Source: Pseudomonadota bacterium (GTDB lineage: Bacteria > Pseudomonadota > Alphaproteobacteria > Acetobacterales > Acetobacteraceae). Taken from it: a DNA stretch of 64,000 bases. The notes beneath the pieces are model-generated. The model was not told where the DNA came from and searched no databases. It worked only from the letters and a program-made list of their open reading frames with translations. The stretch covers positions 1-64,000 of the forward strand of contig JAJZSY010000016.1 of NCBI GenBank assembly GCA_021849425.1, written 5' to 3'. Shown in pieces: positions 1 through 64,000 of this stretch. Position 1 is the first letter of the stretch. Every line of letters starts with the position of its first letter. A program made the position numbers and the translations under genes.

Positions 1-238
1 TGATATGCGCGGCCAGCCCCAGCCCGGTGCGCACCGCCTGCGCCACGCATTCGCGGTTGATCACCGGCAGCATCCCCGGAAACCCGGCATCGACGAAGCT
101 CACCTGGCTGTTCGGTTCGGCGCCGAACGCCGTCGCCGCCCCGCTGAACAGTTTCGAGCGCGAAATCACCTGGGCATGCACCTCAAGCCCGATCACCAGC
201 TCCCACGCGCCGGTCGTCCCCTCGATCACGTAGCTCAT
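1..238 (-). CDS. gatB: Asp/Glu-tRNA amidotransferase subunit B, N-terminal part
   Basis: This is the N-terminal 79 residues of GatB, the subunit of the GatCAB complex that binds the misacylated Glu-tRNA(Gln) or Asp-tRNA(Asn) and activates its side chain. The start of the protein reads [20 protein letters not shown] and continues [13 protein letters not shown], the typical GatB opening. The gene continues beyond the left edge of the window. Its ATG overlaps the TGA of gatA by four bases (ATGA), so the three subunits are translated as a coupled gatC-gatA-gatB operon. Confidence 0.95.
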
Positions 239-1716
239 GCCGCACCTCCCGCGATCACGCCCGGCCGGTGCGCAAACCCCGCCGCCCGCTCCAGCACCGA
301 TGACACGGCGAACACCGTCTCCTCGTCGAAATGCCGCCCCAGCACCTGCAAGCCGAGCGGCAGGCCCGCCGCATCCAGCCCCGCCGGCACGCTCATCCCC
401 GGCACGCCGGCGAGCGAGGCCGGCACGGTGAACACGTCGTTGAGATACATCGTCACCGGATCGTCCATCTTCTCGCCCAGCGCGAACGCCGCCGAGGGCG
501 CGGTCGGCGTCAGCAGCGCGTCCACCTTCCCGAACGCCTCCTGGAAATCCCGCAGGATCAGCGCCCGCACCTTCTGCGCCTTCAGGTAATACGCGTCGTA
601 ATACCCGGCCGAGAGCACATAGGTCCCGATCATGATCCGCCGCTTCACCTCCGCGCCGAAGCCCGCCGCCCGCGTCCGCTCGTAAAGATCGATCAGGTCC
701 TTGCCCTCGATGCGCGCGCCGAACCGCACCCCGTCATACCGCGCGAGGTTCGACGACGCCTCGGCCGGTGCGACGATGTAATACACCGGCAGCCCGTATT
801 TCGTGTGCGGCAGCGAAACGTCGACGATCTCCGCCCCCTCCCGCCGCAGCCAGTCGATCCCGTCCTGCCACAGTTTCTCGATCTCCCGCGGCATGCCCTC
901 CACGCGATACTCCGCCGGAATCCCGATCCGGAGCCCCTTCACCCCGCGCCCGCACGCCGCCCGGAAATCCGGCACCGCCCGCTCCGCCGAGGTCGAATCC
1001 TTCGGATCGAACCCGCTCATCTCGCGCAGCAGAATGGCGCAATCCTCCACCGTCCGCGCCATCGGCCCCGCCTGGTCCAGCGACGAGGCAAACGCGATGA
1101 TCCCGAACCGCGAGCACCGCCCATAGGTCGGCTTGATCCCGGCGATCCCGCTGAACGCCGCCGGCTGGCGGATCGACCCGCCGGTATCCGTCCCCGTCGC
1201 CCCCATCGCCATCCGCGCCGCCACCGCCGCCGCCGACCCGCCGGACGACCCACCCGGCGTCAGCTTCGCGCCATCCGCCCGCTGCCAGGGATTCTCCACC
1301 GGCCCGTAGCCCGACGTGATGTTGGACGACCCCATCGCGAACTCGTCGAGATTGGCCTTGCCCAGCATCACCGCCCCGGCCGCCTTCAGCCTGGCCGACA
1401 CCGTGCTCTCATACGGCGGCACGAACGGCTCCAGGATCTTCGATCCCGCCGTCGTCCGCACCCCCTCGGTGCAGAACAGATCCTTCATCGCGATCGGGAT
1501 ACCCGCCAGGGCAGGGGCCTCGCCCTTCGCCCGCGCATCATCCGCCGCCCGCGCCTGCTCCAGCGCCAGCTCCGGCGTCGTCGTGATGAACGCGTTCAGC
1601 CGCGGATTGAGCGCCTCCACCGCCGCCACATGCGCCTCGGTCAGTTCCACCGCCGAAACCGTCTTCGCCGCCAGCGCGTCCAGCGCCGCGGCGATCGTCA
1701 TGTCCAATACGCTCAT
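235..1716 (-). CDS. gatA: Asp/Glu-tRNA amidotransferase subunit A
   Basis: GatA is the amidase subunit of GatCAB: it hydrolyses glutamine and passes ammonia to GatB for transamidation of Glu-tRNA(Gln) or Asp-tRNA(Asn) in the cytoplasm. The 493 residues are a full-length amidase-signature protein. The Ser-cisSer-Lys triad is visible: Lys78 in AMKDLF, cis-Ser157 in PGGSSGGS and nucleophile Ser181 in [10 protein letters not shown]. Both ends overlap its neighbours by four bases (gatC upstream, gatB downstream). Presence of the complex implies indirect amidation for Gln and/or Asn tRNAs in this organism. Confidence 0.97.
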
Positions 1717-2000
1717 TCCACCACCTTCGGCACCGCAAAGAAATCGCCGATCCGCTCCGGCGCGTTCGCCAGCACGCGGTCGGGATACTGCCCGTCCGTC
1801 ACCGCGTCCTCGCGCATCCTGAGCGCCATCTGCGCCCCGCCCGAAAGCGGTGCTACGCCCTCCACATCCACTTCCGCCAATTGTTCCACATAGCCGAGAA
1901 TCGCGTTGAGTTCGCCGGCGAGCCGCGGCACCTCGTCCTCATCCAGCCGGATACGGGCGAGTTTCGCGATGCGGCGCACCGTCGCGTGATCGAGAGACAT
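1713..2000 (-). CDS. gatC: Asp/Glu-tRNA amidotransferase subunit C
   Basis: GatC is the small subunit that wraps around GatA and GatB and stabilises the complex. The 95-residue product starts [20 protein letters not shown], a standard GatC N-terminus, and ends FFAVPKVVE. The frame is open further upstream, but the ATG at 2000 matches the family length and has an AAGGGA-like ribosome site a few bases upstream. It is the first gene of gatCAB and is divergent from ruvX, separated by only 46 bases. Confidence 0.95.
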
Positions 2001-2046
2001 GACTGATCCCTTGGGTTTCTGAGCGCGCTGGACCATAAACGCGCGC

Positions 2047-2523
2047 ATGACACTGTTCAACCTGACCGACCTCGCCTCAACCCTGCCCCGCAACGCAAGG
2101 CTGATCGGCCTCGACCCCGGATCGAAGATCATCGGCATCGCCCTCTCCGATGTCGGCCGCCGCCTCGCCACCCCCTACGGCGCCATGAAGCGCGGCAAGC
2201 TCGCCGACGCCGCCGCCACCATTCTCGACATCGCCCGCAAGGAAGGGGCCGCCGCCATCGTCATCGGCCTGCCCCTCTCGATGGACGGCTCCTTCGGCCC
2301 CGCCGCCCAGGCCGCGCGCGACTGGGCGCACGCCATCGCCCGCGAAACCGGCCTCCCCGTCGCGATGATGGACGAACGCCTCTCCTCCGCCGCCGTCAAC
2401 CGCGCCCTCATCGAGGCCGACCTCTCCCGCGCCAAACGCGCCGGACGGGTCGACGCCGCCGCCGCCTCCTACATGCTCCAGGGCGCGCTCGACCTGCTGA
2501 ACGAACCCCGCCCCCCGGAATGA
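2047..2523 (+). CDS. ruvX: Putative pre-16S rRNA nuclease YqgF/RuvX
   Basis: The product belongs to the YqgF/RuvX family of RNase H-fold nucleases, which take part in 16S rRNA 5'-end maturation. Of the 158 residues, the motif GLDPGSK carries the conserved acidic residue Asp23, MDERLSS supplies the next acidic pair (109-110), and Asp136 lies in RVDAAAASYMLQ, the three-acidic-residue pattern of the family. Length is close to the usual 140-160. It is divergent from gatC across a short shared promoter region. Confidence 0.93.
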   Translation: MTLFNLTDLASTLPRNARLIGLDPGSKIIGIALSDVGRRLATPYGAMKRGKLADAAATILDIARKEGAAAIVIGLPLSMDGSFGPAAQAARDWAHAIARETGLPVAMMDERLSSAAVNRALIEADLSRAKRAGRVDAAAASYMLQGALDLLNEPRPPE

Positions 2524-2547
2524 TCGCCGAACAATGACCCCCACACC

Positions 2548-2877
2548 GTGAACCAGGCCGGCATCCTCGCCCTCCTCGCCGCCGCCGCCACCCTCGAGGT
2601 CGGCGGCGACGCCCTGATGCGCGCCGCCCTCCACCAGCACGGCCTCGCCCGCGCCCCCTTCCTCGCCGCCGGCATCCTCGTCCTCGCCGCCTACGGACTC
2701 GTGGTCAATCTCGGCCCGTGGGATTTCGGCCGCGTCCTCGGCGTCTACGTCGTCCTCTTCTTCCTCGCCGCCCAGCTGGTGAACTGGCTCGGCTTCGGCC
2801 TCCGCCCATCCCCGCCCATCCTCCTCGGCGGCGTCCTCATCTGCGCCGGCGGCCTGGTGATGACCCTCTGGCGATGA
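2548..2877 (+). CDS. Small four-helix membrane protein, YnfA (UPF0060)-like
   Basis: This is a 109-residue hydrophobic protein with a GTG start and four predicted membrane helices (about 5-25, 35-55, 60-80 and 88-107). It aligns by eye with YnfA/UPF0060 and more loosely with small multidrug resistance proteins: a glutamate sits in helix 1 (TLEVGGDAL), and FGRVLGVYVV matches the GRVYAAYGGVY segment of YnfA. Its physiological substrate is unknown. The stop overlaps the start of the next gene (ATGA), so the two are probably co-translated. The assignment rests on a visual alignment only. Confidence 0.7.
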   Translation: MNQAGILALLAAAATLEVGGDALMRAALHQHGLARAPFLAAGILVLAAYGLVVNLGPWDFGRVLGVYVVLFFLAAQLVNWLGFGLRPSPPILLGGVLICAGGLVMTLWR

Positions 2878-3680
2878 CCATCCACGCCCACATGTTCTGG
2901 CACGGCGACCCACCCCGCCGCCTCGAACGCCTCGCCATCCGCAGCGTCCTCGCCCAGGGCTACGCCCTCACCCTCTGGAGCTACGCCCCGCTCCCCAACC
3001 TCCCGCCCGGCCTCATTGCGGCCGACGCCGCCGAAATCCTCCCCCGCTCCGCCCTCTTCACCAACCGCCGCGGTTCCATCGCCAGCTTCACCGACTGGTT
3101 CCGCTACATCGTCCTCTCCCGCCACGGCGGCCTCTGGACCGATTCCGACGTCATCGCGCTGCGCCCCGCATCCGACCTCCCGGCGCGCAAATTCCTCGTC
3201 ACCCAGCGCGAATGGTTCCACCGCCGCCTCCGCCCCCGCGGCTGGAAAACCACCCTCAACAACAACGTCATCTTCAACCCCACCCCCGAACCGGGCGACC
3301 TCGTCGATCTCGCCCGCGCCCTCGCCGAACGCTTCCCCAAATCCGCGATCGACTGGGGCGAACTCGGCCCCGACCTGCTGACCGCGCTGTCGCGCCTCCA
3401 CCCCGCCCACGGCTACGCCATCATGCCGCCCGAATTCGCCAACCCGGTCGGCTACTGGCAAAGCCCCGCCGCCCTGCTGCGCCCCAACCCGCCCCGCCTG
3501 AGCACGCCAAACCTGAAACCCGAAACCGCCTTCCTCCACGCCTATGGCGAAATGTGGCGCCGCGCCGGCATCTCCCCCGACGCCCCGTTCCCCCCGGCAG
3601 CCTCCTCGCCACCCTCGCCAAAACTTTCGGCGAGCCCAACCCCTGACTCTGCCCCGCGCCCGTCATCAAAACATTACTGA
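2874..3680 (+). CDS. GT32-like glycosyltransferase with DXD motif
   Basis: The protein resembles the DXD sugar-binding glycosyltransferases (Gly_transf_sug, GT32-like) that transfer a sugar from a nucleotide donor. It starts MTIHAHMFWHGDPPRRLERL, and SRHGGLWTDSDVIALRP carries the DXD motif (DSD) that binds the metal-nucleotide. The predicted product is 268 residues. The last 30 or so residues turn into a proline/serine-rich stretch. Adding one C to the six-C run at 3590-3595 would instead give an ordinary ending, PGSLLATLAKTFGEPNP, with a stop at 3646. The C-terminus is therefore doubtful. The gene overlaps the YnfA-like gene by four bases. Confidence 0.8.
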   Translation: MTIHAHMFWHGDPPRRLERLAIRSVLAQGYALTLWSYAPLPNLPPGLIAADAAEILPRSALFTNRRGSIASFTDWFRYIVLSRHGGLWTDSDVIALRPASDLPARKFLVTQREWFHRRLRPRGWKTTLNNNVIFNPTPEPGDLVDLARALAERFPKSAIDWGELGPDLLTALSRLHPAHGYAIMPPEFANPVGYWQSPAALLRPNPPRLSTPNLKPETAFLHAYGEMWRRAGISPDAPFPPAASSPPSPKLSASPTPDSAPRPSSKHY

Positions 3681-3725
3681 ACGTTAGTCTTTCTCACCCT
3701 CCCGCCCTCATGGCACCTTCGCCCG

Positions 3726-4289
3726 ATGCCGCAGGAGAGCGAGACAATGCCCGACACCACCCCCCCGACCATCCCACCCGACGCGCCCACCCCCAACGCC
3801 ACCGCAACCGACGCCACCGCAACCGACATCCTCACCCTCGTGATCGAAACCTTCATCATCCCCTTCGAAGGTTTTTCCTCCACCCCCTACCGCGACGCCG
3901 CCGGCACCTGGACCATCGGCTACGGCTCCACCCGCGACGACACCAACGCCCCCGTCACCCAGACAACCCCGCCCATCACCCGCGCCACCGCCGAAGCCCT
4001 CGCCCGCCGCGACCTCGCCTCCGCCCGCCAGACCGTCACCCACGCCGTCACCGTCCCCCTGACCCCCAACCAGCAGGCCGCCCTCATCGACTTCGTCTAC
4101 AACCTCGGCGCCGGCAATTTCCTCCGCTCCACCCTGCTCCGCCTCCTGAACAACGGCGACTACAAAGCCGCCGCCGCCCAGTTCCCCCGCTGGGACCTCG
4201 CCAACGGATGTTTGCTCCCCGGCCTCCGGCGGCGACGCGAGGCGGAGGCGGCGCTTTTCTCCTCCGTTACGGCGGTGGGGGAGGGGTGA
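3726..4289 (+). CDS. Phage-type lysozyme, glycoside hydrolase family 24
   Basis: This is a T4-lysozyme-like muramidase that would cleave the MurNAc-GlcNAc bond of peptidoglycan. The catalytic triad spacing is exact: Glu48 in PFEGF, Asp57 in PYRDAAG and Thr63 in TWTIGYG (E-x8-D-x5-T). The core ends with LPGLRRRREAEAALF, as in phage endolysins of this family. The first 35 or so residues are Pro/Thr/Ala-rich without a clear signal peptide; Met8 is an alternative start. No holin, spanin or structural phage gene lies beside it, so it may be a prophage remnant or a domesticated enzyme. It sits right at the left border of the low-GC island. Confidence 0.9.
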   Translation: MPQESETMPDTTPPTIPPDAPTPNATATDATATDILTLVIETFIIPFEGFSSTPYRDAAGTWTIGYGSTRDDTNAPVTQTTPPITRATAEALARRDLASARQTVTHAVTVPLTPNQQAALIDFVYNLGAGNFLRSTLLRLLNNGDYKAAAAQFPRWDLANGCLLPGLRRRREAEAALFSSVTAVGEG

Positions 4290-4697
4290 GGTGTTGCGGT
4301 CAGGGAGCGTTGCGAATGTGTGACTTGGGCCGGGAGCGGAATGGCGGCTTTCAGCCGGCCAAAGGGGAAAGCAGACATAGAAGCGAACACCGCCGGATAC
4401 CATCTTTCGACCCTACGCAGTCACTGAATCGGCCGGCTGACGATCCCGGAAGCGGACATTCGCGGCCAAGCCAATCTGAGGGCATGCCGTCCTGAGAAAA
4501 TTGAAAACATCGACCACCTCCCGGTCAGAGATCCTCGCTCCGTCCAAACTGGATCGTCACCCCAGGTGCGTCTCTGTAATAGAGGGACGCCGCCACGCCT
4601 ACTGCTAATGAGCGGACACCGTCATCGCCGCCAGCCCGAGAACCCCTGCTTGCAAACCAGCTCTGCAGCGAGATATCCTAAAATCGACGGAGGGCAC
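4290..4697. other. Left flank of the accessory island, no convincing gene
   Basis: These 408 bases lie between the lysozyme and the island operon. An open frame runs in from 4566, but its residues before 4698 look like random translation and lack a ribosome site. Composition shifts here from very GC-rich to mixed. The stretch AGCAGACATAG and, further on, AGCGGACATTC look like related short elements, but no long repeat, tRNA or integrase fragment is visible. The promoter of the two-gene operon must lie here; no clear -35/-10 pair was identified. Confidence 0.5.
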
Positions 4698-5438
4698 ATG
4701 TTAGGCGAGTTCATTTGCGGCAGAGGCGGCGCCATTGGGGTTGCAGATGCTACATTGGATCATCTGAAGAGTTCCATCGAGCGATTCGCTGCCAGGTCGC
4801 TTTTATTTCTCAACGGCGACTTTGGCGAAGATCCGCAGAGTTTTGGTGCCTTCTGTGCCCGAGTTGTTTTAGAGAACTCCTGCGCTGCTTTGGTGGGACG
4901 CCTCGACCCTTTTCGTCTTCTATATCTCGCGCAGTTCCAGGCGCAGCAAGGCTTCGAATATGGACGTCCCAGTAACTCAGGTTTTCGGTGGACTGGCGAT
5001 GTTCTACCGGACGAAAAAGTGCCTCAAGAGATGTGGGGCGTTGACCACAACGTCTCCAAGGTGAGCCGAGCACTGTTTTCGCCATATGCGGACCACGTAT
5101 ATTGGCGCCCAGCCGTCGAGACGGCGCTTGATTTCATAGCCAACGACAGTTCCGACCTGCTGCAAGACCTTCGTTCACTCCAGCCGGACCAATACGTTGG
5201 CCATACGCGCGGGAGATGTGCTGCATTGTACTCCACTCTGTCCAAGGGAGTTCATTGGGACTTTTTTACCTCATCCATCGTTTTAGATGAAGGGACAATT
5301 AAAGACTCTATTAGGGAGACGTTCGTTGCGCTCGGCGGCATGGCGCTAATTTCGCACTTTGTTCCGACCGCGTACCGCGCGCTGGAGCGAGACGCGGCCG
5401 TGGACACTTACAAGAGGCTTCGGGGACTGTTCGTATGA
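4698..5438 (+). CDS. Unrecognised 246-residue protein, first gene of island operon
   Basis: I do not recognise this protein. The ATG at 4698 is preceded by a strong GGAGGG ribosome site at 4689-4694, which decides the start over the open frame upstream. The 246 residues look soluble and mainly helical, without signal peptide or membrane segment. Features worth matching are SLLFLNGDFGED (about 34-45), a tryptophan-rich middle, and LYSTLSKGVHWDFF followed by a hydrophobic helix (GGMALISHFVPTAYRALE). The LSKGVH segment recalls helical domains found in some defence proteins, but that is a weak impression. Codon use includes TTA, ATA and AGA, unlike neighbouring genes. The stop overlaps the start of the ATPase gene by four bases, implying a functional pair. 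Confidence 0.75.
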   Translation: MLGEFICGRGGAIGVADATLDHLKSSIERFAARSLLFLNGDFGEDPQSFGAFCARVVLENSCAALVGRLDPFRLLYLAQFQAQQGFEYGRPSNSGFRWTGDVLPDEKVPQEMWGVDHNVSKVSRALFSPYADHVYWRPAVETALDFIANDSSDLLQDLRSLQPDQYVGHTRGRCAALYSTLSKGVHWDFFTSSIVLDEGTIKDSIRETFVALGGMALISHFVPTAYRALERDAAVDTYKRLRGLFV

Positions 5439-6940
5439 TGATTGAAGTTCCGGACGATTCTGACGGCGGACTTATATTGGCTGCTGAAGAGTGCCCAGCA
5501 GACAAGTTTGAGCAACTGCATGCGTTCTCGACCTATGACGATGTGATTATTCGTAAACTCTCGGCCCACGGCCCTGTCTTGATCAGAGGTGGACGAGGCA
5601 GTGGTAAGAGTGCTCTACTCATCGAAGCGCATCGCCGCATGAGATCAGCAGGTTCCATATTTTCCGTTTACATGAGCCTGCGCTATCTTCCATTACTGCA
5701 GTCAGACGGGGCCGAATACATCGAGCATTTTTGCGGCCTTTTGTCTAAAGAAATTAGTCGAGAGCTGGAGAAACAAGGTATCGCCGCCGAATTCTCGCTC
5801 GCAGACGACGAGGTTGCGCTTCAAATCGCACTTGTTAAGCTGTCTCAAGGACTCGATAAAAGAATCGTTTTGCTCTTTGATGATGCCGCCCATATCGGGC
5901 GCGAAAAGCCGCTTGAAGTCTTCTTCGATCTATTTCGAACACTCTCCAGCAGTGTCACTTCGTGCAAAGCTTCTATTTATCCTGGTGTAACAAAATTTGG
6001 TGTTCGGTTCGATGTATTTAATGATTCCACAGTTCTAGACATTAGCCGTTCGTCGGTTTCTAGTGCTCGTTCCTACTTTCTGGAAGTCCTAAAGATCCGG
6101 TATCCAAAGCTGGCCAGCAGAGCGGTGTTTTCCGACCGACTTGTACCGGAACAATTCGCCAATCTCCTGGGCCGAGCCGTCGTGGGAAACATGAGGGCGT
6201 TTATTTTGGCATGCAATCGCTTTGATGAGCACGAGCGGATCAGCATCCCCGATGTGAATACATGCTTCCTAGACATGGCCACGGACTATTATTGGCCGCT
6301 CATGGAGGAGGTCGCTCCGAAGCTGGGTGTTTATGAGCCCTTAGTCGAACCGGCTAACCGCATGTTCGAAGCTATTATTGAGCATGTGTGTCGACCGTTG
6401 AAGTCTGGATCACGAACCATCGCTCAAGACCGGGTAACGGTTCACGGAAGAATCGTCAGCAGCTACTCTAAAATGTTTGAGATCTTGGAGTATCTGGGCT
6501 TTGTTTCAAAAATTCAGGCGTCTCGGGGAATGAAGTCGGGAGGCAGAGGGCCGGTTTATTCAATCAACCTCTGCAGCCTCTTGGAGCAAATTCCCACAAA
6601 GAGGCTTACGATTGAGATGATCGAGGAGTGGGTAGAAGCGAAGCCCGATTTGGCGGAGATTCACTCGGAGAGCAACACGTTTGGAGGTATATCAGTCCCG
6701 TTATTACCAGAGGAGAACAGTCTCGGGATCCTTGAAAAACCGGTGGACGTGCTTGCGAAATCGAAAGTCTATCCATATGGATTGACGGCAGACAAGATCT
6801 CACGCCTTAAAGCGGCAGGAGTCTGCACTGTGCAAGAGTTGGCTAACACATCCGATGCAGATCTTCTCAAAATTGATATGGTTGGAGAGGTTGCTGTTAA
6901 GCGCATGAAGGCCGTGACTCTTCAAGCTATTTGGATGTGA
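5435..6940 (+). CDS. P-loop ATPase with winged-helix and helix-hairpin-helix regions
   Basis: This 501-residue protein has a Walker A motif GGRGSGKS (residues 52-59) and a Walker B strand RIVLLFDDAAH (Asp149, Asp150), so it should bind and hydrolyse ATP. The layout resembles ORC/CDC6-like or STAND-like AAA ATPases. A segment at about 335-385 (MFEILEYLGFVSKI, then a glycine-rich hairpin and VYSINLCSLLE) looks like a winged helix. The last 55 residues (GLTADKISRLKAAGVCTVQE and on) look like a helix-hairpin-helix DNA-binding domain. Two ATG codons are adjacent (5435, 5438). The preceding gene overlaps by four bases. Composition is near half GC, well below the flanks, suggesting transfer. A DNA-sensing or defence role is inference only. 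Confidence 0.8.
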   Translation: MMIEVPDDSDGGLILAAEECPADKFEQLHAFSTYDDVIIRKLSAHGPVLIRGGRGSGKSALLIEAHRRMRSAGSIFSVYMSLRYLPLLQSDGAEYIEHFCGLLSKEISRELEKQGIAAEFSLADDEVALQIALVKLSQGLDKRIVLLFDDAAHIGREKPLEVFFDLFRTLSSSVTSCKASIYPGVTKFGVRFDVFNDSTVLDISRSSVSSARSYFLEVLKIRYPKLASRAVFSDRLVPEQFANLLGRAVVGNMRAFILACNRFDEHERISIPDVNTCFLDMATDYYWPLMEEVAPKLGVYEPLVEPANRMFEAIIEHVCRPLKSGSRTIAQDRVTVHGRIVSSYSKMFEILEYLGFVSKIQASRGMKSGGRGPVYSINLCSLLEQIPTKRLTIEMIEEWVEAKPDLAEIHSESNTFGGISVPLLPEENSLGILEKPVDVLAKSKVYPYGLTADKISRLKAAGVCTVQELANTSDADLLKIDMVGEVAVKRMKAVTLQAIWM

Positions 6941-7264
6941 CAAAACTTTTTCTGCGTGGAGCAAACCCTACTCAAGGCCGAATGCCGCTAGTCGGTTGGT
7001 ACGAACCGAAACCGGACTGTCGCCAATCCCCCCATGTCGGCAGGAGCGGATCGGTAGCCCAATGTCTGCTTCAGGAGCACTGCTCACCAGTCACCAATGG
7101 CCGTGATGGGCGCATTGCGGACCCGAGTCGTACGAACCGGCTCGCGTTACGCCATTGCCGCCCAGTCCGCCCGAATTTTGTCCGATAGCCAGCCACGCAA
7201 CCATAGGGGCAAAACTAACAAATATCCTTGCCCACCCCCACCCCCTCATGGGATTTTTGCACCC
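6941..7264. other. Right flank of the accessory island, no convincing gene
   Basis: This 324-base gap separates the ATPase from the KPRAP-repeat protein. A short frame beginning at 6931 continues into it for 85 codons, but its product is Arg/Pro/Cys-rich with no family resemblance and no ribosome site, so I do not call it. Base composition climbs back to high GC towards 7250. No tRNA, terminal inverted repeat, or exact copy of the left-flank sequence was found, so the island boundaries cannot be fixed by attachment sites. Confidence 0.5.
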
Positions 7265-7873
7265 GTGACCACCCCAACCACCACATCCCCCGGACTTTTG
7301 CTCCGCCCCCGCTTCGAAACCTTCATCGAGGCGCTCTGCGCGCACATCGCCGCCGCGGGGCTGAAACACGGCGTCGCCGGGCCGGTCATCGTCCTCATCT
7401 GGCAGCGCCTCCGCCGCCTCGCCGCCCGCTTCGCCCGCCTCGCCGCCATCCCGGCCCGGCGGCGTAAAACCGCCCGCGCGGGCAGCGCCGGCCCGCGCTC
7501 GCCGCTCCCGCGCCGCTTCGCCTGGCTCACCCGCCTCATCCCCGGAACCGCCTCGGTCGCCGCCCAGTTCCGCGCCATGCTCGAAACCCCGGAACTCGCC
7601 GCCCTCGTCGCCGCCACCCCGCAAGCCGGGCGCATCCTCCGCCCGCTCTGCCACACGCTCGGCATCCGCCCGCCCACATGCCTCCGCCGGCCCCGCGCCA
7701 AACCCCGCGCGCCCAAACCCCGCGCGCCCAAACCCCGCGCGCCCAAACCCCGCGCGCCACAGCCCAAACCGCCCGAACCCCCCGCGCCGGCACATCCCGC
7801 GCCCAACCCGCTCTGGTCCCGCGCCCCCGGCGCAGCCCGCTTCAACCCCCCACGCCGGAAATTTCGCGCCTGA
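7265..7873 (+). CDS. Hypothetical basic Pro/Ala/Arg-rich protein with KPRAP repeats
   Basis: I do not recognise a family. From the GTG at 7265 (MTTPTTTSPGLLLRPRFETF) the product is 202 residues. Residues about 15-45 could form one amphipathic or membrane helix (LKHGVAGPVIVLIWQRLRRL), followed by a strongly basic region. Residues 150-170 are a run of four KPRAP-type pentapeptides, then a Pro-rich tail. The basic, disordered C-terminus would suit nucleic acid or cell-wall contact, which is speculation. The start is uncertain because no good ribosome site is visible and the frame stays open upstream to 7097. Confidence 0.5.
   Translation: MTTPTTTSPGLLLRPRFETFIEALCAHIAAAGLKHGVAGPVIVLIWQRLRRLAARFARLAAIPARRRKTARAGSAGPRSPLPRRFAWLTRLIPGTASVAAQFRAMLETPELAALVAATPQAGRILRPLCHTLGIRPPTCLRRPRAKPRAPKPRAPKPRAPKPRAPQPKPPEPPAPAHPAPNPLWSRAPGAARFNPPRRKFRA
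7700..7758 (+). repeat. 15-bp tandem repeat coding for KPRAP
   Basis: The unit AAACCCCGCGCGCCC occurs four times head to tail (7700-7714, 7715-7729, 7730-7744, 7745-7758, the last unit diverging at its end). It encodes Lys-Pro-Arg-Ala-Pro in the hypothetical protein above. The identity of the first three copies at DNA level suggests recent expansion by slippage, so copy number may vary between strains. Confidence 0.9.
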
Positions 7874-7918
7874 CGCCGCCGCGCCCCATCACGCCCGATT
7901 TGTTGCGAATCCCAACAA

Positions 7919-9667
7919 TCAGCCGGCCCGGCCGAACATCCGCTCAAGATCGCCCTGCGTCAGCCGCAAAACCGTCGGCCGCCCATGCGGGCAGGTCTGC
8001 GCGAGGGGAGTGGTCTCCATCGCCCGCAACAGCGCCTCCATCTCCGCGAAAACCAGCCGCCGCCCCGCCCGCACCGAACGATGACACGCCATGCGGATCA
8101 AAACCGCGTCCAGCCGCACCTCCAGCGCCGCCGCCGTCCCGCTCTCCGCCAGCGTGTCCGCCACATCCCGCGCCAACCCCGCCGGATCGGCCTTCGACAG
8201 CGCCGCCGGAACCGTCCGCACCAGCACCGCCCCCGGCCCGAACGCCTCGATCTCCAGCCCCAGAGCCGCCAGCGTCTCCGCCGCCCCCACCAGCCGCGAA
8301 ACGTCCTCCGCCGCCAGCTCCACCACCGCCGGCGCCAGCAGCGCCTGCGCCGCAATCCCCCCCGACTCCCGCTCCGCCCGCAGCCTTATCTCCGTCAGCC
8401 GCTCATGCGCCGCATGCTGGTCCACCAGAACCAGCGTCCCATCCCCGCTCTGCGCCAGAATATACGTCTCGAACACCTGCGCGATCGGCGTCCCCAGCGG
8501 ATACTCCGGCCGCACCTCCGGCAAAACCTCCGGCACAACCCGCGCCGGCGGCAAATCCAGCCCGCGCAGCTCCGCCTCCGCGAACCCCCGCGCCGCCCGG
8601 CTCTCCGCTTGCGGATATCGCGGCATCGCCGCCGCCGCCGCCCAGCTCGTCCGCGGCAGCGAAACCGAAGGCGCCGCCCCCAGCTCCGCCGGCGTCGCCA
8701 GCCCCCGCTGCACCGCCCCGATCACCAGCGACCGCACCGCATCCGGGTTCGCGAACCGCAGCTCCGCCTTCGCCGGATGCACGTTCACATCCAGCATCTC
8801 CGCCGGAATCTCCAGCCATAAAGCCGCCAGCGGATGCCGCCCCGCCGGAATCCGCTCCCGATACGCCAGCCGCAGCGCCATCCGCAAAAGCGGGTCCCGC
8901 ACCGGCCGCCCGTTCACCACCATGTGCTGGTGCCGCCCCGCCGCCCGCGTCAGACTCGCCGGCGAAATGAACCCCCGCAGCACAACCTCCTCCCGAGCCG
9001 CCTCGATCTCCAGCAGCCGCTCCGCATCCCCCCGCCCATAAATCGCCGCCACCCGCTCCCGCCGGTCCTGCGCCGGCAGCTCGAACCGCGCCACCCCGTC
9101 GATCGTCAGCGAAAACCCAACCCCCGGCGCCGCCAGCGCCAGGTGCCGCACCGCCTCCGCGCAAGCCCCCGCCTCCGCCGCCGCCCCACGCAGAAATTTC
9201 CGCCGCGCCGGCGTCGCATGGAACAGATCCTCGACGATCACGCAGGTCCCCACCTGTCCGGCCACCGGCTCGACCTCCCGAACCGCCCCGCCATCCACCA
9301 CGATCCTCGCCGCCGAATCCTGCCCCGCCGGCCGTGACGTCAGGGTCAGCCGCCCCGCCGCCCCGATCGACGGCAACGCCTCGCCCCGAAATCCCAGCGT
9401 GGCAATCCGCACCAGCGCCTCGTCCGTCAGTTTCGATGTCGCATGCCGCTCGATCGCCAGCTTCAGTTCCGCCTCGGCAATCCCATGCCCGTCATCGGTC
9501 ACCTCGATCCGCCCGATCCCCCCGCCCTCGATCGCAACCCCGATCCGCCGCGCCCCGGCGTCGAGCGCGTTCTCCACCAGCTCCTTCACCGCGGCGGCCG
9601 GCCGTTCGATCACCTCGCCGGCGGCAATCCGGTTGATCGTTATCGGGTCTAGGCGACGGATCGGCAT
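7919..9667 (-). CDS. mutL: DNA mismatch repair protein MutL
   Basis: MutL couples mismatch recognition by MutS to strand incision. The 582-residue product starts MPIRRLDPITINRIAAGEVI and carries the GHKL ATPase motifs: ENALDAGA, DDGHGI, TLGFRGEALPSIG and ATPARRKF. The C-terminal dimerisation/endonuclease region contains the metal-binding signature VDQHAAHERL, then ACHRSVRAG and CPHGRPTVLRL, indicating an endonuclease-type MutL as expected in an alphaproteobacterium without MutH. Length is normal. It stands alone, convergent with the KPRAP gene and divergent from the esterase gene at 9724. Confidence 0.96.
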   Translation of the reverse strand: MPIRRLDPITINRIAAGEVIERPAAAVKELVENALDAGARRIGVAIEGGGIGRIEVTDDGHGIAEAELKLAIERHATSKLTDEALVRIATLGFRGEALPSIGAAGRLTLTSRPAGQDSAARIVVDGGAVREVEPVAGQVGTCVIVEDLFHATPARRKFLRGAAAEAGACAEAVRHLALAAPGVGFSLTIDGVARFELPAQDRRERVAAIYGRGDAERLLEIEAAREEVVLRGFISPASLTRAAGRHQHMVVNGRPVRDPLLRMALRLAYRERIPAGRHPLAALWLEIPAEMLDVNVHPAKAELRFANPDAVRSLVIGAVQRGLATPAELGAAPSVSLPRTSWAAAAAMPRYPQAESRAARGFAEAELRGLDLPPARVVPEVLPEVRPEYPLGTPIAQVFETYILAQSGDGTLVLVDQHAAHERLTEIRLRAERESGGIAAQALLAPAVVELAAEDVSRLVGAAETLAALGLEIEAFGPGAVLVRTVPAALSKADPAGLARDVADTLAESGTAAALEVRLDAVLIRMACHRSVRAGRRLVFAEMEALLRAMETTPLAQTCPHGRPTVLRLTQGDLERMFGRAG

Positions 9668-9723
9668 GACCCCATCTTACAACCACGCCTCCCCGATCAC
9701 CACTCCGCCACGGCACCACGCAC

Positions 9724-10632
9724 ATGACCAGTCTCGCCGCCCACCTGCTCAATCCGGTCCTGCGCTTCGAGGTCAAGCGAAAGCTCGCCCGGGCCAATAC
9801 CCCCGAAACCCTCCGCCGGGCGTTCCGCTCGCCCATGCCCATCCCCCGAGGGGTGCGATATACCTCGTCGATCATGGGCGGTGTCCCCGGCGAATGGGTC
9901 GAGCCCGCCTTAGGCGCCCCGCCGGCCATGACCGTTCTCTATCTGCATGGCGGTGGATATGTCGTCTGCTCCGCCGAGTCGCACCGCCCCATCACCGGCG
10001 GCCTGGCCACAAGGGGCCTGCGGATCTTCGCCGCCGATTACCGGCTCGCTCCGGCGCATCCGTTTCCCGCCGCCGTCGATGATGCCGAAGCTGCCTGGTC
10101 GGGCCTGATCCGGCAGGGGCACGATCCCGCATCCCTCGCCATCGCCGGCGACAGCGCCGGGGGCGGTCTCGCCCTCGCCCTCGCGCTGCGGATCCGTGAG
10201 GCGGCGACGCCGATGCCGGCACGGCTGCTGCTCTTCTCCCCATGGACCGACCTTGCCGCGACCGGCGCCAGCATCGTCGAGAATGCCCGGCGCGATCCGA
10301 TGATCAAGGCCAGCCGGCTGGCCGATGGCGCCCGGCCCTATCTCGCCGGGGCGGACCCGCGCAACCCGCTTGCCTCTCCGCTCTATGCCGATCTAGCCGG
10401 CCTGCCGCCGATGCTCATCCATGTCGGCGCGCGCGAGGTGCTGCGCGATGATTCCGTGCGCCTGCACGAAAAGGCGCTGCACCAGGGTGTCGCCAGCCTG
10501 CTCCGGGTCTGGCCGGTGGTGCCGCATGTCTGGCCGATGTTCCACGCCATCCTGCCCGAGGGCCGCGCCGCCCTCGACGAAAGCGCCGCCTTCATCCGTG
10601 GTGCCGCAGCCGCGCCCGGCGCAGCTCGTTGA
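9724..10632 (+). CDS. Alpha/beta hydrolase, hormone-sensitive lipase family
   Basis: This 302-residue protein belongs to the alpha/beta-hydrolase fold-3 (HSL-type) esterases, which hydrolyse short acyl esters. The oxyanion-hole motif HGGG is at 75-78, the nucleophile Ser144 is in GDSAGGG, and the acid and histidine are likely in REVLRDDSV (about 240) and VVPHVWPMF (about 267). There is no signal peptide. The natural substrate cannot be read from the sequence. Its last 41 bases overlap the convergent MFS gene. Confidence 0.9.
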   Translation: MTSLAAHLLNPVLRFEVKRKLARANTPETLRRAFRSPMPIPRGVRYTSSIMGGVPGEWVEPALGAPPAMTVLYLHGGGYVVCSAESHRPITGGLATRGLRIFAADYRLAPAHPFPAAVDDAEAAWSGLIRQGHDPASLAIAGDSAGGGLALALALRIREAATPMPARLLLFSPWTDLAATGASIVENARRDPMIKASRLADGARPYLAGADPRNPLASPLYADLAGLPPMLIHVGAREVLRDDSVRLHEKALHQGVASLLRVWPVVPHVWPMFHAILPEGRAALDESAAFIRGAAAAPGAAR

Positions 10633-11821
10633 CCGTGAAGTAGGCGAGGGCGATCAGCGGCAGCGCCGCGCCGACAAGCGCGACGAGCTGCCAGCCGCCG
10701 CGGATCAGCAGGGTGCTGGCGACCGCCGAGCCGGCGGCGCCGCCGAGGAAGAAGGCGGTCATGTAGGCGCCATTGAGCCGGGCCCGCCGCTCGGGGGCGA
10801 GGGCGTAGATCGCCCGCTGGCCGAACAGGTTGTTGGCCTGCACCCCGAAATCGAGCAGCACGCCGGCACCGGCCAGCAGCACCACGCTGTGGATGGACGC
10901 GCCATAACCCGAGATCAGGAAGGACAGGGCGATCAGCCCGAGTGCCGTCGCGGTGCCGGCCCGGCCATACCCGGCATCGGCCAGCCGCCCGGCGATCGGT
11001 GCGGCGGCGGCGCCGGCGGCGCCGACCAGCGCGAAGATGGCAACGCCGAGCTGCGTATAATGGAATTCATGCAGCAGCAGCAGCGGCGCCGCCGTCCAGT
11101 ACAGGGTGAAGGCGGCGAAGGCGCAGGTCTGATAGGCGGCGCGGCGGCGCAGCGTCGGCTCGGTGCGGTAGAGGCCGAGCATCGAGACGATCAGCTCGCC
11201 ATAATGATGATCGAGCTTCGGCGTCACGCGCGGAAGTTTCAGCCGCAGCAGGACCGTGAGCGCGGCGATCCCGGCCGCCGAGAGCCCGAACACCGCCCGC
11301 CAGCCGGCGAGCCAGGCGACGAAGCTCGCCATCGGCCGGGCGAGCAGGATGCCGAGCAGCAGCCCGGCCATCACATTGCCCACCACCCGGCCGCGGATCG
11401 CATCCGGGGTGAGGGAGGCGATCATCGGCACCATGATCTGCACCGCCGCCGAGCTGACGCCGATCAGCAGCGCGGCGGCGAGGAAGCTCGCGCCGTTCCA
11501 GGCGAAGGCGGCGAGGGCGAGGGCGAGAGCGGAGGCGCCGACCATCCGCGCGATCAGCTTGCGGTTCTCCAGCAGATCGCCCAGCGGCACCAGCAGCAGC
11601 AGGCCGGCGGCATAGCCAAGCTGCGTCAGCGTCACCAGCAGACTCGCGACCGCGGGCGGCAGGCCGATATCCGGCGCGATCGTGCCGACCAGAGGCTGCA
11701 CGTAATAGATGTTGGCCACCACCGCGCCGGTGGCGACGGCAAAGAGCGTGGTCAGGGCGACGGAAGGCGCGGCGCGGCCGGTTTCGGCCGCGGCCGGTGG
11801 GGCCGTGATGCTGTTCGACAT
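10592..11821 (-). CDS. MFS transporter
   Basis: A 409-residue major facilitator superfamily permease with twelve predicted membrane helices. The loop after helix 2 carries the MFS signature in the form GDLLENRKLI, and IYYVQPLVGTIAPDIG in helix 1 is typical of the DHA1-like drug/metabolite group. The substrate is unknown; an efflux role is likely by family. It is transcribed alone and its 3' end overlaps the convergent esterase gene by 41 bases, so the two transcripts are antisense at their ends. Confidence 0.88.
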   Translation of the reverse strand: MSNSITAPPAAAETGRAAPSVALTTLFAVATGAVVANIYYVQPLVGTIAPDIGLPPAVASLLVTLTQLGYAAGLLLLVPLGDLLENRKLIARMVGASALALALAAFAWNGASFLAAALLIGVSSAAVQIMVPMIASLTPDAIRGRVVGNVMAGLLLGILLARPMASFVAWLAGWRAVFGLSAAGIAALTVLLRLKLPRVTPKLDHHYGELIVSMLGLYRTEPTLRRRAAYQTCAFAAFTLYWTAAPLLLLHEFHYTQLGVAIFALVGAAGAAAAPIAGRLADAGYGRAGTATALGLIALSFLISGYGASIHSVVLLAGAGVLLDFGVQANNLFGQRAIYALAPERRARLNGAYMTAFFLGGAAGSAVASTLLIRGGWQLVALVGAALPLIALAYFTVNELRRARLRHHG

Positions 11822-11898
11822 GGCAGCGATATGTCCCGCGCGGAGGCGACTTCAAGCGGCGGGGCGGTCGAACCGCACCCGTGCCGGTGGAAAACGGC

Positions 11899-12471
11899 TC
11901 AGAACAGGTCGAGGACCCGGCCGAGCAGGCCTTTCGAGGCGCCGGCAGGGGCGGCTGCCGGGGTGGCACCCTTCGTCGCCGGTTCGCCGAGGGCGGCGTT
12001 TTCCTGCAAGCGCTTCTGTTCGGACTGCGCGTTGACCACCTGGTTGCCGCCCTGGGTCTTGCCGCCGAAGGACATCAGCGAGTCGACGAAGCCGGTGCCG
12101 CGGCTTTCCTGTTCGGCCTGCTGATTGATGGTCGCGCGGATATGGGCGGGCGGGGTCGGGCCGGCCTGTTGCAGCAGCGCCTGCTGCGCCGGGCCGAGGC
12201 TGGTGCTGCCCGCTTGCAGGGCGGATTGCGGGGCGAGGAGGCTTTGCGCCTCGCCGGCGGCGGAGACCTGCTGCGGCCGTGGCGCGCCGGGCACCGGCGG
12301 CGGCAGGGTTTGCAGATCCGGCGGCACGCTCAGCGGCGCCTCGGTGCCGACCGCGAACGCGTCCGGCGGGGTGAGTTCGAGCCCGAACGTCTTGGCGGGA
12401 TGGCTGCAGCCGGCCAGCAGCAGCGGGCCGAGCAGCAGGAGCGGAAGGGTCGCGCGCGATGAACGGGTCAT
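11899..12471 (-). CDS. DUF3035-type lipoprotein
   Basis: The 190-residue product has a lipoprotein signal peptide (MTRSSRATLPLLLLGPLLLAGC) with the lipobox LAGC, so it is probably anchored to the outer membrane. The following part (TPPDAFAVGTEAPLSVPPDL) matches the DUF3035 family that sits after lspA in many alphaproteobacteria; the C-terminal half is low complexity. Function is unknown. Its ATG overlaps the lspA stop by four bases, making it the last gene of ileS-lspA-DUF3035, where the signal peptidase that would process it is encoded just upstream. Confidence 0.85.
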   Translation of the reverse strand: MTRSSRATLPLLLLGPLLLAGCSHPAKTFGLELTPPDAFAVGTEAPLSVPPDLQTLPPPVPGAPRPQQVSAAGEAQSLLAPQSALQAGSTSLGPAQQALLQQAGPTPPAHIRATINQQAEQESRGTGFVDSLMSFGGKTQGGNQVVNAQSEQKRLQENAALGEPATKGATPAAAPAGASKGLLGRVLDLF

Positions 12472-13019
12472 GGCGTTTCCTTATCCTCGCGCGCCGGAGG
12501 CGGCAAGTGACCGGCGCGGTCGTGGCTGAACAGGCTTTCGAGGATCAGCGCGGCGACGCCGCCATCGATGGCGGCATCGGCGAGGTTGAAGACATACCAA
12601 TGCAGGGCGCCGACATGGACATCGACGAAATCGACCACGGCGCCATAGCCGATTCGCGAGATGACGTTGCCGGCGGCGCCGCCGATGATCGCCCCGAGGC
12701 CGAGGGTCGCGAGCAGCGACGGGGTCCGCCAGAGCCAGACCGAGAGCCCGGCGATCGCCACGATCGCGACGGCGATAAGCAGCAGCCGTGCATCGTCGCC
12801 GGCGAGGATGCCGAAGGTGACGCCGTGGTTCCAGACCATGGTGAAGTTGAGCATCGGCAGGATCGCGACGCTGCCGCGCCGCGGCAGGTCGAGCCCGTAG
12901 AGCACCCACGCTTTCGAGACCTGGTCGATCGCCAGCACGACCAGCGCCATCAGCGCGCCAAACGCGCGGCGGCTTGCGTTACCCTGGGCGGGTGCGCCGG
13001 GAGGTGCCGTTCCAGTCAT
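12468..13019 (-). CDS. lspA: Lipoprotein signal peptidase (signal peptidase II)
   Basis: LspA is the inner-membrane aspartyl protease that cleaves prolipoproteins before the lipidated cysteine. The 183-residue product has four membrane helices and both catalytic aspartates, Asp130 in GAVVDFVDV and Asp148 in FNLADAAID, with GNVISRIGYG between. The reading frame is open far upstream inside ileS; the ATG at 13019, overlapping the ileS stop by four bases, gives the normal family length. Confidence 0.95.
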   Translation of the reverse strand: MTGTAPPGAPAQGNASRRAFGALMALVVLAIDQVSKAWVLYGLDLPRRGSVAILPMLNFTMVWNHGVTFGILAGDDARLLLIAVAIVAIAGLSVWLWRTPSLLATLGLGAIIGGAAGNVISRIGYGAVVDFVDVHVGALHWYVFNLADAAIDGGVAALILESLFSHDRAGHLPPPAREDKETP

Positions 13020-15844
13020 TCGACATACGAGCAGCAGCGGCGGCACAGGCCGGGATGCGCGGGGCTGGTTCCAACCTCGGGCAGCACCTTCCAGCAGCGC
13101 TCGCATTTCGTGCCCGGGGCGATTTCGACCACTGGCTCGGCCCGCAGCGGGGCGCTGGCGCCAGCGCCTTCCGGCGCGGCGGCGATTTCGGTTGAAGCCG
13201 CCGAGGTGATCATGATTTCCGCCCAGTCCGCCGCGCGCAGGGCTTCCGGCGCGTCGACCGCGAAGGTCAGGACGATCCCGGCCTGGAGCGAGGCGGCGAT
13301 GTCGCCGTTGCGGCGGGCGTCCTCGATCCGCGCGTTGGCGATGCGGCGCACCGCGCGGATCTCGGTCCAGGCCTCGTCCAGCGCGTCGTCGCGCCAGGCG
13401 GCGGGAAGCTCGGGGAACTGCGCGAGATGCACGCAGGCCTCCTCGCCATGGCGGGCGCGCCAGGCCTCGTCGGCGGTGAAGGGCAGGACGGGCGCGAGCC
13501 ATGTGGCGAGGCAGCGGAACAGGATGTCGAGCACGGTACGGCAGGCGCGCCGGGTTTCGCCCTGCGCCAGCATCCGGCCCTCGGCATCGAGCCGGACGTC
13601 GCAATAGAGCGCGTCCTTGCGGATGTCGAAATAGAAGGCCGAGAGATCGTTGTTGCAGAACTGGTGGATCGCCGGATAGACGCCGGTCCAGTCATGCGTC
13701 TCGACCGCGCGGCGCAGCATCGCATCGAGCCGGGCGAGGCGGTGCAGCACGTAGCGTTCGAGATCGGGCATGTCGGCGACCGGCATCGCCTCGGCCTCGG
13801 TGAAGCCGTCGAGCCCGCCAAGGACCCAGCGCAGCGTGTTGCGGATGCGGCGGTAGAGATCGGCCTGCTGCTTGAGGATGTCCTTGCCGATGCGCAGGTC
13901 GTTGTGGATGTCGGAATTCATCACCCAGAGGCGCAGGATGTCGGCGCCGTACTGGTCGATCACCTGCTGCGGCGCGGTGACGTTGCCGAGCGACTTCGAC
14001 ATCTTGCGGCCTTGCTCGTCGAGCACGAAGCCGTCGGTGACGATCGCCTTGAAGGGGGCGGTGCCGCGGGTGCCAACCGCCTCCAGCAGCGAGGCCTGGA
14101 ACCAGCCGCGATGCTGGTCGGAGCCTTCGAGATAGAGATCCGCCGGCCAGGGCATGCCGCGCGCCTCCAGCACGAAGGCGTGGGTCGAGCCGCTCTCGAA
14201 CCAGACATCGACGATGTCGAAGACCTGCTCGAACTCGGCGGGGTCGTGGTCCGGGCCGAGGAAGTCGGCCGCCGGGCGGGCATACCACGCATCCGCCCCC
14301 TCGGCCTCGAACAGGGCGCGGGTGCGGGCGAAGACCGCCGGATCGGTCAGGATCGACTTGTCATCCTGCCGGACGAAGATCGCGATCGGCACGCCCCAGG
14401 CGCGCTGGCGGGAGATGCACCAGTCGGGCCGCGCCTCGACCATCGAGCGGATGCGGTTGCGCCCCTGGTCGGGCACGAAGGCGGTGCGGTCGAGCGCTTC
14501 GAGCGCATGGGCGCGGATCGCCTCCTCGCCGTCCATCCGGATGAACCAGTTGGGGCGGGCGAGATAGATCAGCGGCGCCTTGGACCGCCAGGAATGCGGG
14601 TAGGAGTGGAGGAACTCCTCGCGCCGGAGCAGCGCGCCGGCTTCGGTGAGCGCCGCGCAAACCGGATCGGCGGCCTTGTAGACATGCAGGCCGGCGAAGA
14701 GCGGCACGTCGGCGGCGTAGGTGCCGTCGTCGTTCACGGTTTCCGGCACCGCGATGCCGTGGGCGCGGCAGAGGAAGAAATCGTCCTCGCCATGCGCGGG
14801 CGCCATGTGGACGAAGCCGGTGCCGGCCTCGGTGGTGACGAAATCGCCGAGCAGGAGCGGGACATCGTAGTCATACCCCCGGCCGCGGAGCGGATGGGCG
14901 CAGACGAGGGCGCCGAGATCCTTGCCGCGCAGCGTCTGCTCGATTTCGTGCGCGGTGATGCCGGTTTCGGCGGCGAAGGCATCGAGCAGCTCGGCGGCGA
15001 CCACGAGGCGCTCGCCCGTGCGGGCGAGGCTGTGCTCGGTGGTGTCGGCGATGCGGATCACGACATAGTCGAACTCCGGCCCGGCGGCGAGGGCGCGATT
15101 GCCGGGGATGGTCCAGGGGGTCGTGGTCCAGATCACGATCGCGGCGCCGTCGAGATCGCCCTCGATCACCGGGAAGCGGACCCAGATCGCGGTGTCCCGC
15201 CGGTCCTGATACTCGACCTCGGCCTCGGCCAGGGCGGTCTTCTCGACGGGGCTCCACATCACCGGCCGCAGCCCGCGATAGAGCGCGCCGGAGGCGGCGA
15301 ATTTGTGGATTTCGGCGGCGATGGCCGCTTCGGAGGCGAAATCCATCGTGGCGTAGCGGTTCGCCCAGTCGCCCTCGACGCCGAGGCGCTTGAATTCCTC
15401 GGCCTGCACGTCGAGCCAGTGCTGGGCATAGTCGCGGCATTCGCGGCGGAATTCGAGAACCGGCACCTCGTCCTTGTTGCGGCCGGCCTTGCGGTAGCCT
15501 TCCTCGACCTTCCACTCTATCGGCAGGCCGTGGCAGTCCCAGCCGGGGACGTAGTTGGCGTCGAACCCGGCCATCTGGCGGGCGCGGTTGATCAGGTCCT
15601 TGTGGATCTTGTTCAGCGCGTGGCCGATATGCAGGTTGCCGTTCGCATAGGGCGGGCCGTCATGCAGGATGAAGGGCGGGCGGCCGGCGGCATCGGCGCG
15701 GAGCTTGCCGAACAGGCCAGACGCGGCCCAGCGGGCCAGCGCCTCGGGCTCGCGCTTCGGCAGGTCCCCGCGCATCGGAAATCCGGTTCGGGGCAGGAAG
15801 ACGGTGGCGCGGTAGTCACGCGGGCTGGACGGCAGGTCGTTCAT
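13016..15844 (-). CDS. ileS: Isoleucyl-tRNA synthetase
   Basis: IleRS charges tRNA(Ile) and edits misactivated valine. The 942-residue class I synthetase has HIGH at 72-75 (NLHIGHALNK) and KMSKS near 613-617 (RKMSKSLGN), plus the editing insertion (TTTPWTIPGNRALAAGPEF). The extreme C-terminus has a zinc-knuckle with Cys914, Cys917, Cys934 and Cys937, as in bacterial IleRS of the eubacterial, mupirocin-sensitive type. It heads the operon with lspA and the DUF3035 lipoprotein and is divergent from msrQ. Confidence 0.97.
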   Translation of the reverse strand: MNDLPSSPRDYRATVFLPRTGFPMRGDLPKREPEALARWAASGLFGKLRADAAGRPPFILHDGPPYANGNLHIGHALNKIHKDLINRARQMAGFDANYVPGWDCHGLPIEWKVEEGYRKAGRNKDEVPVLEFRRECRDYAQHWLDVQAEEFKRLGVEGDWANRYATMDFASEAAIAAEIHKFAASGALYRGLRPVMWSPVEKTALAEAEVEYQDRRDTAIWVRFPVIEGDLDGAAIVIWTTTPWTIPGNRALAAGPEFDYVVIRIADTTEHSLARTGERLVVAAELLDAFAAETGITAHEIEQTLRGKDLGALVCAHPLRGRGYDYDVPLLLGDFVTTEAGTGFVHMAPAHGEDDFFLCRAHGIAVPETVNDDGTYAADVPLFAGLHVYKAADPVCAALTEAGALLRREEFLHSYPHSWRSKAPLIYLARPNWFIRMDGEEAIRAHALEALDRTAFVPDQGRNRIRSMVEARPDWCISRQRAWGVPIAIFVRQDDKSILTDPAVFARTRALFEAEGADAWYARPAADFLGPDHDPAEFEQVFDIVDVWFESGSTHAFVLEARGMPWPADLYLEGSDQHRGWFQASLLEAVGTRGTAPFKAIVTDGFVLDEQGRKMSKSLGNVTAPQQVIDQYGADILRLWVMNSDIHNDLRIGKDILKQQADLYRRIRNTLRWVLGGLDGFTEAEAMPVADMPDLERYVLHRLARLDAMLRRAVETHDWTGVYPAIHQFCNNDLSAFYFDIRKDALYCDVRLDAEGRMLAQGETRRACRTVLDILFRCLATWLAPVLPFTADEAWRARHGEEACVHLAQFPELPAAWRDDALDEAWTEIRAVRRIANARIEDARRNGDIAASLQAGIVLTFAVDAPEALRAADWAEIMITSAASTEIAAAPEGAGASAPLRAEPVVEIAPGTKCERCWKVLPEVGTSPAHPGLCRRCCSYVE

Positions 15845-16093
15845 CGAAAAGGCTCCGGCGGAGGAAAGGACAGGCGGGCGATCCCGGCCCTATTGCAGGG
15901 CCGGGCGGCGAATTCGCGGGATGAGGCAGGCGGCGCGCCGTGCGGATGTCATGGCGTGAGGTTATGCGAGCCGCCACCCCGAACGGTCAAGCGCGGAATG
16001 TTGAACGGATTTTCGCGCCCCGCTGCATCCGGATGGGGATGGCGGGGCGAATTCAGGGCATATTTCTGCCTCCACACCGGAATTAGAACCGCC

Positions 16094-16978
16094 ATGCCGA
16101 ATGCCGACCCGCCCGCTGATGCCCGATCCCGCCCGAAACGCCAGGCGCGCATTTTCGGCGCGCCCTGGCGCACGCCGGCGGGGCGGTTTTCCTGGCTGAA
16201 GACGATCGCGCTCGGGCTCTGCATCGCCCCGGCGGGCTACATGCTGTGGGAGCGGCAGGCGGGGGCGCTCGGCGGCCGGCCGACGCATGAGCTGATGCTG
16301 CAGACCGGCTTCTGGGCGATCCGCTTCCTGCTGCTCGGCCTTGCCATCACCCCGGCGCGAGCGGTGTTGGACTGGATGCGGGTGGCGATGCTGCGGCGGA
16401 TGCTGGGCCTCGCGGCGGCGGTCTACACGTTCGCGCATGTGTTTCTGTATGCGGCGGATGAGGGATATGCCATCGGGTTCGTTTTGAATCAGATGTTTAC
16501 GGTGTTTTACCTCATCCTCGGTACCATCGCGACGATCGGGTTGCTGGCGCTGGCCGCGACCTCGACCGACGCGGCGATGGCGCGGCTTGGACGGCGGTGG
16601 AAATCGCTGCACCGGCTGGTCTATCCGATCGCGGCCCTCTCGATCTGGCACTTTTTCCTGACCCAGAAGATCGACGTTTCGGCGGCGATGGTGCCGTTCG
16701 GGCTGTTCGTCTGGCTGATGCTCTGGCGCCTCGCGCCGCCGGGCTTCCGGCGCTCGCTGGCCGGTATTTTCACCCTCGCCCTCGGGGCGGTGGCGATCAC
16801 CGCGGGCGGTGAGGCCGGTTGGTATGCGCTGAATTCCGGCATCGACCCGTGGCGCGTGCTCGACGCCAATCTCTCGACCGCGCGAATCAGCCCGGCGGCC
16901 TTCGTTGCCGCCGATCTCGCGTTGTTCGCCTTGCTGGTGGCCGCGCGGCGGTTGCAGCGCCAGGCGGCCTCGGGCTGA
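16094..16978 (+). CDS. msrQ: Haem-binding subunit MsrQ of periplasmic methionine sulfoxide reductase
   Basis: MsrQ is the integral membrane cytochrome b that passes electrons from the quinone pool to the periplasmic molybdoenzyme MsrP, which repairs oxidised methionines in envelope proteins. The 294-residue product has six or more membrane helices and the conserved histidines in YTFAHVFLYA, KSLHRLVYPIA and LSIWHFFLTQ. The start at 16094 (MPNADPPADARS) is chosen because upstream the frame only runs antisense to ileS. msrP is not next to it: the next gene begins the hydrogenase-like cassette. Confidence 0.9.
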   Translation: MPNADPPADARSRPKRQARIFGAPWRTPAGRFSWLKTIALGLCIAPAGYMLWERQAGALGGRPTHELMLQTGFWAIRFLLLGLAITPARAVLDWMRVAMLRRMLGLAAAVYTFAHVFLYAADEGYAIGFVLNQMFTVFYLILGTIATIGLLALAATSTDAAMARLGRRWKSLHRLVYPIAALSIWHFFLTQKIDVSAAMVPFGLFVWLMLWRLAPPGFRRSLAGIFTLALGAVAITAGGEAGWYALNSGIDPWRVLDANLSTARISPAAFVAADLALFALLVAARRLQRQAASG

Positions 16979-17031
16979 ACCGTCACATCGGCGCCATACC
17001 CGACTCGGCCGGTCCCTGCTAGCAAGGGAAC

Positions 17032-18303
17032 ATGGCACGCTCCGCGCCCCGTCCGCTCGCGCGACTCTTGTCGATCGCGCCCGTTCTTGCTGCCGGCCTG
17101 GCGCTGGCCTTGGCTGTGCTCGCGTTGGCGGGCGCGGTCTTGCTGCCGGGCAAGCTGGCGTTCGCGCTGCCGGCGCTTGGCCCGGCGGGCGGGCTGGCGT
17201 TGGCGATCGATCCGGGCCGGGCGGAGCTGATCTTCGCCGTGCTGGCGGGCGGGTCTGCCGGTCTGCTGGCCGCGCCGGGCTTGGGCGTTTCCGGCGTGCT
17301 GGTGCTCGCCGGCCTTGTCGACATTCTCGCGAACAATCTCTACACGCTTGTTTTTGCGGCATTGATCGTCGGGTTTCTGAGCCTTCGGGACCGTGTGGCG
17401 GCACCTGCCGCGCTGGCGGTGTTGCCGGCCACGCTGCTGGCTCTGGCGGCGGCGGCCGGGCTGCCGGGCGCGACGCTCGCGGCCGGGGCGGTGCTGTGTC
17501 CCGCCGGGTATCTCCTCGCCGCGCTTGGCGGGGATCTGCTGCGCTTCGCCCAAGGGACGGCGCTCGGCCTTGCCGGGCTCGCACTGGTTGCGGCCGGGCT
17601 GGGCGATGCCGGGCCGGGGCGGCTCGCGCTCGAGACCGGCGCGCTGGTGGCGCCGGTGCTGATGCTCGCGGCATCGCGGATCGAGGACGTCACGGGGTCG
17701 CGGGCGCCGGACTGGCTCGGCGGGCTGGCGCGCGGGATGCCGGGTTTCGCGCTGTGCTTCGGCGGCGCCGTGTTCTGGGCGAGCCTGTTGCCGCCGGGGC
17801 CGGGCTTCGTCGCGTTTCAGGGCATATTCGACGCGGCGCTCCGCGCGGGATGGCCGGGCGCGCTGGCGGCAACCGGGCTGGCCTGCGGGTTCGCGCTGGC
17901 CGGGTTCGGGGCGGCGGGCCAGTTCGCTCTGGTCTGCCTCGGCCGGCCGCGTAGCCTGCGCGCCGCCGCGGCCGAGGATCTGCCGCGCCGGGATCTCGTC
18001 GCGCTCGGCCTGCCGGTTGCCGCCGCCGCCGGGCTCGCCCTTGTCACCGCGCCGGTTCTGCTGCTGGTCCCGCTCGGCCTGCTGCTGGGGCTGTGGCGCT
18101 GGAGCCTGCGCGCCGGGCCGATCGAGGCGCCGCCCTTCGAGGACGGGTTTGCCCGGCCGCCCGCCTGGCTGCCCTTCGGCGACCCGGTGACGCAGATCAA
18201 CGCCACGGGATATGCCGCGCCGCTGCACGGGCCGGTGGCATGGCTTGCCCGGCGGCTTGCCTGTCGGCTCGGCGGGGCGCGCATCGCAGGGAGGTGGTCG
18301 TGA
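17032..18303 (+). CDS. Hydrogenase-4 component B-like membrane subunit
   Basis: A 423-residue, almost entirely hydrophobic protein with about twelve membrane helices. The C-terminal segment PAWLPFGDPVTQINATGYAAPL resembles the end of HyfB/HycC, the ND5-like proton-pumping subunit of hydrogenase-4 and related complexes, but the protein is shorter than typical HyfB (about 670 residues). It is preceded by an AAGGGA ribosome site that lies in a small TCCCT/AGGGA inverted repeat (17013-17029). It overlaps the next gene (GTGA). It is the first of four genes for a complex I/hydrogenase-like membrane assembly. Confidence 0.7.
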   Translation: MARSAPRPLARLLSIAPVLAAGLALALAVLALAGAVLLPGKLAFALPALGPAGGLALAIDPGRAELIFAVLAGGSAGLLAAPGLGVSGVLVLAGLVDILANNLYTLVFAALIVGFLSLRDRVAAPAALAVLPATLLALAAAAGLPGATLAAGAVLCPAGYLLAALGGDLLRFAQGTALGLAGLALVAAGLGDAGPGRLALETGALVAPVLMLAASRIEDVTGSRAPDWLGGLARGMPGFALCFGGAVFWASLLPPGPGFVAFQGIFDAALRAGWPGALAATGLACGFALAGFGAAGQFALVCLGRPRSLRAAAAEDLPRRDLVALGLPVAAAAGLALVTAPVLLLVPLGLLLGLWRWSLRAGPIEAPPFEDGFARPPAWLPFGDPVTQINATGYAAPLHGPVAWLARRLACRLGGARIAGRWS

Positions 18304-19613
18304 CCCTCGCCGCGCTCGCCGGCCGGACGGTGGCCACCTTGCTGAGCGTGGCGCTGCTCGGCGCGGCGGCGGTGCTGCTCGAATGCGTTCGTGCCCGGCT
18401 GGCCGGGGCGGTGGCGGGAGAGGCCGGCATGCCGTTCGCGCAGCCGGTGCGGGATCTGCGCCGCCTCGGGCGCAAGCGCCGCATCCGCCCGGTCTTCGCC
18501 TCGCCGCTGCATGGGATATGGCCGCTGGCCGCGCTGGCGGTGACGGTCGTGCTGATTGCCGTAACGCCCGGTTTCGCTGCCGGGCAGCTTACCGCCGGGC
18601 TTGCCGGCCCGGCGCTGTTCGTCGGGTTGCTCGCGCTCGGGCGGGCGATACGGGTGATGGCGGAGATCGATCCCGGCATGGCCGGTCCCGGACTTGCCGC
18701 GATCCGCCTTGCCGCATCCGGTCTCGCGGCCGACCTCGCCTGGCTGCTCGGCTTCGCCGCCCTTGCCGTGCTGCCCCGCGCGGCGACGCCGCAAGCCGCC
18801 GTCGCGGCGCTCGGGGTGCTGCTGGCCTGGCCCGATGCAGCATCGGTGCCGGGCGATTATGCCGGGCCCGACCGCGCGGTATTTCTGGCGGAGACGATGC
18901 TGCGCCGGGTTGCCGGGCTGGCGCTGCTGGTCGCACTCCTCGCCCCTGCCGGCCTTGCGCGGGCCACGGCGCCGCTGGGCTGGCCGGAGGGGATCGCGGT
19001 CTATGCCGCGAAGCTCGCGATCGCGGCGGCGGCGCTGGGGGTGGTGCGGCTGGTGCTGCCGGGCGGCGCACCGCGCGCCGGCGCGGCCCTGGCGCTTGTG
19101 TCGCTCGTCCTTGCCCTGCTGGGCGGGGTGACGGTGGACCGGCTCGGTCTGGTTGCCGGGCTGCTCGGCATGGGCGGTGGCCTCGCGCTGCTCTGGCGGC
19201 GCTGGCCGGCGGAAGAGGCGCTGGCGCTGCTCCAGGGAGGGGCTGCGATGGTCGGGTTCGGGCTCGGCGATATCCGGGGCGGGGGGATGGTTCTTGCGGG
19301 GGTGGCGCTCGGCCGCATCGCCGTCGCCCTGGCGGGCACGGGCGGGCTGCGGCGCTGGGCGATCATGGCGCTGGCCGGGCTGCCGCCCTTCGGGGTGTTC
19401 GCCGGCGATTTCCGCATCGTCGGCGCGGCCGCGACGGTCTCGCCGCTGCTGGCGGGGGGGCTCGTCGCGCTGATCGGGGCGGGTGCCGCGCGGGGGCTGA
19501 CGCTGCCGGGCGGAAGCGGCGCCGGCGAGGTGGCGGGGCGCAAGCCGGCCGTGCTGTTGCTTCTTCTCCTGACCGTGCTGCTTGGGGCGGCGCCGGTCGC
19601 GGGGCTGCGATGA
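18300..19613 (+). CDS. HyfC-like membrane subunit, apparently fused to a HyfE/HyfF-like part
   Basis: The 437-residue membrane protein starts at a GTG overlapping the previous stop. Its first part (PFAQPVRDLRRLGRKRRIRP, then ASPLHGIWPLAALAV and EIDPGMAGPGLAAIR) looks like HyfC/HycD, the ND1-like subunit that joins membrane arm to catalytic module. The last 150 residues contain WAIMALAGLPPFGVFAGDF, a motif typical of the ND4/ND2-like HyfF/HyfE subunits. I infer a fusion of HyfC-like and HyfE/F-like units, giving a compact cassette. The exact junction cannot be placed by eye. Confidence 0.65.
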   Translation: MTLAALAGRTVATLLSVALLGAAAVLLECVRARLAGAVAGEAGMPFAQPVRDLRRLGRKRRIRPVFASPLHGIWPLAALAVTVVLIAVTPGFAAGQLTAGLAGPALFVGLLALGRAIRVMAEIDPGMAGPGLAAIRLAASGLAADLAWLLGFAALAVLPRAATPQAAVAALGVLLAWPDAASVPGDYAGPDRAVFLAETMLRRVAGLALLVALLAPAGLARATAPLGWPEGIAVYAAKLAIAAAALGVVRLVLPGGAPRAGAALALVSLVLALLGGVTVDRLGLVAGLLGMGGGLALLWRRWPAEEALALLQGGAAMVGFGLGDIRGGGMVLAGVALGRIAVALAGTGGLRRWAIMALAGLPPFGVFAGDFRIVGAAATVSPLLAGGLVALIGAGAARGLTLPGGSGAGEVAGRKPAVLLLLLLTVLLGAAPVAGLR

Positions 19614-20893
19614 ACGACGCCGAGATCGCCGCGCTGCTCGCGGGTGCGCCGGTCGAGCCGTGCGGCGGGGCGGCGCTGCATCTGCTGACCGCGGCGGACT
19701 GGCTGCGGTTGGCCCGGCTGGTGGACCCGGCTGATTTCGCCGGGCTGTTCGTGGCCGATGGCCGTGCCCATGCGCTGTATTTTCGCGCGGCGCCGCTGCT
19801 GGTGGCGGTCACGCTGGAAGGCGGCGCATACCCTGCGCTCTCGCCGGTGATCCCCGATGCCGGCTGGTGCGAGCGGCTGGCCGTGGACCGCGAGGGTGCG
19901 GTCGCGACGGGGGCGGCTGACACCCGGCCGGCCATTCGCCACGGTGAGGGCGATTCCGCCTGGCCGCGCTTCGACGCGCCGGCCGGCGAAGGGGCGTTTC
20001 AGGTCGGGCAGGGGCCGGTCGCCGGGCTGATCGCCCGGCCGGTTCATCGCCGTTTCACCATCGAGGCGGGGCGGATTGTCCGGCTCGAACACCGCCACGG
20101 CTATGCCTGTCGCGACATCGCGTCGCTGCTGCACGGCAAGTCGCCGCGGGCGGCGGCGCGGTTCGCGGCGCGGCTGGTCGGCGATGCGGTGGTGGCGCAC
20201 GCGCTCGCCTTCGCCCGCGCCGCCGAGGCGGCCGGCGGGTGCGATGTTCCGCCCCGTGCGGCGGCGCTGCGGGCGGCGATGCTGGATATCGAGCGGGTGA
20301 CGGCGCATCTTCTGGCGCTGGCGGCAGCACTCGATGCGGCGGGCAGGCCCGGGCTTGCGACCAGTCTCGGTCGCGCGCGGGACGATATCGCCGCCGCCGT
20401 CGCGGTGCTGTTCGGCCATCGGCTGATGATGGACGCGGTGACGCCCGGAGGGCTGGAGGTGGACGCCCGGCCGGAGGCGCTGCCGGCGCTCGCCGCGGCG
20501 CTGGCCGAGGCTGCGGCGTCGGTCCGGCGCGTAGGGGAATTTCGCGTCCGCCGGGCGCTGGGGCCGGCGGCGGCGCTGGCGCGGGACAGGGCGCGGGCGG
20601 TGCTGGCGCGCGGGGCCGCGATCGTGCCCGCGATCGAGGCGGCGCCGCCGGGCGAGATCGTGGCGGCGCTGCCGCCGGTCAGCGCCGCCGGGCTCGGTTC
20701 GGCGGGCTCGTCGCGGGGGATGGTGCATCACTGGGTGAAGCTGCATGACGGGCAGATCGCCGCCGCGGCGCTGATGGACCCCGCGCCTCGGCTGGCTGGC
20801 CGCCTGGAGGTTGCGGCCGCCGGGCTGGACATCGAGGGGTTCGGCGTGCTCGAGGCCTGCTACGCGGTGCCGCCGGGGGCGATCGATGGATGA
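19610..20893 (+). CDS. Hydrogenase-4/NuoCD-like large subunit lacking nickel ligands
   Basis: The 427-residue product has an N-terminal NuoC-like part and a NuoD/HyfG-like part. FTIEAGRIVRLEHRHGY, LLHGKSPRAAARFAARLVGD and AVVAHALAFARAAEA follow the large-subunit pattern. The CxxC pairs that bind NiFe in hydrogenases are absent: the first site reads ARLVGDAVVAHAL, and the C-terminal site reads [14 protein letters not shown], with a single cysteine. It therefore should not be a classical hydrogenase and fits the energy-converting hydrogenase-related (Ehr) group. It overlaps its neighbours on both sides. Confidence 0.8.
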   Translation: MNDAEIAALLAGAPVEPCGGAALHLLTAADWLRLARLVDPADFAGLFVADGRAHALYFRAAPLLVAVTLEGGAYPALSPVIPDAGWCERLAVDREGAVATGAADTRPAIRHGEGDSAWPRFDAPAGEGAFQVGQGPVAGLIARPVHRRFTIEAGRIVRLEHRHGYACRDIASLLHGKSPRAAARFAARLVGDAVVAHALAFARAAEAAGGCDVPPRAAALRAAMLDIERVTAHLLALAAALDAAGRPGLATSLGRARDDIAAAVAVLFGHRLMMDAVTPGGLEVDARPEALPALAAALAEAAASVRRVGEFRVRRALGPAAALARDRARAVLARGAAIVPAIEAAPPGEIVAALPPVSAAGLGSAGSSRGMVHHWVKLHDGQIAAAALMDPAPRLAGRLEVAAAGLDIEGFGVLEACYAVPPGAIDG

Positions 20894-21383
20894 CGCGGAC
20901 GATCCGGTCCGGGTGCTCAGCACCCGGCTTGCGGCGACTGGCCAGGCGCTGCTCGGGCGGAGCCTCGCGGTGCGGCATGTCGATGCCGGCAGTTGCGGCG
21001 GCTGCGAGATCGAGATCGGCGCCTGCCGACGGTTGCGGGGCGGCATGGCGGCGCAAGGTATCGCGCTCGTGGACGACATCCGCGCCGCCGATATCCTGCT
21101 GGTGACCGGGGTGGCGACGCGCAACCTCGCGGAGGCGGTGCGCAAGAGCCTTGCCGGGATGGCGCCGCCGCGTTTCGTCGTCGCGGCCGGGGACTGCGCG
21201 CTGGATGGCGGCGTGTTCAAGGGCGCGCCGCCGGTTCTGGGCGGGGTGCAGGCGGTGATCCCGGTCGATCTGCTGATCGCCGGCTGCCCGCCCTCGCCAC
21301 GGCAGATCCTCGCGGGGCTGGCGGCGCTGCTGGAGGCGAATGCGCGCGAAGCGCGGGTGAGGCGCACCGAACCGAATGCCTGA
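20886..21383 (+). CDS. NuoB/HyfI-like iron-sulfur small subunit
   Basis: The 165-residue product is the small subunit of the complex, homologous to NuoB and HyfI. The four ligands expected for the [4Fe-4S] cluster next to the large subunit are present: two in [13 protein letters not shown], one in [13 protein letters not shown] and one in [13 protein letters not shown]. The electron-transfer centre is kept although the partner large subunit has lost its nickel site. The start ATG at 20886 overlaps the stop of the large subunit, and the end overlaps rnhB by eight bases. Confidence 0.88.
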
Positions 21384-21972
21384 TTTCAGCCATGAGCGCG
21401 TCCTTGGCGGCGTGGTCGCGGGGGTGGACGAGGTCGGGCGCGGTCCGCTGGCCGGACCCGTGATGGCCGCCGCCGCGGTGCTGCCGCCGGACTTGCCGGC
21501 GCAGATTGCCGCGATGGTCGATGATTCCAAGCGTTTATCCGCGGCACGGCGGGAGGCGGCGCTGGCGGCGCTGATCGGCGCCGGCGCGGACATTGCGGTG
21601 GCGGCGGCGTCCGTCGCCGAGATCGAGGAAATGAACATCCTGCGGGCGAGCCTGCTGGCGATGCGCCGGGCGGTGGCGCGGTTGCGGGTTTGGCCCGACC
21701 GCGTGCTCGTCGATGGCAAGATCGGCCCCGACCTGCCGATACCCTGTCAGTGTCTGGTTGGGGGGGACTCGCTGTCGCTGTCCATCGCGGCGGCGTCGAT
21801 TGCCGCGAAAGTGGTGCGCGACAGGGCGATGGAGCGGCTGGCGCGGCGGTATCCGGGCTATGGCTGGGAGCGCAACGCGGGGTATGGCACGGCGAGCCAT
21901 CGTGCGGCGATTGTCAGTCTCGGCGTCACCGCGCATCACCGGCGTGGGTTCGGCCCGCTACTGAGAAGCTAA
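21376..21972 (+). CDS. rnhB: Ribonuclease HII
   Basis: RNase HII removes RNA from RNA-DNA hybrids and single ribonucleotides misincorporated in DNA. The 198-residue product has the signature [16 protein letters not shown] with Asp18 and Glu19, further acidic residues in VDDSKRLSA and DRVLVDGK, and the family C-terminal part [12 protein letters not shown] and [14 protein letters not shown]. It overlaps the small-subunit gene by eight bases and is probably co-transcribed with the cassette without sharing its function. Confidence 0.95.
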
Positions 21973-22036
21973 ATGATTGATTTTTCTAGTATCCACTTTC
22001 AATCTGAAATCCATCGGATTTCGGATTCAGGACACT

Positions 22037-22074
22037 AAAGCACTTTCTGATCCAGCCGGATCGGATGATGCTCT
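22037..22074. repeat. Imperfect palindromic intergenic repeat, copy 1
   Basis: Downstream of rnhB lies an imperfect palindrome: the left arm AGCACTTTCTGATC pairs with the right arm GATCGGATGATGCTCT across CAGCCG. The 19 bases ccggatcggatgatgctct (22056-22074) recur exactly at 41806-41824 after rodA. Both copies lie just after a gene end, as expected for dispersed REP-like elements that may also act as transcript ends. Confidence 0.7.
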
Positions 22075-22160
22075 AAGTCACATGATCCAGCCGGCGGGGC
22101 TGGGCCTGGCGCGGCCCTGATCCGCGCCGGGCGAGACGGAATCCGTCAGGACTTCGCCGG

Positions 22161-22454
22161 TCAGGCGTAGCGGCGTTCGGGGTGGCGCAAATGCCACAGA
22201 CGCTCATGAGCGGCGACGAGGCTCTCGATGCTTTTCCTGCGGTTGGCGTCCGGGTGGACGGAACGGCGGGTCAGCAGGCGTTCGAGAATGCCCAGGAGAT
22301 CTTCCGCGATTTCGTAATCGTCCTGGTCGCAGGCATGGTGGAATGCGATCAGGATCTTGTCCGAGAGGCGGCGGCTGTAGCGGGTTGTCGACCGCTCGGC
22401 CTTGCCGGTGTCTTCGACGGCGGGGGTCTGGTGGTCGTTGTCGGTCAGGGACAT
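22161..22454 (-). CDS. Small conserved-looking hypothetical protein
   Basis: A 97-residue acidic/basic, mainly helical soluble protein (RYSRRLSDKILIAFHHACDQ, then DDYEIAEDLLGILERLL). I cannot assign a domain family; similar short helical proteins occur in alphaproteobacteria, and no function is known to me. The helical repeat-like segment EIAEDLLGILERLLTRR suggests protein-protein contact. It lies downstream of the Hint-domain gene on the same strand, separated by an AT-rich 181-base gap that probably carries its promoter. Confidence 0.65.
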   Translation of the reverse strand: MSLTDNDHQTPAVEDTGKAERSTTRYSRRLSDKILIAFHHACDQDDYEIAEDLLGILERLLTRRSVHPDANRRKSIESLVAAHERLWHLRHPERRYA

Positions 22455-22635
22455 GCTCGAATTCCTGTTATTTCTGAGACCATATTACCAAATAGTAATC
22501 GAAATACCATACTTTTTAATGAACGAATTTCATTCGAATTAAAATTTCATATTTCGCTCTCCTGAGCAAATTTATTCTTGAGATGAACTAGATCATATTT
22601 TAGACAATTTTAACATCAAAAACGTTTCCATATTG

Positions 22636-24483
22636 TTAAAAGCGGCACAGATTGTGGGCGGCTGTGTGTAATTGCTCGGATGAGTCTACGCGGCGCCAAA
22701 GCTGTGGGAAAGCCGCAAGCCGGATAAAAAGGCGAGTCGCACCGGGTGGAAGGCAAAGTTCGCCATGGCCTGACGACCAGATCGTCTGATCGCCTGCGGC
22801 CTTGGGGTGAAAGCCGCTTGCCGCGCTGGCGGCGATGTCGAGACCGAGGGTCTCGGTTCTCAATTCCGCGAGCGCGACGCCGAGTTCCCGCCGGTCTTCG
22901 GAGGCGGGATCGATCCAGGCGGGCACGAAGCGGGGCGAGTGCAGGAAGGCCCTGCCGCCATGGCCGTGCGGCAGCGCGATCCATTTGTCGGGCGTGATCG
23001 GCATGACTGTGCCGCCGGCCCAGAGGGCCGCATCGTGATGTGTCTCGACCGCAAAGCCGAGCGCGAGGGCGCGGGCATGCAGGGTTTCGCGGATTGCGCG
23101 CAGGCGGGCGCCGCCGGTGCAGAGCGGCGCGCAGGCGTCGTGATCCCAGCTCAGATCGCGCACGGCACAGGTTTCGGCGCTGGCAAAGCCCGCCCGGTTG
23201 CCGGTGTCGAGATAGCTTTCGCAGGGCGCGCCTTCGGCCAGCAACAGATCGTGCCGGGCGAGTTCGACGTGGTGATAGGAGATTGCGAGGCAGGCCTCGT
23301 CCCGGCGGATGGTGGCTCCGTTGACGAGAAGCCGCGCCGGCACCAGCACGCCGTCCAGCAGCAGGGCGTGGTCGGGTGACAGGCGCAGGCGGCGCGCCGG
23401 CAGCCCGGGCGCGAGCGACCCGGCGGCGAGGCTGATGGGCTGCACCTGCTCGGGCGCGGGATGCGCCGTCAGATCGAGCACGCGCGATCCGGTCCAGATG
23501 ACGGGAACGGTCTGGCCTGCGGCGGTAACCACCCGGTCGCCGGCCATGAGGGTTTCAACCGGGCGCGGGCCGTTCGGCGTGAGGATCATCGTGCCGCGCG
23601 CATAGCAGTTCGGGTTCGGGCCGGCGGTGTGCGTGGCGATGGAGGCGGTGAGGCTGAGCCCGCCCGGGCCGGTGGTGGCGAAGAGCGGCGCGGCATTGGC
23701 GCTGGTGAAGCTGCCATCGACATGGCCCCGCGCGTCGAGCAGGCTGACGGTGGCGCCGCTTTGGCGGATCGAGCCGCCGACCAGCGATGGCAGCAGGATG
23801 GCGTCGCCGCCGGACAGGCCGCCGATGGTCACGTTGGCACCGAGACAGGGGTCGGCGAGGGTGAGGGTTGCGCTGCCCGGGCCGAACTGGAAGGTCTGGC
23901 TGGCGACCGCATCCGCGAGGCGCACCGAACTGCCATCGTCGAGCGCGATCGTGCCGCCGCCTGACAGCGCGCCGCCATCGATGATGAGCGTGCCGCCGGC
24001 GAGGCTGACGGCGCCTTCATTGTCGAACGCCGTGCCGCCGACCGACAGCGTGGCGCCGGCGCCGACCGCGATGGTTCCGGTATTGTCGAATTGCGGTGCG
24101 GCCGCGCCGGGCAGGCCGGTAAGCGCGCCGATATCGACCACCACATCGGCCGACGCGCCGCCTTCGAGCGTGATCGTCCCCGCGGTCATGATCTGGTCGG
24201 ATGCAAAGAGTGCGGCCGTGCCGGCGATGTCGAGCCGCGAGTCGGTGCCGAGGGCGACGGCGCCGCCATTGCCGGTGAGGCCGGCGGCGCTTTGCCGGCC
24301 GTCGAGCCGGAGCGCGCCCGCGATCGTCACACCCGGATCGACCAGAGCCACGCTGCCATCGATCTCCGCCGCGCCGGCCGGGCCGGGGACGGCGCCGTTA
24401 CTCCAGTTCCATGCGGCACTCCAGTCGGCGACGGCGCCGGCAGGGGGCTGGAAAATATCTGTCGTCAAATCGCCCGTCATCAA
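22636..24483 (-). CDS. Hint-domain (Hint_2) beta-strand-repeat protein, 615 residues
   Basis: The N-terminal 280 residues are Gly/Ala-rich with repeated beta-strand motifs (VALGTDSRLDIAGTAALFAS; GAGATLSVGG), as in surface-exposed or secreted proteins. A Hint_2 (hedgehog/intein-type) domain follows: it opens at Cys293 (CYARGTMILTPNGPRPVETL), then HALLLDGVLVPARLLVNGA and YHHVELARHDLLLAEGAPCE. The remaining C-terminal part is globular. No classical signal peptide is visible. The domain order and several motifs are shared with the 1499-residue protein at 45993, so the two are paralogues. Role unknown; autoprocessing at the cysteine is possible but unproven. Confidence 0.85.
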   Translation of the reverse strand: MMTGDLTTDIFQPPAGAVADWSAAWNWSNGAVPGPAGAAEIDGSVALVDPGVTIAGALRLDGRQSAAGLTGNGGAVALGTDSRLDIAGTAALFASDQIMTAGTITLEGGASADVVVDIGALTGLPGAAAPQFDNTGTIAVGAGATLSVGGTAFDNEGAVSLAGGTLIIDGGALSGGGTIALDDGSSVRLADAVASQTFQFGPGSATLTLADPCLGANVTIGGLSGGDAILLPSLVGGSIRQSGATVSLLDARGHVDGSFTSANAAPLFATTGPGGLSLTASIATHTAGPNPNCYARGTMILTPNGPRPVETLMAGDRVVTAAGQTVPVIWTGSRVLDLTAHPAPEQVQPISLAAGSLAPGLPARRLRLSPDHALLLDGVLVPARLLVNGATIRRDEACLAISYHHVELARHDLLLAEGAPCESYLDTGNRAGFASAETCAVRDLSWDHDACAPLCTGGARLRAIRETLHARALALGFAVETHHDAALWAGGTVMPITPDKWIALPHGHGGRAFLHSPRFVPAWIDPASEDRRELGVALAELRTETLGLDIAASAASGFHPKAAGDQTIWSSGHGELCLPPGATRLFIRLAAFPQLWRRVDSSEQLHTAAHNLCRF

Positions 24484-24615
24484 ATGTCTCCAACGGCCGG
24501 GCCTCGCACGTCATGTGCCGGTGACCGTGAAGAGGGCGGTGTTTTGCGCCCGAAACTGTCGCCGGGTTAGCAGGGCTCCGTGGAGGGTTCAAACAAATTC
24601 TTCACCAATTTCTAA

Positions 24616-24641
24616 AAAAATACTGAAAAATGAGTATTTTT
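24616..24641. terminator. AT-only hairpin after pheA, possible terminator
   Basis: In the AT-rich gap between pheA and the Hint gene, AAAAATACT (24616-24624) and AGTATTTTT (24633-24641) form a perfect nine-pair stem with an eight-base loop. Read on the minus strand, it follows pheA by about 20 bases and ends in a run of T, so it could terminate the kdsB-pheA transcript. The stem lacks G-C pairs, so a protein-binding palindrome is an alternative. Confidence 0.45.
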
Positions 24642-24663
24642 AAGGATTTTTCTACTTGAGGTT

Positions 24664-25527
24664 TCAGTCGGCGCCCTGCCGGGCCATGCGCTGTTCCAGC
24701 CGGAAGGCAGCGGCGGGATAGACGCCGAGGATCCGGATTTCGCGGGAGAAGAAATCGAGTTCCTCAAGGGCGAGGCGGACGTTGCGCTGTTCGGGGTGGC
24801 CGTCGATCTCGCAGAGGAACTGGGTGGCGGCGAACTGGCCGCCGACCATGTAGCTCTCCAGCCGCGTCATGTTCACCGAGTTGGTGGCGAAGCCGCCGAG
24901 CGCCTTGTAGAGCGCAGCCGGCACGTTGCGCACGCGGAAGACGAAGCTGGTGATCAGGTCCGGCGTTTCGACCGGCGGCAGGCGCGGGGTGCGGGCCATC
25001 ATGTAGAAACGGGTGGTGTTGTGCGCGGCATCCTCGACGTTGCGGCGGAGAATGTCGAGCCCGTAGATATCGGCGGCGAGAGACGAGGCGATCGCGGCGC
25101 GGGAGAGGTCGTTCCAGCGGGCGACGAGTTCGGCCGAGCCGGCGGTGTCGGCCTCGACAACCGCCTGCGCGCCGAGTTCGCGGACCAGGGTGCGCACCTG
25201 GCCGAGGGCGACGGCGTGGGAATGCACCTGGCGAATGGCGTCGATCACGGCGCCGCGCGGGGCCAGCAGGCAGTGCTCCACGCGCTGGAAGTGCTCGCCG
25301 ATGATCGAAAGCCCGGAGTCGGGCAGCAGGGCATGCATGTCCGGCACTCTTCCGGCGAGCGAGTTCTCGGTCGGCAGCATGGCGTATTCCGCCTCGCCGG
25401 TGCGCACCGCCTCGATCGCCGCCTCGAAGGTCTGGCAGGGTAGGGTGGCCATGCCGGGGCAGGCGGTGCGGCAAGCGAGGTCGGAATAGGCGCCGGGCGC
25501 GCCCTGGAAGGCGATTCGGGATGTCAT
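24664..25527 (-). CDS. pheA: Prephenate dehydratase
   Basis: PheA converts prephenate to phenylpyruvate in phenylalanine synthesis. The 287-residue monofunctional enzyme starts MTSRIAFQGAPGAYSDLACR. The catalytic Thr-Arg-Phe motif is in HNTTRFYMMAR. The C-terminal ACT domain, for phenylalanine feedback, is seen in TSFVFRVRNVPAALYKALGG, with NMTRLESYMVGGQF in place of the usual ESRP motif. There is no chorismate mutase domain. Its start overlaps the kdsB stop by four bases, so the two are translated together. Confidence 0.95.
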   Translation of the reverse strand: MTSRIAFQGAPGAYSDLACRTACPGMATLPCQTFEAAIEAVRTGEAEYAMLPTENSLAGRVPDMHALLPDSGLSIIGEHFQRVEHCLLAPRGAVIDAIRQVHSHAVALGQVRTLVRELGAQAVVEADTAGSAELVARWNDLSRAAIASSLAADIYGLDILRRNVEDAAHNTTRFYMMARTPRLPPVETPDLITSFVFRVRNVPAALYKALGGFATNSVNMTRLESYMVGGQFAATQFLCEIDGHPEQRNVRLALEELDFFSREIRILGVYPAAAFRLEQRMARQGAD

Positions 25528-26255
25528 GCGGCAAGGTTCCTGCGGGCGCGGTCGAGGTCTTCAGGGGTATCGACCCCGAAGGGAGCCCGGTCAATCCGCG
25601 CCGCGCCGATCCGCAGGCCGAGTTCGAGAGCGCGAAGCTGTTCGAGTTTCTCCCGCAACTCCAGCGGCGAGGGCGGGGCGGCGACGAAACGCTCGAGTGC
25701 CGCGCGGCGATAGGCGTAGACGCCGACATGGTGCCAGAGCGGCCCCGGGCCGGAGGGGATCGGGTGGCGCGAGAAATAGAGCGCGGGGGCGGTGGCGGCG
25801 TCGCCAAAGCCGCAGGCGGCCTTGACCACCGAGGGGGCGGCGGCTTCCTCCGCGGTGGTGACCGGGGCGACCAGGGTGGCGATGTCGAATCCGGGCTCGT
25901 CGAGCACGGCGACGAGGTCGCGCAGCGCGCGCGGGGGGAAGCCGGGCAGGTCGCCCTGAAGATTCACCACGATGTCATGAACGCCCGCCGGATCGAGTGT
26001 GGCAAGCGCGGCATGGATACGGTCGGACCCGCTGGGCAGGTCAGGGTCGGTCAGCACCGCCGTGCCGCCGGCCGCGCGCACCGCGTCGGCGATCGCCGAT
26101 TCGGCGCAGGCGACCGCAACCGGGCCGATCGCGGCGGCCTCGGCGCGGCGCAGGACGTGGACGATCATTGGCAGTCCGCCGATATCGGCAAGGGGTTTTC
26201 CGGGCAGCCGGGTCGAGCCCAGGCGGGCGGGAATCAGGACGATGGGAGCCGGAAT
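25524..26255 (-). CDS. kdsB: CMP-Kdo synthetase (3-deoxy-manno-octulosonate cytidylyltransferase), ATT start
   Basis: KdsB activates Kdo with CTP before waaA attaches it to lipid A. Translation from the first in-frame ATG (26168) loses the nucleotide-binding opening; read upstream, the frame gives IPAPIVLIPARLGSTRLPGK and PLADIGGLPM, the canonical KdsB N-terminus. No ATG, GTG or TTG occurs in frame between the upstream stop at 26313-26315 and that segment. An AAGGAGG ribosome site (26261-26267) sits five bases before an ATT codon (26253-26255). I therefore call an ATT start, giving 243 residues, the usual length. LQGDLPGF and SRHPIP are further family motifs. Confidence 0.9.
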   Translation of the reverse strand: MPAPIVLIPARLGSTRLPGKPLADIGGLPMIVHVLRRAEAAAIGPVAVACAESAIADAVRAAGGTAVLTDPDLPSGSDRIHAALATLDPAGVHDIVVNLQGDLPGFPPRALRDLVAVLDEPGFDIATLVAPVTTAEEAAAPSVVKAACGFGDAATAPALYFSRHPIPSGPGPLWHHVGVYAYRRAALERFVAAPPSPLELREKLEQLRALELGLRIGAARIDRAPFGVDTPEDLDRARRNLAA

Positions 26256-26260
26256 ATCTG

Positions 26261-26267
26261 CCTCCTT
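26261..26267 (-). promoter_or_regulatory. Strong ribosome binding site deciding the ATT start of kdsB
   Basis: On the minus strand AAGGAGG is followed after five bases (CAGAT) by ATT, which is in frame with KdsB. This near-perfect Shine-Dalgarno sequence is the main argument for the rare start codon. Confidence 0.75.
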
Positions 26268-26299
26268 GAAGGATATGGGGCCAACACCATTGTTATCGC

Positions 26300-26327
26300 T
26301 TGTCGCACTTTCCTAAATCGCTATACA
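26300..26327 (+). promoter_or_regulatory. Possible sigma-70 promoter of the tri-haem cytochrome gene
   Basis: TTGTCG (26300-26305) and TATACA (26322-26327) are separated by 16 bases, about 33 bases before the GGAGGG ribosome site at 26345-26350 of the cytochrome gene. The match is fair rather than strong. Confidence 0.4.
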
Positions 26328-26359
26328 TCCCTCCGTAAAGCTTTGGAGGGACCGCGCTT

Positions 26360-27784
26360 ATGAGTGATCAGAACCACCCGTCTTCCGGACACGGCGGCAA
26401 GGGCCGCGACCCGCTGCTGCTGAACAAGATTGCCGGTGGCATTCTCTCGGCCGGGCTTCTGGTCTGGATCGCGATCCACGCCGCCGGGGTGATTACCGGC
26501 GAGAAGGACGTCAAAAAGCCGGTCATCAAGACCGCCGAAGCGCCCGTCGCGGCGCAGAGCAGCGGCATCCCCTCCATCGACGGGCTGATCGTCAAGGCCG
26601 ATGTGAAGAAGGGCCAGGCCTTCGTGCAGCAGCAATGCGCGGCCTGCCACACACTCAACAAGGGCGGCGCGGCCGGCGTGGGGCCGAACCTCTACGGCGT
26701 GATGGGCGATCCGATGTTCAAGAAGGCGGGCTATACCTTCTCCGGCGCGGTGAAGAAGGTCGCCAACGGCGTCTGGACCTACCAGAAGATGAACGAGTGG
26801 CTGGACGATCCGCAGAAATTCGCGCCGGGCACCCGCATGGGCTACACCGGCATCAAGAATGATCATGTTCGCGCCGATGCGATCGCCTATCTGCGCACGC
26901 TGGCGGACAGCCCGATCCCGCTGCCCAAGCCGGGCGCCGGCGGCACCGCCGTGGCCTCGAAGGGGGCGGCGCCGGCGGGTCTTGAGTCCGGCGCGCCGGT
27001 GATCGCCACCCTTTACGCCAGTGCCGACGCGAGCAAGGGCCAGGCGTTCTTCCAGCAGCAATGCTCGGCCTGTCACTCGGTGAACAAGGGCGGGGCGAAC
27101 GGCGTTGGGCCGAATCTTTACGGTGTCGTCGGCGCGCCGATGTTCGCCAAGGCCGGCTACACCTTCTCCGGCGCGGCCAAGCAGCATGCCGATGGAAAGT
27201 GGACCCCGCACGAGCTTGATGAATGGCTGTATGCGCCGATGAAGGCGGTTCCGGGCACGCACATGGCCTATCCGGGGATCAAGAACAACCAGACCCGGGC
27301 CGACGTGATCGCCTATCTCAACAAGCAGTCCGACCATCCGGTGAACCTCGCCGCCGCGTCGGGCCCCGCCGCGACGACCGCTTCTGCCGCGGGCGCCGCG
27401 CCGACAGGGCTCGATGCCAGCGCGCCGCCGGTGAAGACGCTGATGGCCAAGGCCGCGCCGGCCAAGGGCCAGGCGATGTTCCAGCAGCAATGCTCGGCCT
27501 GTCACTCGATCAACAAGGGGGGCGCCAACGGCGTCGGGCCGAACCTGTATGGCGTGCTGGGCTCCAAGATGTTCGCGACCGCCGGCTACAGCTTCTCCTC
27601 GGCCGCGAAGACGCACGCGACCGGCGACTGGACCGTGCATGAGCTGAACGAGTGGCTCTATGATCCGATGAAGGCGGTGCCGGGCACGCACATGGCCTAT
27701 CCGGGCATCAAGAACAACGTCGCCCGCGCCAACATGATCGCCTATCTCAACCAGCAGTCCGACCATCCCGAAACCTTCAAATGA
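26360..27784 (+). CDS. Membrane-anchored cytochrome c with three tandem haem domains
   Basis: The 474-residue protein has an N-terminal membrane anchor (about 22-45) and three class I cytochrome c domains in tandem. Haem sites are Cys93-x-x-Cys96-His97, Cys235-x-x-Cys238-His239 and Cys378-x-x-Cys381-His382; the likely sixth-ligand methionines are 160, 302 and 445 in matching PGT(R/H)M segments. The domains are close copies (KGQAFVQQQC, KGQAFFQQQC, KGQAMFQQQC), joined by Ala/Gly/Pro-rich linkers. It faces the periplasm and should shuttle electrons in respiration. It overlaps hisN by four bases and is divergent from kdsB. Confidence 0.95.
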   Translation: MSDQNHPSSGHGGKGRDPLLLNKIAGGILSAGLLVWIAIHAAGVITGEKDVKKPVIKTAEAPVAAQSSGIPSIDGLIVKADVKKGQAFVQQQCAACHTLNKGGAAGVGPNLYGVMGDPMFKKAGYTFSGAVKKVANGVWTYQKMNEWLDDPQKFAPGTRMGYTGIKNDHVRADAIAYLRTLADSPIPLPKPGAGGTAVASKGAAPAGLESGAPVIATLYASADASKGQAFFQQQCSACHSVNKGGANGVGPNLYGVVGAPMFAKAGYTFSGAAKQHADGKWTPHELDEWLYAPMKAVPGTHMAYPGIKNNQTRADVIAYLNKQSDHPVNLAAASGPAATTASAAGAAPTGLDASAPPVKTLMAKAAPAKGQAMFQQQCSACHSINKGGANGVGPNLYGVLGSKMFATAGYSFSSAAKTHATGDWTVHELNEWLYDPMKAVPGTHMAYPGIKNNVARANMIAYLNQQSDHPETFK

Positions 27785-28551
27785 GGTTTGATCCGGTCGC
27801 CGTGGCCTCGGCCGCGGCGGACGCGGCGGGGGCGGTAATCCGCGCGCATTTCCGGGCGCGGATCGATGTCGACACCAAGGCGGATGCAAGTCCGGTGACG
27901 CTTGCGGATCGGGGCGCGGAAGCCGCGATCCGCCGTGTTCTGGACCAGCATTGCCCGGACCATGCCGTGATCGGCGAGGAAATGGGCGGGCGGGAAGGCG
28001 GGCGGTTCACCTGGGTGATCGACCCGATCGACGGCACGCGGGCCTTTATCACTGGCCGGCCGGTCTTCGCGACGCTGATCGCGCTGCTGGAACATGGGCG
28101 ACCGATACTCGGGCTGATCGACCAGCCGGTGCTGGGCGAGCGGTGGCTTGCCCATGAGGGCGAGCTGCACTTTTCCGGCCCGCATGGCGGGGAACCCGGG
28201 ACGCGGGCTGTGGCCTCGCTGGCCGAGGCGGAGCTTTCCTGCACCTCGCCCGACATGTTCACCGAGCCGCAATTCGGCCGGTTTCGCCGGCTTGCCGGCG
28301 CCTGCCGGCGGGTGAGCTATGGCGGCGATGCCTATGGTTACGGGTTGCTGGCGTTGGGGCAGATCGACGTCATCGCCGAGGCCGATCTCAAGCCGTGGGA
28401 CTGGTCGGCGCTGGCCCCGGTGATCGAGGCGGCGGGCGGGGCGATGACCGACTGGCGGGGCGCGCCACTTACCCTGGAGAGCGACGGCACCGCGCTGGCG
28501 CTCGGCAATCCGGCCCTGCTCGGCGATGCCGTGGCGCTGCTCGGCGGATGA
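27781..28551 (+). CDS. hisN: Histidinol-phosphatase, inositol monophosphatase family
   Basis: This 256-residue enzyme belongs to the metal-dependent inositol monophosphatase family. The motifs IGEEMGG, WVIDPIDGTRAFITG and LKPWDWSALAPVIEAAGG bind the Mg ions and phosphate. The DPIDGTRAFITGRP form is typical of HisN, which removes phosphate from histidinol phosphate in histidine synthesis; a general IMPase activity is the alternative. It starts inside the end of the cytochrome gene and overlaps the next gene by four bases. Confidence 0.85.
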   Translation: MRFDPVAVASAAADAAGAVIRAHFRARIDVDTKADASPVTLADRGAEAAIRRVLDQHCPDHAVIGEEMGGREGGRFTWVIDPIDGTRAFITGRPVFATLIALLEHGRPILGLIDQPVLGERWLAHEGELHFSGPHGGEPGTRAVASLAEAELSCTSPDMFTEPQFGRFRRLAGACRRVSYGGDAYGYGLLALGQIDVIAEADLKPWDWSALAPVIEAAGGAMTDWRGAPLTLESDGTALALGNPALLGDAVALLGG

Positions 28552-28985
28552 TGCCGCCGATCGTCCATCTGACCGCCGGCGCGGATGATCTCGCGGACTG
28601 GCTGGCGTGTTCCGAGGCGCTGCACCGCGTGCTGCGGCCGCATCTTCCCGCCGATTACGAGGGCACGATGCGCCGGATTCTGGCCGGGGGAGCAGAAATG
28701 GCGCTGCTGCACGAGGCGGGCGCGCCGCGGGCGCTGGCGGTGTTCCGCGCCTTTCACGACACGGCGAACGGCTATAGGTTCTATATCGACGATCTCGTCA
28801 CCGCCCCCGATCGCCGCAGCGCCGGGCATGGCGCCGCCCTGCTCGGCTGGTGCGAGGCGGAGGCGCGCCGGCGCGGCTGCACCCGGCTGACGCTCGAATC
28901 GGGCACCCATCGCGAGCGGGCGCACCGGTTCTATTTCCGCGAGGGCCTTGCCATCACCCTGTTCGGGTTCGCGAAAACACTCTGA
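28548..28985 (+). CDS. GNAT-family acetyltransferase
   Basis: A 145-residue GCN5-related N-acetyltransferase. The acetyl-CoA binding motif A is seen in YIDDLVTAPDRRSAGHGAAL, and the C-terminal part TLESGTHRERAHRFYFREG matches motif B of small GNAT proteins. The acceptor substrate is unknown. The start is one of two adjacent ATGs (28548, 28551); the first overlaps the hisN stop. Confidence 0.85.
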   Translation: MMPPIVHLTAGADDLADWLACSEALHRVLRPHLPADYEGTMRRILAGGAEMALLHEAGAPRALAVFRAFHDTANGYRFYIDDLVTAPDRRSAGHGAALLGWCEAEARRRGCTRLTLESGTHRERAHRFYFREGLAITLFGFAKTL

Positions 28986-28991
28986 GCGGGA

Positions 28992-30056
28992 TCAGACCGC
29001 GGCGGTGATCGCCGCGGCGAGATCGTCCATCTTCGCGGTGCCGCCAAGATCGGGCGTGCGCGGCGATGCGGGATCGCCGAGGGCGGTCTCGATCGCGCGG
29101 AGGACCAGCGATGCGGCTTCGGTCTCGCCGAGGTGATCGAGCATCATCGCACCGGCCCAGATCGCGCCGACCGGATTGGCGATGCGCTGGCCGAAGATGT
29201 CGGGGGCCGAGCCATGCACCGGCTCGAACATCGAGGGAAATTTCTTCTCCGGGTTGAGATTGGCCGAGGGGGCGACGGCGATCGTGCCGGTCACGCCGGG
29301 GCCGAGATCGGAGAGGATGTCGCCGAACAGGTTCGAGCCGACGACGACATCGAACCGCTCGGGGCTCATCACGAAGCGCGCCGCGAGGATGTCGATATGG
29401 TACTGGTCGGTGCGGATCTCGGGGTATTCCGCGCCCACCGCGGCGAAGCGTTCATCCCAGAACGGCATCGAGTGGAAGATGCCGTTCGACTTGGTCGCCG
29501 AGGTGACGTGCGGGCGGCCGAGGCGGCGGGCGAGGTCGAAGGCGTAGCGCAGGATGCGGTCGGTGCCGGCGCGGGTGAAGATCGCGGTCTGCTCGACGAA
29601 TTCGCGCTCGGTGCCGGCGAACATGCGCCCGCCGATCTGGCTGTATTCGCCCTCCACATTCTCGCGCACCACCCAGAAATCGATGTCGCCGGGCTGCTTG
29701 TTGGCGAGCGGGCAGGGAACGCCGGGCAGCAGGCGGACGGGGCGGAGATTCACATACTGGTCGAATTCGCGGCGGATCGGGATCAGCAGGCCCCAGAGGG
29801 AGATGTGGTCCGGCACGCCGGGATAGCCGACGGCACCGAGAAAGATCGCGTCGTGATCGGCGAGGCGGGCGATGCCGTCTTCCGGCATCATCCGCCCGGT
29901 GGCCTTCCAGGTTTCGCAGCTCCAGTCGAAATCCCGCCAGTCGAGCGTGAAGCCGCAGGCGGCGGCCGCACGGTCGAGCACCGTGCGGGCCGCCGGGATG
30001 ACCTCGCGACCGATGCCGTCACCCTCGATGACGGCGATGCGGTGGCGGCGCGGCAT
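28992..30056 (-). CDS. Tartrate/D-malate-type dehydrogenase (isopropylmalate dehydrogenase family)
   Basis: This 354-residue NAD-dependent beta-decarboxylating dehydrogenase opens with HRIAVIEGDGIGREVIP and has VVRENVEGEYSQIGGR, the DIL..F..(D) metal/substrate region DVVVGSNLFGDILSDLGPG and FEPVHGSAPDIFG. The REFDQYVNLRPVRLLPG form fits tartrate dehydrogenase/TtuC or D-malate dehydrogenase rather than LeuB. Substrate is inferred from family. Its ATG overlaps the stop of the upstream permease by one base, so a permease-dehydrogenase catabolic pair is likely. Confidence 0.88.
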   Translation of the reverse strand: MPRRHRIAVIEGDGIGREVIPAARTVLDRAAAACGFTLDWRDFDWSCETWKATGRMMPEDGIARLADHDAIFLGAVGYPGVPDHISLWGLLIPIRREFDQYVNLRPVRLLPGVPCPLANKQPGDIDFWVVRENVEGEYSQIGGRMFAGTEREFVEQTAIFTRAGTDRILRYAFDLARRLGRPHVTSATKSNGIFHSMPFWDERFAAVGAEYPEIRTDQYHIDILAARFVMSPERFDVVVGSNLFGDILSDLGPGVTGTIAVAPSANLNPEKKFPSMFEPVHGSAPDIFGQRIANPVGAIWAGAMMLDHLGETEAASLVLRAIETALGDPASPRTPDLGGTAKMDDLAAAITAAV

Positions 30057-31465
30057 CAGTATTCCTCGTCGGCGACGTAGGCGCCGATCTTCTGCACGAG
30101 ATCGGGGTCGCGCTTCGCAAGGGTAATGCCGTAGATGACCGAGAGGACCAGCACGCCGAGCGCCGCCCAGGGATAGATGTTGTAGGGGTAGGGCTGGCCG
30201 GGCTGGATCAGGCCCCAGAGCGGGAAGAGCATCAGGATCGTGCCGAGGATGGGGATCAGCGCGTGCCTCACCGGGTTGAACTCGTTGCGGTGGTGGCGAA
30301 GCATGTAGACCGGCAGCGCGATGTTGGTGACGAGATAGGTGAGGATCACCGGGATCGTGCCGAGCGAGCCGGTCTCGCCGAAGAGATCGACCGGCTTGAT
30401 GTTCCAGCCGAAGAAGATGACGATTCCGAGGGCGACCAGCACGTAGCTCCACATCGCGACGAAGGGCGTGCGGTGCTGCGGGTGGATCTTGCCGAAGAAG
30501 CGCGGCAGCAGCCCCTCGCGGCCGGAGCTGAACAGGATGCGCGCCTGGCTGTTGGTCAGGCCCAGCAGCGAGGAAAAGATGCTGGTGACGCCGGCGAGAT
30601 AGGCGATGATCAGGAACGACGCCGCCGAGGCCTTGAACGCGTCGACGAAGGGGATGTCCGCCTTGCCGATCGCGGTCGCGTTGTTGTGGAAGGCGATTTC
30701 GGTGGCATAGGCGAGGAACATGTAGAGAATGCCGATCGACAGCGTGCCGATGATCAGGGCGCGGGGGATGTTGCGCCGCGCATCGCGGGTTTCCTCGGCC
30801 AGCGTTGCCGAGTTCTCCCAGCCGATGAAGAGATAGATCGCGATCGGGAAGCCGAGGCCGATGCCCTTGAGCCCGCCCGACAGGTGGCTCCACTCGAACG
30901 GCGCAAGGCTGAGATGGCCGGCATTGACCACCAGCATGGTGATCGCGCCGATCAGCAGCAGGGCGAGTTCGAAATAGAAGAACACGGCGGCCCAGGTGGT
31001 CGAGAGCGCGACGCCGCGCGAGACCAGGATGCCGACCAGGCCGGTTTCGAGCAGGCTGAGGAGCTGCCAGGGAATGTTCAGGCCGAGAAACAATTTCAGC
31101 GTGTCATGCGCCCAGCCGCCCGAGATCACCACCACCGAGGAGGCGGCGACGACATAGCCGAACACCACGAAAATCGAGGCCGCAGCCCCCGCCACCGGGC
31201 CGAACGCCATGCCGATGAAGGTGACGAAGGAACCGGTCGAGGGCCGGTATTTCGAGAATTCGGCAAGCGTGTTGGTCAGGAACAGCACCACCACCATGGC
31301 GACCAGGATGGTGAGCGGGGCGGCGACGCCGGCGCCGCTGACGATCAGCCCGAAGCCGAAGAAGAAGCTCATCGCCGGCGCGATATTGGCGAGAGTCGAG
31401 GCGACGATCTGGGGCAGGCCCAGCGCGTCGCGCTTCAGTCGGTGATGCGAACCCAGAACAGACAT
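30056..31465 (-). CDS. APC-family amino acid permease
   Basis: A 469-residue amino acid-polyamine-organocation transporter with twelve predicted membrane helices. It starts RDALGLPQIVASTLANIAPA, a common N-terminus of this family, and has FIGWENSATLAEETRDARRN, the conserved helix 6 end. The substrate is not determined; pairing with the downstream tartrate/malate-type dehydrogenase suggests it may feed a small carboxylate or amino acid pathway. It begins about 50 bases after lpxL on the same strand. Confidence 0.88.
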   Translation of the reverse strand: MSVLGSHHRLKRDALGLPQIVASTLANIAPAMSFFFGFGLIVSGAGVAAPLTILVAMVVVLFLTNTLAEFSKYRPSTGSFVTFIGMAFGPVAGAAASIFVVFGYVVAASSVVVISGGWAHDTLKLFLGLNIPWQLLSLLETGLVGILVSRGVALSTTWAAVFFYFELALLLIGAITMLVVNAGHLSLAPFEWSHLSGGLKGIGLGFPIAIYLFIGWENSATLAEETRDARRNIPRALIIGTLSIGILYMFLAYATEIAFHNNATAIGKADIPFVDAFKASAASFLIIAYLAGVTSIFSSLLGLTNSQARILFSSGREGLLPRFFGKIHPQHRTPFVAMWSYVLVALGIVIFFGWNIKPVDLFGETGSLGTIPVILTYLVTNIALPVYMLRHHRNEFNPVRHALIPILGTILMLFPLWGLIQPGQPYPYNIYPWAALGVLVLSVIYGITLAKRDPDLVQKIGAYVADEEY

Positions 31466-31516
31466 GATGGCTCCCGGTCTTGTTATTGTCCGGTCACCTT
31501 ACCCGACGGATGGGCG

Positions 31517-32404
31517 TTAGGCCACCGGCTTGGGCCAGCGCCGGTGCAGCCAGAGCCACTGGCCGGGCCGCTGGCGCACCCAGCGCTCGATCGTCGCGTT
31601 CATCCAGGCGGTGCCGGCGGCGATGTCGGCCTCGCGGTCGTCGGTGATCTCGATCCGGTGCAGCGCCTCGAAGACGATGCGGATGCGCGCGGGGCCGATG
31701 CGTTCCGCGCGCACCGGCAGGATCGGGCAGTGGAACTTGCGGGCGAAGACGGCCAGCGCTGGAGCCGTCATCGCGTCGATGCCGAAAAGGGGCGAGGCGA
31801 TGCCGTCGTTCAGTTTCTGGTCCATCAGCATGCCGAGAATGCCGCCGCGCACCAGATGGGCGTAGGAGCCGCGCGCGCCGGCGGCGCCCTTGGCGAACAT
31901 GGTGACGGGCTCGCCGGTGGCCTGCTCGCGCAGGTCGAGGATCAGGCGGTCGACCGCGGGGTTGGCGGCGGCGCGGTAGAAGAAGGCGAGCCTGACCCCG
32001 AGCCGGTGCAGGACCGGCGGGATCAGCTCCCAGTTGCCGAAATGCGCGGTGAAGATGAGCGCCGGGCCGCCCTGCGCGGCGAGGGCCAGGCAATGCTCGC
32101 GGCCGATGATTTCGTAGCCAGGGCCGGATTCGGTTTCGCGCAGGGCCGCGAGATGCGGGAATTCGCCGGCGGTGCGGGCCAGGCTTTCCCAGACCTCGCG
32201 GATGATCCGGCGGCGCGCGGCCTCGTCGAGTTCGGGCATGGCGCGGCGGAGATTCTCATCGGCGACGCGCGAGGTCGGGATCAGCGGGCCGATGCCGCGC
32301 CCCAGAGCGCCGGCGAGGTTGCTGGCCGCTACCGGGCCGAGGGCGCGGAAGATGCCGAGGAAGGCGCGGGCGGCGGTGGTTTCGATCTGGTGCAGGAGGC
32401 TCAT
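31517..32404 (-). CDS. lpxL: Lipid A biosynthesis acyltransferase (LpxL/HtrB family)
   Basis: This 295-residue enzyme adds a secondary acyl chain to Kdo-lipid A at the inner membrane. The catalytic motif HFGNWELIPP (H-x4-E) is present near 123, and the family's MLMDQKLNDG follows. The end WLHRRWPKP matches the LpxL/LpxM C-terminus. Whether it acts as LpxL or LpxM cannot be decided. Its start overlaps lpxK by four bases; it is the last of the oxyR-DUF374-waaA-lpxK-lpxL run. Confidence 0.93.
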   Translation of the reverse strand: MSLLHQIETTAARAFLGIFRALGPVAASNLAGALGRGIGPLIPTSRVADENLRRAMPELDEAARRRIIREVWESLARTAGEFPHLAALRETESGPGYEIIGREHCLALAAQGGPALIFTAHFGNWELIPPVLHRLGVRLAFFYRAAANPAVDRLILDLREQATGEPVTMFAKGAAGARGSYAHLVRGGILGMLMDQKLNDGIASPLFGIDAMTAPALAVFARKFHCPILPVRAERIGPARIRIVFEALHRIEITDDREADIAAGTAWMNATIERWVRQRPGQWLWLHRRWPKPVA

Positions 32405-33348
32405 GTCAGGAACCGATCAAGCGCGGCCGGGTCGTCGAAGGCAAGCCCCGCCTCGATCACGGCGCAGCGTGCGCGGAACGCCGGCGGCAGTTTCACCGCG
32501 TCCTTCGCGGTGGTGGCGAGGCGGGCGTCGTGGCGCTTCGCTTCGGCGTCGAGCCGGGCGAGGTCGGCCGGGCGATAGGCGTGATGATCGGGGAAGGGCA
32601 TCGTGCCGGCCAGAACGGCGCCGGCGTCGCTCAGCGATTCGAAGAATTTCTGCGGCCGGCCGATACCTGCGAATCCGAGGATGCGGGTGCCGGCAAGCTT
32701 CCCGGCATCGGTGACGAGGCTTGCGGTGAGCACCGGCAGCGATTGCGGCAGGACGGCGCGGGCGCCGGCGCGGTCGGCGCCGATCAGCACCGCGGCGGCG
32801 CAGCGGCCGGCGGCGGCGGCGACCGGCTCGCGCAGCGGCCCGGCCGGCAGCAGCCGCCCGTTGCCGAAACCGGCGCCGCCATCGATAACGAGGAACGATG
32901 CGGTTTTCACCGGGTCGGGGTTTTGCAGACCGTCATCCATGACGATGGCGGTCGCGCCGGCAGCGACCGCGGCGGCGGCGCCGGCCGCGCGGTCGCGGGA
33001 GAGGATGGTGGGCGCGGTTGCGGCGAGGAGCAGCGCCTCGTCGCCGACATCGGCGGCGCCGTGCCGGGCGGGATCGACCCGCAGCGGCCCGGCGAGGCGC
33101 CCGCCATGCCCGCGGGTGAGGGCGAAGACCGTCTCGCCCCGGTCGGCGAGGCGGGCGAGCAGATGGCGGGCGAGGATGGTCTTGCCGGCGCCGCCGACCC
33201 CGGCATTGCCGGCGCAGAAGACGCGCGTGCCGCAGCGGAATCCCGGCCGGGCGACGCGCCGGGCCGTCAGCGCGCGGGTGATCGCGCCGAGCGGGGCGAG
33301 GAGCGGTGCGGGGAAGGCATCGGTGGTCCAGAAGGCGGGGGCGCGCAT
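32401..33348 (-). CDS. lpxK: Tetraacyldisaccharide 4'-kinase
   Basis: LpxK phosphorylates the 4' position of the lipid A disaccharide to give lipid IVA. The 315-residue protein has the P-loop GNAGVGGAGKT near 48-58, then ALTRGHGGRLAGPLRVDP and the family motif VMDDGLQNP. FPDHHAYRPADL near the end is also characteristic. The ATG overlaps the waaA stop by one base (TGATG). It acts directly before waaA and lpxL in the pathway, matching the operon. Confidence 0.95.
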   Translation of the reverse strand: MRAPAFWTTDAFPAPLLAPLGAITRALTARRVARPGFRCGTRVFCAGNAGVGGAGKTILARHLLARLADRGETVFALTRGHGGRLAGPLRVDPARHGAADVGDEALLLAATAPTILSRDRAAGAAAAVAAGATAIVMDDGLQNPDPVKTASFLVIDGGAGFGNGRLLPAGPLREPVAAAAGRCAAAVLIGADRAGARAVLPQSLPVLTASLVTDAGKLAGTRILGFAGIGRPQKFFESLSDAGAVLAGTMPFPDHHAYRPADLARLDAEAKRHDARLATTAKDAVKLPPAFRARCAVIEAGLAFDDPAALDRFLT

Positions 33349-34586
33349 CAGGCGGCCTCGTCAAGAACGATATGGGCGAGTCGGGCGGGCAGATCGGCGA
33401 GCCCGGCGCAGGCGGTGCGGCCGGATGCGGCCATCGCGGCGCGGCGGGCGGGATCGTCGAGCAGGGCGGCGAAGCCGGGGGCGAGGTCGTCCGGGCCGGC
33501 GAGATCGGCAAGGGCGCCGGAAGCGCGCAGCGTTGCCGCGGCTTCGGCGAAATTCGCAAGATGCGGGCCGGTGAGCACGGGACAGCCGAGCTGGGCCGCC
33601 TCGATCATGTTGTGGCCGCCGACGGGGACCAGCGAGCCGCCGATGAAGGAAACGGCGGCGAGACGGTAGAACAGGCCGAGTTCGCCCAGCGTGTCGGCGA
33701 TGTAGAGCCCGCCGGCGGGCGGCGCCTCGCCGCGCGAGCGCCGGGCCACTCGCAGATCACCCGCGAGATCGGCGATCGCGGCGGCGCGTTCGGGATGACG
33801 CGGCGCGATGATGGTGACGAGGCCGGGGCGGGTTTCGCGCAGCCTGCGGTGCGCGGCGATGACCGGCGCATCCTCGCCGGAATGGGTGCTGGCGGCGAGG
33901 ATGAACGGGCCGGCTGCGGCGGCGGCGAGTGCGGCGCGCGCGGCGGGATCGTCCGGCAGGTCGGGGGCGGCGAATTTCAGGTTGCCCCAGGTCTCGACGC
34001 GGGTGAGGCCGAGGCCGCGCAGGGCGTCGGCATCTGGCGCCGATTGCGCGGCGATCAGGCGAAATCCGCCGAACAGGGCGCGGGCGAGGCCGGGGGCGCG
34101 GCGCCAGCGCGCGGCGCTGCGGGCGGACAGGCGGGCATTGAACAGGAAGCGGGGGATGCGCCGCGCATCGAGCGCGGCGAGCAGGTTCGGCCAGATCTCG
34201 GATTCGAGGAAGATCGCCGCGTCCGGCCGCCAATGGTCGAGGAAGCGCGCGGCATGGGCGGCGACGTCGAGCGGGACGAACTGGTGCAGCGCCCGCGCCC
34301 GCGATTCGGCAAGGGCCGCCGCGGTGCGGGTGCCAGTGGTCAGCAAAACGGTTGCCGTGTCGGCCAGCGCGTCGATCAACCCGAGGGCGGACATCGTCTC
34401 GCCCATGCTGGCGGCATGGACCCAGACGAGGCGGCCCGGCGGCCGTGCCAGCCCGGCGATGCCGTAGCGCTCCGGCAGGCGGCCGGCGATTTCCTTGCCG
34501 CGCCGCACCCGCCGCGCCAGCCAGAGCGGCAGCAATGGGGCGATGGCGGCGGTGGCGAGGCGATAGGCGATCAGGGACGGCGGCAT
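33348..34586 (-). CDS. waaA: Kdo transferase
   Basis: WaaA (KdtA) transfers Kdo from CMP-Kdo to lipid IVA at the inner membrane. The 412-residue GT30 enzyme has an N-terminal membrane segment, then VWVHAASMGETMSALGLI with the catalytic-acid glutamate, LESEIWPNLL and, in the C-terminal Rossmann half, GGSLVPVGGHNMIEAAQLG. The reading frame is open upstream, but the ATG at 34586 (MPPSLIAYRL) gives the usual length. It overlaps the DUF374 gene by 16 bases. Confidence 0.94.
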   Translation of the reverse strand: MPPSLIAYRLATAAIAPLLPLWLARRVRRGKEIAGRLPERYGIAGLARPPGRLVWVHAASMGETMSALGLIDALADTATVLLTTGTRTAAALAESRARALHQFVPLDVAAHAARFLDHWRPDAAIFLESEIWPNLLAALDARRIPRFLFNARLSARSAARWRRAPGLARALFGGFRLIAAQSAPDADALRGLGLTRVETWGNLKFAAPDLPDDPAARAALAAAAAGPFILAASTHSGEDAPVIAAHRRLRETRPGLVTIIAPRHPERAAAIADLAGDLRVARRSRGEAPPAGGLYIADTLGELGLFYRLAAVSFIGGSLVPVGGHNMIEAAQLGCPVLTGPHLANFAEAAATLRASGALADLAGPDDLAPGFAALLDDPARRAAMAASGRTACAGLADLPARLAHIVLDEAA

Positions 34587-35290
34587 CGCGCGAGCGCCTC
34601 GTCCAGCGTGCGGCTCATCTCGGCCTCGATCCGCGGCAGTGAAGTGGCCCAATCGTCGCGGGGCACGGCGATCGGCGCCGCGGCGACCAGCGCGCCGCGG
34701 CCGAAGGGCAGGGGCAGGCGCATCGAGTCCCAGCTGTCGAGCCCGATGGCGCGGCTGGTGGCCGCGCCGGCGCAAATGACGGGTACGCCGGTCAGCGCCG
34801 CGAGCTGGGCAACGCCCGCCGCCGCTTGCCGCCTGGGGCCGCGCGGTCCGTCCGGCGTGATCGCGACGGGATGCCCGGCGCGCACCAGGCGGGCCAGTTC
34901 GAGCAGCCCCGCCGCGCCGCCGCGCGAGGACGAGGCCGAGATGGCTTCGAGTCCGAAGCGGCGCAGCGCGTTGACCACCAGTTGGCCGTCGCGGTGGCGG
35001 CTGGCGAGCACGTGGATCGTCGGCGCGTCGTCCGGGCGGCGCAGGGGGCGCACCGCGGCGGGCATCGTGGGCAGGCATTCGTGCCAGAAGGCGACGATCG
35101 CCGGGGCGCCGGCGCCGACCGTGGCGAGGAGAGAGTCCGCATCGATCCGCCAGCGTGTCGTCCGCAGCCCGAAGGCAAGGACGGCGCCGATCGCTTCGCC
35201 GATCCGGGCCTGGATCGCGGGGGACTGGGTGCGGGATTTCAGGGCGCTCAACATCGCGGTGGCGGTAGCACCTGCCGGGGGCGGCGTCAT
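34571..35290 (-). CDS. Lysophospholipid acyltransferase-like protein (DUF374)
   Basis: A 239-residue protein of the DUF374 group within the lysophospholipid acyltransferase superfamily. The H-x4-D-type motif is ASRHRDGQLV, and ITPDGPRGPRRQAAAG matches the family's second motif. Family members next to waaA are common in alphaproteobacteria; the substrate is not established, though an envelope lipid is likely. It overlaps oxyR by four bases and waaA by 16, so it is embedded in the lipid A operon. Confidence 0.88.
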   Translation of the reverse strand: MTPPPAGATATAMLSALKSRTQSPAIQARIGEAIGAVLAFGLRTTRWRIDADSLLATVGAGAPAIVAFWHECLPTMPAAVRPLRRPDDAPTIHVLASRHRDGQLVVNALRRFGLEAISASSSRGGAAGLLELARLVRAGHPVAITPDGPRGPRRQAAAGVAQLAALTGVPVICAGAATSRAIGLDSWDSMRLPLPFGRGALVAAAPIAVPRDDWATSLPRIEAEMSRTLDEALARCRRP

Positions 35291-36231
35291 CCGGGCGCCG
35301 GGGCATGGGTGCAGGGCGGCCGGTTCTTGGCGAGCAGCGTGGCGAGGTCGCGGAATGCCGCCTCGCGCGGGTCGGAGGCGCGCCAGGCGAGCACGATGGT
35401 CCGCCCGGCTGTCGTGTCGTCCAGCCGGCGGCAGACGACGAGATCGCGCAGTTCGGGCCGCGCCACCACCGCGAGTTCGGGCAGCAGCGAGTAGCCCTCG
35501 CCGGCGGCGATCATCTGCCAGAGTGTCTCCAGGCTGGTGGCGTGCCGGGTGACCGGCTTCGCATCGCACAGGGAGAGCGCATGGTCGCGCAGGCAGTGGC
35601 CCTCTTCGAGGAGGAGCAGGTCCTGGGTCGGCAGGTCGTCGAGCATCAGCCGGCGGAGGCCGGCCAGCGCGTGGCCGGGCGGGGCGGCAAGCTGGAACGG
35701 TTCGAAGAATAGCGGCGCGGCGCCGAAACGGCCGCGCGGCACCGGGGCCGCGAGCAGCACCATGTCGAGCGTGCCATCGGCCAGCCGTTCGAGCAGGCGC
35801 GCCGTCCGCCCCTCGGTGAGGCGCAACGAGACGTCCGGCCGGACCGCGCGCAGCAGCCGCAGCAGGGCGGGCAGATAATAGGGGCCGAGCGTCTCGATCG
35901 CGCCGAGGCCGACCGTGCCGGCCAGACCCTCCGGCTGCTCGTGCGAGAGCGTGAGGAGATGGCGGGCTTCGGCCATCACCCGCTCGATCTGCGCCAGCAG
36001 GGCGGTGCCCGCCGGGGTGAGCGTGACCCGCCGCCGCGCGCGTTCGAACAGGGTGACGCCGAGAATCGCCTCGAGCTTGCGAATCTGTTCGGAGAGCGCC
36101 GGCTGGGAGACGCCGCAGCGCTCCGCCGCCTGGCCGAAATGCCGCAGCTCGGCGACGGCCTGGGCATATTCCAGATCCCGCAGCGAGAGGCCGGCAAGCG
36201 AGCGGGGCAGTTCGGCGGGGGAGGTATTCAT
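35287..36231 (-). CDS. oxyR: Peroxide-sensing LysR-type regulator OxyR
   Basis: OxyR is a transcription factor that senses hydrogen peroxide by forming an intramolecular disulfide. The 314-residue protein has an N-terminal winged helix (SLRDLEYAQAVAELRHFGQA, then SQPALSEQIRKLE) and, in the sensor domain, LEEGHCLRDHALSLCDA. Cys213 and Cys222 have the nine-residue spacing of the redox cysteines Cys199/Cys208 of E. coli OxyR. It is the promoter-proximal gene of the lipid A/Kdo run and divergent from the gene at 36398, which may be a target. Confidence 0.9.
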   Translation of the reverse strand: MNTSPAELPRSLAGLSLRDLEYAQAVAELRHFGQAAERCGVSQPALSEQIRKLEAILGVTLFERARRRVTLTPAGTALLAQIERVMAEARHLLTLSHEQPEGLAGTVGLGAIETLGPYYLPALLRLLRAVRPDVSLRLTEGRTARLLERLADGTLDMVLLAAPVPRGRFGAAPLFFEPFQLAAPPGHALAGLRRLMLDDLPTQDLLLLEEGHCLRDHALSLCDAKPVTRHATSLETLWQMIAAGEGYSLLPELAVVARPELRDLVVCRRLDDTTAGRTIVLAWRASDPREAAFRDLATLLAKNRPPCTHAPAPG

Positions 36232-36397
36232 GGCCTGTGTTTAATCGATTTTCCCGACCGAAGAACCCTGCCATAATCAAATCCTATGCTGCGGCCTGCG
36301 GAAGCCGGTGGCTTGAAGCGGCAAGCGGCGAGCCCCATTCCATGATGAACGGGTGATTTTCGCCCGTGACGGCAGCAAGACGCGAAAGGAGGCCCGG

Positions 36398-36811
36398 ATG
36401 ACGGACTGGACGGCAAAAGGGCGTGAGGCCGCGGATCGGCTGGGCGGCGAGTTCGACCGGTTCCAGCACGAATTCGAGTCGCTGCGCGCGCGGCTGGCCG
36501 GGCTGGCCAGCGAGACAGGCGGTGAGACTGGCGGTGAGATTGTGGGCGAGGCCGGGGCCGATGGCCGTGCCGCGGCGGGCACGCAGGCCGGGATGCGGGC
36601 GCTTGCCGAGTTGCGCGCCGCGCTCGATGGGCGGCTCGCCGGCATCGAGCGCGATATCGAGACGCTGAGCCGCGCCTTGCGCGAGCAGGGCGGCGCTGTC
36701 GCCGGGCGGATCGAGGATACGGTGCGCGAGAAACCGCTGGCGGCGCTGGCGATGGCGGCCGGGCTCGGCTTCGTCGCCGCGCATCTGTTCCGCCGGCGCC
36801 GGGCGCCGTGA
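36398..36811 (+). CDS. Small membrane-anchored protein, DUF883/ElaB-like
   Basis: The ATG at 36398 follows an AAAGGAGG ribosome site, which decides the start. The 137-residue product has a long charged helical region with coiled-coil character (about 10-105) and ends VREKPLAALAMAAGLGFVAA with HLFRRRRAP, a glycine-containing membrane helix with basic tail. This layout matches the ElaB/YqjD (DUF883) proteins, some of which bind ribosomes at the membrane in stationary phase. Identification is by architecture only. It is divergent from oxyR. Confidence 0.7.
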   Translation: MTDWTAKGREAADRLGGEFDRFQHEFESLRARLAGLASETGGETGGEIVGEAGADGRAAAGTQAGMRALAELRAALDGRLAGIERDIETLSRALREQGGAVAGRIEDTVREKPLAALAMAAGLGFVAAHLFRRRRAP

Positions 36812-36841
36812 GCGCCGGGCCGGGTCCGGCGGGACGCTGAG

Positions 36842-37255
36842 GTGCTGCGCGTTCTCGTCGAGCTGTTCGATGGCGTGACCCTGCGGCGGCTGGGGGCGAG
36901 GATCGGGCTTGCGGCTGTTGCGCTGGCCCTGCTGCTGGCGGGACTCGGCCTTCTGCTCGCCGCCGCGGCGGAAGCGCTGGGTGCGGCGATCGGGCCCGTG
37001 CATGCGGCGCTGGCGCTCGGCGGCGGGCTGATCCTCGTCGCGGCGGCGCTCCATGCGGTGGGCACCTATCGCTGGCGCCACCGGCGGCGCCCGGTGGCCG
37101 AGGCGGCGCGCGCCGGGGTGTTGCGGGAGGGGCTGGCCGTGGCGCTCGCGCTGCTCCGGCGCGATCCGGCGAAGATGGTGCTGGCGGGGCTGGTGCTGGG
37201 TGCGCTGGCCGAATATCTGCAGGACCGCGAACCGGATGACGCCGCGCCGCCGTAA
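36842..37255 (+). CDS. Small membrane protein, putative DUF1469/phage-holin-III-like
   Basis: A GTG-started 137-residue protein with two adjacent hydrophobic helices (about 20-45 and 50-72) and a third near 115-130. The two-helix core with surrounding charged ends resembles the DUF1469/YqjE (putative holin superfamily III) proteins that usually follow YqjD-like genes, as here. Function unknown. It probably shares a transcript with 36398. Confidence 0.6.
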   Translation: MLRVLVELFDGVTLRRLGARIGLAAVALALLLAGLGLLLAAAAEALGAAIGPVHAALALGGGLILVAAALHAVGTYRWRHRRRPVAEAARAGVLREGLAVALALLRRDPAKMVLAGLVLGALAEYLQDREPDDAAPP

Positions 37256-37335
37256 CCCAGGGCGGTGGCTTGGACTCGGGTGCGGTTTGGCGTAAGACGG
37301 CCGCACCATAAACATCCATTAACGGAGCTTGCCGC

Positions 37336-38193
37336 ATGCTGCGGCTGTCCATGCCCGTGCGAGCCGCGCTTGCCCGGCTAACCCTTCCCGTGATGCTGCT
37401 GGCGTCACTGGCCCTGGTTCTGGCCGGCCGGGCCGACCGGCACCTTGGCGATTTCCTGCGCACCCAGGTGGACGACGCGCTGGCGCCGCTCTATCGCGCC
37501 GCGATCGCGCCGGTGGCGGCCCTGGAGAGCGACCGCGGGGCGTTGGGCTCATGGTTGCATCTTCGCGCCGGCTATTCCGAACTGGCGCGGCAGAACCGCG
37601 CGTTGCGGCGGTGGCGCGCGGTCGCGCTCGCGCTCGAGGCGCAGAACGAGGCGCTGAAATCGCAGCTTCATTATGTGCCGACGCCCACGCCGTCGTTTTT
37701 CACCGCCCGGGTCATCGCCGATCTCGGCGGGTTGTATTCCCGCTCGGTGCTCGTCACCCTGCCGCGCGATCCGGGCGATGTGCACGATGCCGTGGCGATG
37801 GACGGGGCCGGGGTAGTTGGCCGCGTGATCGAGGTGGGATCGCGTTCGGCGCGGGTGCTGCTGATCACCGACCTGAACAGCAAGGTGCCGGTGGCGATCG
37901 GGCCGGGCGGCGCGCGGGCGATGATGATCGGGCAGAATACCGGCGCGCCGCGACTGCTCTACTGGGCACCCGACTCCCCCCCGCGCGAGGGAGCGATCGT
38001 GTTGACCAGCAGCGTCGGCGGGGTGTTTCCGAACGGGCTGCCGATCGGCATCGTGCATTATGTGGGGCGCAACGACCCCGTGGTGCTGCCCTTCGCCCAG
38101 CTCGACAGCCTGCGGGTGCTGCGGATTTTCGAATACGGCGCCGCCGATGCCGGCGGCAAGACGGCGGGCGCGCACGCGCCGGGGGCGGCGTGA
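37336..38193 (+). CDS. mreC: Rod shape-determining protein MreC
   Basis: MreC is the bitopic scaffold of the elongasome that links cytoplasmic MreB to periplasmic PBP2. The 285-residue product has an N-terminal membrane helix (about 15-32), a coiled coil (about 75-112) and a beta-rich domain with ITDLNSKVPVAIGPGG, VVGRVIEVGSRSARVLLITD and TSSVGGVFPNGLPIG. mreB is not next to it: DUF1469-like and DUF883-like genes lie upstream instead. mreD, mrdA and rodA follow. Confidence 0.94.
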   Translation: MLRLSMPVRAALARLTLPVMLLASLALVLAGRADRHLGDFLRTQVDDALAPLYRAAIAPVAALESDRGALGSWLHLRAGYSELARQNRALRRWRAVALALEAQNEALKSQLHYVPTPTPSFFTARVIADLGGLYSRSVLVTLPRDPGDVHDAVAMDGAGVVGRVIEVGSRSARVLLITDLNSKVPVAIGPGGARAMMIGQNTGAPRLLYWAPDSPPREGAIVLTSSVGGVFPNGLPIGIVHYVGRNDPVVLPFAQLDSLRVLRIFEYGAADAGGKTAGAHAPGAA

Positions 38194-38212
38194 GGCGGCG
38201 GGTTGCCCGCGG

Positions 38213-38740
38213 ATGATGGATGTCGCGGAAATTCTGCGCGCACTCGACCGCACGGCTAGGGCGATGCTGCCGACCGCGGTGATCGTGGTGGTCATGGTTC
38301 TGCTGGCGCTGCCCGGCCTGCTGCCGGCGGCAACCGATTTGCGGGCGGGGTTCGTGATGTCCTCGGTGTTTTTCTGGACGATTTACCGTCCAGCGGCGCT
38401 GCCCGCGCCGGTCGTCGCCCTGATCGGGGTGCTGCTCGGCCTGCTGGGCGATGTGCCGCTCGGCATCTGGTCGGTGCTGCTGCTGCTCGAACAGGCGATT
38501 GCCGGCATGTCGCGGCGGGTTCTGCTGAGGCAGGGTTTCATGCTGGTCTGGCTGGCGTTTTCCGGCTGCGTGCTGGCGGTGGTGTCCCTTGAGTGGTTGG
38601 CCCGGATGCTGCTGTCATTCACCGCGTTGCCGCTGATGCCGACCGTTCTGGAATTCACCCTCAGCGTGCTGATCTATCCGCTCGTGGTCGTGCCGCTGGC
38701 GCGCGCCCATGCCGGCCCGGCCGCGCCGGAACAGGCCTGA
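38213..38740 (+). CDS. mreD: Rod shape-determining protein MreD
   Basis: A 175-residue inner-membrane protein with five predicted helices, located between mreC and mrdA, where MreD is expected. Family motifs are weak, as usual for MreD, but RPAALPAPVVALIGVLLGLL and GDVPLGIWSVLLLLEQAIAG match the conserved central part. Two ATGs are adjacent at 38213 and 38216. It stabilises MreC in the elongasome. Confidence 0.85.
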   Translation: MMDVAEILRALDRTARAMLPTAVIVVVMVLLALPGLLPAATDLRAGFVMSSVFFWTIYRPAALPAPVVALIGVLLGLLGDVPLGIWSVLLLLEQAIAGMSRRVLLRQGFMLVWLAFSGCVLAVVSLEWLARMLLSFTALPLMPTVLEFTLSVLIYPLVVVPLARAHAGPAAPEQA

Positions 38741-38746
38741 GCGGCG

Positions 38747-40630
38747 ATGAAGCGCGAACGCGAGATCCGGCCGATCTTCACCCGGCGCGCCCTGCTGCTG
38801 GGCGCGGCCGAGCTTGGCGCGTTCGGCGTGCTCGGCTCCCGCCTGTATCGCATGCAGGTGCTCGAACACGGCAAATACGCGACATTGGCGAAGCACAATT
38901 CGATCAATGAGCGTCTCGTCGCGCCGATGCGGGGGCTGATCACCGACCGCTACGGCACGCTGCTCGCCAGCAACAAGCGACACTGGCGGGCGATGTTCAT
39001 GATGGTCGAGGCGCCGGACCCTGCGGCGGTGGTGACGCGCTTTGCCGGGATCGTTGGCCTCGATCCCGCCGAGACGGCCCGGATCATGCGCGATCTCAAG
39101 GGAAAACCACACTATATTCCGTTGCTTTTGAAAGATTATCTGGATTGGCGGGATATGGCGCGCATCGAGGTGCATGCCACCGACCTGCCGGGCGTGTTCG
39201 TCGATGTCGGGGCTTCGCGGGTCTATCCGTTCGGCGAGCAGATGGCGCATGTGGTCGGCTATGTCGCAAGGCCGACCCAGGCCGAGGCCGCCGCCAATCC
39301 GCTGCTCGCCCTGCCGGGCATGCGGGTGGGGCGCGCCGGCATCGAGCGGGTGCGCGACGCGGCGCTGCGCGGCACGCCGGGGATCGTGCAGACCGAGGTG
39401 AACGTCCACGGCACCGTGGTGCGCGTGCTGGACCGCGACAACGGCGTGCAGGGCCGCACGGTGCAGACGACGCTCGATGCCGGCCTGCAATCGATCGCGG
39501 CGCAGCGGCTCAGCGGGCAGTCGGGCGCCGCGGTGATGATCGACACCCAGAATGGCGAAGTGCTGACGATGTCGAGCGAGCCGGGGTTCGATCCCACGCT
39601 GTTCGATACCGGCGTGCCGGAATCGGTGTGGAAATCGTGGATGTCCAACCCGCGGCACCCGATGAGCGACCGGGCGACGCGCGGGCTCTATGCGCCGGGC
39701 TCGACGTTCAAGCCCTGCACCGCGCTGGCGGCGCTGGAGGCGGGCGTGATCACGCCGCAGACCCGGTTCTTCTGCCCGGGGTACCTCAAGCTCGGCAATC
39801 ATACCTTCTATTGCTGGGATCATTACGGACACGGCCATATCAATGTGGTCACCGCCCTGCAGCAGAGCTGCGACGTGTTCTTCTATCATGCGGCCCTGCT
39901 GGTCGGGATCGACCGGATGGCGGCGATGGGCCGGCGGCTGGGGCTGATCGGCAGGCTGCCGCTCGGCCTGCCGGCGGTCTCCGAGGGGTTTCTGCCGACC
40001 TCCGGCTGGGCGCGGCGGCGCCGGCTGGTCTGGACCAAGGGCAATACCGTGATCCAGGGCATCGGGCAGGGCTACACCCAGGTGACGCCGCTGGGGCTGG
40101 CGACGATGACCGCGCGAATCGCGACCGGCCGGGCGGTGGAGCCGCATGTCGCGCGGGGAATCGGGCGGGACCTTCTGCATCAGGACCAGCCGGACCGCTG
40201 GCCGGAGCTCAGCCTTGACGAACGCAGCCTTGCCGCGGTGCGCCAGGGCATGTTCGAGGTGGTGAACACGACCAAGGGCACCGCCTATGGCGCGCGGCTA
40301 GCGCTGCCGGGCGTGTTCATGGCGGGCAAGACCGGCACGGCACAGGTCCATGACAACACCCAGGCGCAGGAAAAGGCCAATCTCAGCGACGCAACGCTGC
40401 CCTGGAAATTCCGGCCGAACGCCTTCTTCATCGCCTTTGCCCCGGCGCACGCGCCCCGCGTGGCCGTGGCGGTCGCGGTTGAGCATGGCGATGAGGGGGC
40501 GACCGCGGCGGCTCCGATCGCGCATGACCTCGTCACCGCGGCGCTGACCCGCGACCTGCGCGCAGCGCCGCCCGGCACCGTGGTCGAGACGCCGGCCGAG
40601 GCCAGCGCGGGCCGGAGCGGGCCGGCATGA
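38747..40630 (+). CDS. mrdA: Penicillin-binding protein 2
   Basis: PBP2 is the class B transpeptidase that crosslinks peptidoglycan during rod elongation, paired with the glycosyltransferase RodA. The 627-residue protein has an N-terminal membrane helix (about 14-32) and a pedestal domain. The catalytic SxxK is Ser319 in APGSTFKP, the second motif SCD is at about 374 (QQSCDVFFY), and KTG is at about 528 (AGKTGTAQV). All three are intact. It overlaps rodA by four bases. Confidence 0.95.
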   Translation: MKREREIRPIFTRRALLLGAAELGAFGVLGSRLYRMQVLEHGKYATLAKHNSINERLVAPMRGLITDRYGTLLASNKRHWRAMFMMVEAPDPAAVVTRFAGIVGLDPAETARIMRDLKGKPHYIPLLLKDYLDWRDMARIEVHATDLPGVFVDVGASRVYPFGEQMAHVVGYVARPTQAEAAANPLLALPGMRVGRAGIERVRDAALRGTPGIVQTEVNVHGTVVRVLDRDNGVQGRTVQTTLDAGLQSIAAQRLSGQSGAAVMIDTQNGEVLTMSSEPGFDPTLFDTGVPESVWKSWMSNPRHPMSDRATRGLYAPGSTFKPCTALAALEAGVITPQTRFFCPGYLKLGNHTFYCWDHYGHGHINVVTALQQSCDVFFYHAALLVGIDRMAAMGRRLGLIGRLPLGLPAVSEGFLPTSGWARRRRLVWTKGNTVIQGIGQGYTQVTPLGLATMTARIATGRAVEPHVARGIGRDLLHQDQPDRWPELSLDERSLAAVRQGMFEVVNTTKGTAYGARLALPGVFMAGKTGTAQVHDNTQAQEKANLSDATLPWKFRPNAFFIAFAPAHAPRVAVAVAVEHGDEGATAAAPIAHDLVTAALTRDLRAAPPGTVVETPAEASAGRSGPA

Positions 40631-41787
40631 CGCCATTGCTGACCGACAAGACCTATCGGCCCTATTACGAGCGCGGCACCGGCATTCCGGCCAAGCTGCT
40701 GCGGATGAACTGGCTGTTCGTGCTCGCCTGCTGCGCTGTGGCGGGCATCGGCTACGCGGCGCTCTACTCGGCCGCGGGCGGCCATGGGCAACCCTATGCC
40801 ACGCCGCAGATCGAGCGCTTCTTCGCGGCCCTGATCATGATGATCGCGATTGCGATGGTCGATATCCGGCTGATCGCGAAAATGGCCTGGCCGCTTTACG
40901 GGCTCGGGCTGCTGCTGCTGGTCGCGGTCTGGAAGTTCGGGCATGTCGGGCTCGGCGCCAAGCGCTGGCTCGATGTCGGCGGCGTGCACCTGCAACCCTC
41001 GGAGCTGATGAAGCTGTTTCTCGCGCTCGCGCTCGGCGCCTGGTTTCAGCGCGCCAGCCACGAGCAGGTCGGCAATCCGCTTTTCCTGGTTCCGCCGGCG
41101 CTGACCATCCTGCTGCCGGCCGCGCTGATCCTGAAGGAGCCCAATCTCGGCACCGCCGTCATCACCATGAGCATCGGCGGCGCAGTGATGTTCGGCGCCG
41201 GGGTGCGATGGTGGAAATTCGCGATCGTGCTCGCGCTCGTCGCGGTGATCGCGCCGTTCGCCTATCACCATCTGCATGGCTACCAGAAGGAGCGGATCCT
41301 GACCTTCCTGCATCCGGGGCGCGATCCGCTCGGCGCGGGCTACAACATCATCCAGTCGAAGATCGCGCTCGGCTCGGGCGGGATGTGGGGGCAGGGCTAT
41401 CTGCACGGCTCGCAGAACCAGCTCAACTTCCTGCCCGAGAAGCAGACCGATTTCGTCTTCACCATCATCGCCGAGGAATTCGGCTTCGCCGGATCGGCGG
41501 TGCTGCTCTCCATCCTGCTGTCGATGGTGGCGATGGCGACCTATACGGCGCTGCGCTGCCGCCACCAGTTCGGCCGGCTCGTCGCCATCGGGATCTCGAC
41601 GAACCTGTTTCTGTATTGCTTCGTCAATCTCGCCATGGTGATGGGGCTTATTCCGGTGGGCGGCGTGCCGCTGCCGCTGGTTTCCTATGGCGGCTCGGCG
41701 CTCACCGCCGTGATGCTGGGATTCGGGGTGCTGATGTCGGTGCATGTTCACCGCGACGTCGAGTTCGAGGCTGCCGACAGCCAGTAG
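40627..41787 (+). CDS. rodA: Peptidoglycan polymerase RodA
   Basis: RodA is the SEDS-family glycosyltransferase that polymerises lipid II in the elongasome. The 386-residue protein has about ten membrane helices and the SEDS motifs GAKRWLDVGGVHLQPSELMK, LPEKQTDFVFTIIAEEFGF and PVGGVPLPLVSYGGSA. Its ATG overlaps the mrdA stop, giving coupled synthesis with its partner transpeptidase. Confidence 0.95.
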   Translation: MTPLLTDKTYRPYYERGTGIPAKLLRMNWLFVLACCAVAGIGYAALYSAAGGHGQPYATPQIERFFAALIMMIAIAMVDIRLIAKMAWPLYGLGLLLLVAVWKFGHVGLGAKRWLDVGGVHLQPSELMKLFLALALGAWFQRASHEQVGNPLFLVPPALTILLPAALILKEPNLGTAVITMSIGGAVMFGAGVRWWKFAIVLALVAVIAPFAYHHLHGYQKERILTFLHPGRDPLGAGYNIIQSKIALGSGGMWGQGYLHGSQNQLNFLPEKQTDFVFTIIAEEFGFAGSAVLLSILLSMVAMATYTALRCRHQFGRLVAIGISTNLFLYCFVNLAMVMGLIPVGGVPLPLVSYGGSALTAVMLGFGVLMSVHVHRDVEFEAADSQ

Positions 41788-41805
41788 GCCGACAGGGCGC
41801 CGCAT

Positions 41806-41824
41806 CCGGATCGGATGATGCTCT
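41806..41824. repeat. Palindromic intergenic repeat, copy 2 (shorter)
   Basis: The 19 bases ccggatcggatgatgctct are identical to 22056-22074. Here the left arm of the palindrome is absent, so this is a partial copy following rodA. Confidence 0.65.
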
Positions 41825-41915
41825 GAAATCGGAAAGGGCTCGATTTACGTCGAGGCCCGCGGGCGCATGGGTGATCCTCAAAACACGTATTTTGAATGAA
41901 CCTTTTAAGGCGTAT

Positions 41916-41940
41916 AAACATTCATATCAAATACATGTTT
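41916..41940. promoter_or_regulatory. NsrR-like palindrome upstream of hmp
   Basis: A 25-base imperfect inverted repeat lies 40 bases before the hmp start. Its half-sites are AAACATTCATAT and, on the other strand, AAACATGTATTT, close to the AAGATGCATTT-type half-site of the nitric oxide sensor NsrR. hmp is the classical NsrR target. A further AT-rich stretch (41881-41900) may carry the promoter. No nsrR gene is in the window, so the regulator is inferred. Confidence 0.5.
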
Positions 41941-41979
41941 TATTCGGGGTCCGCCCCAGGCCGCAGGAAGAGATTGCCC

Positions 41980-43209
41980 ATGCCCGCTCCACTTTCCGAC
42001 CAGACCATCGCTCTCATCAAGGCCACGGTGCCCGCGCTTGAACGGCACGGGCTGGCCATCACCCGCCGGATGTATGAACGGATGTTCCGCAATCCGGCGA
42101 TCGCCGAGCTGTTCAACCAGTCGCACCAGGATGGCGCGGGCGCGCAGCCGAAGGCGCTGGCCGGCGCTGTGCTGGCCTATGCGCGACATATCGACGATCT
42201 TGCGCCGCTGGCCGGCGCGGTCGAGCGGATCGCGCAGAAGCATGTCGCGCTGAACATCCTGCCCGAGCATTATCCGCATGTGGCGACCGCGCTGTTGGCG
42301 GCCATCGGCGATGTGCTGGGCGATGCCGCGACCGACGAGATCCTCGCCGCCTGGGGCGAGGCGTACTGGTTTCTCGCCGAGCTGCTGATCGGCCGCGAGG
42401 CCACGATCTACCGCGATCTCGCCGCCGCACCCGGCGGCTGGAACGGCTGGCGGGATTTCGTGGTCGAGGATGTCGTGGAAGAGAGCAGCGTCATCCGCTC
42501 CTTCACCCTGGTGCCGGATGATGGCGGGCCCGTGCTGCGGCACCGCCCGGGCCAGTATCTCGGCTTCGCCTTCGACGTGCCGGGCATCGGCGCGCAGCGG
42601 CGCAATTATTCGATCTCCTGCGCGCCGAACGACCGCACCTATCGCATCACCGTCAAGCGCGAGGAGATGGGGCGGATTTCCAACTGGCTGCACGACCATG
42701 CGCGGCCTGGCACCATGCTGCGGGTGGCGGCACCGGCGGGGGATTTTTTCCTCGATGCCGCGTCGGCTTCGCCGGTCGCCCTGGTCAGCGGCGGCGTTGG
42801 CCTCACGCCGATGATCAGCATGCTTGAGACCATCGCGGCGACATCGCCCGAGCGGCCGACCTTCTGGGTGCATGGCGCGCTGAACGGCCGTGTCCATGCG
42901 ATGCGCGAGCATGTCCGCGCGCTGGAGGCGCGGGCGCCGGGCGTTTCCACCGCGACATTTTACGCCGAGCCCATGCAAGAGGACCGGCCGGGCATTGATT
43001 ATGACCACGAGGGCCTCGTCACCGCCGCCTTCCTGCACGCGCATGTGCCGGCGGACACGGTCTTTCATGTCTGCGGACCGAAGCCCTTCATGCGCGCGGT
43101 GATCGGCGGGCTCGCCAGGCTGGGCGTGCCGGAAGAGCGGCTGCGCTTCGAGTTCTTCGGCCCGGCGGACGAGAACCCGGCCGCTTTGTTCCAGACGGAA
43201 ACAGCCTGA
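41980..43209 (+). CDS. hmp: Flavohaemoglobin (nitric oxide dioxygenase)
   Basis: Hmp converts nitric oxide and oxygen to nitrate using NADH or NADPH. The 409-residue protein has an N-terminal globin domain with proximal His88 (AQKHVALNILPEHY), an FAD domain with QRRNYSISCAPN, and an NAD domain with SGGVGLTPMISMLE and FHVCGPKPFMRAV. The ATG at 41980 has an AGGAAGAG ribosome site, preferred over the upstream in-frame ATG at 41896. It is monocistronic behind the putative NsrR palindrome. Confidence 0.95.
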   Translation: MPAPLSDQTIALIKATVPALERHGLAITRRMYERMFRNPAIAELFNQSHQDGAGAQPKALAGAVLAYARHIDDLAPLAGAVERIAQKHVALNILPEHYPHVATALLAAIGDVLGDAATDEILAAWGEAYWFLAELLIGREATIYRDLAAAPGGWNGWRDFVVEDVVEESSVIRSFTLVPDDGGPVLRHRPGQYLGFAFDVPGIGAQRRNYSISCAPNDRTYRITVKREEMGRISNWLHDHARPGTMLRVAAPAGDFFLDAASASPVALVSGGVGLTPMISMLETIAATSPERPTFWVHGALNGRVHAMREHVRALEARAPGVSTATFYAEPMQEDRPGIDYDHEGLVTAAFLHAHVPADTVFHVCGPKPFMRAVIGGLARLGVPEERLRFEFFGPADENPAALFQTETA

Positions 43210-43303
43210 GCCGGGCAGTCTCGCTGCCTCTTGTGCCGTCCGGATGCGCGTTGCAGGATGCGCCCGGGCGGCAACGATCCGCCCCATCATGGAGGAAACG
43301 AAG

Positions 43304-44272
43304 ATGGCCGGATCACTGCGCGCCGAGATTCCCGTCACCGAACTGCTGAAGGACGATCCGAAGAACTGGGGGCGCTGGGGGCCGGACGACGAGGTCGGCG
43401 GCCTAAACTTTCTCACCAACCAGGAGGTGCTGCGCGGCGTTCAATCCGTGAAGCAGGGCAAGACCTTCACCCTGCAGATCCAGATGTGCCACCCGAAGGG
43501 CGATCCGGTCTGGCCCGGCCGCAAGGACCCGGTGCGGATCAACGTGATGGACAAGGGCCATTACATGTGCGGCAAGGGCCCGGTGTTTCCCGGCCATGCC
43601 GAATATGCCGACGACGTGCTGTTCATGTATCTGCAGGGTTCGACGCAGTATGACGCGCTCGGCCATGTCTGGTGCGACGACACGCTCTACAACGGCTATG
43701 ACGCGCGCACCACGGCGGGCGGCATGACCAAGGCCAGCGTGCTGCCGATCGCCGAGCGCGGCATCGTCGGGCGCGGCATCCTGATCGACATGGCCCGCCA
43801 TCGCGGCAAGCCCTGGCTGGAACGCGCCGAGACCTTCACCCATGAGGACCTGATGGCGGCGGCCGAGAAACAGGGCGCGAAGATCGAGAAGCACGACATC
43901 CTGATCATCCGCACCGGCTGGATCGGCTCCTACTACAAGCGCGAGAAGGACGAATTCTACAAGGATTTCATGGAGCCGGGCCTGACCTATTCGAAGGAGC
44001 TGGTGAAGTGGTTCCACGAGATGGAGATCCCCAATCTCGTCACCGACACGATCGCTAACGAGATCACCGCCGACCCGGTCTCCGGCGTGGTCCTGCCGCT
44101 GCACAACGCGCTGATGCGCAATCTCGGCGTCACCTTCACCGAGATCGCTGCCCTCGATGACCTCGCCGAGGATTGCGCGAAGGACGGGCAGTGGACCTTC
44201 CTCTACACCGCAGCCCCGCTCAAGGTGGTCAACGGCACCGGCGCGCCGGTGAACCCCGTCGTGATCAAGTAA
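43304..44272 (+). CDS. Cyclase-family (PF04199) hydrolase
   Basis: The 322-residue protein belongs to the cyclase/kynurenine-formamidase-like family. The ATG at 43304 follows a GGAGGAAA ribosome site. The family metal motif, usually H-x-G-T-H-x-D, reads LQGSTQYDALGH (Gln111, Gln115, Asp117, His121), so two histidines of the formamidase type are glutamine here. This form occurs in a longer subfamily whose substrate is unclear to me. No signal peptide. It is followed ten bases later by an acyl-CoA ligase gene, suggesting a shared degradative pathway for an organic acid. Confidence 0.85.
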   Translation: MAGSLRAEIPVTELLKDDPKNWGRWGPDDEVGGLNFLTNQEVLRGVQSVKQGKTFTLQIQMCHPKGDPVWPGRKDPVRINVMDKGHYMCGKGPVFPGHAEYADDVLFMYLQGSTQYDALGHVWCDDTLYNGYDARTTAGGMTKASVLPIAERGIVGRGILIDMARHRGKPWLERAETFTHEDLMAAAEKQGAKIEKHDILIIRTGWIGSYYKREKDEFYKDFMEPGLTYSKELVKWFHEMEIPNLVTDTIANEITADPVSGVVLPLHNALMRNLGVTFTEIAALDDLAEDCAKDGQWTFLYTAAPLKVVNGTGAPVNPVVIK

Positions 44273-44282
44273 GGACGCCTGG

Positions 44283-45929
44283 ATGAGCATCTACGACGAG
44301 AAACCCTGGCTCGCGCTCTACGACGCGGGCCAGACTGGCGAGATCGTGCCCGATTTCACCGATGCGCTGGCGATGTTCCGCGCCGCCGTGGCGCGCGCGC
44401 CGCAAGCGCCGGCCATTCTCTATTTCGACGGCCGGATGACCTATGCCGAACTCGACCGGCAGAGCGACGGTCTGGCCGGCTATCTCGCGGCGCACGGCTT
44501 CGGCGCGGGCGACCGGCTGGCGGTCTATCTGCAGAACGTGCCGCAATTCGTCATCTCGATTCTTGGCGCCTGGAAGGCGGGGGGCATCGCAGTGGCGGTC
44601 AACCCGATGAACCGGGCGCGGGAGATTGGCATCCTGTTCGCCGACTGCACGCCGAAGGCGGTCGTCTGCCATGACACGACCTGCGAGGAGACGGTGGGCG
44701 CGCTGGAGCCGGGGTTGCGGCCGCAGATCGTGCTGACCACCTCGGCGCTCGCCTTCCAGACCCGCAACGATCCTCGCCTGTTCGCGGGGATGCAGCGCCA
44801 GGCCTGTTCTGGAACGGTCGATTTCGAGGCGGCGATCGCGGCGGGCGGGGCGCTGCCGCCCACCCCCGCCTACAAGCCGGGCGACATCGCCTTCCTCGTC
44901 TACACCTCGGGGACGACCGGCGTGCCCAAGGGGGCGATGAACACGCATGGCAACGTCACCTTCAACGCCCAGACCTATCGCGACTGGATCGGGCTGGGGG
45001 AGGGCGAGCCGATCCTCGGCATCGCGCCGCTGTTCCACATCACCGGGCTGATCGGCCATATCGCCGCCGCCTTCATCACCGCATCCCCGCTGATCCTCGC
45101 CTATCGCTTCGAGCCGGGGGTGATGCTGGACGCGATCGAGGAACACAAGGCGGCCTTTACTATCGGCGCCATCACCGCCTTCATCGCGATGATGAACCAC
45201 CAGAACGCGGCCCCCGCCAAGCTCGCCTCGATGACCAAGATCTATTCCGGCGGCGCGCCGATTCCGCCCAGCGTGGTCACCGCCTTCCGCGAGACGTTCG
45301 GACACTACATTCATAACGGCTATGGGCTGACCGAAACCAACTCGCCCACGCATGTCGTGCCGCTGTCGCGCGAGGCGCCGGTCGATCCTGCCTCGGGCGC
45401 GCTGTCGATCGGGGTGCCGGCCTACAACACCATCTCCTGGATCTGCGACGATGAGGGGCGGGAACTGCCGGTGGGCGAGGTCGGCGAGATCGTCAGCCAG
45501 GGGCCGATGATCGTGCCGGGGTACTGGAACAAGCCGGACAAGACCGCCGAGGCGATCCGCAATGGCCGGTTTCATACCGGCGATGTCGGGTTCATGGACA
45601 AGGATGGCTGGTTTTATCTGGTCGACCGCAAGAAGGACATGATCAACGCCGCCGGCTACAAGGTCTGGCCGCGCGAGGTGGAGGACGTGCTCTATACCCA
45701 TCCCGCGGTGCGCGAGGCGGCGGTGGTGGGTGTGGCCGACGCCTATCGCGGCGAGACGGTGAAGGCCGTGATCAGCCTGCGACCGGGCGCGAACGTGACG
45801 CAGGACGAGATCATCGCCTTCTGCAAGGAGCGGATGGCCGCCTATAAATATCCCCGCGCGGTCGAGATCATCGACGATCTGCCCAAGACCGTGACGGGCA
45901 AGATCCTGCGGCGGGAGTTGCGCGGGTAG
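44283..45929 (+). CDS. Acyl/aryl-CoA ligase, AMP-dependent synthetase family
   Basis: This 548-residue class I adenylate-forming enzyme activates a carboxylic acid with ATP and joins it to CoA. The P-loop-like motif VYTSGTTGVPKGAMNTHGN, the A5 motif GYGLTETNSP, the hinge GFMDKDGWFYLVDRKKDM and the C-terminal lysine motif PKTVTGKILRRELRG are all present. The acid cannot be named; the fatty-acid or aromatic acid ligase branches are both possible. The cyclase-family gene immediately upstream is likely in the same operon. Confidence 0.9.
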   Translation: MSIYDEKPWLALYDAGQTGEIVPDFTDALAMFRAAVARAPQAPAILYFDGRMTYAELDRQSDGLAGYLAAHGFGAGDRLAVYLQNVPQFVISILGAWKAGGIAVAVNPMNRAREIGILFADCTPKAVVCHDTTCEETVGALEPGLRPQIVLTTSALAFQTRNDPRLFAGMQRQACSGTVDFEAAIAAGGALPPTPAYKPGDIAFLVYTSGTTGVPKGAMNTHGNVTFNAQTYRDWIGLGEGEPILGIAPLFHITGLIGHIAAAFITASPLILAYRFEPGVMLDAIEEHKAAFTIGAITAFIAMMNHQNAAPAKLASMTKIYSGGAPIPPSVVTAFRETFGHYIHNGYGLTETNSPTHVVPLSREAPVDPASGALSIGVPAYNTISWICDDEGRELPVGEVGEIVSQGPMIVPGYWNKPDKTAEAIRNGRFHTGDVGFMDKDGWFYLVDRKKDMINAAGYKVWPREVEDVLYTHPAVREAAVVGVADAYRGETVKAVISLRPGANVTQDEIIAFCKERMAAYKYPRAVEIIDDLPKTVTGKILRRELRG

Positions 45930-45939
45930 AACGATTGGG

Positions 45940-45968
45940 TTGAACTACTTTAGGTAGAATAATATCAT
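45940..45968 (+). promoter_or_regulatory. Sigma-70-like promoter of the large Hint-domain gene
   Basis: TTGAAC (45940-45945) and TATCAT (45963-45968) are separated by 17 bases in an AT-rich patch of an otherwise GC-rich region. Transcription would start near 45975, leaving a very short leader before the ATG at 45993. Confidence 0.6.
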
Positions 45969-45994
45969 GCCGCCCTCACGCATGGGGGCGGCAT
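45967..45994. promoter_or_regulatory. Perfect 9-bp inverted repeat over promoter end and start codon
   Basis: ATGCCGCCC (45967-45975) and GGGCGGCAT (45986-45994) are exact inverted copies around a ten-base spacer. The right arm contains the start of the ATG codon and the G-rich ribosome site of the Hint gene; the left arm overlaps the -10 hexamer. It could be an operator. If transcripts start upstream, it could instead be a hairpin hiding the ribosome site, or a terminator stem of the CoA ligase gene. Confidence 0.5.
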
Positions 45995-48900
45995 GTCGGC
46001 TTCATTCGAACTTGTCGGGCCGGACGCGATTGGGCTGATCGAGGGGCTGACGACGTCGTCTCTCGCGGGCGTGCCGCCCGGCGGGTTCGCGCTCGCCGGA
46101 CTTGCCGCCGGGGCGGTGGCGAGCGTGACCCTCTCGGGCGCTTACGGATTTTCCGCGAGTGCCGCCGGCGGGGCGACCGTGTCTTCCGGCGGCGGCGCGA
46201 TCACCATCGGCGGCAGCGCGACGCAGGTGAACGCGGCGCTGGCCAGCCTCGCGATCAGCGCCACGGCGGCCAGCACCGGGACCATCGCCATCACCGCGGC
46301 GAGCGGCGGGACGAAGCTGTCCTCCACCGTGGCGGTGCGGGTATTTCCGGACTCGCCGCCCGCCTTCGTGGCGCCGCCCGCCGCACTCACCCTTGCCGCC
46401 GGGGTCGGGCAGACGCTCGGCCTTGCCATCGCCGATGATCCCGCGGCCCTGCTCGCCGGGTTCGGCCTCGGCGGCGAGACCCTCACCGTCAGCCTGATCG
46501 CCGATACGGGTGCGTTCCTGCTCGATACCGCGTCCGTTGCGGCGATCGGCGTTGCCGGCAATGGCACCGGGACGCTGGTGCTGAGCGCTGCGGCGAGCGA
46601 TCTCGCCGGCCTCACCAGCGCGCTCGACGCGGTGCGCTTCGCCGCCACGGCAGCGGGCACGCTCGAATACGTGCTCCGCCAGTCCGGCGGCGTGCTGCCC
46701 GATGCGGTGACCAATGGCGGCCTGAGCATCGCCGTCACCGGCGCGGTCGCCGGCGGGAGTGCGAGCTGGGCCGGCGGCGCCGGGAACTGGCAGAGCGCGG
46801 CGGACTGGTCCGGCGGGGTGGTGCCGGGCGTGGGCACGGATGTGACGATCGGCACCGGCGCGGTGATCGGCGGCGAGGGGCTCGGCGCGGCGCTGGATGT
46901 GGCACCCGGCGCATCGGTCGGGCTCGACGGCGCGTTCGGCGTCGCCACGGCGACGTTCGGCAGCGCTGCCGCGGTCGCCATCGATGGCGCGCTGTCGATC
47001 GCCGGCGGGCTTGTGCTCGATGCCGCGACGCTGGTGGTCGGCGCCTCCGGCACGCTCGATGCCGCCGGGATCACGATCGGCGCGGATGGCGCGCTCGTCG
47101 CCTTCGGCGCGCTCGCGGCCGGCGGGCTCTCGGCGTCGGGAACGGCGTTGCTGCCGGGCGGCGGCACGCTGGCCGGCGCGCTCGATCTCGCGTCCGGCGG
47201 CGTGGTGGATTTCGCCGGCACGCTGCAAGCCGACGCCGCGTCGCTCGCCACCGGGTTCGACGCCATCTCCCTCGCCGCCGGCAGCACGCTCGAAGGGGCG
47301 GGGCTGCTGGTGGCGGGCAATTTCAGCGAACCGGAAACCATTGTCGGGCCCGGCACCATTCTCGCCCCCGGCCCGACGCCGCTCGCCATCGCCGCCGGCA
47401 GCATCGGCGGCGGGGTCGATCTCGCGATCGCGCCGGGCGGCGTGCTGGAGCTGGGCACGGTCTCGCCGCTCTATGGCGTGTTCAACGCCACGCCCGTCAC
47501 TGTCGGCGCCGACGCCACGATCAGCTTCGCGCCGGGGGCCAGCACGGCGCAGGACGCCACCGCCTATGCCAGCACGCTCGGCGAGCAGGGCGGGGTCCTG
47601 GTGCTCGACAGCCCGGCCGATTTCGCCGCCACCCTGGCCGGCTTCGTCCCCGGCGACCGGATCGTCCTGCCCAGTCTCACCAGCCTGTCGGTGCTCAACG
47701 TCTCGACCACCGGGTTCGAGGTCGCGGGCCTCGTCGCCGGCAACACCGCGCAGAGCGAGATCGTCACCATCCATGCCGCGATCCCCGCCGGGGTGGCGCC
47801 GGTGGTGGAGACGGACCGCGCCGGGGATCCGGTGATCGGGCTGCGCGCCGCCACGGCCGCGCTGACGCTGAACGACGTGCCGGCCGCCGGCGCCTCGATC
47901 GAGGCGGTGAGCGGCGTTGCCACGCCGCTGATCGGCCTTGGCCTGCTGGTGCCCGGCAATGGTTCGGCCGGGCTGCAACTCACCGTCAGCGCCGTTCATG
48001 GGCAGATCGCCAGCGGCGGCGGGACGGCTTCGGGCTCGCTGGTGCTGAGTGCGGCGAACGCGCTTGCGATGAACGCTGAACTTGCTGCACTCGCCTATAC
48101 CGCGTCCGGCGGCGGCACCGGCGATGTGCTGAACTTCACCGGCGGCACCGGACTTGCCGGGCTGAGTGCGGCGATCGGCGTCGCCATTGCCAATGCCGGC
48201 ACGCTCGATTTCTCCGGCGCCGGTGGCAGTCTGTTCAATGCCGGTTCGTCCTGGCGGGGGGGCGTGCCGCCGGCCAATGGCGATGTGGCGGTGTTTGCCA
48301 GCCATGCCGGCGCCCCGCTTCTCGTGGTGGGCCCCGGGGTTGCAGGCAGCGCCTCGGTCGGCGGTGCGTATGATTTCACCGGCACGATCGATCTGCCGGG
48401 CACCGGAACGGCTCTCGATATCGGCGCGGGCGGATTGGCGCTGTTCGATGCCGGCGCGGTGGTTTCGCTTGGCGGCGATGTGGCGGTCGGCGATGCGGCG
48501 GGGGCGGGCACGCTCGGCATCGCCGGGTCTCTCGAAGCCGCGGGAACGATCGTGGTCGCCGGCGGTGCGGCGTCCGGCTGGCTCGATGTCACCGGCAGCA
48601 TCGCCGCCGCGGCGCTGGTGCTGGGGGGCGGCGCCGCCGGCACCTTCGACCTGACGGGGACGGCTGCTTTCGGCGCGGCGACGATCGATGGTTTCGGCGC
48701 GGTCACGGCGCTGGGCACGGCCGCGCTCGATTTCGGCACGTTCACGCTGGCGGGCGGCACGGTCGGGCTGGGGGGCGAAGGCAGCCTTGCCCTCGGCCCT
48801 GCCACGATCACCGCGGGCACCCTGCGGCTTGCGGATTCCAGCCGGCTATCCGGCACTGCCGGGCTCGATCTCACCGGCGGGACACTGGCGATCGGCGGGC

Positions 48901-50492
48901 TCGCTTCGGCATCGCTCGGCGGCGGGCTGGTGCTGGGGGGCGGCGCGGTGCTCACGGTGGGCGGCGTGCTCGACGCGGGCTCCCTGCTCGATTCGGCTTC
49001 GGCCACGCTCGCGGGCGGCACAATCGCGCTGGCCGGCGCCGCGACGCTTGCCGCGGGCGCGACGCTGACCCTGGCGGAGGGCGCGCTGCGTGCCTCGGCG
49101 ATCAGCCTTGCCGCCGGTGCCACGCTCACCGGGCATGGGTTGATCGGCGCGGCCGGCCCGGCCGGCCTCGTTCCCGTCGATGTCGGCGGCGTGCTGGCGG
49201 CGTCCGGCGGCACGCTGGTGGTGGGCGGCACGCTGGCCGGCGGCGCTATGATCGGCGCCGGCGAAGCACTTGATCTGGTGGGGCCGGCCGCCGGCGGCAG
49301 CATCGCCTTCGCCGGCGCAAACGGTATTCTTGCGCTCGGCGATGTCGCGGCGATGACCGATCCGGTAGTGAACATGGCGGCCGGCGACGCGATCGACCTG
49401 ATCGGCGTCGCGCCATCGCTGGTCAGCGATGCGAGCGGCACGCTCACGGTCGGCGGGCAGGGCGGATTCGGCCTTGCGGAGGCGGCGGCGCAGGCGGCGA
49501 TCGCGATCGGGGCGGACGGGGTTGGCGGCACCTATGTCACGGTTGGCGGCGCCATGCCCTGCTTTGCCCGCGGCACGAGGCTGCTGACGCCGGACGGATA
49601 CCGGCCGGTCGAGACGCTGCGGCCCGGCCAGCGGCTGGTGACCGAGAGCGGCGCGACGGAGCCGATTGTCTGGATCGGCTGGCGGACGATCGATCTCTCG
49701 CGCGACGAGGCGGCCGCATTGCTGCACCCGGTCGTCATCACGCCGGGCGCTTTCGCTCCCCTCACGCCAACCCGCCAGGTGACGCTTTCACCCTTGCACG
49801 CCGTTTTCGCGGAAGGTGTGCTGGTGCCGGCGATGCTGCTGGTGAACGGCGCAACCGTGCGGCGGGATTGCGCCCGGTTCGCCGTGACCTATTACCATGT
49901 GGAACTCGCCCGCCACGCGGTGATCCGGGCGGATAACCTGCCGTGCGAGACCTATCGCGACGACGGCAACCGCGACAGGTTCGCGATGGCGCTCGGCGCG
50001 CCGGGGGCGTCGGTGGCGTCCTGCTGCCCGGTCGTCACCTCCGGCGCGGCGTTGCGCTCGGTTCGGGCGAAGCTGCACAGCCGTGCCATCGCGCTCGGAT
50101 ATCAGATCGTGCATGGCGCCGAGGTGGACGCGCTGGCCGGCGATGCGCCGCCGATCCAGCCGCGGCGGCGGCGCGGGCGTCTCGATTTCAGCCTGCCGGC
50201 GCCGGTTTCGCGGCTGGTGCTGCGTGCCCGCGCGACGCCGCCCGCCTATACTGACCCGGCATCCGAGGATCGCCGCTGCCTCGGCATTTGCACGGGAGGG
50301 GTTGTTGCCAACGGCGTGCGCTTGCCAGCCTGGCACGGCGCAGGCTGGTACAGCCCGGACGAGGGGGATCGCGGCATGTGGAGCGGCGGGACCGCCGAGC
50401 TGGTGTTCGCCCGCCCGGCGCGCCGGATCACCCTCGATCTTGTGGGCAGCGTGCCGCGCTGGGTGCGGAACCCGGCGATGCTCGCGCTCTGA
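45993..50492 (+). CDS. Giant Hint-domain (Hint_2) beta-strand-repeat protein, 1499 residues
   Basis: Residues 1-1180 are Gly/Ala-rich and built from repeated short beta strands ([38 protein letters not shown]), typical of large surface or secreted proteins. A Hint_2 domain begins at Cys1190 ([20 protein letters not shown]), followed by [19 protein letters not shown] and [20 protein letters not shown]. The C-terminal 150 residues repeat the globular tail of the 615-residue paralogue (DPASEDRR in both). No classical signal peptide is seen, so export may use a C-terminal signal. Function unknown; adhesion or surface coat with cysteine-initiated processing is inference. Confidence 0.85.
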
Positions 50493-50502
50493 CGCGGCGG
50501 AT

Positions 50503-50531
50503 TTGACAAGAGACCGCGATGTCAATAAGCG
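50503..50531 (+). promoter_or_regulatory. Possible rpsD promoter
   Basis: TTGACA (50503-50508) is a perfect -35 hexamer; the best-spaced -10 (TAAGCG at 50526-50531, 17 bases later) is weak. This gives a leader of about 120 bases before rpsD, which could hold an autoregulatory S4 site, though no known leader fold was recognised. Confidence 0.45.
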
Positions 50532-50658
50532 CACCGTCACGGCCGGGAACGTGGACGCACCTGCGGGGTGCGCGCCCGTTCTGTCGCGCATGCGCGGCAG
50601 AACCTACCGGTGCAACATCAGCGGCATGTCCGCGTCAACAAGAAGGAGTGCGGCACGC

Positions 50659-51273
50659 ATGACCAAGCGTACCGAGAGCAAGTACAAGATCAACCGCCGC
50701 CTCGGCGTCAATCTCTGGGGGCGGCCGAAATCCCCGATCAACAAGCGCGAATACGGCCCCGGCCAGCACGGCCAGCGCCGCAAGAAGCCGTCCGATTTCG
50801 GCGTGCAGCTGATGGCGAAGCAGAAGCTTCGCGGCTATTACGGCAATATCAGCGAGAAGCAGTTCTACAAGTATTACGAGGAGGCGGTGCGCCGCCGGGG
50901 CGACACCTCGGAGAATCTGATCGAGCTCCTCGAGCGCCGGCTCGATGCGGTGGTCTATCGCATGAAGTTCGCGATCACCCCGTTCGCCGCGCGTCAGTTC
51001 GTCAGCCACGGCCACGTTCTGGTCAATGGCCGCCGCGTCAACATCTCGTCGTATCAGGTGCGTGACGGCGATGTCGTCGAGGTGCGCGAAAAGTCGAAGC
51101 AGCTCGCCATGGTGCTCGACTCGGTGCAGAGCGCCGAGCGCGACGTTCCTGAATATATCGAGGTCGATCACCGCGCGATGAAGGGCACCTTCGCCCGCGC
51201 GCCGAAGCTGGCCGACGTTCCCTATCCCGTGCAGATGGAACCGAACCTGGTCGTCGAGTTCTACTCGCGCTGA
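50659..51273 (+). CDS. rpsD: 30S ribosomal protein S4
   Basis: S4 is a primary 16S rRNA binding protein that nucleates 30S assembly. The 204-residue product starts [20 protein letters not shown] and has [19 protein letters not shown] and the S4 RNA-binding domain [20 protein letters not shown]. The ATG at 50659 follows AGAAGGAG, while the frame is open far upstream inside the Hint gene. As is usual in alphaproteobacteria, it stands alone rather than in the alpha operon. Confidence 0.97.
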
Positions 51274-51296
51274 GCCTGCTTCCGGTTCGACGTCAT

Positions 51297-51337
51297 GGGG
51301 CCTATATCCGGATCGGGTATGGGCCCCGTTTCGTTTC
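51297..51337 (+). terminator. Putative Rho-independent terminator of rpsD
   Basis: About 25 bases after rpsD, GGGGCCTATA (51297-51306) can pair with TATGGGCCCC (51318-51327), with a bulge, followed by GTTTCGTTTCG. The stem is G-C rich, the T-tract interrupted. Confidence 0.5.
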
Positions 51338-51372
51338 GGTCCGCCGTTTGTTTTTGGCCAAGGAGAGGCGAC

Positions 51373-51513
51373 ATGAACACGACGAAGCGCATCATCGGCC
51401 TGGCTCTCGCGCTGGCCTTGGCGGGAACGCTCTCCGGCTGCGGGATTTTCGGATCGGGCGGATCGGCCGGGCCGGGCCGGGCGACCATCGCCATTCCGCA
51501 GCAGGGGCGCTGA
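51373..51513 (+). CDS. Very small lipoprotein
   Basis: A 46-residue protein with a lipoprotein signal peptide: MNTTKRIIGLALALALAGTL and the lipobox LSGC, giving a mature peptide of only about 24 residues rich in Gly/Ser. An AAGGAGAG ribosome site lies seven bases before the ATG. It is similar in layout to entericidin-like or other tiny alphaproteobacterial lipoproteins. No function can be assigned. Confidence 0.7.
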   Translation: MNTTKRIIGLALALALAGTLSGCGIFGSGGSAGPGRATIAIPQQGR

Positions 51514-51525
51514 CCGCCCGCCACC

Positions 51526-51602
51526 GCGCCGTGGCGCGGGACGGGTGGCTGAGCGCCGTGGCGCGGAGGGCGGCTGAGCGCTGCGGCGCGGACGGGCGGC
51601 TA
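51526..51602. repeat. Three tandem 25-27 bp GC-rich hairpin repeats
   Basis: Three head-to-tail copies lie between the small lipoprotein and panB, at 51526-51552, 51553-51577 and 51578-51602. Each begins with a self-complementary GCGCCGTGGCGC-type stem and ends GGCGGCT(G)A. They occupy almost the whole gap between two convergent genes, so a bidirectional terminator function is plausible. Confidence 0.75.
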
Positions 51603-51607
51603 AGGCC

Positions 51608-52414
51608 CTATTCGGCAGGCGGGAAGGCGCCGGCGCGGACCTCTTCGGCGTAGGCGCCGATCGCCTCGCGGACCACCCGGGCGCCATCGACATAGACCTT
51701 GGCGAAGCCGGGCACATAGCCGCCGGTCAGGCCCAGAACGTCGTGCATCACAAGGATCTGCGCGTCGGTCCCGTTGCCGGCGCCGATGCCGATGGTGGGC
51801 ACGCGGACGCGTTTGGTGATTTCGGCGCCGAGCCCGGCCGGGATTGCCTCCATCAGCACCATCCGCGCGCCGGCCTCGGCGAGCGCGCCGGCCTCCTCAA
51901 TCATCCGCGCCGCCGCGTCCTCGGTCTTGCCCTGCTTGCGGAAGCCGCCGAGCTGGCGGACATGCTGCGGCGTCAGGCCGATATGCGCGCAGACCGGCAC
52001 GGCGCGGGCGGACAGGAACCCGACGGTCTCGACCATCGCCGCACCGCCTTCGAGCTTGATGATGTCGGCGCCCGCCTTGAGCAGCTGGGCGGCGCTGGCG
52101 AAGGCCTGGGTTGGGCCGGTCTCGAAACTGCCGAAAGGCAGGTCGGCCATGATCAGGCAGGAGGGCGCGCCGCGCGCGACCATGCCGGTGTGATAGACCA
52201 TCTGCTCCAGCGTGACCCGCAGCGTGTCGCGCTCGCCCTGGACCGTCATGCCGAGGGAATCGCCGATCAGGATGCCGTCGATCCCGGCGGCCTCGGCGAG
52301 CTTCGCGAAGGGATAGTCATAGGCGGTGATCAGGGCGCGGCGCTCGCCGTTGCGCTTCGCGCGTTCCCATGATCCGATCGATTTCCGGTCGGCCTTGCGA
52401 TCTGCCGTTTCCAT
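51608..52414 (-). CDS. panB: Ketopantoate hydroxymethyltransferase
   Basis: PanB makes ketopantoate from ketoisovalerate and methylene-THF in pantothenate and CoA synthesis. The 268-residue product has ALITAYDYPFAKLAEAAGID, ILIGDSLGMTVQG, MADLPFGSFETGPTQAFASA and KLEGGAAMVETV, all family motifs with the metal-binding aspartates. The ATG at 52414 (METADRKADR) is preferred over the further upstream frame extension. panC and panE are not nearby. Confidence 0.94.
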   Translation of the reverse strand: METADRKADRKSIGSWERAKRNGERRALITAYDYPFAKLAEAAGIDGILIGDSLGMTVQGERDTLRVTLEQMVYHTGMVARGAPSCLIMADLPFGSFETGPTQAFASAAQLLKAGADIIKLEGGAAMVETVGFLSARAVPVCAHIGLTPQHVRQLGGFRKQGKTEDAAARMIEEAGALAEAGARMVLMEAIPAGLGAEITKRVRVPTIGIGAGNGTDAQILVMHDVLGLTGGYVPGFAKVYVDGARVVREAIGAYAEEVRAGAFPPAE

Positions 52415-52449
52415 CGTCCTGCCTTTCTGTGCCGGGACCTGCCCGCGCG

Positions 52450-53070
52450 TCACGAGGCTTCGGCAATCAGCCGCTCGCCATCCGCCGTCACCTCGCGCAA
52501 CGTACCGCTCGACACGTCGAAATAGAAGCCATAGACGCCGAGTTGGCCGGCTTCGTGCGCCTCGGCGATCCAGGGGAAGGTCATGAGGTTTTCGAGCGAG
52601 ACCCGCACGCTCTCGATCTCGGCGCGGCGGGCGGCCTCGACCGGATCGTCGGCGAAGCGGGCGGCGCGCTTGCGGGCCGGCTCGGCGATCCGCACCCAGT
52701 TCGCCACGAAATCGCGCGCCTCGGGCGGCGGCTCGTGCAGCAGCGCCGCGATGCCGCCGCAGGAGGAATGGCCGATCACCGCGATGCGCCGAACCCGCAG
52801 CACCCGCACGGCGAATTCGAGCGCCGCCGAGGTGCCGTGATTGGCGGTGTCCGGCGCGTAAGGGGGCACGAGATTGGCGATGTTGCGCACGGTGAAGACA
52901 TCGCCGGGCGCGCAGTCGAAGATCATCTCCGGGGTCACCCGGGAATCGCAGCAGCCGATGGCGAGCGTATGCGGCTTCTGCCCGTCGCGCGCCAGCGCCT
53001 CCAGGGTTTCCCGCTGCGACGGCCAGCGTCCGTTGCGGAACCGCCGATATCCGGCCAGCAGCTCATCCAT
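52450..53070 (-). CDS. can: Beta-class carbonic anhydrase
   Basis: This enzyme interconverts CO2 and bicarbonate. The 206-residue product carries the zinc ligands Cys40 (AIGCCDSRVTPE), His101 and Cys104 (IGHSSCGGIAAL) and the Asp42-Arg44 dyad. There is no signal peptide, so it is cytoplasmic and likely supplies bicarbonate for carboxylases. It is 35 bases upstream of panB on the same strand and may be co-transcribed. Confidence 0.94.
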   Translation of the reverse strand: MDELLAGYRRFRNGRWPSQRETLEALARDGQKPHTLAIGCCDSRVTPEMIFDCAPGDVFTVRNIANLVPPYAPDTANHGTSAALEFAVRVLRVRRIAVIGHSSCGGIAALLHEPPPEARDFVANWVRIAEPARKRAARFADDPVEAARRAEIESVRVSLENLMTFPWIAEAHEAGQLGVYGFYFDVSSGTLREVTADGERLIAEAS

Positions 53071-53228
53071 CTCGGCTCCTTATCCAGTGTCCCGAAGCTG
53101 AAAACCACCGGGTTTCACGCTCAGGATGGACACTCTGAAAACTCGGCGTCGCGGCGGCCTGCCCGTCCCTGGGATTCACCCACGAATTGAAGGCGCGGGA
53201 CGCCGTCTCCTCTGTCGATTAACACCCA

Positions 53229-53306
53229 TGCCGCGATGCGGCAAACCTTGTCTCATTCCGTGAACCGCCTGGCCTGAGGCGACGCCACCCCTTGCCGCGA
53301 TGCGGC
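53229..53306. repeat. Two direct copies of a small palindrome
   Basis: TGCCGCGATGCGGC occurs at 53229-53242 and 53293-53306, 64 bases apart, in the 276-base gap upstream of the M20 gene. Each copy is a five- to six-pair stem with a GAT loop (GCCGC-GAT-GCGGC). They could be binding sites for a dimeric regulator of either divergent gene, or simply repeated hairpins. Confidence 0.45.
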
Positions 53307-53346
53307 GGCGGCGCATACTCTGCCACGCAAGCTTCACAGGTGATCC

Positions 53347-54501
53347 ATGCCCGATACCCATGCCGAGCGTCTTGCCCCGCAACTGACCGAATGGCGCCGC
53401 TACCTGCACCAGCACCCCGAACTCTCGTTGCAGGAGCAGAATACCGCGGCGTTCGTCTGCGAACGGCTCAGCGAGCTCGGGATTCCATTCGAGGCGGGGA
53501 TCGGCGGGCATGGCGTCGTCGCCACGCTGCGGCGCGGCGGCAACCGCAGCGTCGGCCTGCGGGCGGACATGGATGCGCTGCCGATCACCGAGGCGACGGG
53601 CCTGCCCTATGCCTCGAAAACCCCCGGCGTGATGCATGCCTGCGGGCATGACGGGCATACCACCTCGCTGCTCGGCGCGGCGATGCTGCTGCGCGACGAC
53701 CCGGACTGGTCGGGCACCGTGCATTTCGTGTTCCAGCCCGCCGAGGAAGGCTTCGGCGGCGCGCTGGCGATGATGGAGGACGGGCTGTTCCGCCGGTTCC
53801 CGATGGAGCGCATCTTCGGCTATCACAACTGGCCTGGCCTGGAAGCTGGCGCGATCATGATCCATGACGGGCCGATGATGGCGCAGGGCGAGCGCCTTGG
53901 CATCACCATCCACGGCCATGCCGGCCATGCGGCCATGCCGCATCTGACCGCCGATCCGGTGGTCTGCGCGGCGCAGATCATCGTCGCGTTGCAATCGGTC
54001 GTCGCGCGCAGTGTCAATCCGCTCGACGCCGCGGTGGTGTCGATCTGCGGGCTGCGGGGGGCCGAGGCCGACAACCAGGTGCCCGACACGGTGACGCTGC
54101 GCGGCACGGTGCGCGCCCTGCTGCCCGAGGTGTTCGACAGCGTCGCCGCGCGAATTCGCGAGATCGTCGGGCACACCGCCGCCGCGATGGGGTGCCGCGG
54201 CGAGGTGACCTTCGAGCGACGGCTCGCCGCGACCATCAACCACAAGGACGAGGCGGCAATGGGCCGGCGCGTGGCGCAGGAGCGCGGGATGCCGGTTCTC
54301 GCCGGCCTGCCGCCGACCATGGCGAGCGAGGATTTCGGCTGGTTCCTGCAGGACATTCCCGGCGCCTATGCCTGGATCGGCAATGGCCCTGCCGACCAGG
54401 GCGCGTTTCTGCACAACCAGAACTACGATTTCAACGACGCGATCCTGCCGGTTGCCGCCGGCTATCTCGCGGGCGTGGCGAAAGCGGCGCTGGCCGGCTG
54501 A
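53347..54501 (+). CDS. M20 family amidohydrolase (hippurate hydrolase-like)
   Basis: A 384-residue zinc peptidase of the M20D group, which hydrolyses N-acyl amino acids such as hippurate or IAA conjugates. Metal-binding motifs are RADMDALPI, HACGHDGHTTSLLG, FVFQPAEEGFGGA and, near the end, MASEDFGWFLQDIPG. The dimerisation domain (GHAGHAAMPHLTADPV) is intact. No signal peptide. The physiological substrate is unknown. The next gene starts 12 bases downstream. Confidence 0.92.
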   Translation: MPDTHAERLAPQLTEWRRYLHQHPELSLQEQNTAAFVCERLSELGIPFEAGIGGHGVVATLRRGGNRSVGLRADMDALPITEATGLPYASKTPGVMHACGHDGHTTSLLGAAMLLRDDPDWSGTVHFVFQPAEEGFGGALAMMEDGLFRRFPMERIFGYHNWPGLEAGAIMIHDGPMMAQGERLGITIHGHAGHAAMPHLTADPVVCAAQIIVALQSVVARSVNPLDAAVVSICGLRGAEADNQVPDTVTLRGTVRALLPEVFDSVAARIREIVGHTAAAMGCRGEVTFERRLAATINHKDEAAMGRRVAQERGMPVLAGLPPTMASEDFGWFLQDIPGAYAWIGNGPADQGAFLHNQNYDFNDAILPVAAGYLAGVAKAALAG

Positions 54502-54512
54502 ACGGGACGGCG

Positions 54513-55739
54513 ATGGAAGAGTTTCAGCCCCGCCCGCCGGTTGCGCTCACCGCGGCGATGCGGCGCGATATCGCCCGCCGGCTTGCCGCGGGCGAGGGCA
54601 ATGCCGGCGCGGCGGCCGCCGCGGACCGCCGCCCGGTGGCGGAGGACGCCGCTGGTCTTGTGGGCGCGGCGGTGGCCGGGCGGATCGGGCTGGTGAGTGT
54701 CGCCTTGCCCAGCCTTGCCTATCCGCTGTGGATCCGCGCGGGCAGCGGCGATGCGGCGGCTGCCATCGCGGCGGTGCGGGAGGCGGGCGGCGGGCTCGAT
54801 CTGCCATTTTTGCCGCACCGGATCATGGTGATCGGCGATGCCTATCTCGCGGTGGCACTTGCCGCATCCTATCCGGATGCCGGGCTGGTCAGCGTCGAGC
54901 CGGTGCCGGACCGCGCCCGGCTGCACGCGCTCAACACGCTGCCGTGGCGACGCATTGCCACCGTCCACAATCCCGTCGGCGTCGCTGGCACCCGCCTTTC
55001 GGTCTTTACCGATCCCGCGACCGGCGGCGAGCTGCTGGTGGCGGATCCGAACGGCGAGATCGCGACACTCGGCCTCGGCCAGGTGTTGCGGCATTTCGGC
55101 TGGCAGGATGCCGACCTGCTGGTGATCGACCCGGCGGTTTGCCCCGACCTCGCCAACCCCGCGATCGACGGCGATCTGTCCGCCTTCAGACGGATCATGG
55201 TCAGGGTTGGGGCTGCGGGGGCGGAGATCGCGCTGGCCGACCGTCTGGCGCCGCCGGCCTGGCGGGCTGGGAGGGCGCCGCGTCATGTTACCTTCGATCG
55301 CGCCGCTGCCGGGCCGCGCGCCTCGTCGCGCCGCCAGAAGGTGTTCGACCTTGCCGGCGAGACCATCGCCTGCACCATGCCGGCGCAGGGTTGGCGACCG
55401 GCCGGAGAGACCGGGTTCTGCCTCGCCCCGCCTGCCGGCGGGGAGGCGGTGCGGCTTGCGCTGCGCTGCTTCGCCGCCGGCGCTTCAGGGTTCGAGGCGG
55501 GGTTGCGGCTGCTGCCCGCGCCGGTCGCACCGACCCGGCTTGCGATCGGGTTCGCCGCCGCGGACACGGGCCGCACGATCCATCGCGCCGCGCGCGAGAT
55601 CAGGCCGGGCGAAAGCGTGATCTGGCGGTTCGACCTGCCGGTGTTTTTCGGCGAGCTGGAGATTGTTTTCGAGGCGACGGTGGCCGAGGGGAACGGGCAG
55701 GGCGGGTGGCTCGAACTCCACGATCCGGCGTTGCTCTGA
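54513..55739 (+). CDS. Unrecognised 408-residue protein between M20 and recO
   Basis: I do not recognise a family with confidence. The middle (RIMVIGDAYLAVALAASYPD, then AGLVSVEPVPDRARLHALN) resembles the nucleotide-binding fold of FkbM-like SAM methyltransferases, but the glycine-rich loop is degenerate. The C-terminal 150 residues look beta-rich (ETGFCLAPPAGGEAVRLALR; VIWRFDLPVFFGELEIVFEA), perhaps a carbohydrate-binding-like sandwich. The start at 54513 is preferred because the frame upstream lies inside the M20 gene. It probably shares a transcript with M20 and recO. Confidence 0.6.
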   Translation: MEEFQPRPPVALTAAMRRDIARRLAAGEGNAGAAAAADRRPVAEDAAGLVGAAVAGRIGLVSVALPSLAYPLWIRAGSGDAAAAIAAVREAGGGLDLPFLPHRIMVIGDAYLAVALAASYPDAGLVSVEPVPDRARLHALNTLPWRRIATVHNPVGVAGTRLSVFTDPATGGELLVADPNGEIATLGLGQVLRHFGWQDADLLVIDPAVCPDLANPAIDGDLSAFRRIMVRVGAAGAEIALADRLAPPAWRAGRAPRHVTFDRAAAGPRASSRRQKVFDLAGETIACTMPAQGWRPAGETGFCLAPPAGGEAVRLALRCFAAGASGFEAGLRLLPAPVAPTRLAIGFAAADTGRTIHRAAREIRPGESVIWRFDLPVFFGELEIVFEATVAEGNGQGGWLELHDPALL

Positions 55740-55758
55740 ACGGCGACGGGCCTTCCGG

Positions 55759-56514
55759 GTGGAGTGGAGCGAGCCGGCGATCGTCCTCAGCGTCGCCGCG
55801 TTCGGCGAGAGCGACCTGCGCGCCGTTGTCCTTGCCGAGACGCATGGCGCCTGGCATGGCCTCGCGCGCGGCGGGGCCGGACGGCGCGGCGCGGCGACCT
55901 GGCAGGAAGGCAATCTGATCAACGCCCGCTGGGTCGCGCGCCTGCCGGAACAGCTTGGCAGTCTCAGCGGCGAGCTGGTGCACCCCGCCGCCGCGATCGC
56001 GATGGCGGACAAGCTGGCGCTGGCTGTGCTGCGCGCGGCCTGTTCGGTTGCGGCCGGCGCGCTGCCGGAGCGCGAGGCGCATCGCGGCGTCTTCATCCGG
56101 CTCGCACGGCTGCTGGGGGGCATCGGCGTCGCCGGCGCGGCGCTGCCAGCGCTGGTGCGCTTCGAACTCGAATTGCTGCGCGAACTCGGCTACGGGCTTG
56201 ACCTGTCGTGCTGCGCGCTGTCCGGTGTGGCCGAGGATCTCGCCTTCGTCTCGCCGCGCACCGGCCGCGCCGTGGCGCGTGAAGCCGCCGGGGACTGGGC
56301 GCCGCGGCTGCTGAGGCTGCCGGGCTTCCTGCTCGATGAGGACGGCGCCGACGACGAGGCCGACCTTGCCGCCTGCCGCGACGGGCTGGCGCTTACCGGC
56401 CATTTCCTCACCCGCGATGCGTTCGGCGCGCGCCATGCCCCGCTTCCCACGGCCCGGCTCGACCTCTATGACCGGCTGAACCGCAGACTGAACGGAGACG
56501 ACGATGCCCGATGA
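55759..56514 (+). CDS. recO: DNA repair protein RecO
   Basis: RecO loads RecA onto SSB-coated DNA with RecR in gap repair. The 251-residue product has an N-terminal OB-fold ([20 protein letters not shown], then [16 protein letters not shown]) and a helical domain ([20 protein letters not shown] with CALSG). The zinc-finger cysteines of some RecO proteins are not all present. The start is the GTG at 55759, since no ATG fits; its ribosome site is weak. The end overlaps parC by eleven bases. Confidence 0.88.
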
Positions 56515-58738
56515 TCTCCTGGGCAATGTTCAGGACACGAAACTCGCCACCGCCCTTTCCGAGCGGTATCTTGCCTATGCGCTCTCGACCATCATGGCGC
56601 GATCGCTGCCGGATGTCCGCGACGGGCTGAAGCCGGTGCATCGCCGGTTGATCTTCGCGATGCGGCAGCTCCGGCTCGACCCGGGCTCGGGCTTCAAGAA
56701 ATGCGCCCGCGTGGTGGGCGACGTGATGGGCAAGTTCCATCCGCATGGCGACATGTCGATCTACGAGGCGCTGGTCCGCCTCGCGCAGGATTTCGCCTCG
56801 CGCTATCCGCTGATCGAGGGGCAGGGCAATTTCGGCAATATCGACGGCGATAACGCCGCGGCGATGCGCTACACCGAAAGCCGGCTGACCGAGGTCGCCG
56901 CCGCGCTGCTGGAAGGGATCGACGAGGACGCCGTCGATTTCCGCCCGACCTATGACAACGAGGATTCCGAGCCCGTCGTCCTGCCCGGCGCGTTTCCCAA
57001 CCTGCTGGCCAATGGCGCGGCCGGCATCGCCGTCGGCATGGCGACGTCGATCCCGCCGCACAACGCGGCCGAGCTCTGCGCCGCCGCGATCCATCTGATC
57101 CGTCATCCGGACGCCGACACCGCGTCGTTGCTCGATGTCGTGCAGGGGCCGGATTTCCCGACCGGCGGCGAACTGGTCGAGGACCGTGCGACCCTGCTCT
57201 CGGCGTATGAGACCGGCCGCGGCTCGCTGCGGGTGCGGGCGCGCTGGAGCCGCAGCGATCTCAAGGGCGGGACGTGGCAGATCGTGGTCACCGAAATTCC
57301 GTATCAGGTGCAGAAATCCCGGCTCATCGAGCAGGTCGCGCAGCTGATGGCCGAGCGCAAGCTGCCTTTGCTGGGCGATATCCGCGACGAGAGCACCGAG
57401 CGTGTGCGAATCGTGCTGGAGCCGAAATCGCGCACCGTCGATCCCGACATGCTGATGGCGAGCCTGTTCCGCGCCACCGCTTTCGAGCAGCGGTTCAGCA
57501 TGAACATGAACGTGCTCGACGCCGACCGCACGCCGCGCGTGATGGGGCTGCGCGAGATGCTGCTGGCATGGCTCGATCACCGGCACGTGGTGCTGGAGCG
57601 GCGCTCCCGCCACCGGCTCGCCGCGATCGCCCGCCGGCTGGAAATCCTCGAAGGCTATCTCGCGGTCTTTCTTAATCTCGACGAGGTGATCCGCATCATC
57701 CGCACCGAGGACGAGCCGAAACCCGCCCTCATCGCCGCCTTTACCCTGACCGATACCCAGGCCGAGGCGATCCTCAACATGCGTCTGCGCAGCCTGCGCA
57801 AGCTTGAGGAGATGGAAATCCGCAAGGAACACAAGGCGCTGACCGCCGAGCGCAAGGCGCTGGATGCGATGCTCGCCGACCCGGCGAAGCGCTGGGCGCG
57901 GATCGAGGCTGAAATCGAGGCGACGGCGAAGACATTCGGCGGCGGTCCGGGGGCGCGGCGCACCACGATCAGCGGTGCGGCGCCGGTCACCGAGGTGGCG
58001 GTCGAGGCGCTGGTGGAGCGCGAGCCGCTCACCGTGATCCTATCGGAAAAAGGCTGGATCCGCGCGCTCAAGGGTCATGCCGTGGCCGAGTCCGAGCTGA
58101 AATTCAAGGAGGGCGACCGGCTGAAGGCGCTGTTGCGCTGCTCCAGCCTTGATCGGGTAACGGTGTTCGCGACCAATGGGCGCGTCTACAGCCTGCGCGC
58201 CGCAGAGCTGCCGCGCGGCCGCGGCGATGGCCAGGCGATCCGGCTGATGGTCGATCTCGGCAACGAGGACGAGGTGACGGCGCTCTTCGTCGCCGAACCC
58301 GAGGCGCGTTACCTCGTCGCCGGCACCGACGGGCGGGGGTTCATCGTGGCTGGCGCGGAACTCGGCGCGGAGAAACGCACCGGCAAGCAGATCCTCGCCG
58401 TCCGCCCGGGGCAGGAGGCCCTGCTGTGCCGCAAGGTTGCGGGCGATCATCTCGCGGTGATCGGGCAGAACCGCAAGCTGCTGGTCTTTCCGCTCGATCA
58501 GGTGCCGGAAATGGCGCGCGGCGCCGGTGTGATGCTGCAGAAATACAAGGATGGCGGGCTGGCCGATGCCAAGGGCTTCACCCTTGCCGCCGGGTTGAGC
58601 TGGCGCCTCGGTGACAAGCTGCGCACCGAGACGCGGCTTGCCGAATGGCTGGGCGCGCGCGGGCAGGCCGGACGGCTGCCGCCGACCGGCTTCCCGCGCT
58701 CGGGCACGTTCGGCCCGCCGGATGATGACGCGGGCTGA
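56504..58738 (+). CDS. parC: DNA topoisomerase IV subunit A
   Basis: ParC is the DNA-breaking subunit of topoisomerase IV, which decatenates daughter chromosomes. The 744-residue product has the active-site Tyr123 in [11 protein letters not shown] and the GyrA-like [17 protein letters not shown] segment. The position matching Ser80 of E. coli ParC is Met84, with Glu88 kept. Family differences from GyrA are the shorter C-terminal domain (from about 500) without a GyrA box. It overlaps recO and, by 17 bases, the FUSC gene. Confidence 0.94.
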
Positions 58739-60791
58739 TGCCCGGCCGCGCCTGACCGATCGCGCCGGGTTGCCGCTGGCGGGTGGCAGCCTCGCCCTGA
58801 ATTTCCGTGCCGTCTCGCTGCTTGAGGGGGTACGCGCCGCGATTGCCGTCGCGGGCACGCTGGGCGCCGGCGCCGTGCTCGGCCTGCCGCAGCTCGGCCT
58901 TGCCGCGCTCGGCGCGCTGCTGGCCTGTTTTACCGATCCCGGCGGCGCGCTGCGCGCCCGCCTGCCGCCCATGCTGGTGTTCGGCGTCGGCGGGGCGATC
59001 TGCCTTGGTTTGTTCCGGCTGCTGGACGGGGTGAGCCCGCTGCTGGCCATTCCGGTTGCGGGGTTTGGCATTTTCTGTTGCAGCCTCGCGCGGATCTATG
59101 GGCAGGGCGGGCTGCTCGCGGGCAATCTGCTCGGCGTCACCATCGTGCTGGCGCTCGACATGCCGACCGGCTCCCCGGTCGCGGCACTGCATGCGGCGTT
59201 CGGCTTCTGGGCGGGGGCCGCGGAAGCCGCGATCCTGACCCTTGCCCTCTGGCGCATCCGCCCGTTCGGCCCGGCGCGCGCCGCGCTGGCCGATGCGGCG
59301 CTGGCGCTCGCCGAGCTTGCCCGCGACCTTGCTGCGCGCAAGGCCGATGCCGAGGGCGAGACCGGGTTCGACCTGCATGCCCGCGGCCATCGTCGGGCGG
59401 TGCGCGAGGCGATCGAGCGTGCCCGCGCCGTGACCCAGGCAACGCTCCGCCGGCGCGGCGCGGCCAGCCAGCGGGCGAACGCGCTCGTTCTGCGCATCGC
59501 CACCTTCGATCAGCTGTTCGGCGCGCTGATCGCACTGGGCGAGGACATGGCGGCCCGTGGCACCGATGATCCGGCGGTCCGACGGGCGGTGGCCGGGATC
59601 GGCGACGTGCTGGCGGCGATGGCGCCGGCGCTGGAGGCGGGCCAGTCGCTCGATACCGCCTCGTTCCGCGCCGCTCTTGCGGCGCTGCGCGATGGAGTCG
59701 CCATTGACGGGGGCGATCCGGCACTACGCCGGCCGCTGGCCGCATCTCTCGACCGGCTTTCGGTGCTTATCACGGTCTCGAACGCGCCCGGCGCGCCGGT
59801 TGCGGCCGAGAGCGCGCAGCCGGGGCTGAAGGAAGCGATCCTCGCGCCGCTGCGCTCCAATCTCACCTTGGCGTCGGTGCCGCTGCGCCATGCGCTGCGC
59901 ACCGCGCTGGTCGCGACGCTGGTTCTCGCTTTCGTTGCCTGGCTTGGCAATCCGTTCGGCCACTGGCTCGCCATCACCGTGATTCTTGTGTTGCAGCCGC
60001 ATTTCTCGGCCACCTGGGTCCGCGCGGTCGAGCGCGTCGGCGGCACCGTGGCGGGTGGGCTGCTCGCCGCCGGCATCGGCCTGCTGGTTCACACCAGGCA
60101 GGAACTCGCGATGGCGATGGTGCCGCTTACCCTGTTCGCCTTCGCGGTGCGCGGGGTGAACTACAGCGCCTGGGTCGTTCTGCTCACACCGATGATCGTG
60201 CTGCTGATCGAGCAGATCGATCCGGGGGCGAACCAGTGGGTTGTCGCCGCCTCGCGCGTCGGCTTCACGCTGGCCGGCGGCATCCTCGCGGTTGCCGCCA
60301 ATCTCGCCCTCTGGCCGAGTTTCGAGGGCAACCGGCTTGGCGCAGCGCGGCGCGAGGCCGTCGCCGCGCACCGGGCCTATCTCGTCGCGACTTTCGCCCA
60401 TCTGGCCGGCGATGCGCCGCCGCCGGAGGCCGCGCGGCGGCAGGCGGGTCTGGCGAGCAACAATCTCGAAGCGTCGATCGCGCGGGTGATGATGGAGCCG
60501 CATCGCGACGACGACAAGCTGCTGCGCGCCGCGATCGTCACCGATGCCGCATTGCGCCGCACGGCCGGCCGGCTGGCGGCGCTGGCCCTCGAACCCCGCC
60601 TGGAGGTGGCGGCGAGGGCCGGGTGCCGGGCCTGGGGCGAGGTGCTCGCCGCCTGGTTCGACCCTGCTTTGCCAGATCCGCCGCCCTTGCCCCTGCCGGT
60701 AGGCCTGCCCGCGATCGATGACGGGCTTGCGCGGCTGGCCCGGCAGGCGGAACTTGTCCGCCAACCCGTCACTTCGGAGACCATCGCATGA
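58722..60791 (+). CDS. FUSC-family membrane transporter
   Basis: A 689-residue protein of the fusaric acid resistance/AaeB-YccS group: two repeats of a six-helix membrane bundle (about 30-170 and 395-545) separated and followed by cytoplasmic helical domains. [20 protein letters not shown]-type text is seen as [20 protein letters not shown]. Members export aromatic acids or other toxic compounds. Two ATGs (58722, 58725) lie inside the end of parC; the overlap of 17 bases suggests co-translation, and the following gene overlaps by four bases. Confidence 0.85.
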
Positions 60792-61315
60792 GCGATCAAG
60801 GCCCGGCCCGCCGCAATGGCGGCGTGGTGCGCATCATCGAGGCGCTGCTGTTCGGCGGCCGCTGGCTGCTCGCGCCGCTCTATCTTGCGATGCTGGTGCT
60901 GCTGGCGCTGATCGTCGCGCGGTTCATCGTCGAGCTTATCCATGCCGCGCCCGGCCTGATCGCGATGAGCGAGACGCAGGTGATCATGGCGACGTTGTCG
61001 CTGATCGACCTCTCGCTCACCGCCAACCTGATCGTGCTCGTCATTCTCTCGGGCTACGAGAATTTCGTCGCGCGCATCACCTTGGCGGAAGGCGACCGCA
61101 GGCCGGAATGGATGGGCAGCATCGATTTCGGCGGGCTCAAGCTGAAAATGCTGGGCTCGATCACCGTGATCGCGGCGGTGCATGTCCTGCGGGTGTTTCT
61201 CGAAGTCCGCGCAGAGCCCGATCGGGTCGTGCTGTATCAGTCAGGCCTGATGCTCGCCCTCGTGCTTACCGGCCTGCTGCTGGCGCTGACCGACCGCATC
61301 GCGGGTCACGACTGA
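60788..61315 (+). CDS. YqhA-like membrane protein (UPF0114)
   Basis: A 175-residue inner-membrane protein with four predicted helices. LLFGGRWLLAPLYLAMLVLL, the central LIDLSLTANLIVLVILSGYE and NFVARI match the YqhA/UPF0114 (TIGR00645) family, which has no established function. It overlaps the FUSC gene by four bases and its 3' end overlaps the convergent GT61 gene by ten. Confidence 0.88.
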   Translation: MSDQGPARRNGGVVRIIEALLFGGRWLLAPLYLAMLVLLALIVARFIVELIHAAPGLIAMSETQVIMATLSLIDLSLTANLIVLVILSGYENFVARITLAEGDRRPEWMGSIDFGGLKLKMLGSITVIAAVHVLRVFLEVRAEPDRVVLYQSGLMLALVLTGLLLALTDRIAGHD

Positions 61316-62448
61316 AGCAGCGCCGCGAGGAACCGGCGGAACCGGCGGGGCTCCACGGTATAGGCCTGCGGCGCGGTCTCGTGGATGCCCTCGCTCAGCA
61401 GGCCGATCCGCTGGCCGCGCAGTGCCGCGATCGCCGACTGGTCGAGCGCGTGGCAGCGGATCACGCCGGTGACGCAGTCCGGCCCGGCGAAGATCGCGTT
61501 GTGCAGCCCCGAGCCCATCGGCCCCACGATCGCCCGCGCGCCGGCGAACAGCCCCATCTGTTCGGCGAAGGGCAGGGTTTCCGGCCGCAGCACGGCGAAG
61601 CCGAATTCGTCGCGGGCGATGGCGGCGATCTCCTCCTCGTTGGCGTAGCGGCGCAGCGGCGCATGCGGGTTGGCGAAATCGCCGCGGGCAACGAAGATCC
61701 GCGTCATCGGCGTCGCCGGCGGGCGGGCGATGCGGGAGAGCATATGGTCGATCAGCCCGCCCGTGAGCGGATGATACCCGCCTGTCCGGCCGAGCAGCGG
61801 CAGGACGATGGCGTGGTCGAGATCGAGCTGTTCCCGTGCGGAATCGTACCAGATCGCCTCGCATGTATCGATACCGAAATGATCGCGCATGATCGCGATG
61901 AACCAGTCCGGCATCTCGCGGTCGAGCACCGGGCGCACCCCGTCGAGCAGCGACAGGAACCGGATGGCCAGCAGCAGCTTCGGCAGCATCTCGATCAGCA
62001 GGTGGCCATAGACCCGCACGCCCCAGCCGTGAAAGACGAAGCCCGGCCGGGTCTCGCGCCGCACCGGCAGGGCGGCGAGATGCGCCGGCATCGCCCCGTC
62101 CTCCTGCTGCACGATCCGGCGGACATAGACGGGCATGACGCTCTCGTCGTCGAGCAGCGCGCCGCCATGCCAGACCAGCCCAGGCCCGGCGAGGCGCGCC
62201 CGCATCGGCCCGAGCAGTGCAAGATCGAAGGGCGCGCGCGGCGCCTCGGCGTGAAGCGCTATCCATTCCGGCGCGATGAATTCGGGGTCCGCCGGCTGCG
62301 GTATGGGCAAGGGCGCCGGCTTCGCCGCGCCGACGAGGCGGACCCGCGGGATCGCGCCGCCCGCCGCGCGCAGCAGGCCGGAGGCTTCAGCGCTCGTAAT
62401 GGTCGGCCACCAGCCGGTCGAGTAGGCGCACGCCGAAGCCGGTCGCAC
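61306..62448 (-). CDS. GT61-type glycosyltransferase (DUF563)
   Basis: The 380-residue product resembles the GT61/DUF563 glycosyltransferases. FHGWGVRVYGHLLIEMLPKL (early), RIFVARGDFANPHAPLRRYA with NEEEI, and VGPMGSGLHNAIFAGPDC are the family hallmarks. It probably acts on a surface polysaccharide or protein glycan. The start is uncertain: the open frame begins at a GTG at 62448 inside the end of pepA (62 bases of overlap), and no ATG or better GTG lies downstream. Confidence 0.8.
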   Translation of the reverse strand: MRPASACAYSTGWWPTITSAEASGLLRAAGGAIPRVRLVGAAKPAPLPIPQPADPEFIAPEWIALHAEAPRAPFDLALLGPMRARLAGPGLVWHGGALLDDESVMPVYVRRIVQQEDGAMPAHLAALPVRRETRPGFVFHGWGVRVYGHLLIEMLPKLLLAIRFLSLLDGVRPVLDREMPDWFIAIMRDHFGIDTCEAIWYDSAREQLDLDHAIVLPLLGRTGGYHPLTGGLIDHMLSRIARPPATPMTRIFVARGDFANPHAPLRRYANEEEIAAIARDEFGFAVLRPETLPFAEQMGLFAGARAIVGPMGSGLHNAIFAGPDCVTGVIRCHALDQSAIAALRGQRIGLLSEGIHETAPQAYTVEPRRFRRFLAALLQS

Positions 62449-63931
62449 CTTTTGGGCCCACGGCGCCGTCCTTGCCTGCCCAGGCCATGCCGGCGATGTC
62501 GAGATGCGCCCAGGGCACCTTGTCGACGAAGCGCTGGAGGAACTGCGCCGCGGTGATCGAGCCGCCGGCCCGGCCGCCGCCGATATTCTTCATGTCGGCG
62601 ATGTCGCAGTCGATCAGCTTGTCATAGGCCTCGCCCATCGGCATGCGCCATACGCCCTCGCCGGTGATCCTCGCCGCCTCGGCGAGTTGCCCGGCCAGCG
62701 TGTCGTCGTTCGAGAACAGGCCGGCATTCTCGTGGCCGAGCGCCACGATGATCGCGCCGGTCAGCGTCGCGAGGTCGATCATGAAGCGCGGCTTGAACCG
62801 CTCCTGCGCGTAGGTCAGCACGTCGGCGAGCACCAGGCGCCCTTCGGCGTCGGTGTTGAGCACCTCGATCGTCTGGCCGGACAGGGAGGTCACGACATCG
62901 CCCGGCCGCTGCGCGCTGCCGGAGGGCATGTTCTCGACCAGGCCGACCAGCCCGACCGCATCGACCCGCGCCTTGCGCCCGGCCAGGGCGGCCATCAGGC
63001 CGATCACCGTGCCGGCGCCGGCCATGTCCCATTTCATGTCCTCCATCCCGGCGGCGGGTTTGAGCGAGATGCCGCCGGTGTCGAAGGTGACGCCCTTGCC
63101 GATGAAGACCAGCGGATCGCGCGGGGCGGCGCGCTCCTTGCGCGCGGGCTTCGCCGCCTGTTTCGCCTGCGCCTTGCGGCCGCGGGCCGGGGCTTCGGGC
63201 TCGGAGGCGCCGAGCCATTGCATCACCACCACGCGCGGCTCGTTGACGCTGCCGCGGGCAACGCCGAGCAGCGCGCCGAAGCCGCGCTTCTCGAGATCGC
63301 GCTGGTCCATCACCTCGACCTTCACGCCGAGCGACTTCAGCGCCTTCGCGCGGTCGGCCATCTCGGCCGGGGTGAGGATGTTGGCGGGTTCGGAGACGAG
63401 ATCGCGCGTCAGCTCCACCCCGGCGGCGAGAGCGGCGAGCGGGGCGAAGGCGGTGCGCGTCGCGGCGGCATCCTGCGCCAGCACGGTGAGGCGGGCGAGC
63501 CTCGGCTTCTGCTCTTCCTTCTGGCGGGTGCGGTAGCGGTCGAACCGGTAGCTGCGCAGCCGCGCGCCGAGGGCGGCATGGGCGAGCAGGGCGGGATCGA
63601 GCGCATCGGCGGCCAGCGCGGCCAGCGGTTCCTTCAGCAGCAGCGCTGCGGCTGAAGCGCCGGCGCGCTCGGCGCGATGCGGCGTGATGTCGTCGGCGGC
63701 GCCGAGGCCGACCAGCGCGACCCGGTCGAGACCGGCGCCGGGTGCGATCAGCGTCGCGGTCTGCCCGCGCTTGCCGGTGAAGCGCGCCGCCGCCATCGCG
63801 CGGGCAAGCCCGCCTTCGAGCGCCGCATCAAGCGCGGCCGCCACACCCTCCGGCGCCGCCCCCTCGGCCAGCAGCAAAGCGAGGGCGCCGCTTTCGGGCA
63901 GTGCGGTCTTGGCGAAGCCGATGTCGATCAT
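62387..63931 (-). CDS. pepA: Leucyl aminopeptidase
   Basis: PepA is a hexameric M17 metallo-aminopeptidase. The 514-residue product has the two-metal site: FIGKGVTFDTGGISLKP, MKWDMAGAGTV and the signature VLNTDAEGRLVLADVL. The N-terminal domain is typical, but an Ala/Lys/Arg-rich insertion (about 255-280, RGRKAQAKQAAKPARKE) precedes the catalytic domain. Its start overlaps the stop of a further gene by an ATGA junction at the right edge. Confidence 0.95.
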   Translation of the reverse strand: MIDIGFAKTALPESGALALLLAEGAAPEGVAAALDAALEGGLARAMAAARFTGKRGQTATLIAPGAGLDRVALVGLGAADDITPHRAERAGASAAALLLKEPLAALAADALDPALLAHAALGARLRSYRFDRYRTRQKEEQKPRLARLTVLAQDAAATRTAFAPLAALAAGVELTRDLVSEPANILTPAEMADRAKALKSLGVKVEVMDQRDLEKRGFGALLGVARGSVNEPRVVVMQWLGASEPEAPARGRKAQAKQAAKPARKERAAPRDPLVFIGKGVTFDTGGISLKPAAGMEDMKWDMAGAGTVIGLMAALAGRKARVDAVGLVGLVENMPSGSAQRPGDVVTSLSGQTIEVLNTDAEGRLVLADVLTYAQERFKPRFMIDLATLTGAIIVALGHENAGLFSNDDTLAGQLAEAARITGEGVWRMPMGEAYDKLIDCDIADMKNIGGGRAGGSITAAQFLQRFVDKVPWAHLDIAGMAWAGKDGAVGPKGATGFGVRLLDRLVADHYER

Positions 63932-64000
63932 GCCGTCTTGTCCCGTTTTCCGTTTTGTTTCGCGTCGCGATCCAGCATGCCCGCCAATTTGGCGTTTTCC
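63928..64000 (-). CDS. C-terminal end of an unidentified gene, partial
   Basis: Just upstream of pepA, a minus-strand frame reads ENAKLAGMLDRDAKQNGKRD and then KTA before a TGA that overlaps the pepA ATG (ATGA). The same coupling is used throughout the window, so this is probably the tail of a real gene co-transcribed with pepA. The 23 visible residues are lysine-rich and do not allow identification. Confidence 0.5.
   Translation of the reverse strand, partial: ENAKLAGMLDRDAKQNGKRDKTA

Follow-up and report, generated by a model that had tools for sequence, protein, structure and literature searches.

A mobile gene pair of an ORC/CDC6-like ATPase and a HEPN-like partner in an Acetobacteraceae genome: a candidate conflict module, possibly directed against viruses

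Near the start of a GC-rich stretch of 64,000 nucleotides from an Acetobacteraceae genome (contig JAJZSY010000016.1 of assembly GCA_021849425.1; the whole stretch is called the window here), two overlapping genes of about half GC stand out from their surroundings. We asked what kind of unit these genes form, how they came to this site and whether they could be an undescribed phage-defence module, as a first-pass annotation of the sequence had proposed. The features of the locus are the following.

3726..4289, forward strand: lysozyme-family gene (phage-lysozyme family, E 7e-42), resident and outside the module
4351..7205, no strand: variable or inserted segment containing the pair; the genus-mate G297 has no counterpart to it at this site
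4698..5438, forward strand: P0001, 246 aa, the HEPN-like partner
5435..6940, forward strand: P0002, 501 aa, the ORC/CDC6-like P-loop ATPase
5435..5438, forward strand: ATGA overlap of the P0001 and P0002 genes, 4 bases
7206..7934, no strand: right border, outside the module; here begins a repeat family of which the genus has many partial copies

The pair (4698-6940) has a GC content of 0.51, while the mean over 2243-base windows of the 64 kb is 0.694 (sd 0.042) and the minimum away from the pair is 0.644. GC3 is 0.58 in P0001 and 0.53 in P0002, compared with 0.82-0.92 in eight nearby genes (named by eye), and the codons TTA, ATA, AGA, AGG and CTA account for 5.3% and 4.0% of the two genes, compared with 0-1.0% in the same eight. 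These measures bear out the earlier description of a low-GC two-gene unit with unusual codons; the ATGA overlap reported at the same time is present at 5435-5438. A GGAGGG stretch can be read just 5' of the ATG at 4698, where P0001 starts. No sigma-70-like promoter was found in 4300-7200 (1.5 expected), no tRNA or Rfam match across the window, and no terminal repeats flanking the pair except short ones of low identity.

The insertion site was compared with that of genus-mates. In G297 (locus L066), window positions 1-4337 are matched at 93.8%. A second copy of the lysozyme 3' end corresponds to 4086-4350, and further along there are matches to 7206-7453 and 7242-7934; positions 4351-7205 have no match in L066. 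Between the matching flanks G297 carries other ORFs, three of which had no Pfam match, and a DDE transposase. The gat region and the lysozyme gene occur together, with the pair absent there, in five genus-mates (G096, G153, G297, G346 and G1115), the first four searched genome-wide for the pair and G1115 at the lysozyme site only; the partner profile gave no match in seven genus-mates. What follows the lysozyme gene differs: a topA-like gene (by eye) immediately 3' of it in G346, ORFs between it and the topA-like gene in G096 and G153, and different ORFs in G1115. Because the lysozyme gene is found without the pair in five genus-mates, it is a resident of the genus, and its 3' side is a variable site. 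The gene therefore lends no support to phage-related exchange, for which its adjacency had been cited.

To see how the pair behaves elsewhere, a species-genome collection was scanned with P0002, giving 26 pattern matches, eight of which encode a relative (in Aminobacter, Pollutimonas, Azospirillum, Bradyrhizobium, Caballeronia, Tardiphaga, a Rhodocyclaceae and a Lamprocystis). Four further loci came from sampled genomes, one through the partner profile (G299) and three through the ATPase profile (G785, G837, G1082). With the window these form clade A, 13 loci of which the 12 others are all proteobacterial and have the same gene order. All 13 have a P0001 homologue directly upstream of the ATPase. 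The two genes share 4 bases in 11 loci and 7 bases in L036, and in L037 a gap of 2 bases separates them; these lengths depend on the start codons chosen. Pairwise identity averages 0.60 among the ATPases and 0.46 among the partners, and the two identity matrices correlate at 0.97 (66 pairs from 12 of the 13 loci), or at 0.75 when L019, L036 and L037 are removed, with none of 2000 permutations as high in either case. L012, in which the partner is intact and the ATPase reads as interrupted, enters the count of 13 pairs and was kept out of the tree, the Walker count and this correlation; duplicates (L020 = L007, L024 = L009, L025 = L010) were counted once. Several weaker candidates were set aside: L043 (G649), which has only a 70-aa remnant of the ATPase end, and weak ATPase matches in G837 contig 69 (TIR-like start and NACHT-like part, by eye), in G797 (a 680-aa frame like that of G837 contig 69) and in G635 (short-chain-dehydrogenase-like start, by eye).

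The pair is rare. In the order, the partner profile matched 2 of 299 genomes, our own included; the ATPase profile matched 5 of 385 in the class (two of them full-length clade A, own included), 8 of 398 in the phylum (six clade A, own included) and, in the class of G1082, 1 of 185, namely G1082. P0002 alone matched 3 of 200 genomes of the family: its own and one relative each from the clades B and C described below. The GC content of the pair lies more than 0.1 under both flanks in five of the 11 loci measured (L005, L007, L008, L011, L019), 0.27 and 0.07 under the flanks in L036, 0.13 under the one flank available in L035, 0.03-0.07 under the flanks in L009 and L010, and practically level with them in L006 and L037. 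Neighbours vary between loci (by eye), and clade A was found neither in phage records nor in viral contigs. Rarity, changing neighbours and a GC content usually below that of the surroundings thus bear out the earlier view of a mobile two-gene unit, and support the conclusion that the pair has moved horizontally between bacteria, outside any housekeeping position.

The larger gene product, P0002, has a Walker A motif GGRGSGKS at residues 52-59 and a Walker B motif DD at 149-150, intact as first described. Among 12 clade A ATPases (L012 being omitted for its interrupted reading), 11 have GGRGSGKS as Walker A and L037 has GARGCGKS, Walker B is kept in all, and both motifs of a P-loop NTPase are thus intact in 12 of 12. 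Pfam returned weak matches only, to AAA_16 (E 8e-6) and to ORC-CDC6-like (PF24389; E 0.05, 12.7 bits where the gathering cut-off is 27). Four distant relatives exceed that cut-off (37.8-62.9 bits), and by profile comparison they are homologous to P0002 over nearly the full length, helix-hairpin-helix included. This C-terminal helix-hairpin-helix, also proposed at first reading, is likely: the region around residues 448-495 gives weak but consistent matches to the RNA polymerase alpha CTD (best E 0.0019) and to Dmc1/Rad51 N-domains (best E 0.0026). The winged helix proposed along with it found no such backing, since P0002 itself matches no winged-helix family and it is only the middle of a clade C relative (L102 ATPase, residues 312-389) that matches a phage transcriptional-regulator family (E 8.6e-6). 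PADLOC gave no match to P0002 up to E 1, and the window pair stays below every curated cut-off of Pfam, NCBIfam and PADLOC; it is named by none of the family libraries used.

Profile comparison placed P0002 within a wider family. The clade A ATPases are homologous to those of clade B (E 2e-29 over 470 columns) and of clade C (E 7e-31 over 461 columns), and in a maximum-likelihood tree built from 31 ATPases (12 from clade A, 6 from B and 13 of the 18 from C) each clade has 100% bootstrap support. Clade C ATPases carry a zinc ribbon. A HEPN-type partner stands directly upstream of the ATPase in all six clade B loci (L013, L015, L038, L039, L064, L065) and directly downstream in 17 of the 18 clade C loci. 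These 17 comprise all five plasmid or genome loci and 12 of the 13 viral contigs, among which there are near-copies; in L097 a partner gene was not found. Clade B partners have invariant R86-x3-E90 and Y155-R156-x2-S159-x3-H163, so that the Rx4-6H motif of HEPN proteins is present as RX6H in 6 of 6. In clade C, E70-x3-R74 and R156-H157-x3-H161 are invariant, the latter giving RHx3H in all 13 aligned rows (the five plasmid or genome partners and eight of the 12 from viral contigs). In their sequence motifs the partners of both clades agree with what PMC3710099 lists as characteristic of HEPN proteins, Rx4-6H and often Ex3[KR]. One clade C partner (L014) matches HEPN_RiboL-PSP in Pfam below the cut-off (E 0.0012); profiles of the clade B and C partners returned no match from PDB up to E 10, and the two sets of partner profiles show no similarity to each other.

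Whether P0001 is a HEPN protein as well is the more delicate question. In all 13 clade A members R55-x3-E59 and Y178-S179-x2-S182-K183-G184-x-H186 are invariant; the histidine is there, and the place of the HEPN arginine, right after Y178, is taken by a serine (S179) in 13 of 13. Since this arginine is a defining feature and proved to be absent, we do not file P0001 as a HEPN member. P0001 shares R-x3-E and Y-x3-S-x3-H with the clade B partners and occupies the same operon slot, directly upstream of a homologous ATPase, and in each of three comparisons with the clade B profile the best alignment falls on Y-x3-S-x3-H. The strength of the match varies with the rows used: E 0.038 with nine A and three B rows, a score of 31.2 vs a best shuffle of 19.2 (30 shuffles) with 13 A and four B rows, and 26.8 vs 26.4 (60 shuffles) with 13 A and six B rows. 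The chance that three invariants coincide at one offset is about 0.06 (311 of 5000). This evidence is suggestive and falls short of proof, and we lean, with some reserve, towards a HEPN link of P0001.

The alternative is that P0001 has another helical or mixed fold and serves as an adaptor or substrate-recognition subunit of the ATPase. For this speak the borderline profile score, the missing arginine in 13 of 13, and the fact that none of the 13 members matches a Pfam HEPN family and no PDB match rises above chance; yet the operon slot is that of the clade B HEPN-type protein, next to a homologous ATPase, the profile alignment is best on Y-x3-S-x3-H, and R-x3-E is common to both; we consider a non-HEPN partner unlikely. 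Some database matches were treated as chance: Pfam AOC_like (E 0.038) and a phosphatase-like family (E 0.11), each in one of 13 members, and RsbR and salicylaldehyde dehydrogenase in PDB (E 0.23-0.5). A match between clade A and clade C partners, at first 26.1 vs a best shuffle of 21.3 with the alignment off the motif, fell to 19.6 with 13 C rows, below the 95% shuffle level of 21.4, and was dropped. If P0001 does derive from HEPN proteins, the serine found in all 13 members means that K183 (invariant, three residues before H186), R55 or R124 may have taken over the role of the arginine; alternatively, P0001 may be a nuclease-dead regulator. PMC3710099, in the part concerned, records HEPN families without the arginine, one of which has other conserved basic residues as a possible replacement, and the clade A partner would, if our reading is right, test how far a HEPN active site can change.

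Several of the relatives in clades B and C have surroundings of a defence type. On a Planktothrix plasmid a clade B pair (L013) lies directly behind matches to SspB (6e-118), SspC (E 0) and SspD (7e-115), and is followed by a helicase with RadD- and PbeA-like matches. Clade B is also present in two viral contigs, in one of which adjoining ORFs resemble a cytosine methyltransferase and a Vsr-type nuclease (by eye). In 12 of 18 loci clade C has a methyltransferase or a similar ORF upstream: an annotated methyltransferase in 3 of 5 plasmid or genome loci and a 397-420 aa ORF in 9 of 13 viral contigs, the single one checked matching DNA methyltransferases. The Pfam scan for clade A covered 20 proteins, of which 16 are neighbours of the pair at six of the 13 loci and four belong to the G297 site. 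Abi_C lies 115 bases from the pair in L037, and a ResIII-PLD helicase, matching type IV restriction in PADLOC (1.5e-96), 48 bases from it in L012; a resolvase and SocA/Panacea accompany the pair in L010, a transposase is near it in L006, a phage Rha/KilAC gene lies about 6 kb away in L007, and in L009 a GGDEF protein was the only result. At the other clade A loci the neighbours, judged by eye only, look mostly like ordinary chromosomal genes; clade A homologues are accordingly not always in defence islands, which had been put forward as a check on the defence idea. Beside the window pair no SspB, SspC or SspD was noticed by eye, and with these defining neighbours missing it does not qualify as an Ssp phosphorothioation system.

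Taken together, the pair looks like an undescribed conflict module, possibly against viruses. The fuller reading makes it a single mobile conflict module with a probable anti-phage role, the ATPase gating a HEPN-like effector, and this we regard as evenly balanced. It builds on the unity and mobility of the pair, the motifs of the ATPase, its homology to clades B and C and the defence-type surroundings of those relatives; from these we infer DNA sensing, contact between P0001 and P0002, a HEPN fold of P0001, an RNA target and protection against phage. Of the original defence proposal, the ATPase's kinship with ATPases in defence-type clusters and the lack of a curated family remain in its favour, while the lysozyme argument falls away. 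P0002, with its helix-hairpin-helix end, would bind DNA and form an assembly where that DNA is foreign or being replicated. Depending on the nucleotide state of P0002, the HEPN-like P0001 would next be activated or set free, and by acting on RNA it would bring the infected cell to a halt. For ORC/CDC6-type ATPases of related systems the prediction is that they encircle DNA as rings and scan it (PMC10853773), and the ATPase domain of RloC keeps its HEPN nuclease inactive (PMC3710099). The mechanism with the best support is one like that of RloC, in which a DNA-side ATPase would gate a small effector. Counting against the reading are the borderline HEPN link, the missing arginine, the failure to find clade A in phage records or viral contigs, the ordinary look of most clade A neighbourhoods and the equal GC in L006 and L037. 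If the reading is right, a single family of DNA-bound ATPases governs one type of RNA-targeting effector by itself, together with DNA methylation and together with DNA phosphorothioation, and would offer a clean system for how a DNA-side sensor licenses an RNA-side effector.

A bolder version is that clade A is a distinct anti-phage system, with a HEPN-descended effector whose arginine was swapped for S-x2-S-K-G-x-H with changed chemistry and which is triggered by the ATPase, and that A, B and C make up one ATPase/HEPN superfamily; we hold this to be a tentative and rather doubtful extension. Were it true, the clade A effector would cut or modify its target once triggered by the DNA-bound ORC/CDC6-like ATPase, and the superfamily would work alone, with DNA methylation or with DNA phosphorothioation.

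A toxin-antitoxin or addiction pair would have P0001 as a toxin restrained by the ATPase and kept since its loss is costly, without dedicated phage sensing. A small gene overlapping the ATPase gene and the sporadic, mobile distribution agree with this, and a dyad of HEPN and ParA/Soj-like ATPase is read that way in the passage of PMC3710099 devoted to it. Nevertheless, an ATPase of twice its partner's size with a DNA-binding-type end, and with relatives in modification or restriction clusters, goes beyond what an antitoxin would require, and we think this account improbable. We give still less weight to mobile-element helpers, a pair serving target choice or replication of a transposon or plasmid with an ATPase like transposon ATPases: transposases do occur near L006 and at the G297 site and a resolvase near L010, but by eye no transposase or integrase is common to the clade A loci and the repeats around the window pair are short and of low identity, which makes the idea very unlikely. 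Housekeeping DNA-repair genes, for which one could cite the nearness of mutL to the window pair and, in L005, a MutS-like ORF at a distance of about 2.7 kb (both named by eye), deserve hardly any credence, as this reading is already contradicted by a distribution of only 2 of 299 genomes of the order, own included, with varying neighbours.

The pair resembles several known systems and differs from each. It has in common with the clade C block a homologous ATPase (461 columns, E 7e-31) beside a small HEPN-type partner; there, however, the partner is downstream and keeps its arginine, a zinc ribbon is part of the ATPase and a methyltransferase gene usually comes first, whereas the window partner is upstream and has a serine. 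One clade C block occurs in 148 of 5426 complete E. coli genomes, under the RefSeq names HsdM family methyltransferase, ORC-CDC6 family AAA ATPase or zinc ribbon protein, and hypothetical protein; the last is the HEPN-type gene in the rows listed, and the E. coli version is directly testable in laboratory strains. The clade B pair of the Planktothrix plasmid has a homologous ATPase (470 columns) and an upstream partner that has R-x3-E and Y-x3-S-x3-H, but clade B partners keep the arginine (RX6H, 6 of 6) and the clade is found beside phosphorothioation genes and in two viral contigs. RloC, as described in part of PMC3710099, would share the restraint of a HEPN-type effector by an ATPase that we propose here, yet it is an ABC-ATPase fused to HEPN, whereas the window has two genes, an ORC/CDC6-like ATPase and no arginine. 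The dyad of the same source has the two-gene layout of HEPN and ATPase and, by the description given there, is set apart by its ParA/Soj ATPase and MAE_18760-type HEPN.

ORC/Cdc6 ATPases and HEPN domains also meet in BREX-related and phosphorothioation systems of other build (portions of PMC12839542 and PMC10853773). The DUF499-centred systems among the BREX-related ones likewise join an ORC/Cdc6-type ATPase to HEPN in defence, but with a large fused ATPase, a methyltransferase and a helicase, and the window pair is not described in the portion of PMC12839542 concerned. Among the open-access papers searched, supplements aside, we found no publication on the pair. Residues 32-135 of P0002, its P-loop region, are weakly similar in NCBIfam to two further ATPases, DS-41 (NF053860, E 6.6e-4) and the Sll1717 family (NF047389, E 1.3e-3), with scores far under the cut-offs (18.8 of 370 and 17.9 of 75 bits). 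According to PMC13092281, the DefensePredictor study validated DS-41 and a DUF6988 system; a clade B partner matches DUF6988 below the cut-off, at E 0.16.

The site that holds the pair in the window corresponds to L066:3063-8778 in the genus-mate genome G297, where different ORFs are found, three of which gave no Pfam match. Also within this interval are:

L066, within 3063-8778: partial copies of both the lysozyme gene end and the right-border sequence
L066, within 3063-8778: DDE transposase

The right border itself (window 7206-7934) is a member of a repeat family in the genus, with matches in 10 of the 13 genomes; counts were 19 in its own genome, 27 in G297, 30 in G153 and 75 in G346, many of these matches being short and GC-rich. 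Three copies or part-copies of this repeat are present in the G297 counterpart of the variable site. Elsewhere in the window, a second and smaller GC dip (0.57, at 22000-23000) falls at the terminal part of a 615-aa ORF and an intergenic gap.

In genome G649, we observed a 70-aa ORF (L043:5614-5826) that retains only the C-terminus of the clade A ATPase, ending in QAIWM, and this ORF is apparently a relic of a lost copy.

On a Planktothrix plasmid, the clade B pair lies with SspB, SspC and SspD in a cluster (L013:797-14614), whose other members are:

RadD/PbeA-like helicase
MzaB-like ATPase
Cas4/RecB-like protein
PLD protein

This cluster is perhaps a composite system linked to phosphorothioation. 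For clade C, L102:4800-8764 is a block of three genes, encoding a methyltransferase, an ORC-CDC6 family ATPase and a HEPN-type protein, the last annotated as hypothetical among the E. coli matches listed; this block occurs in 148 of the 5426 complete genomes of E. coli.
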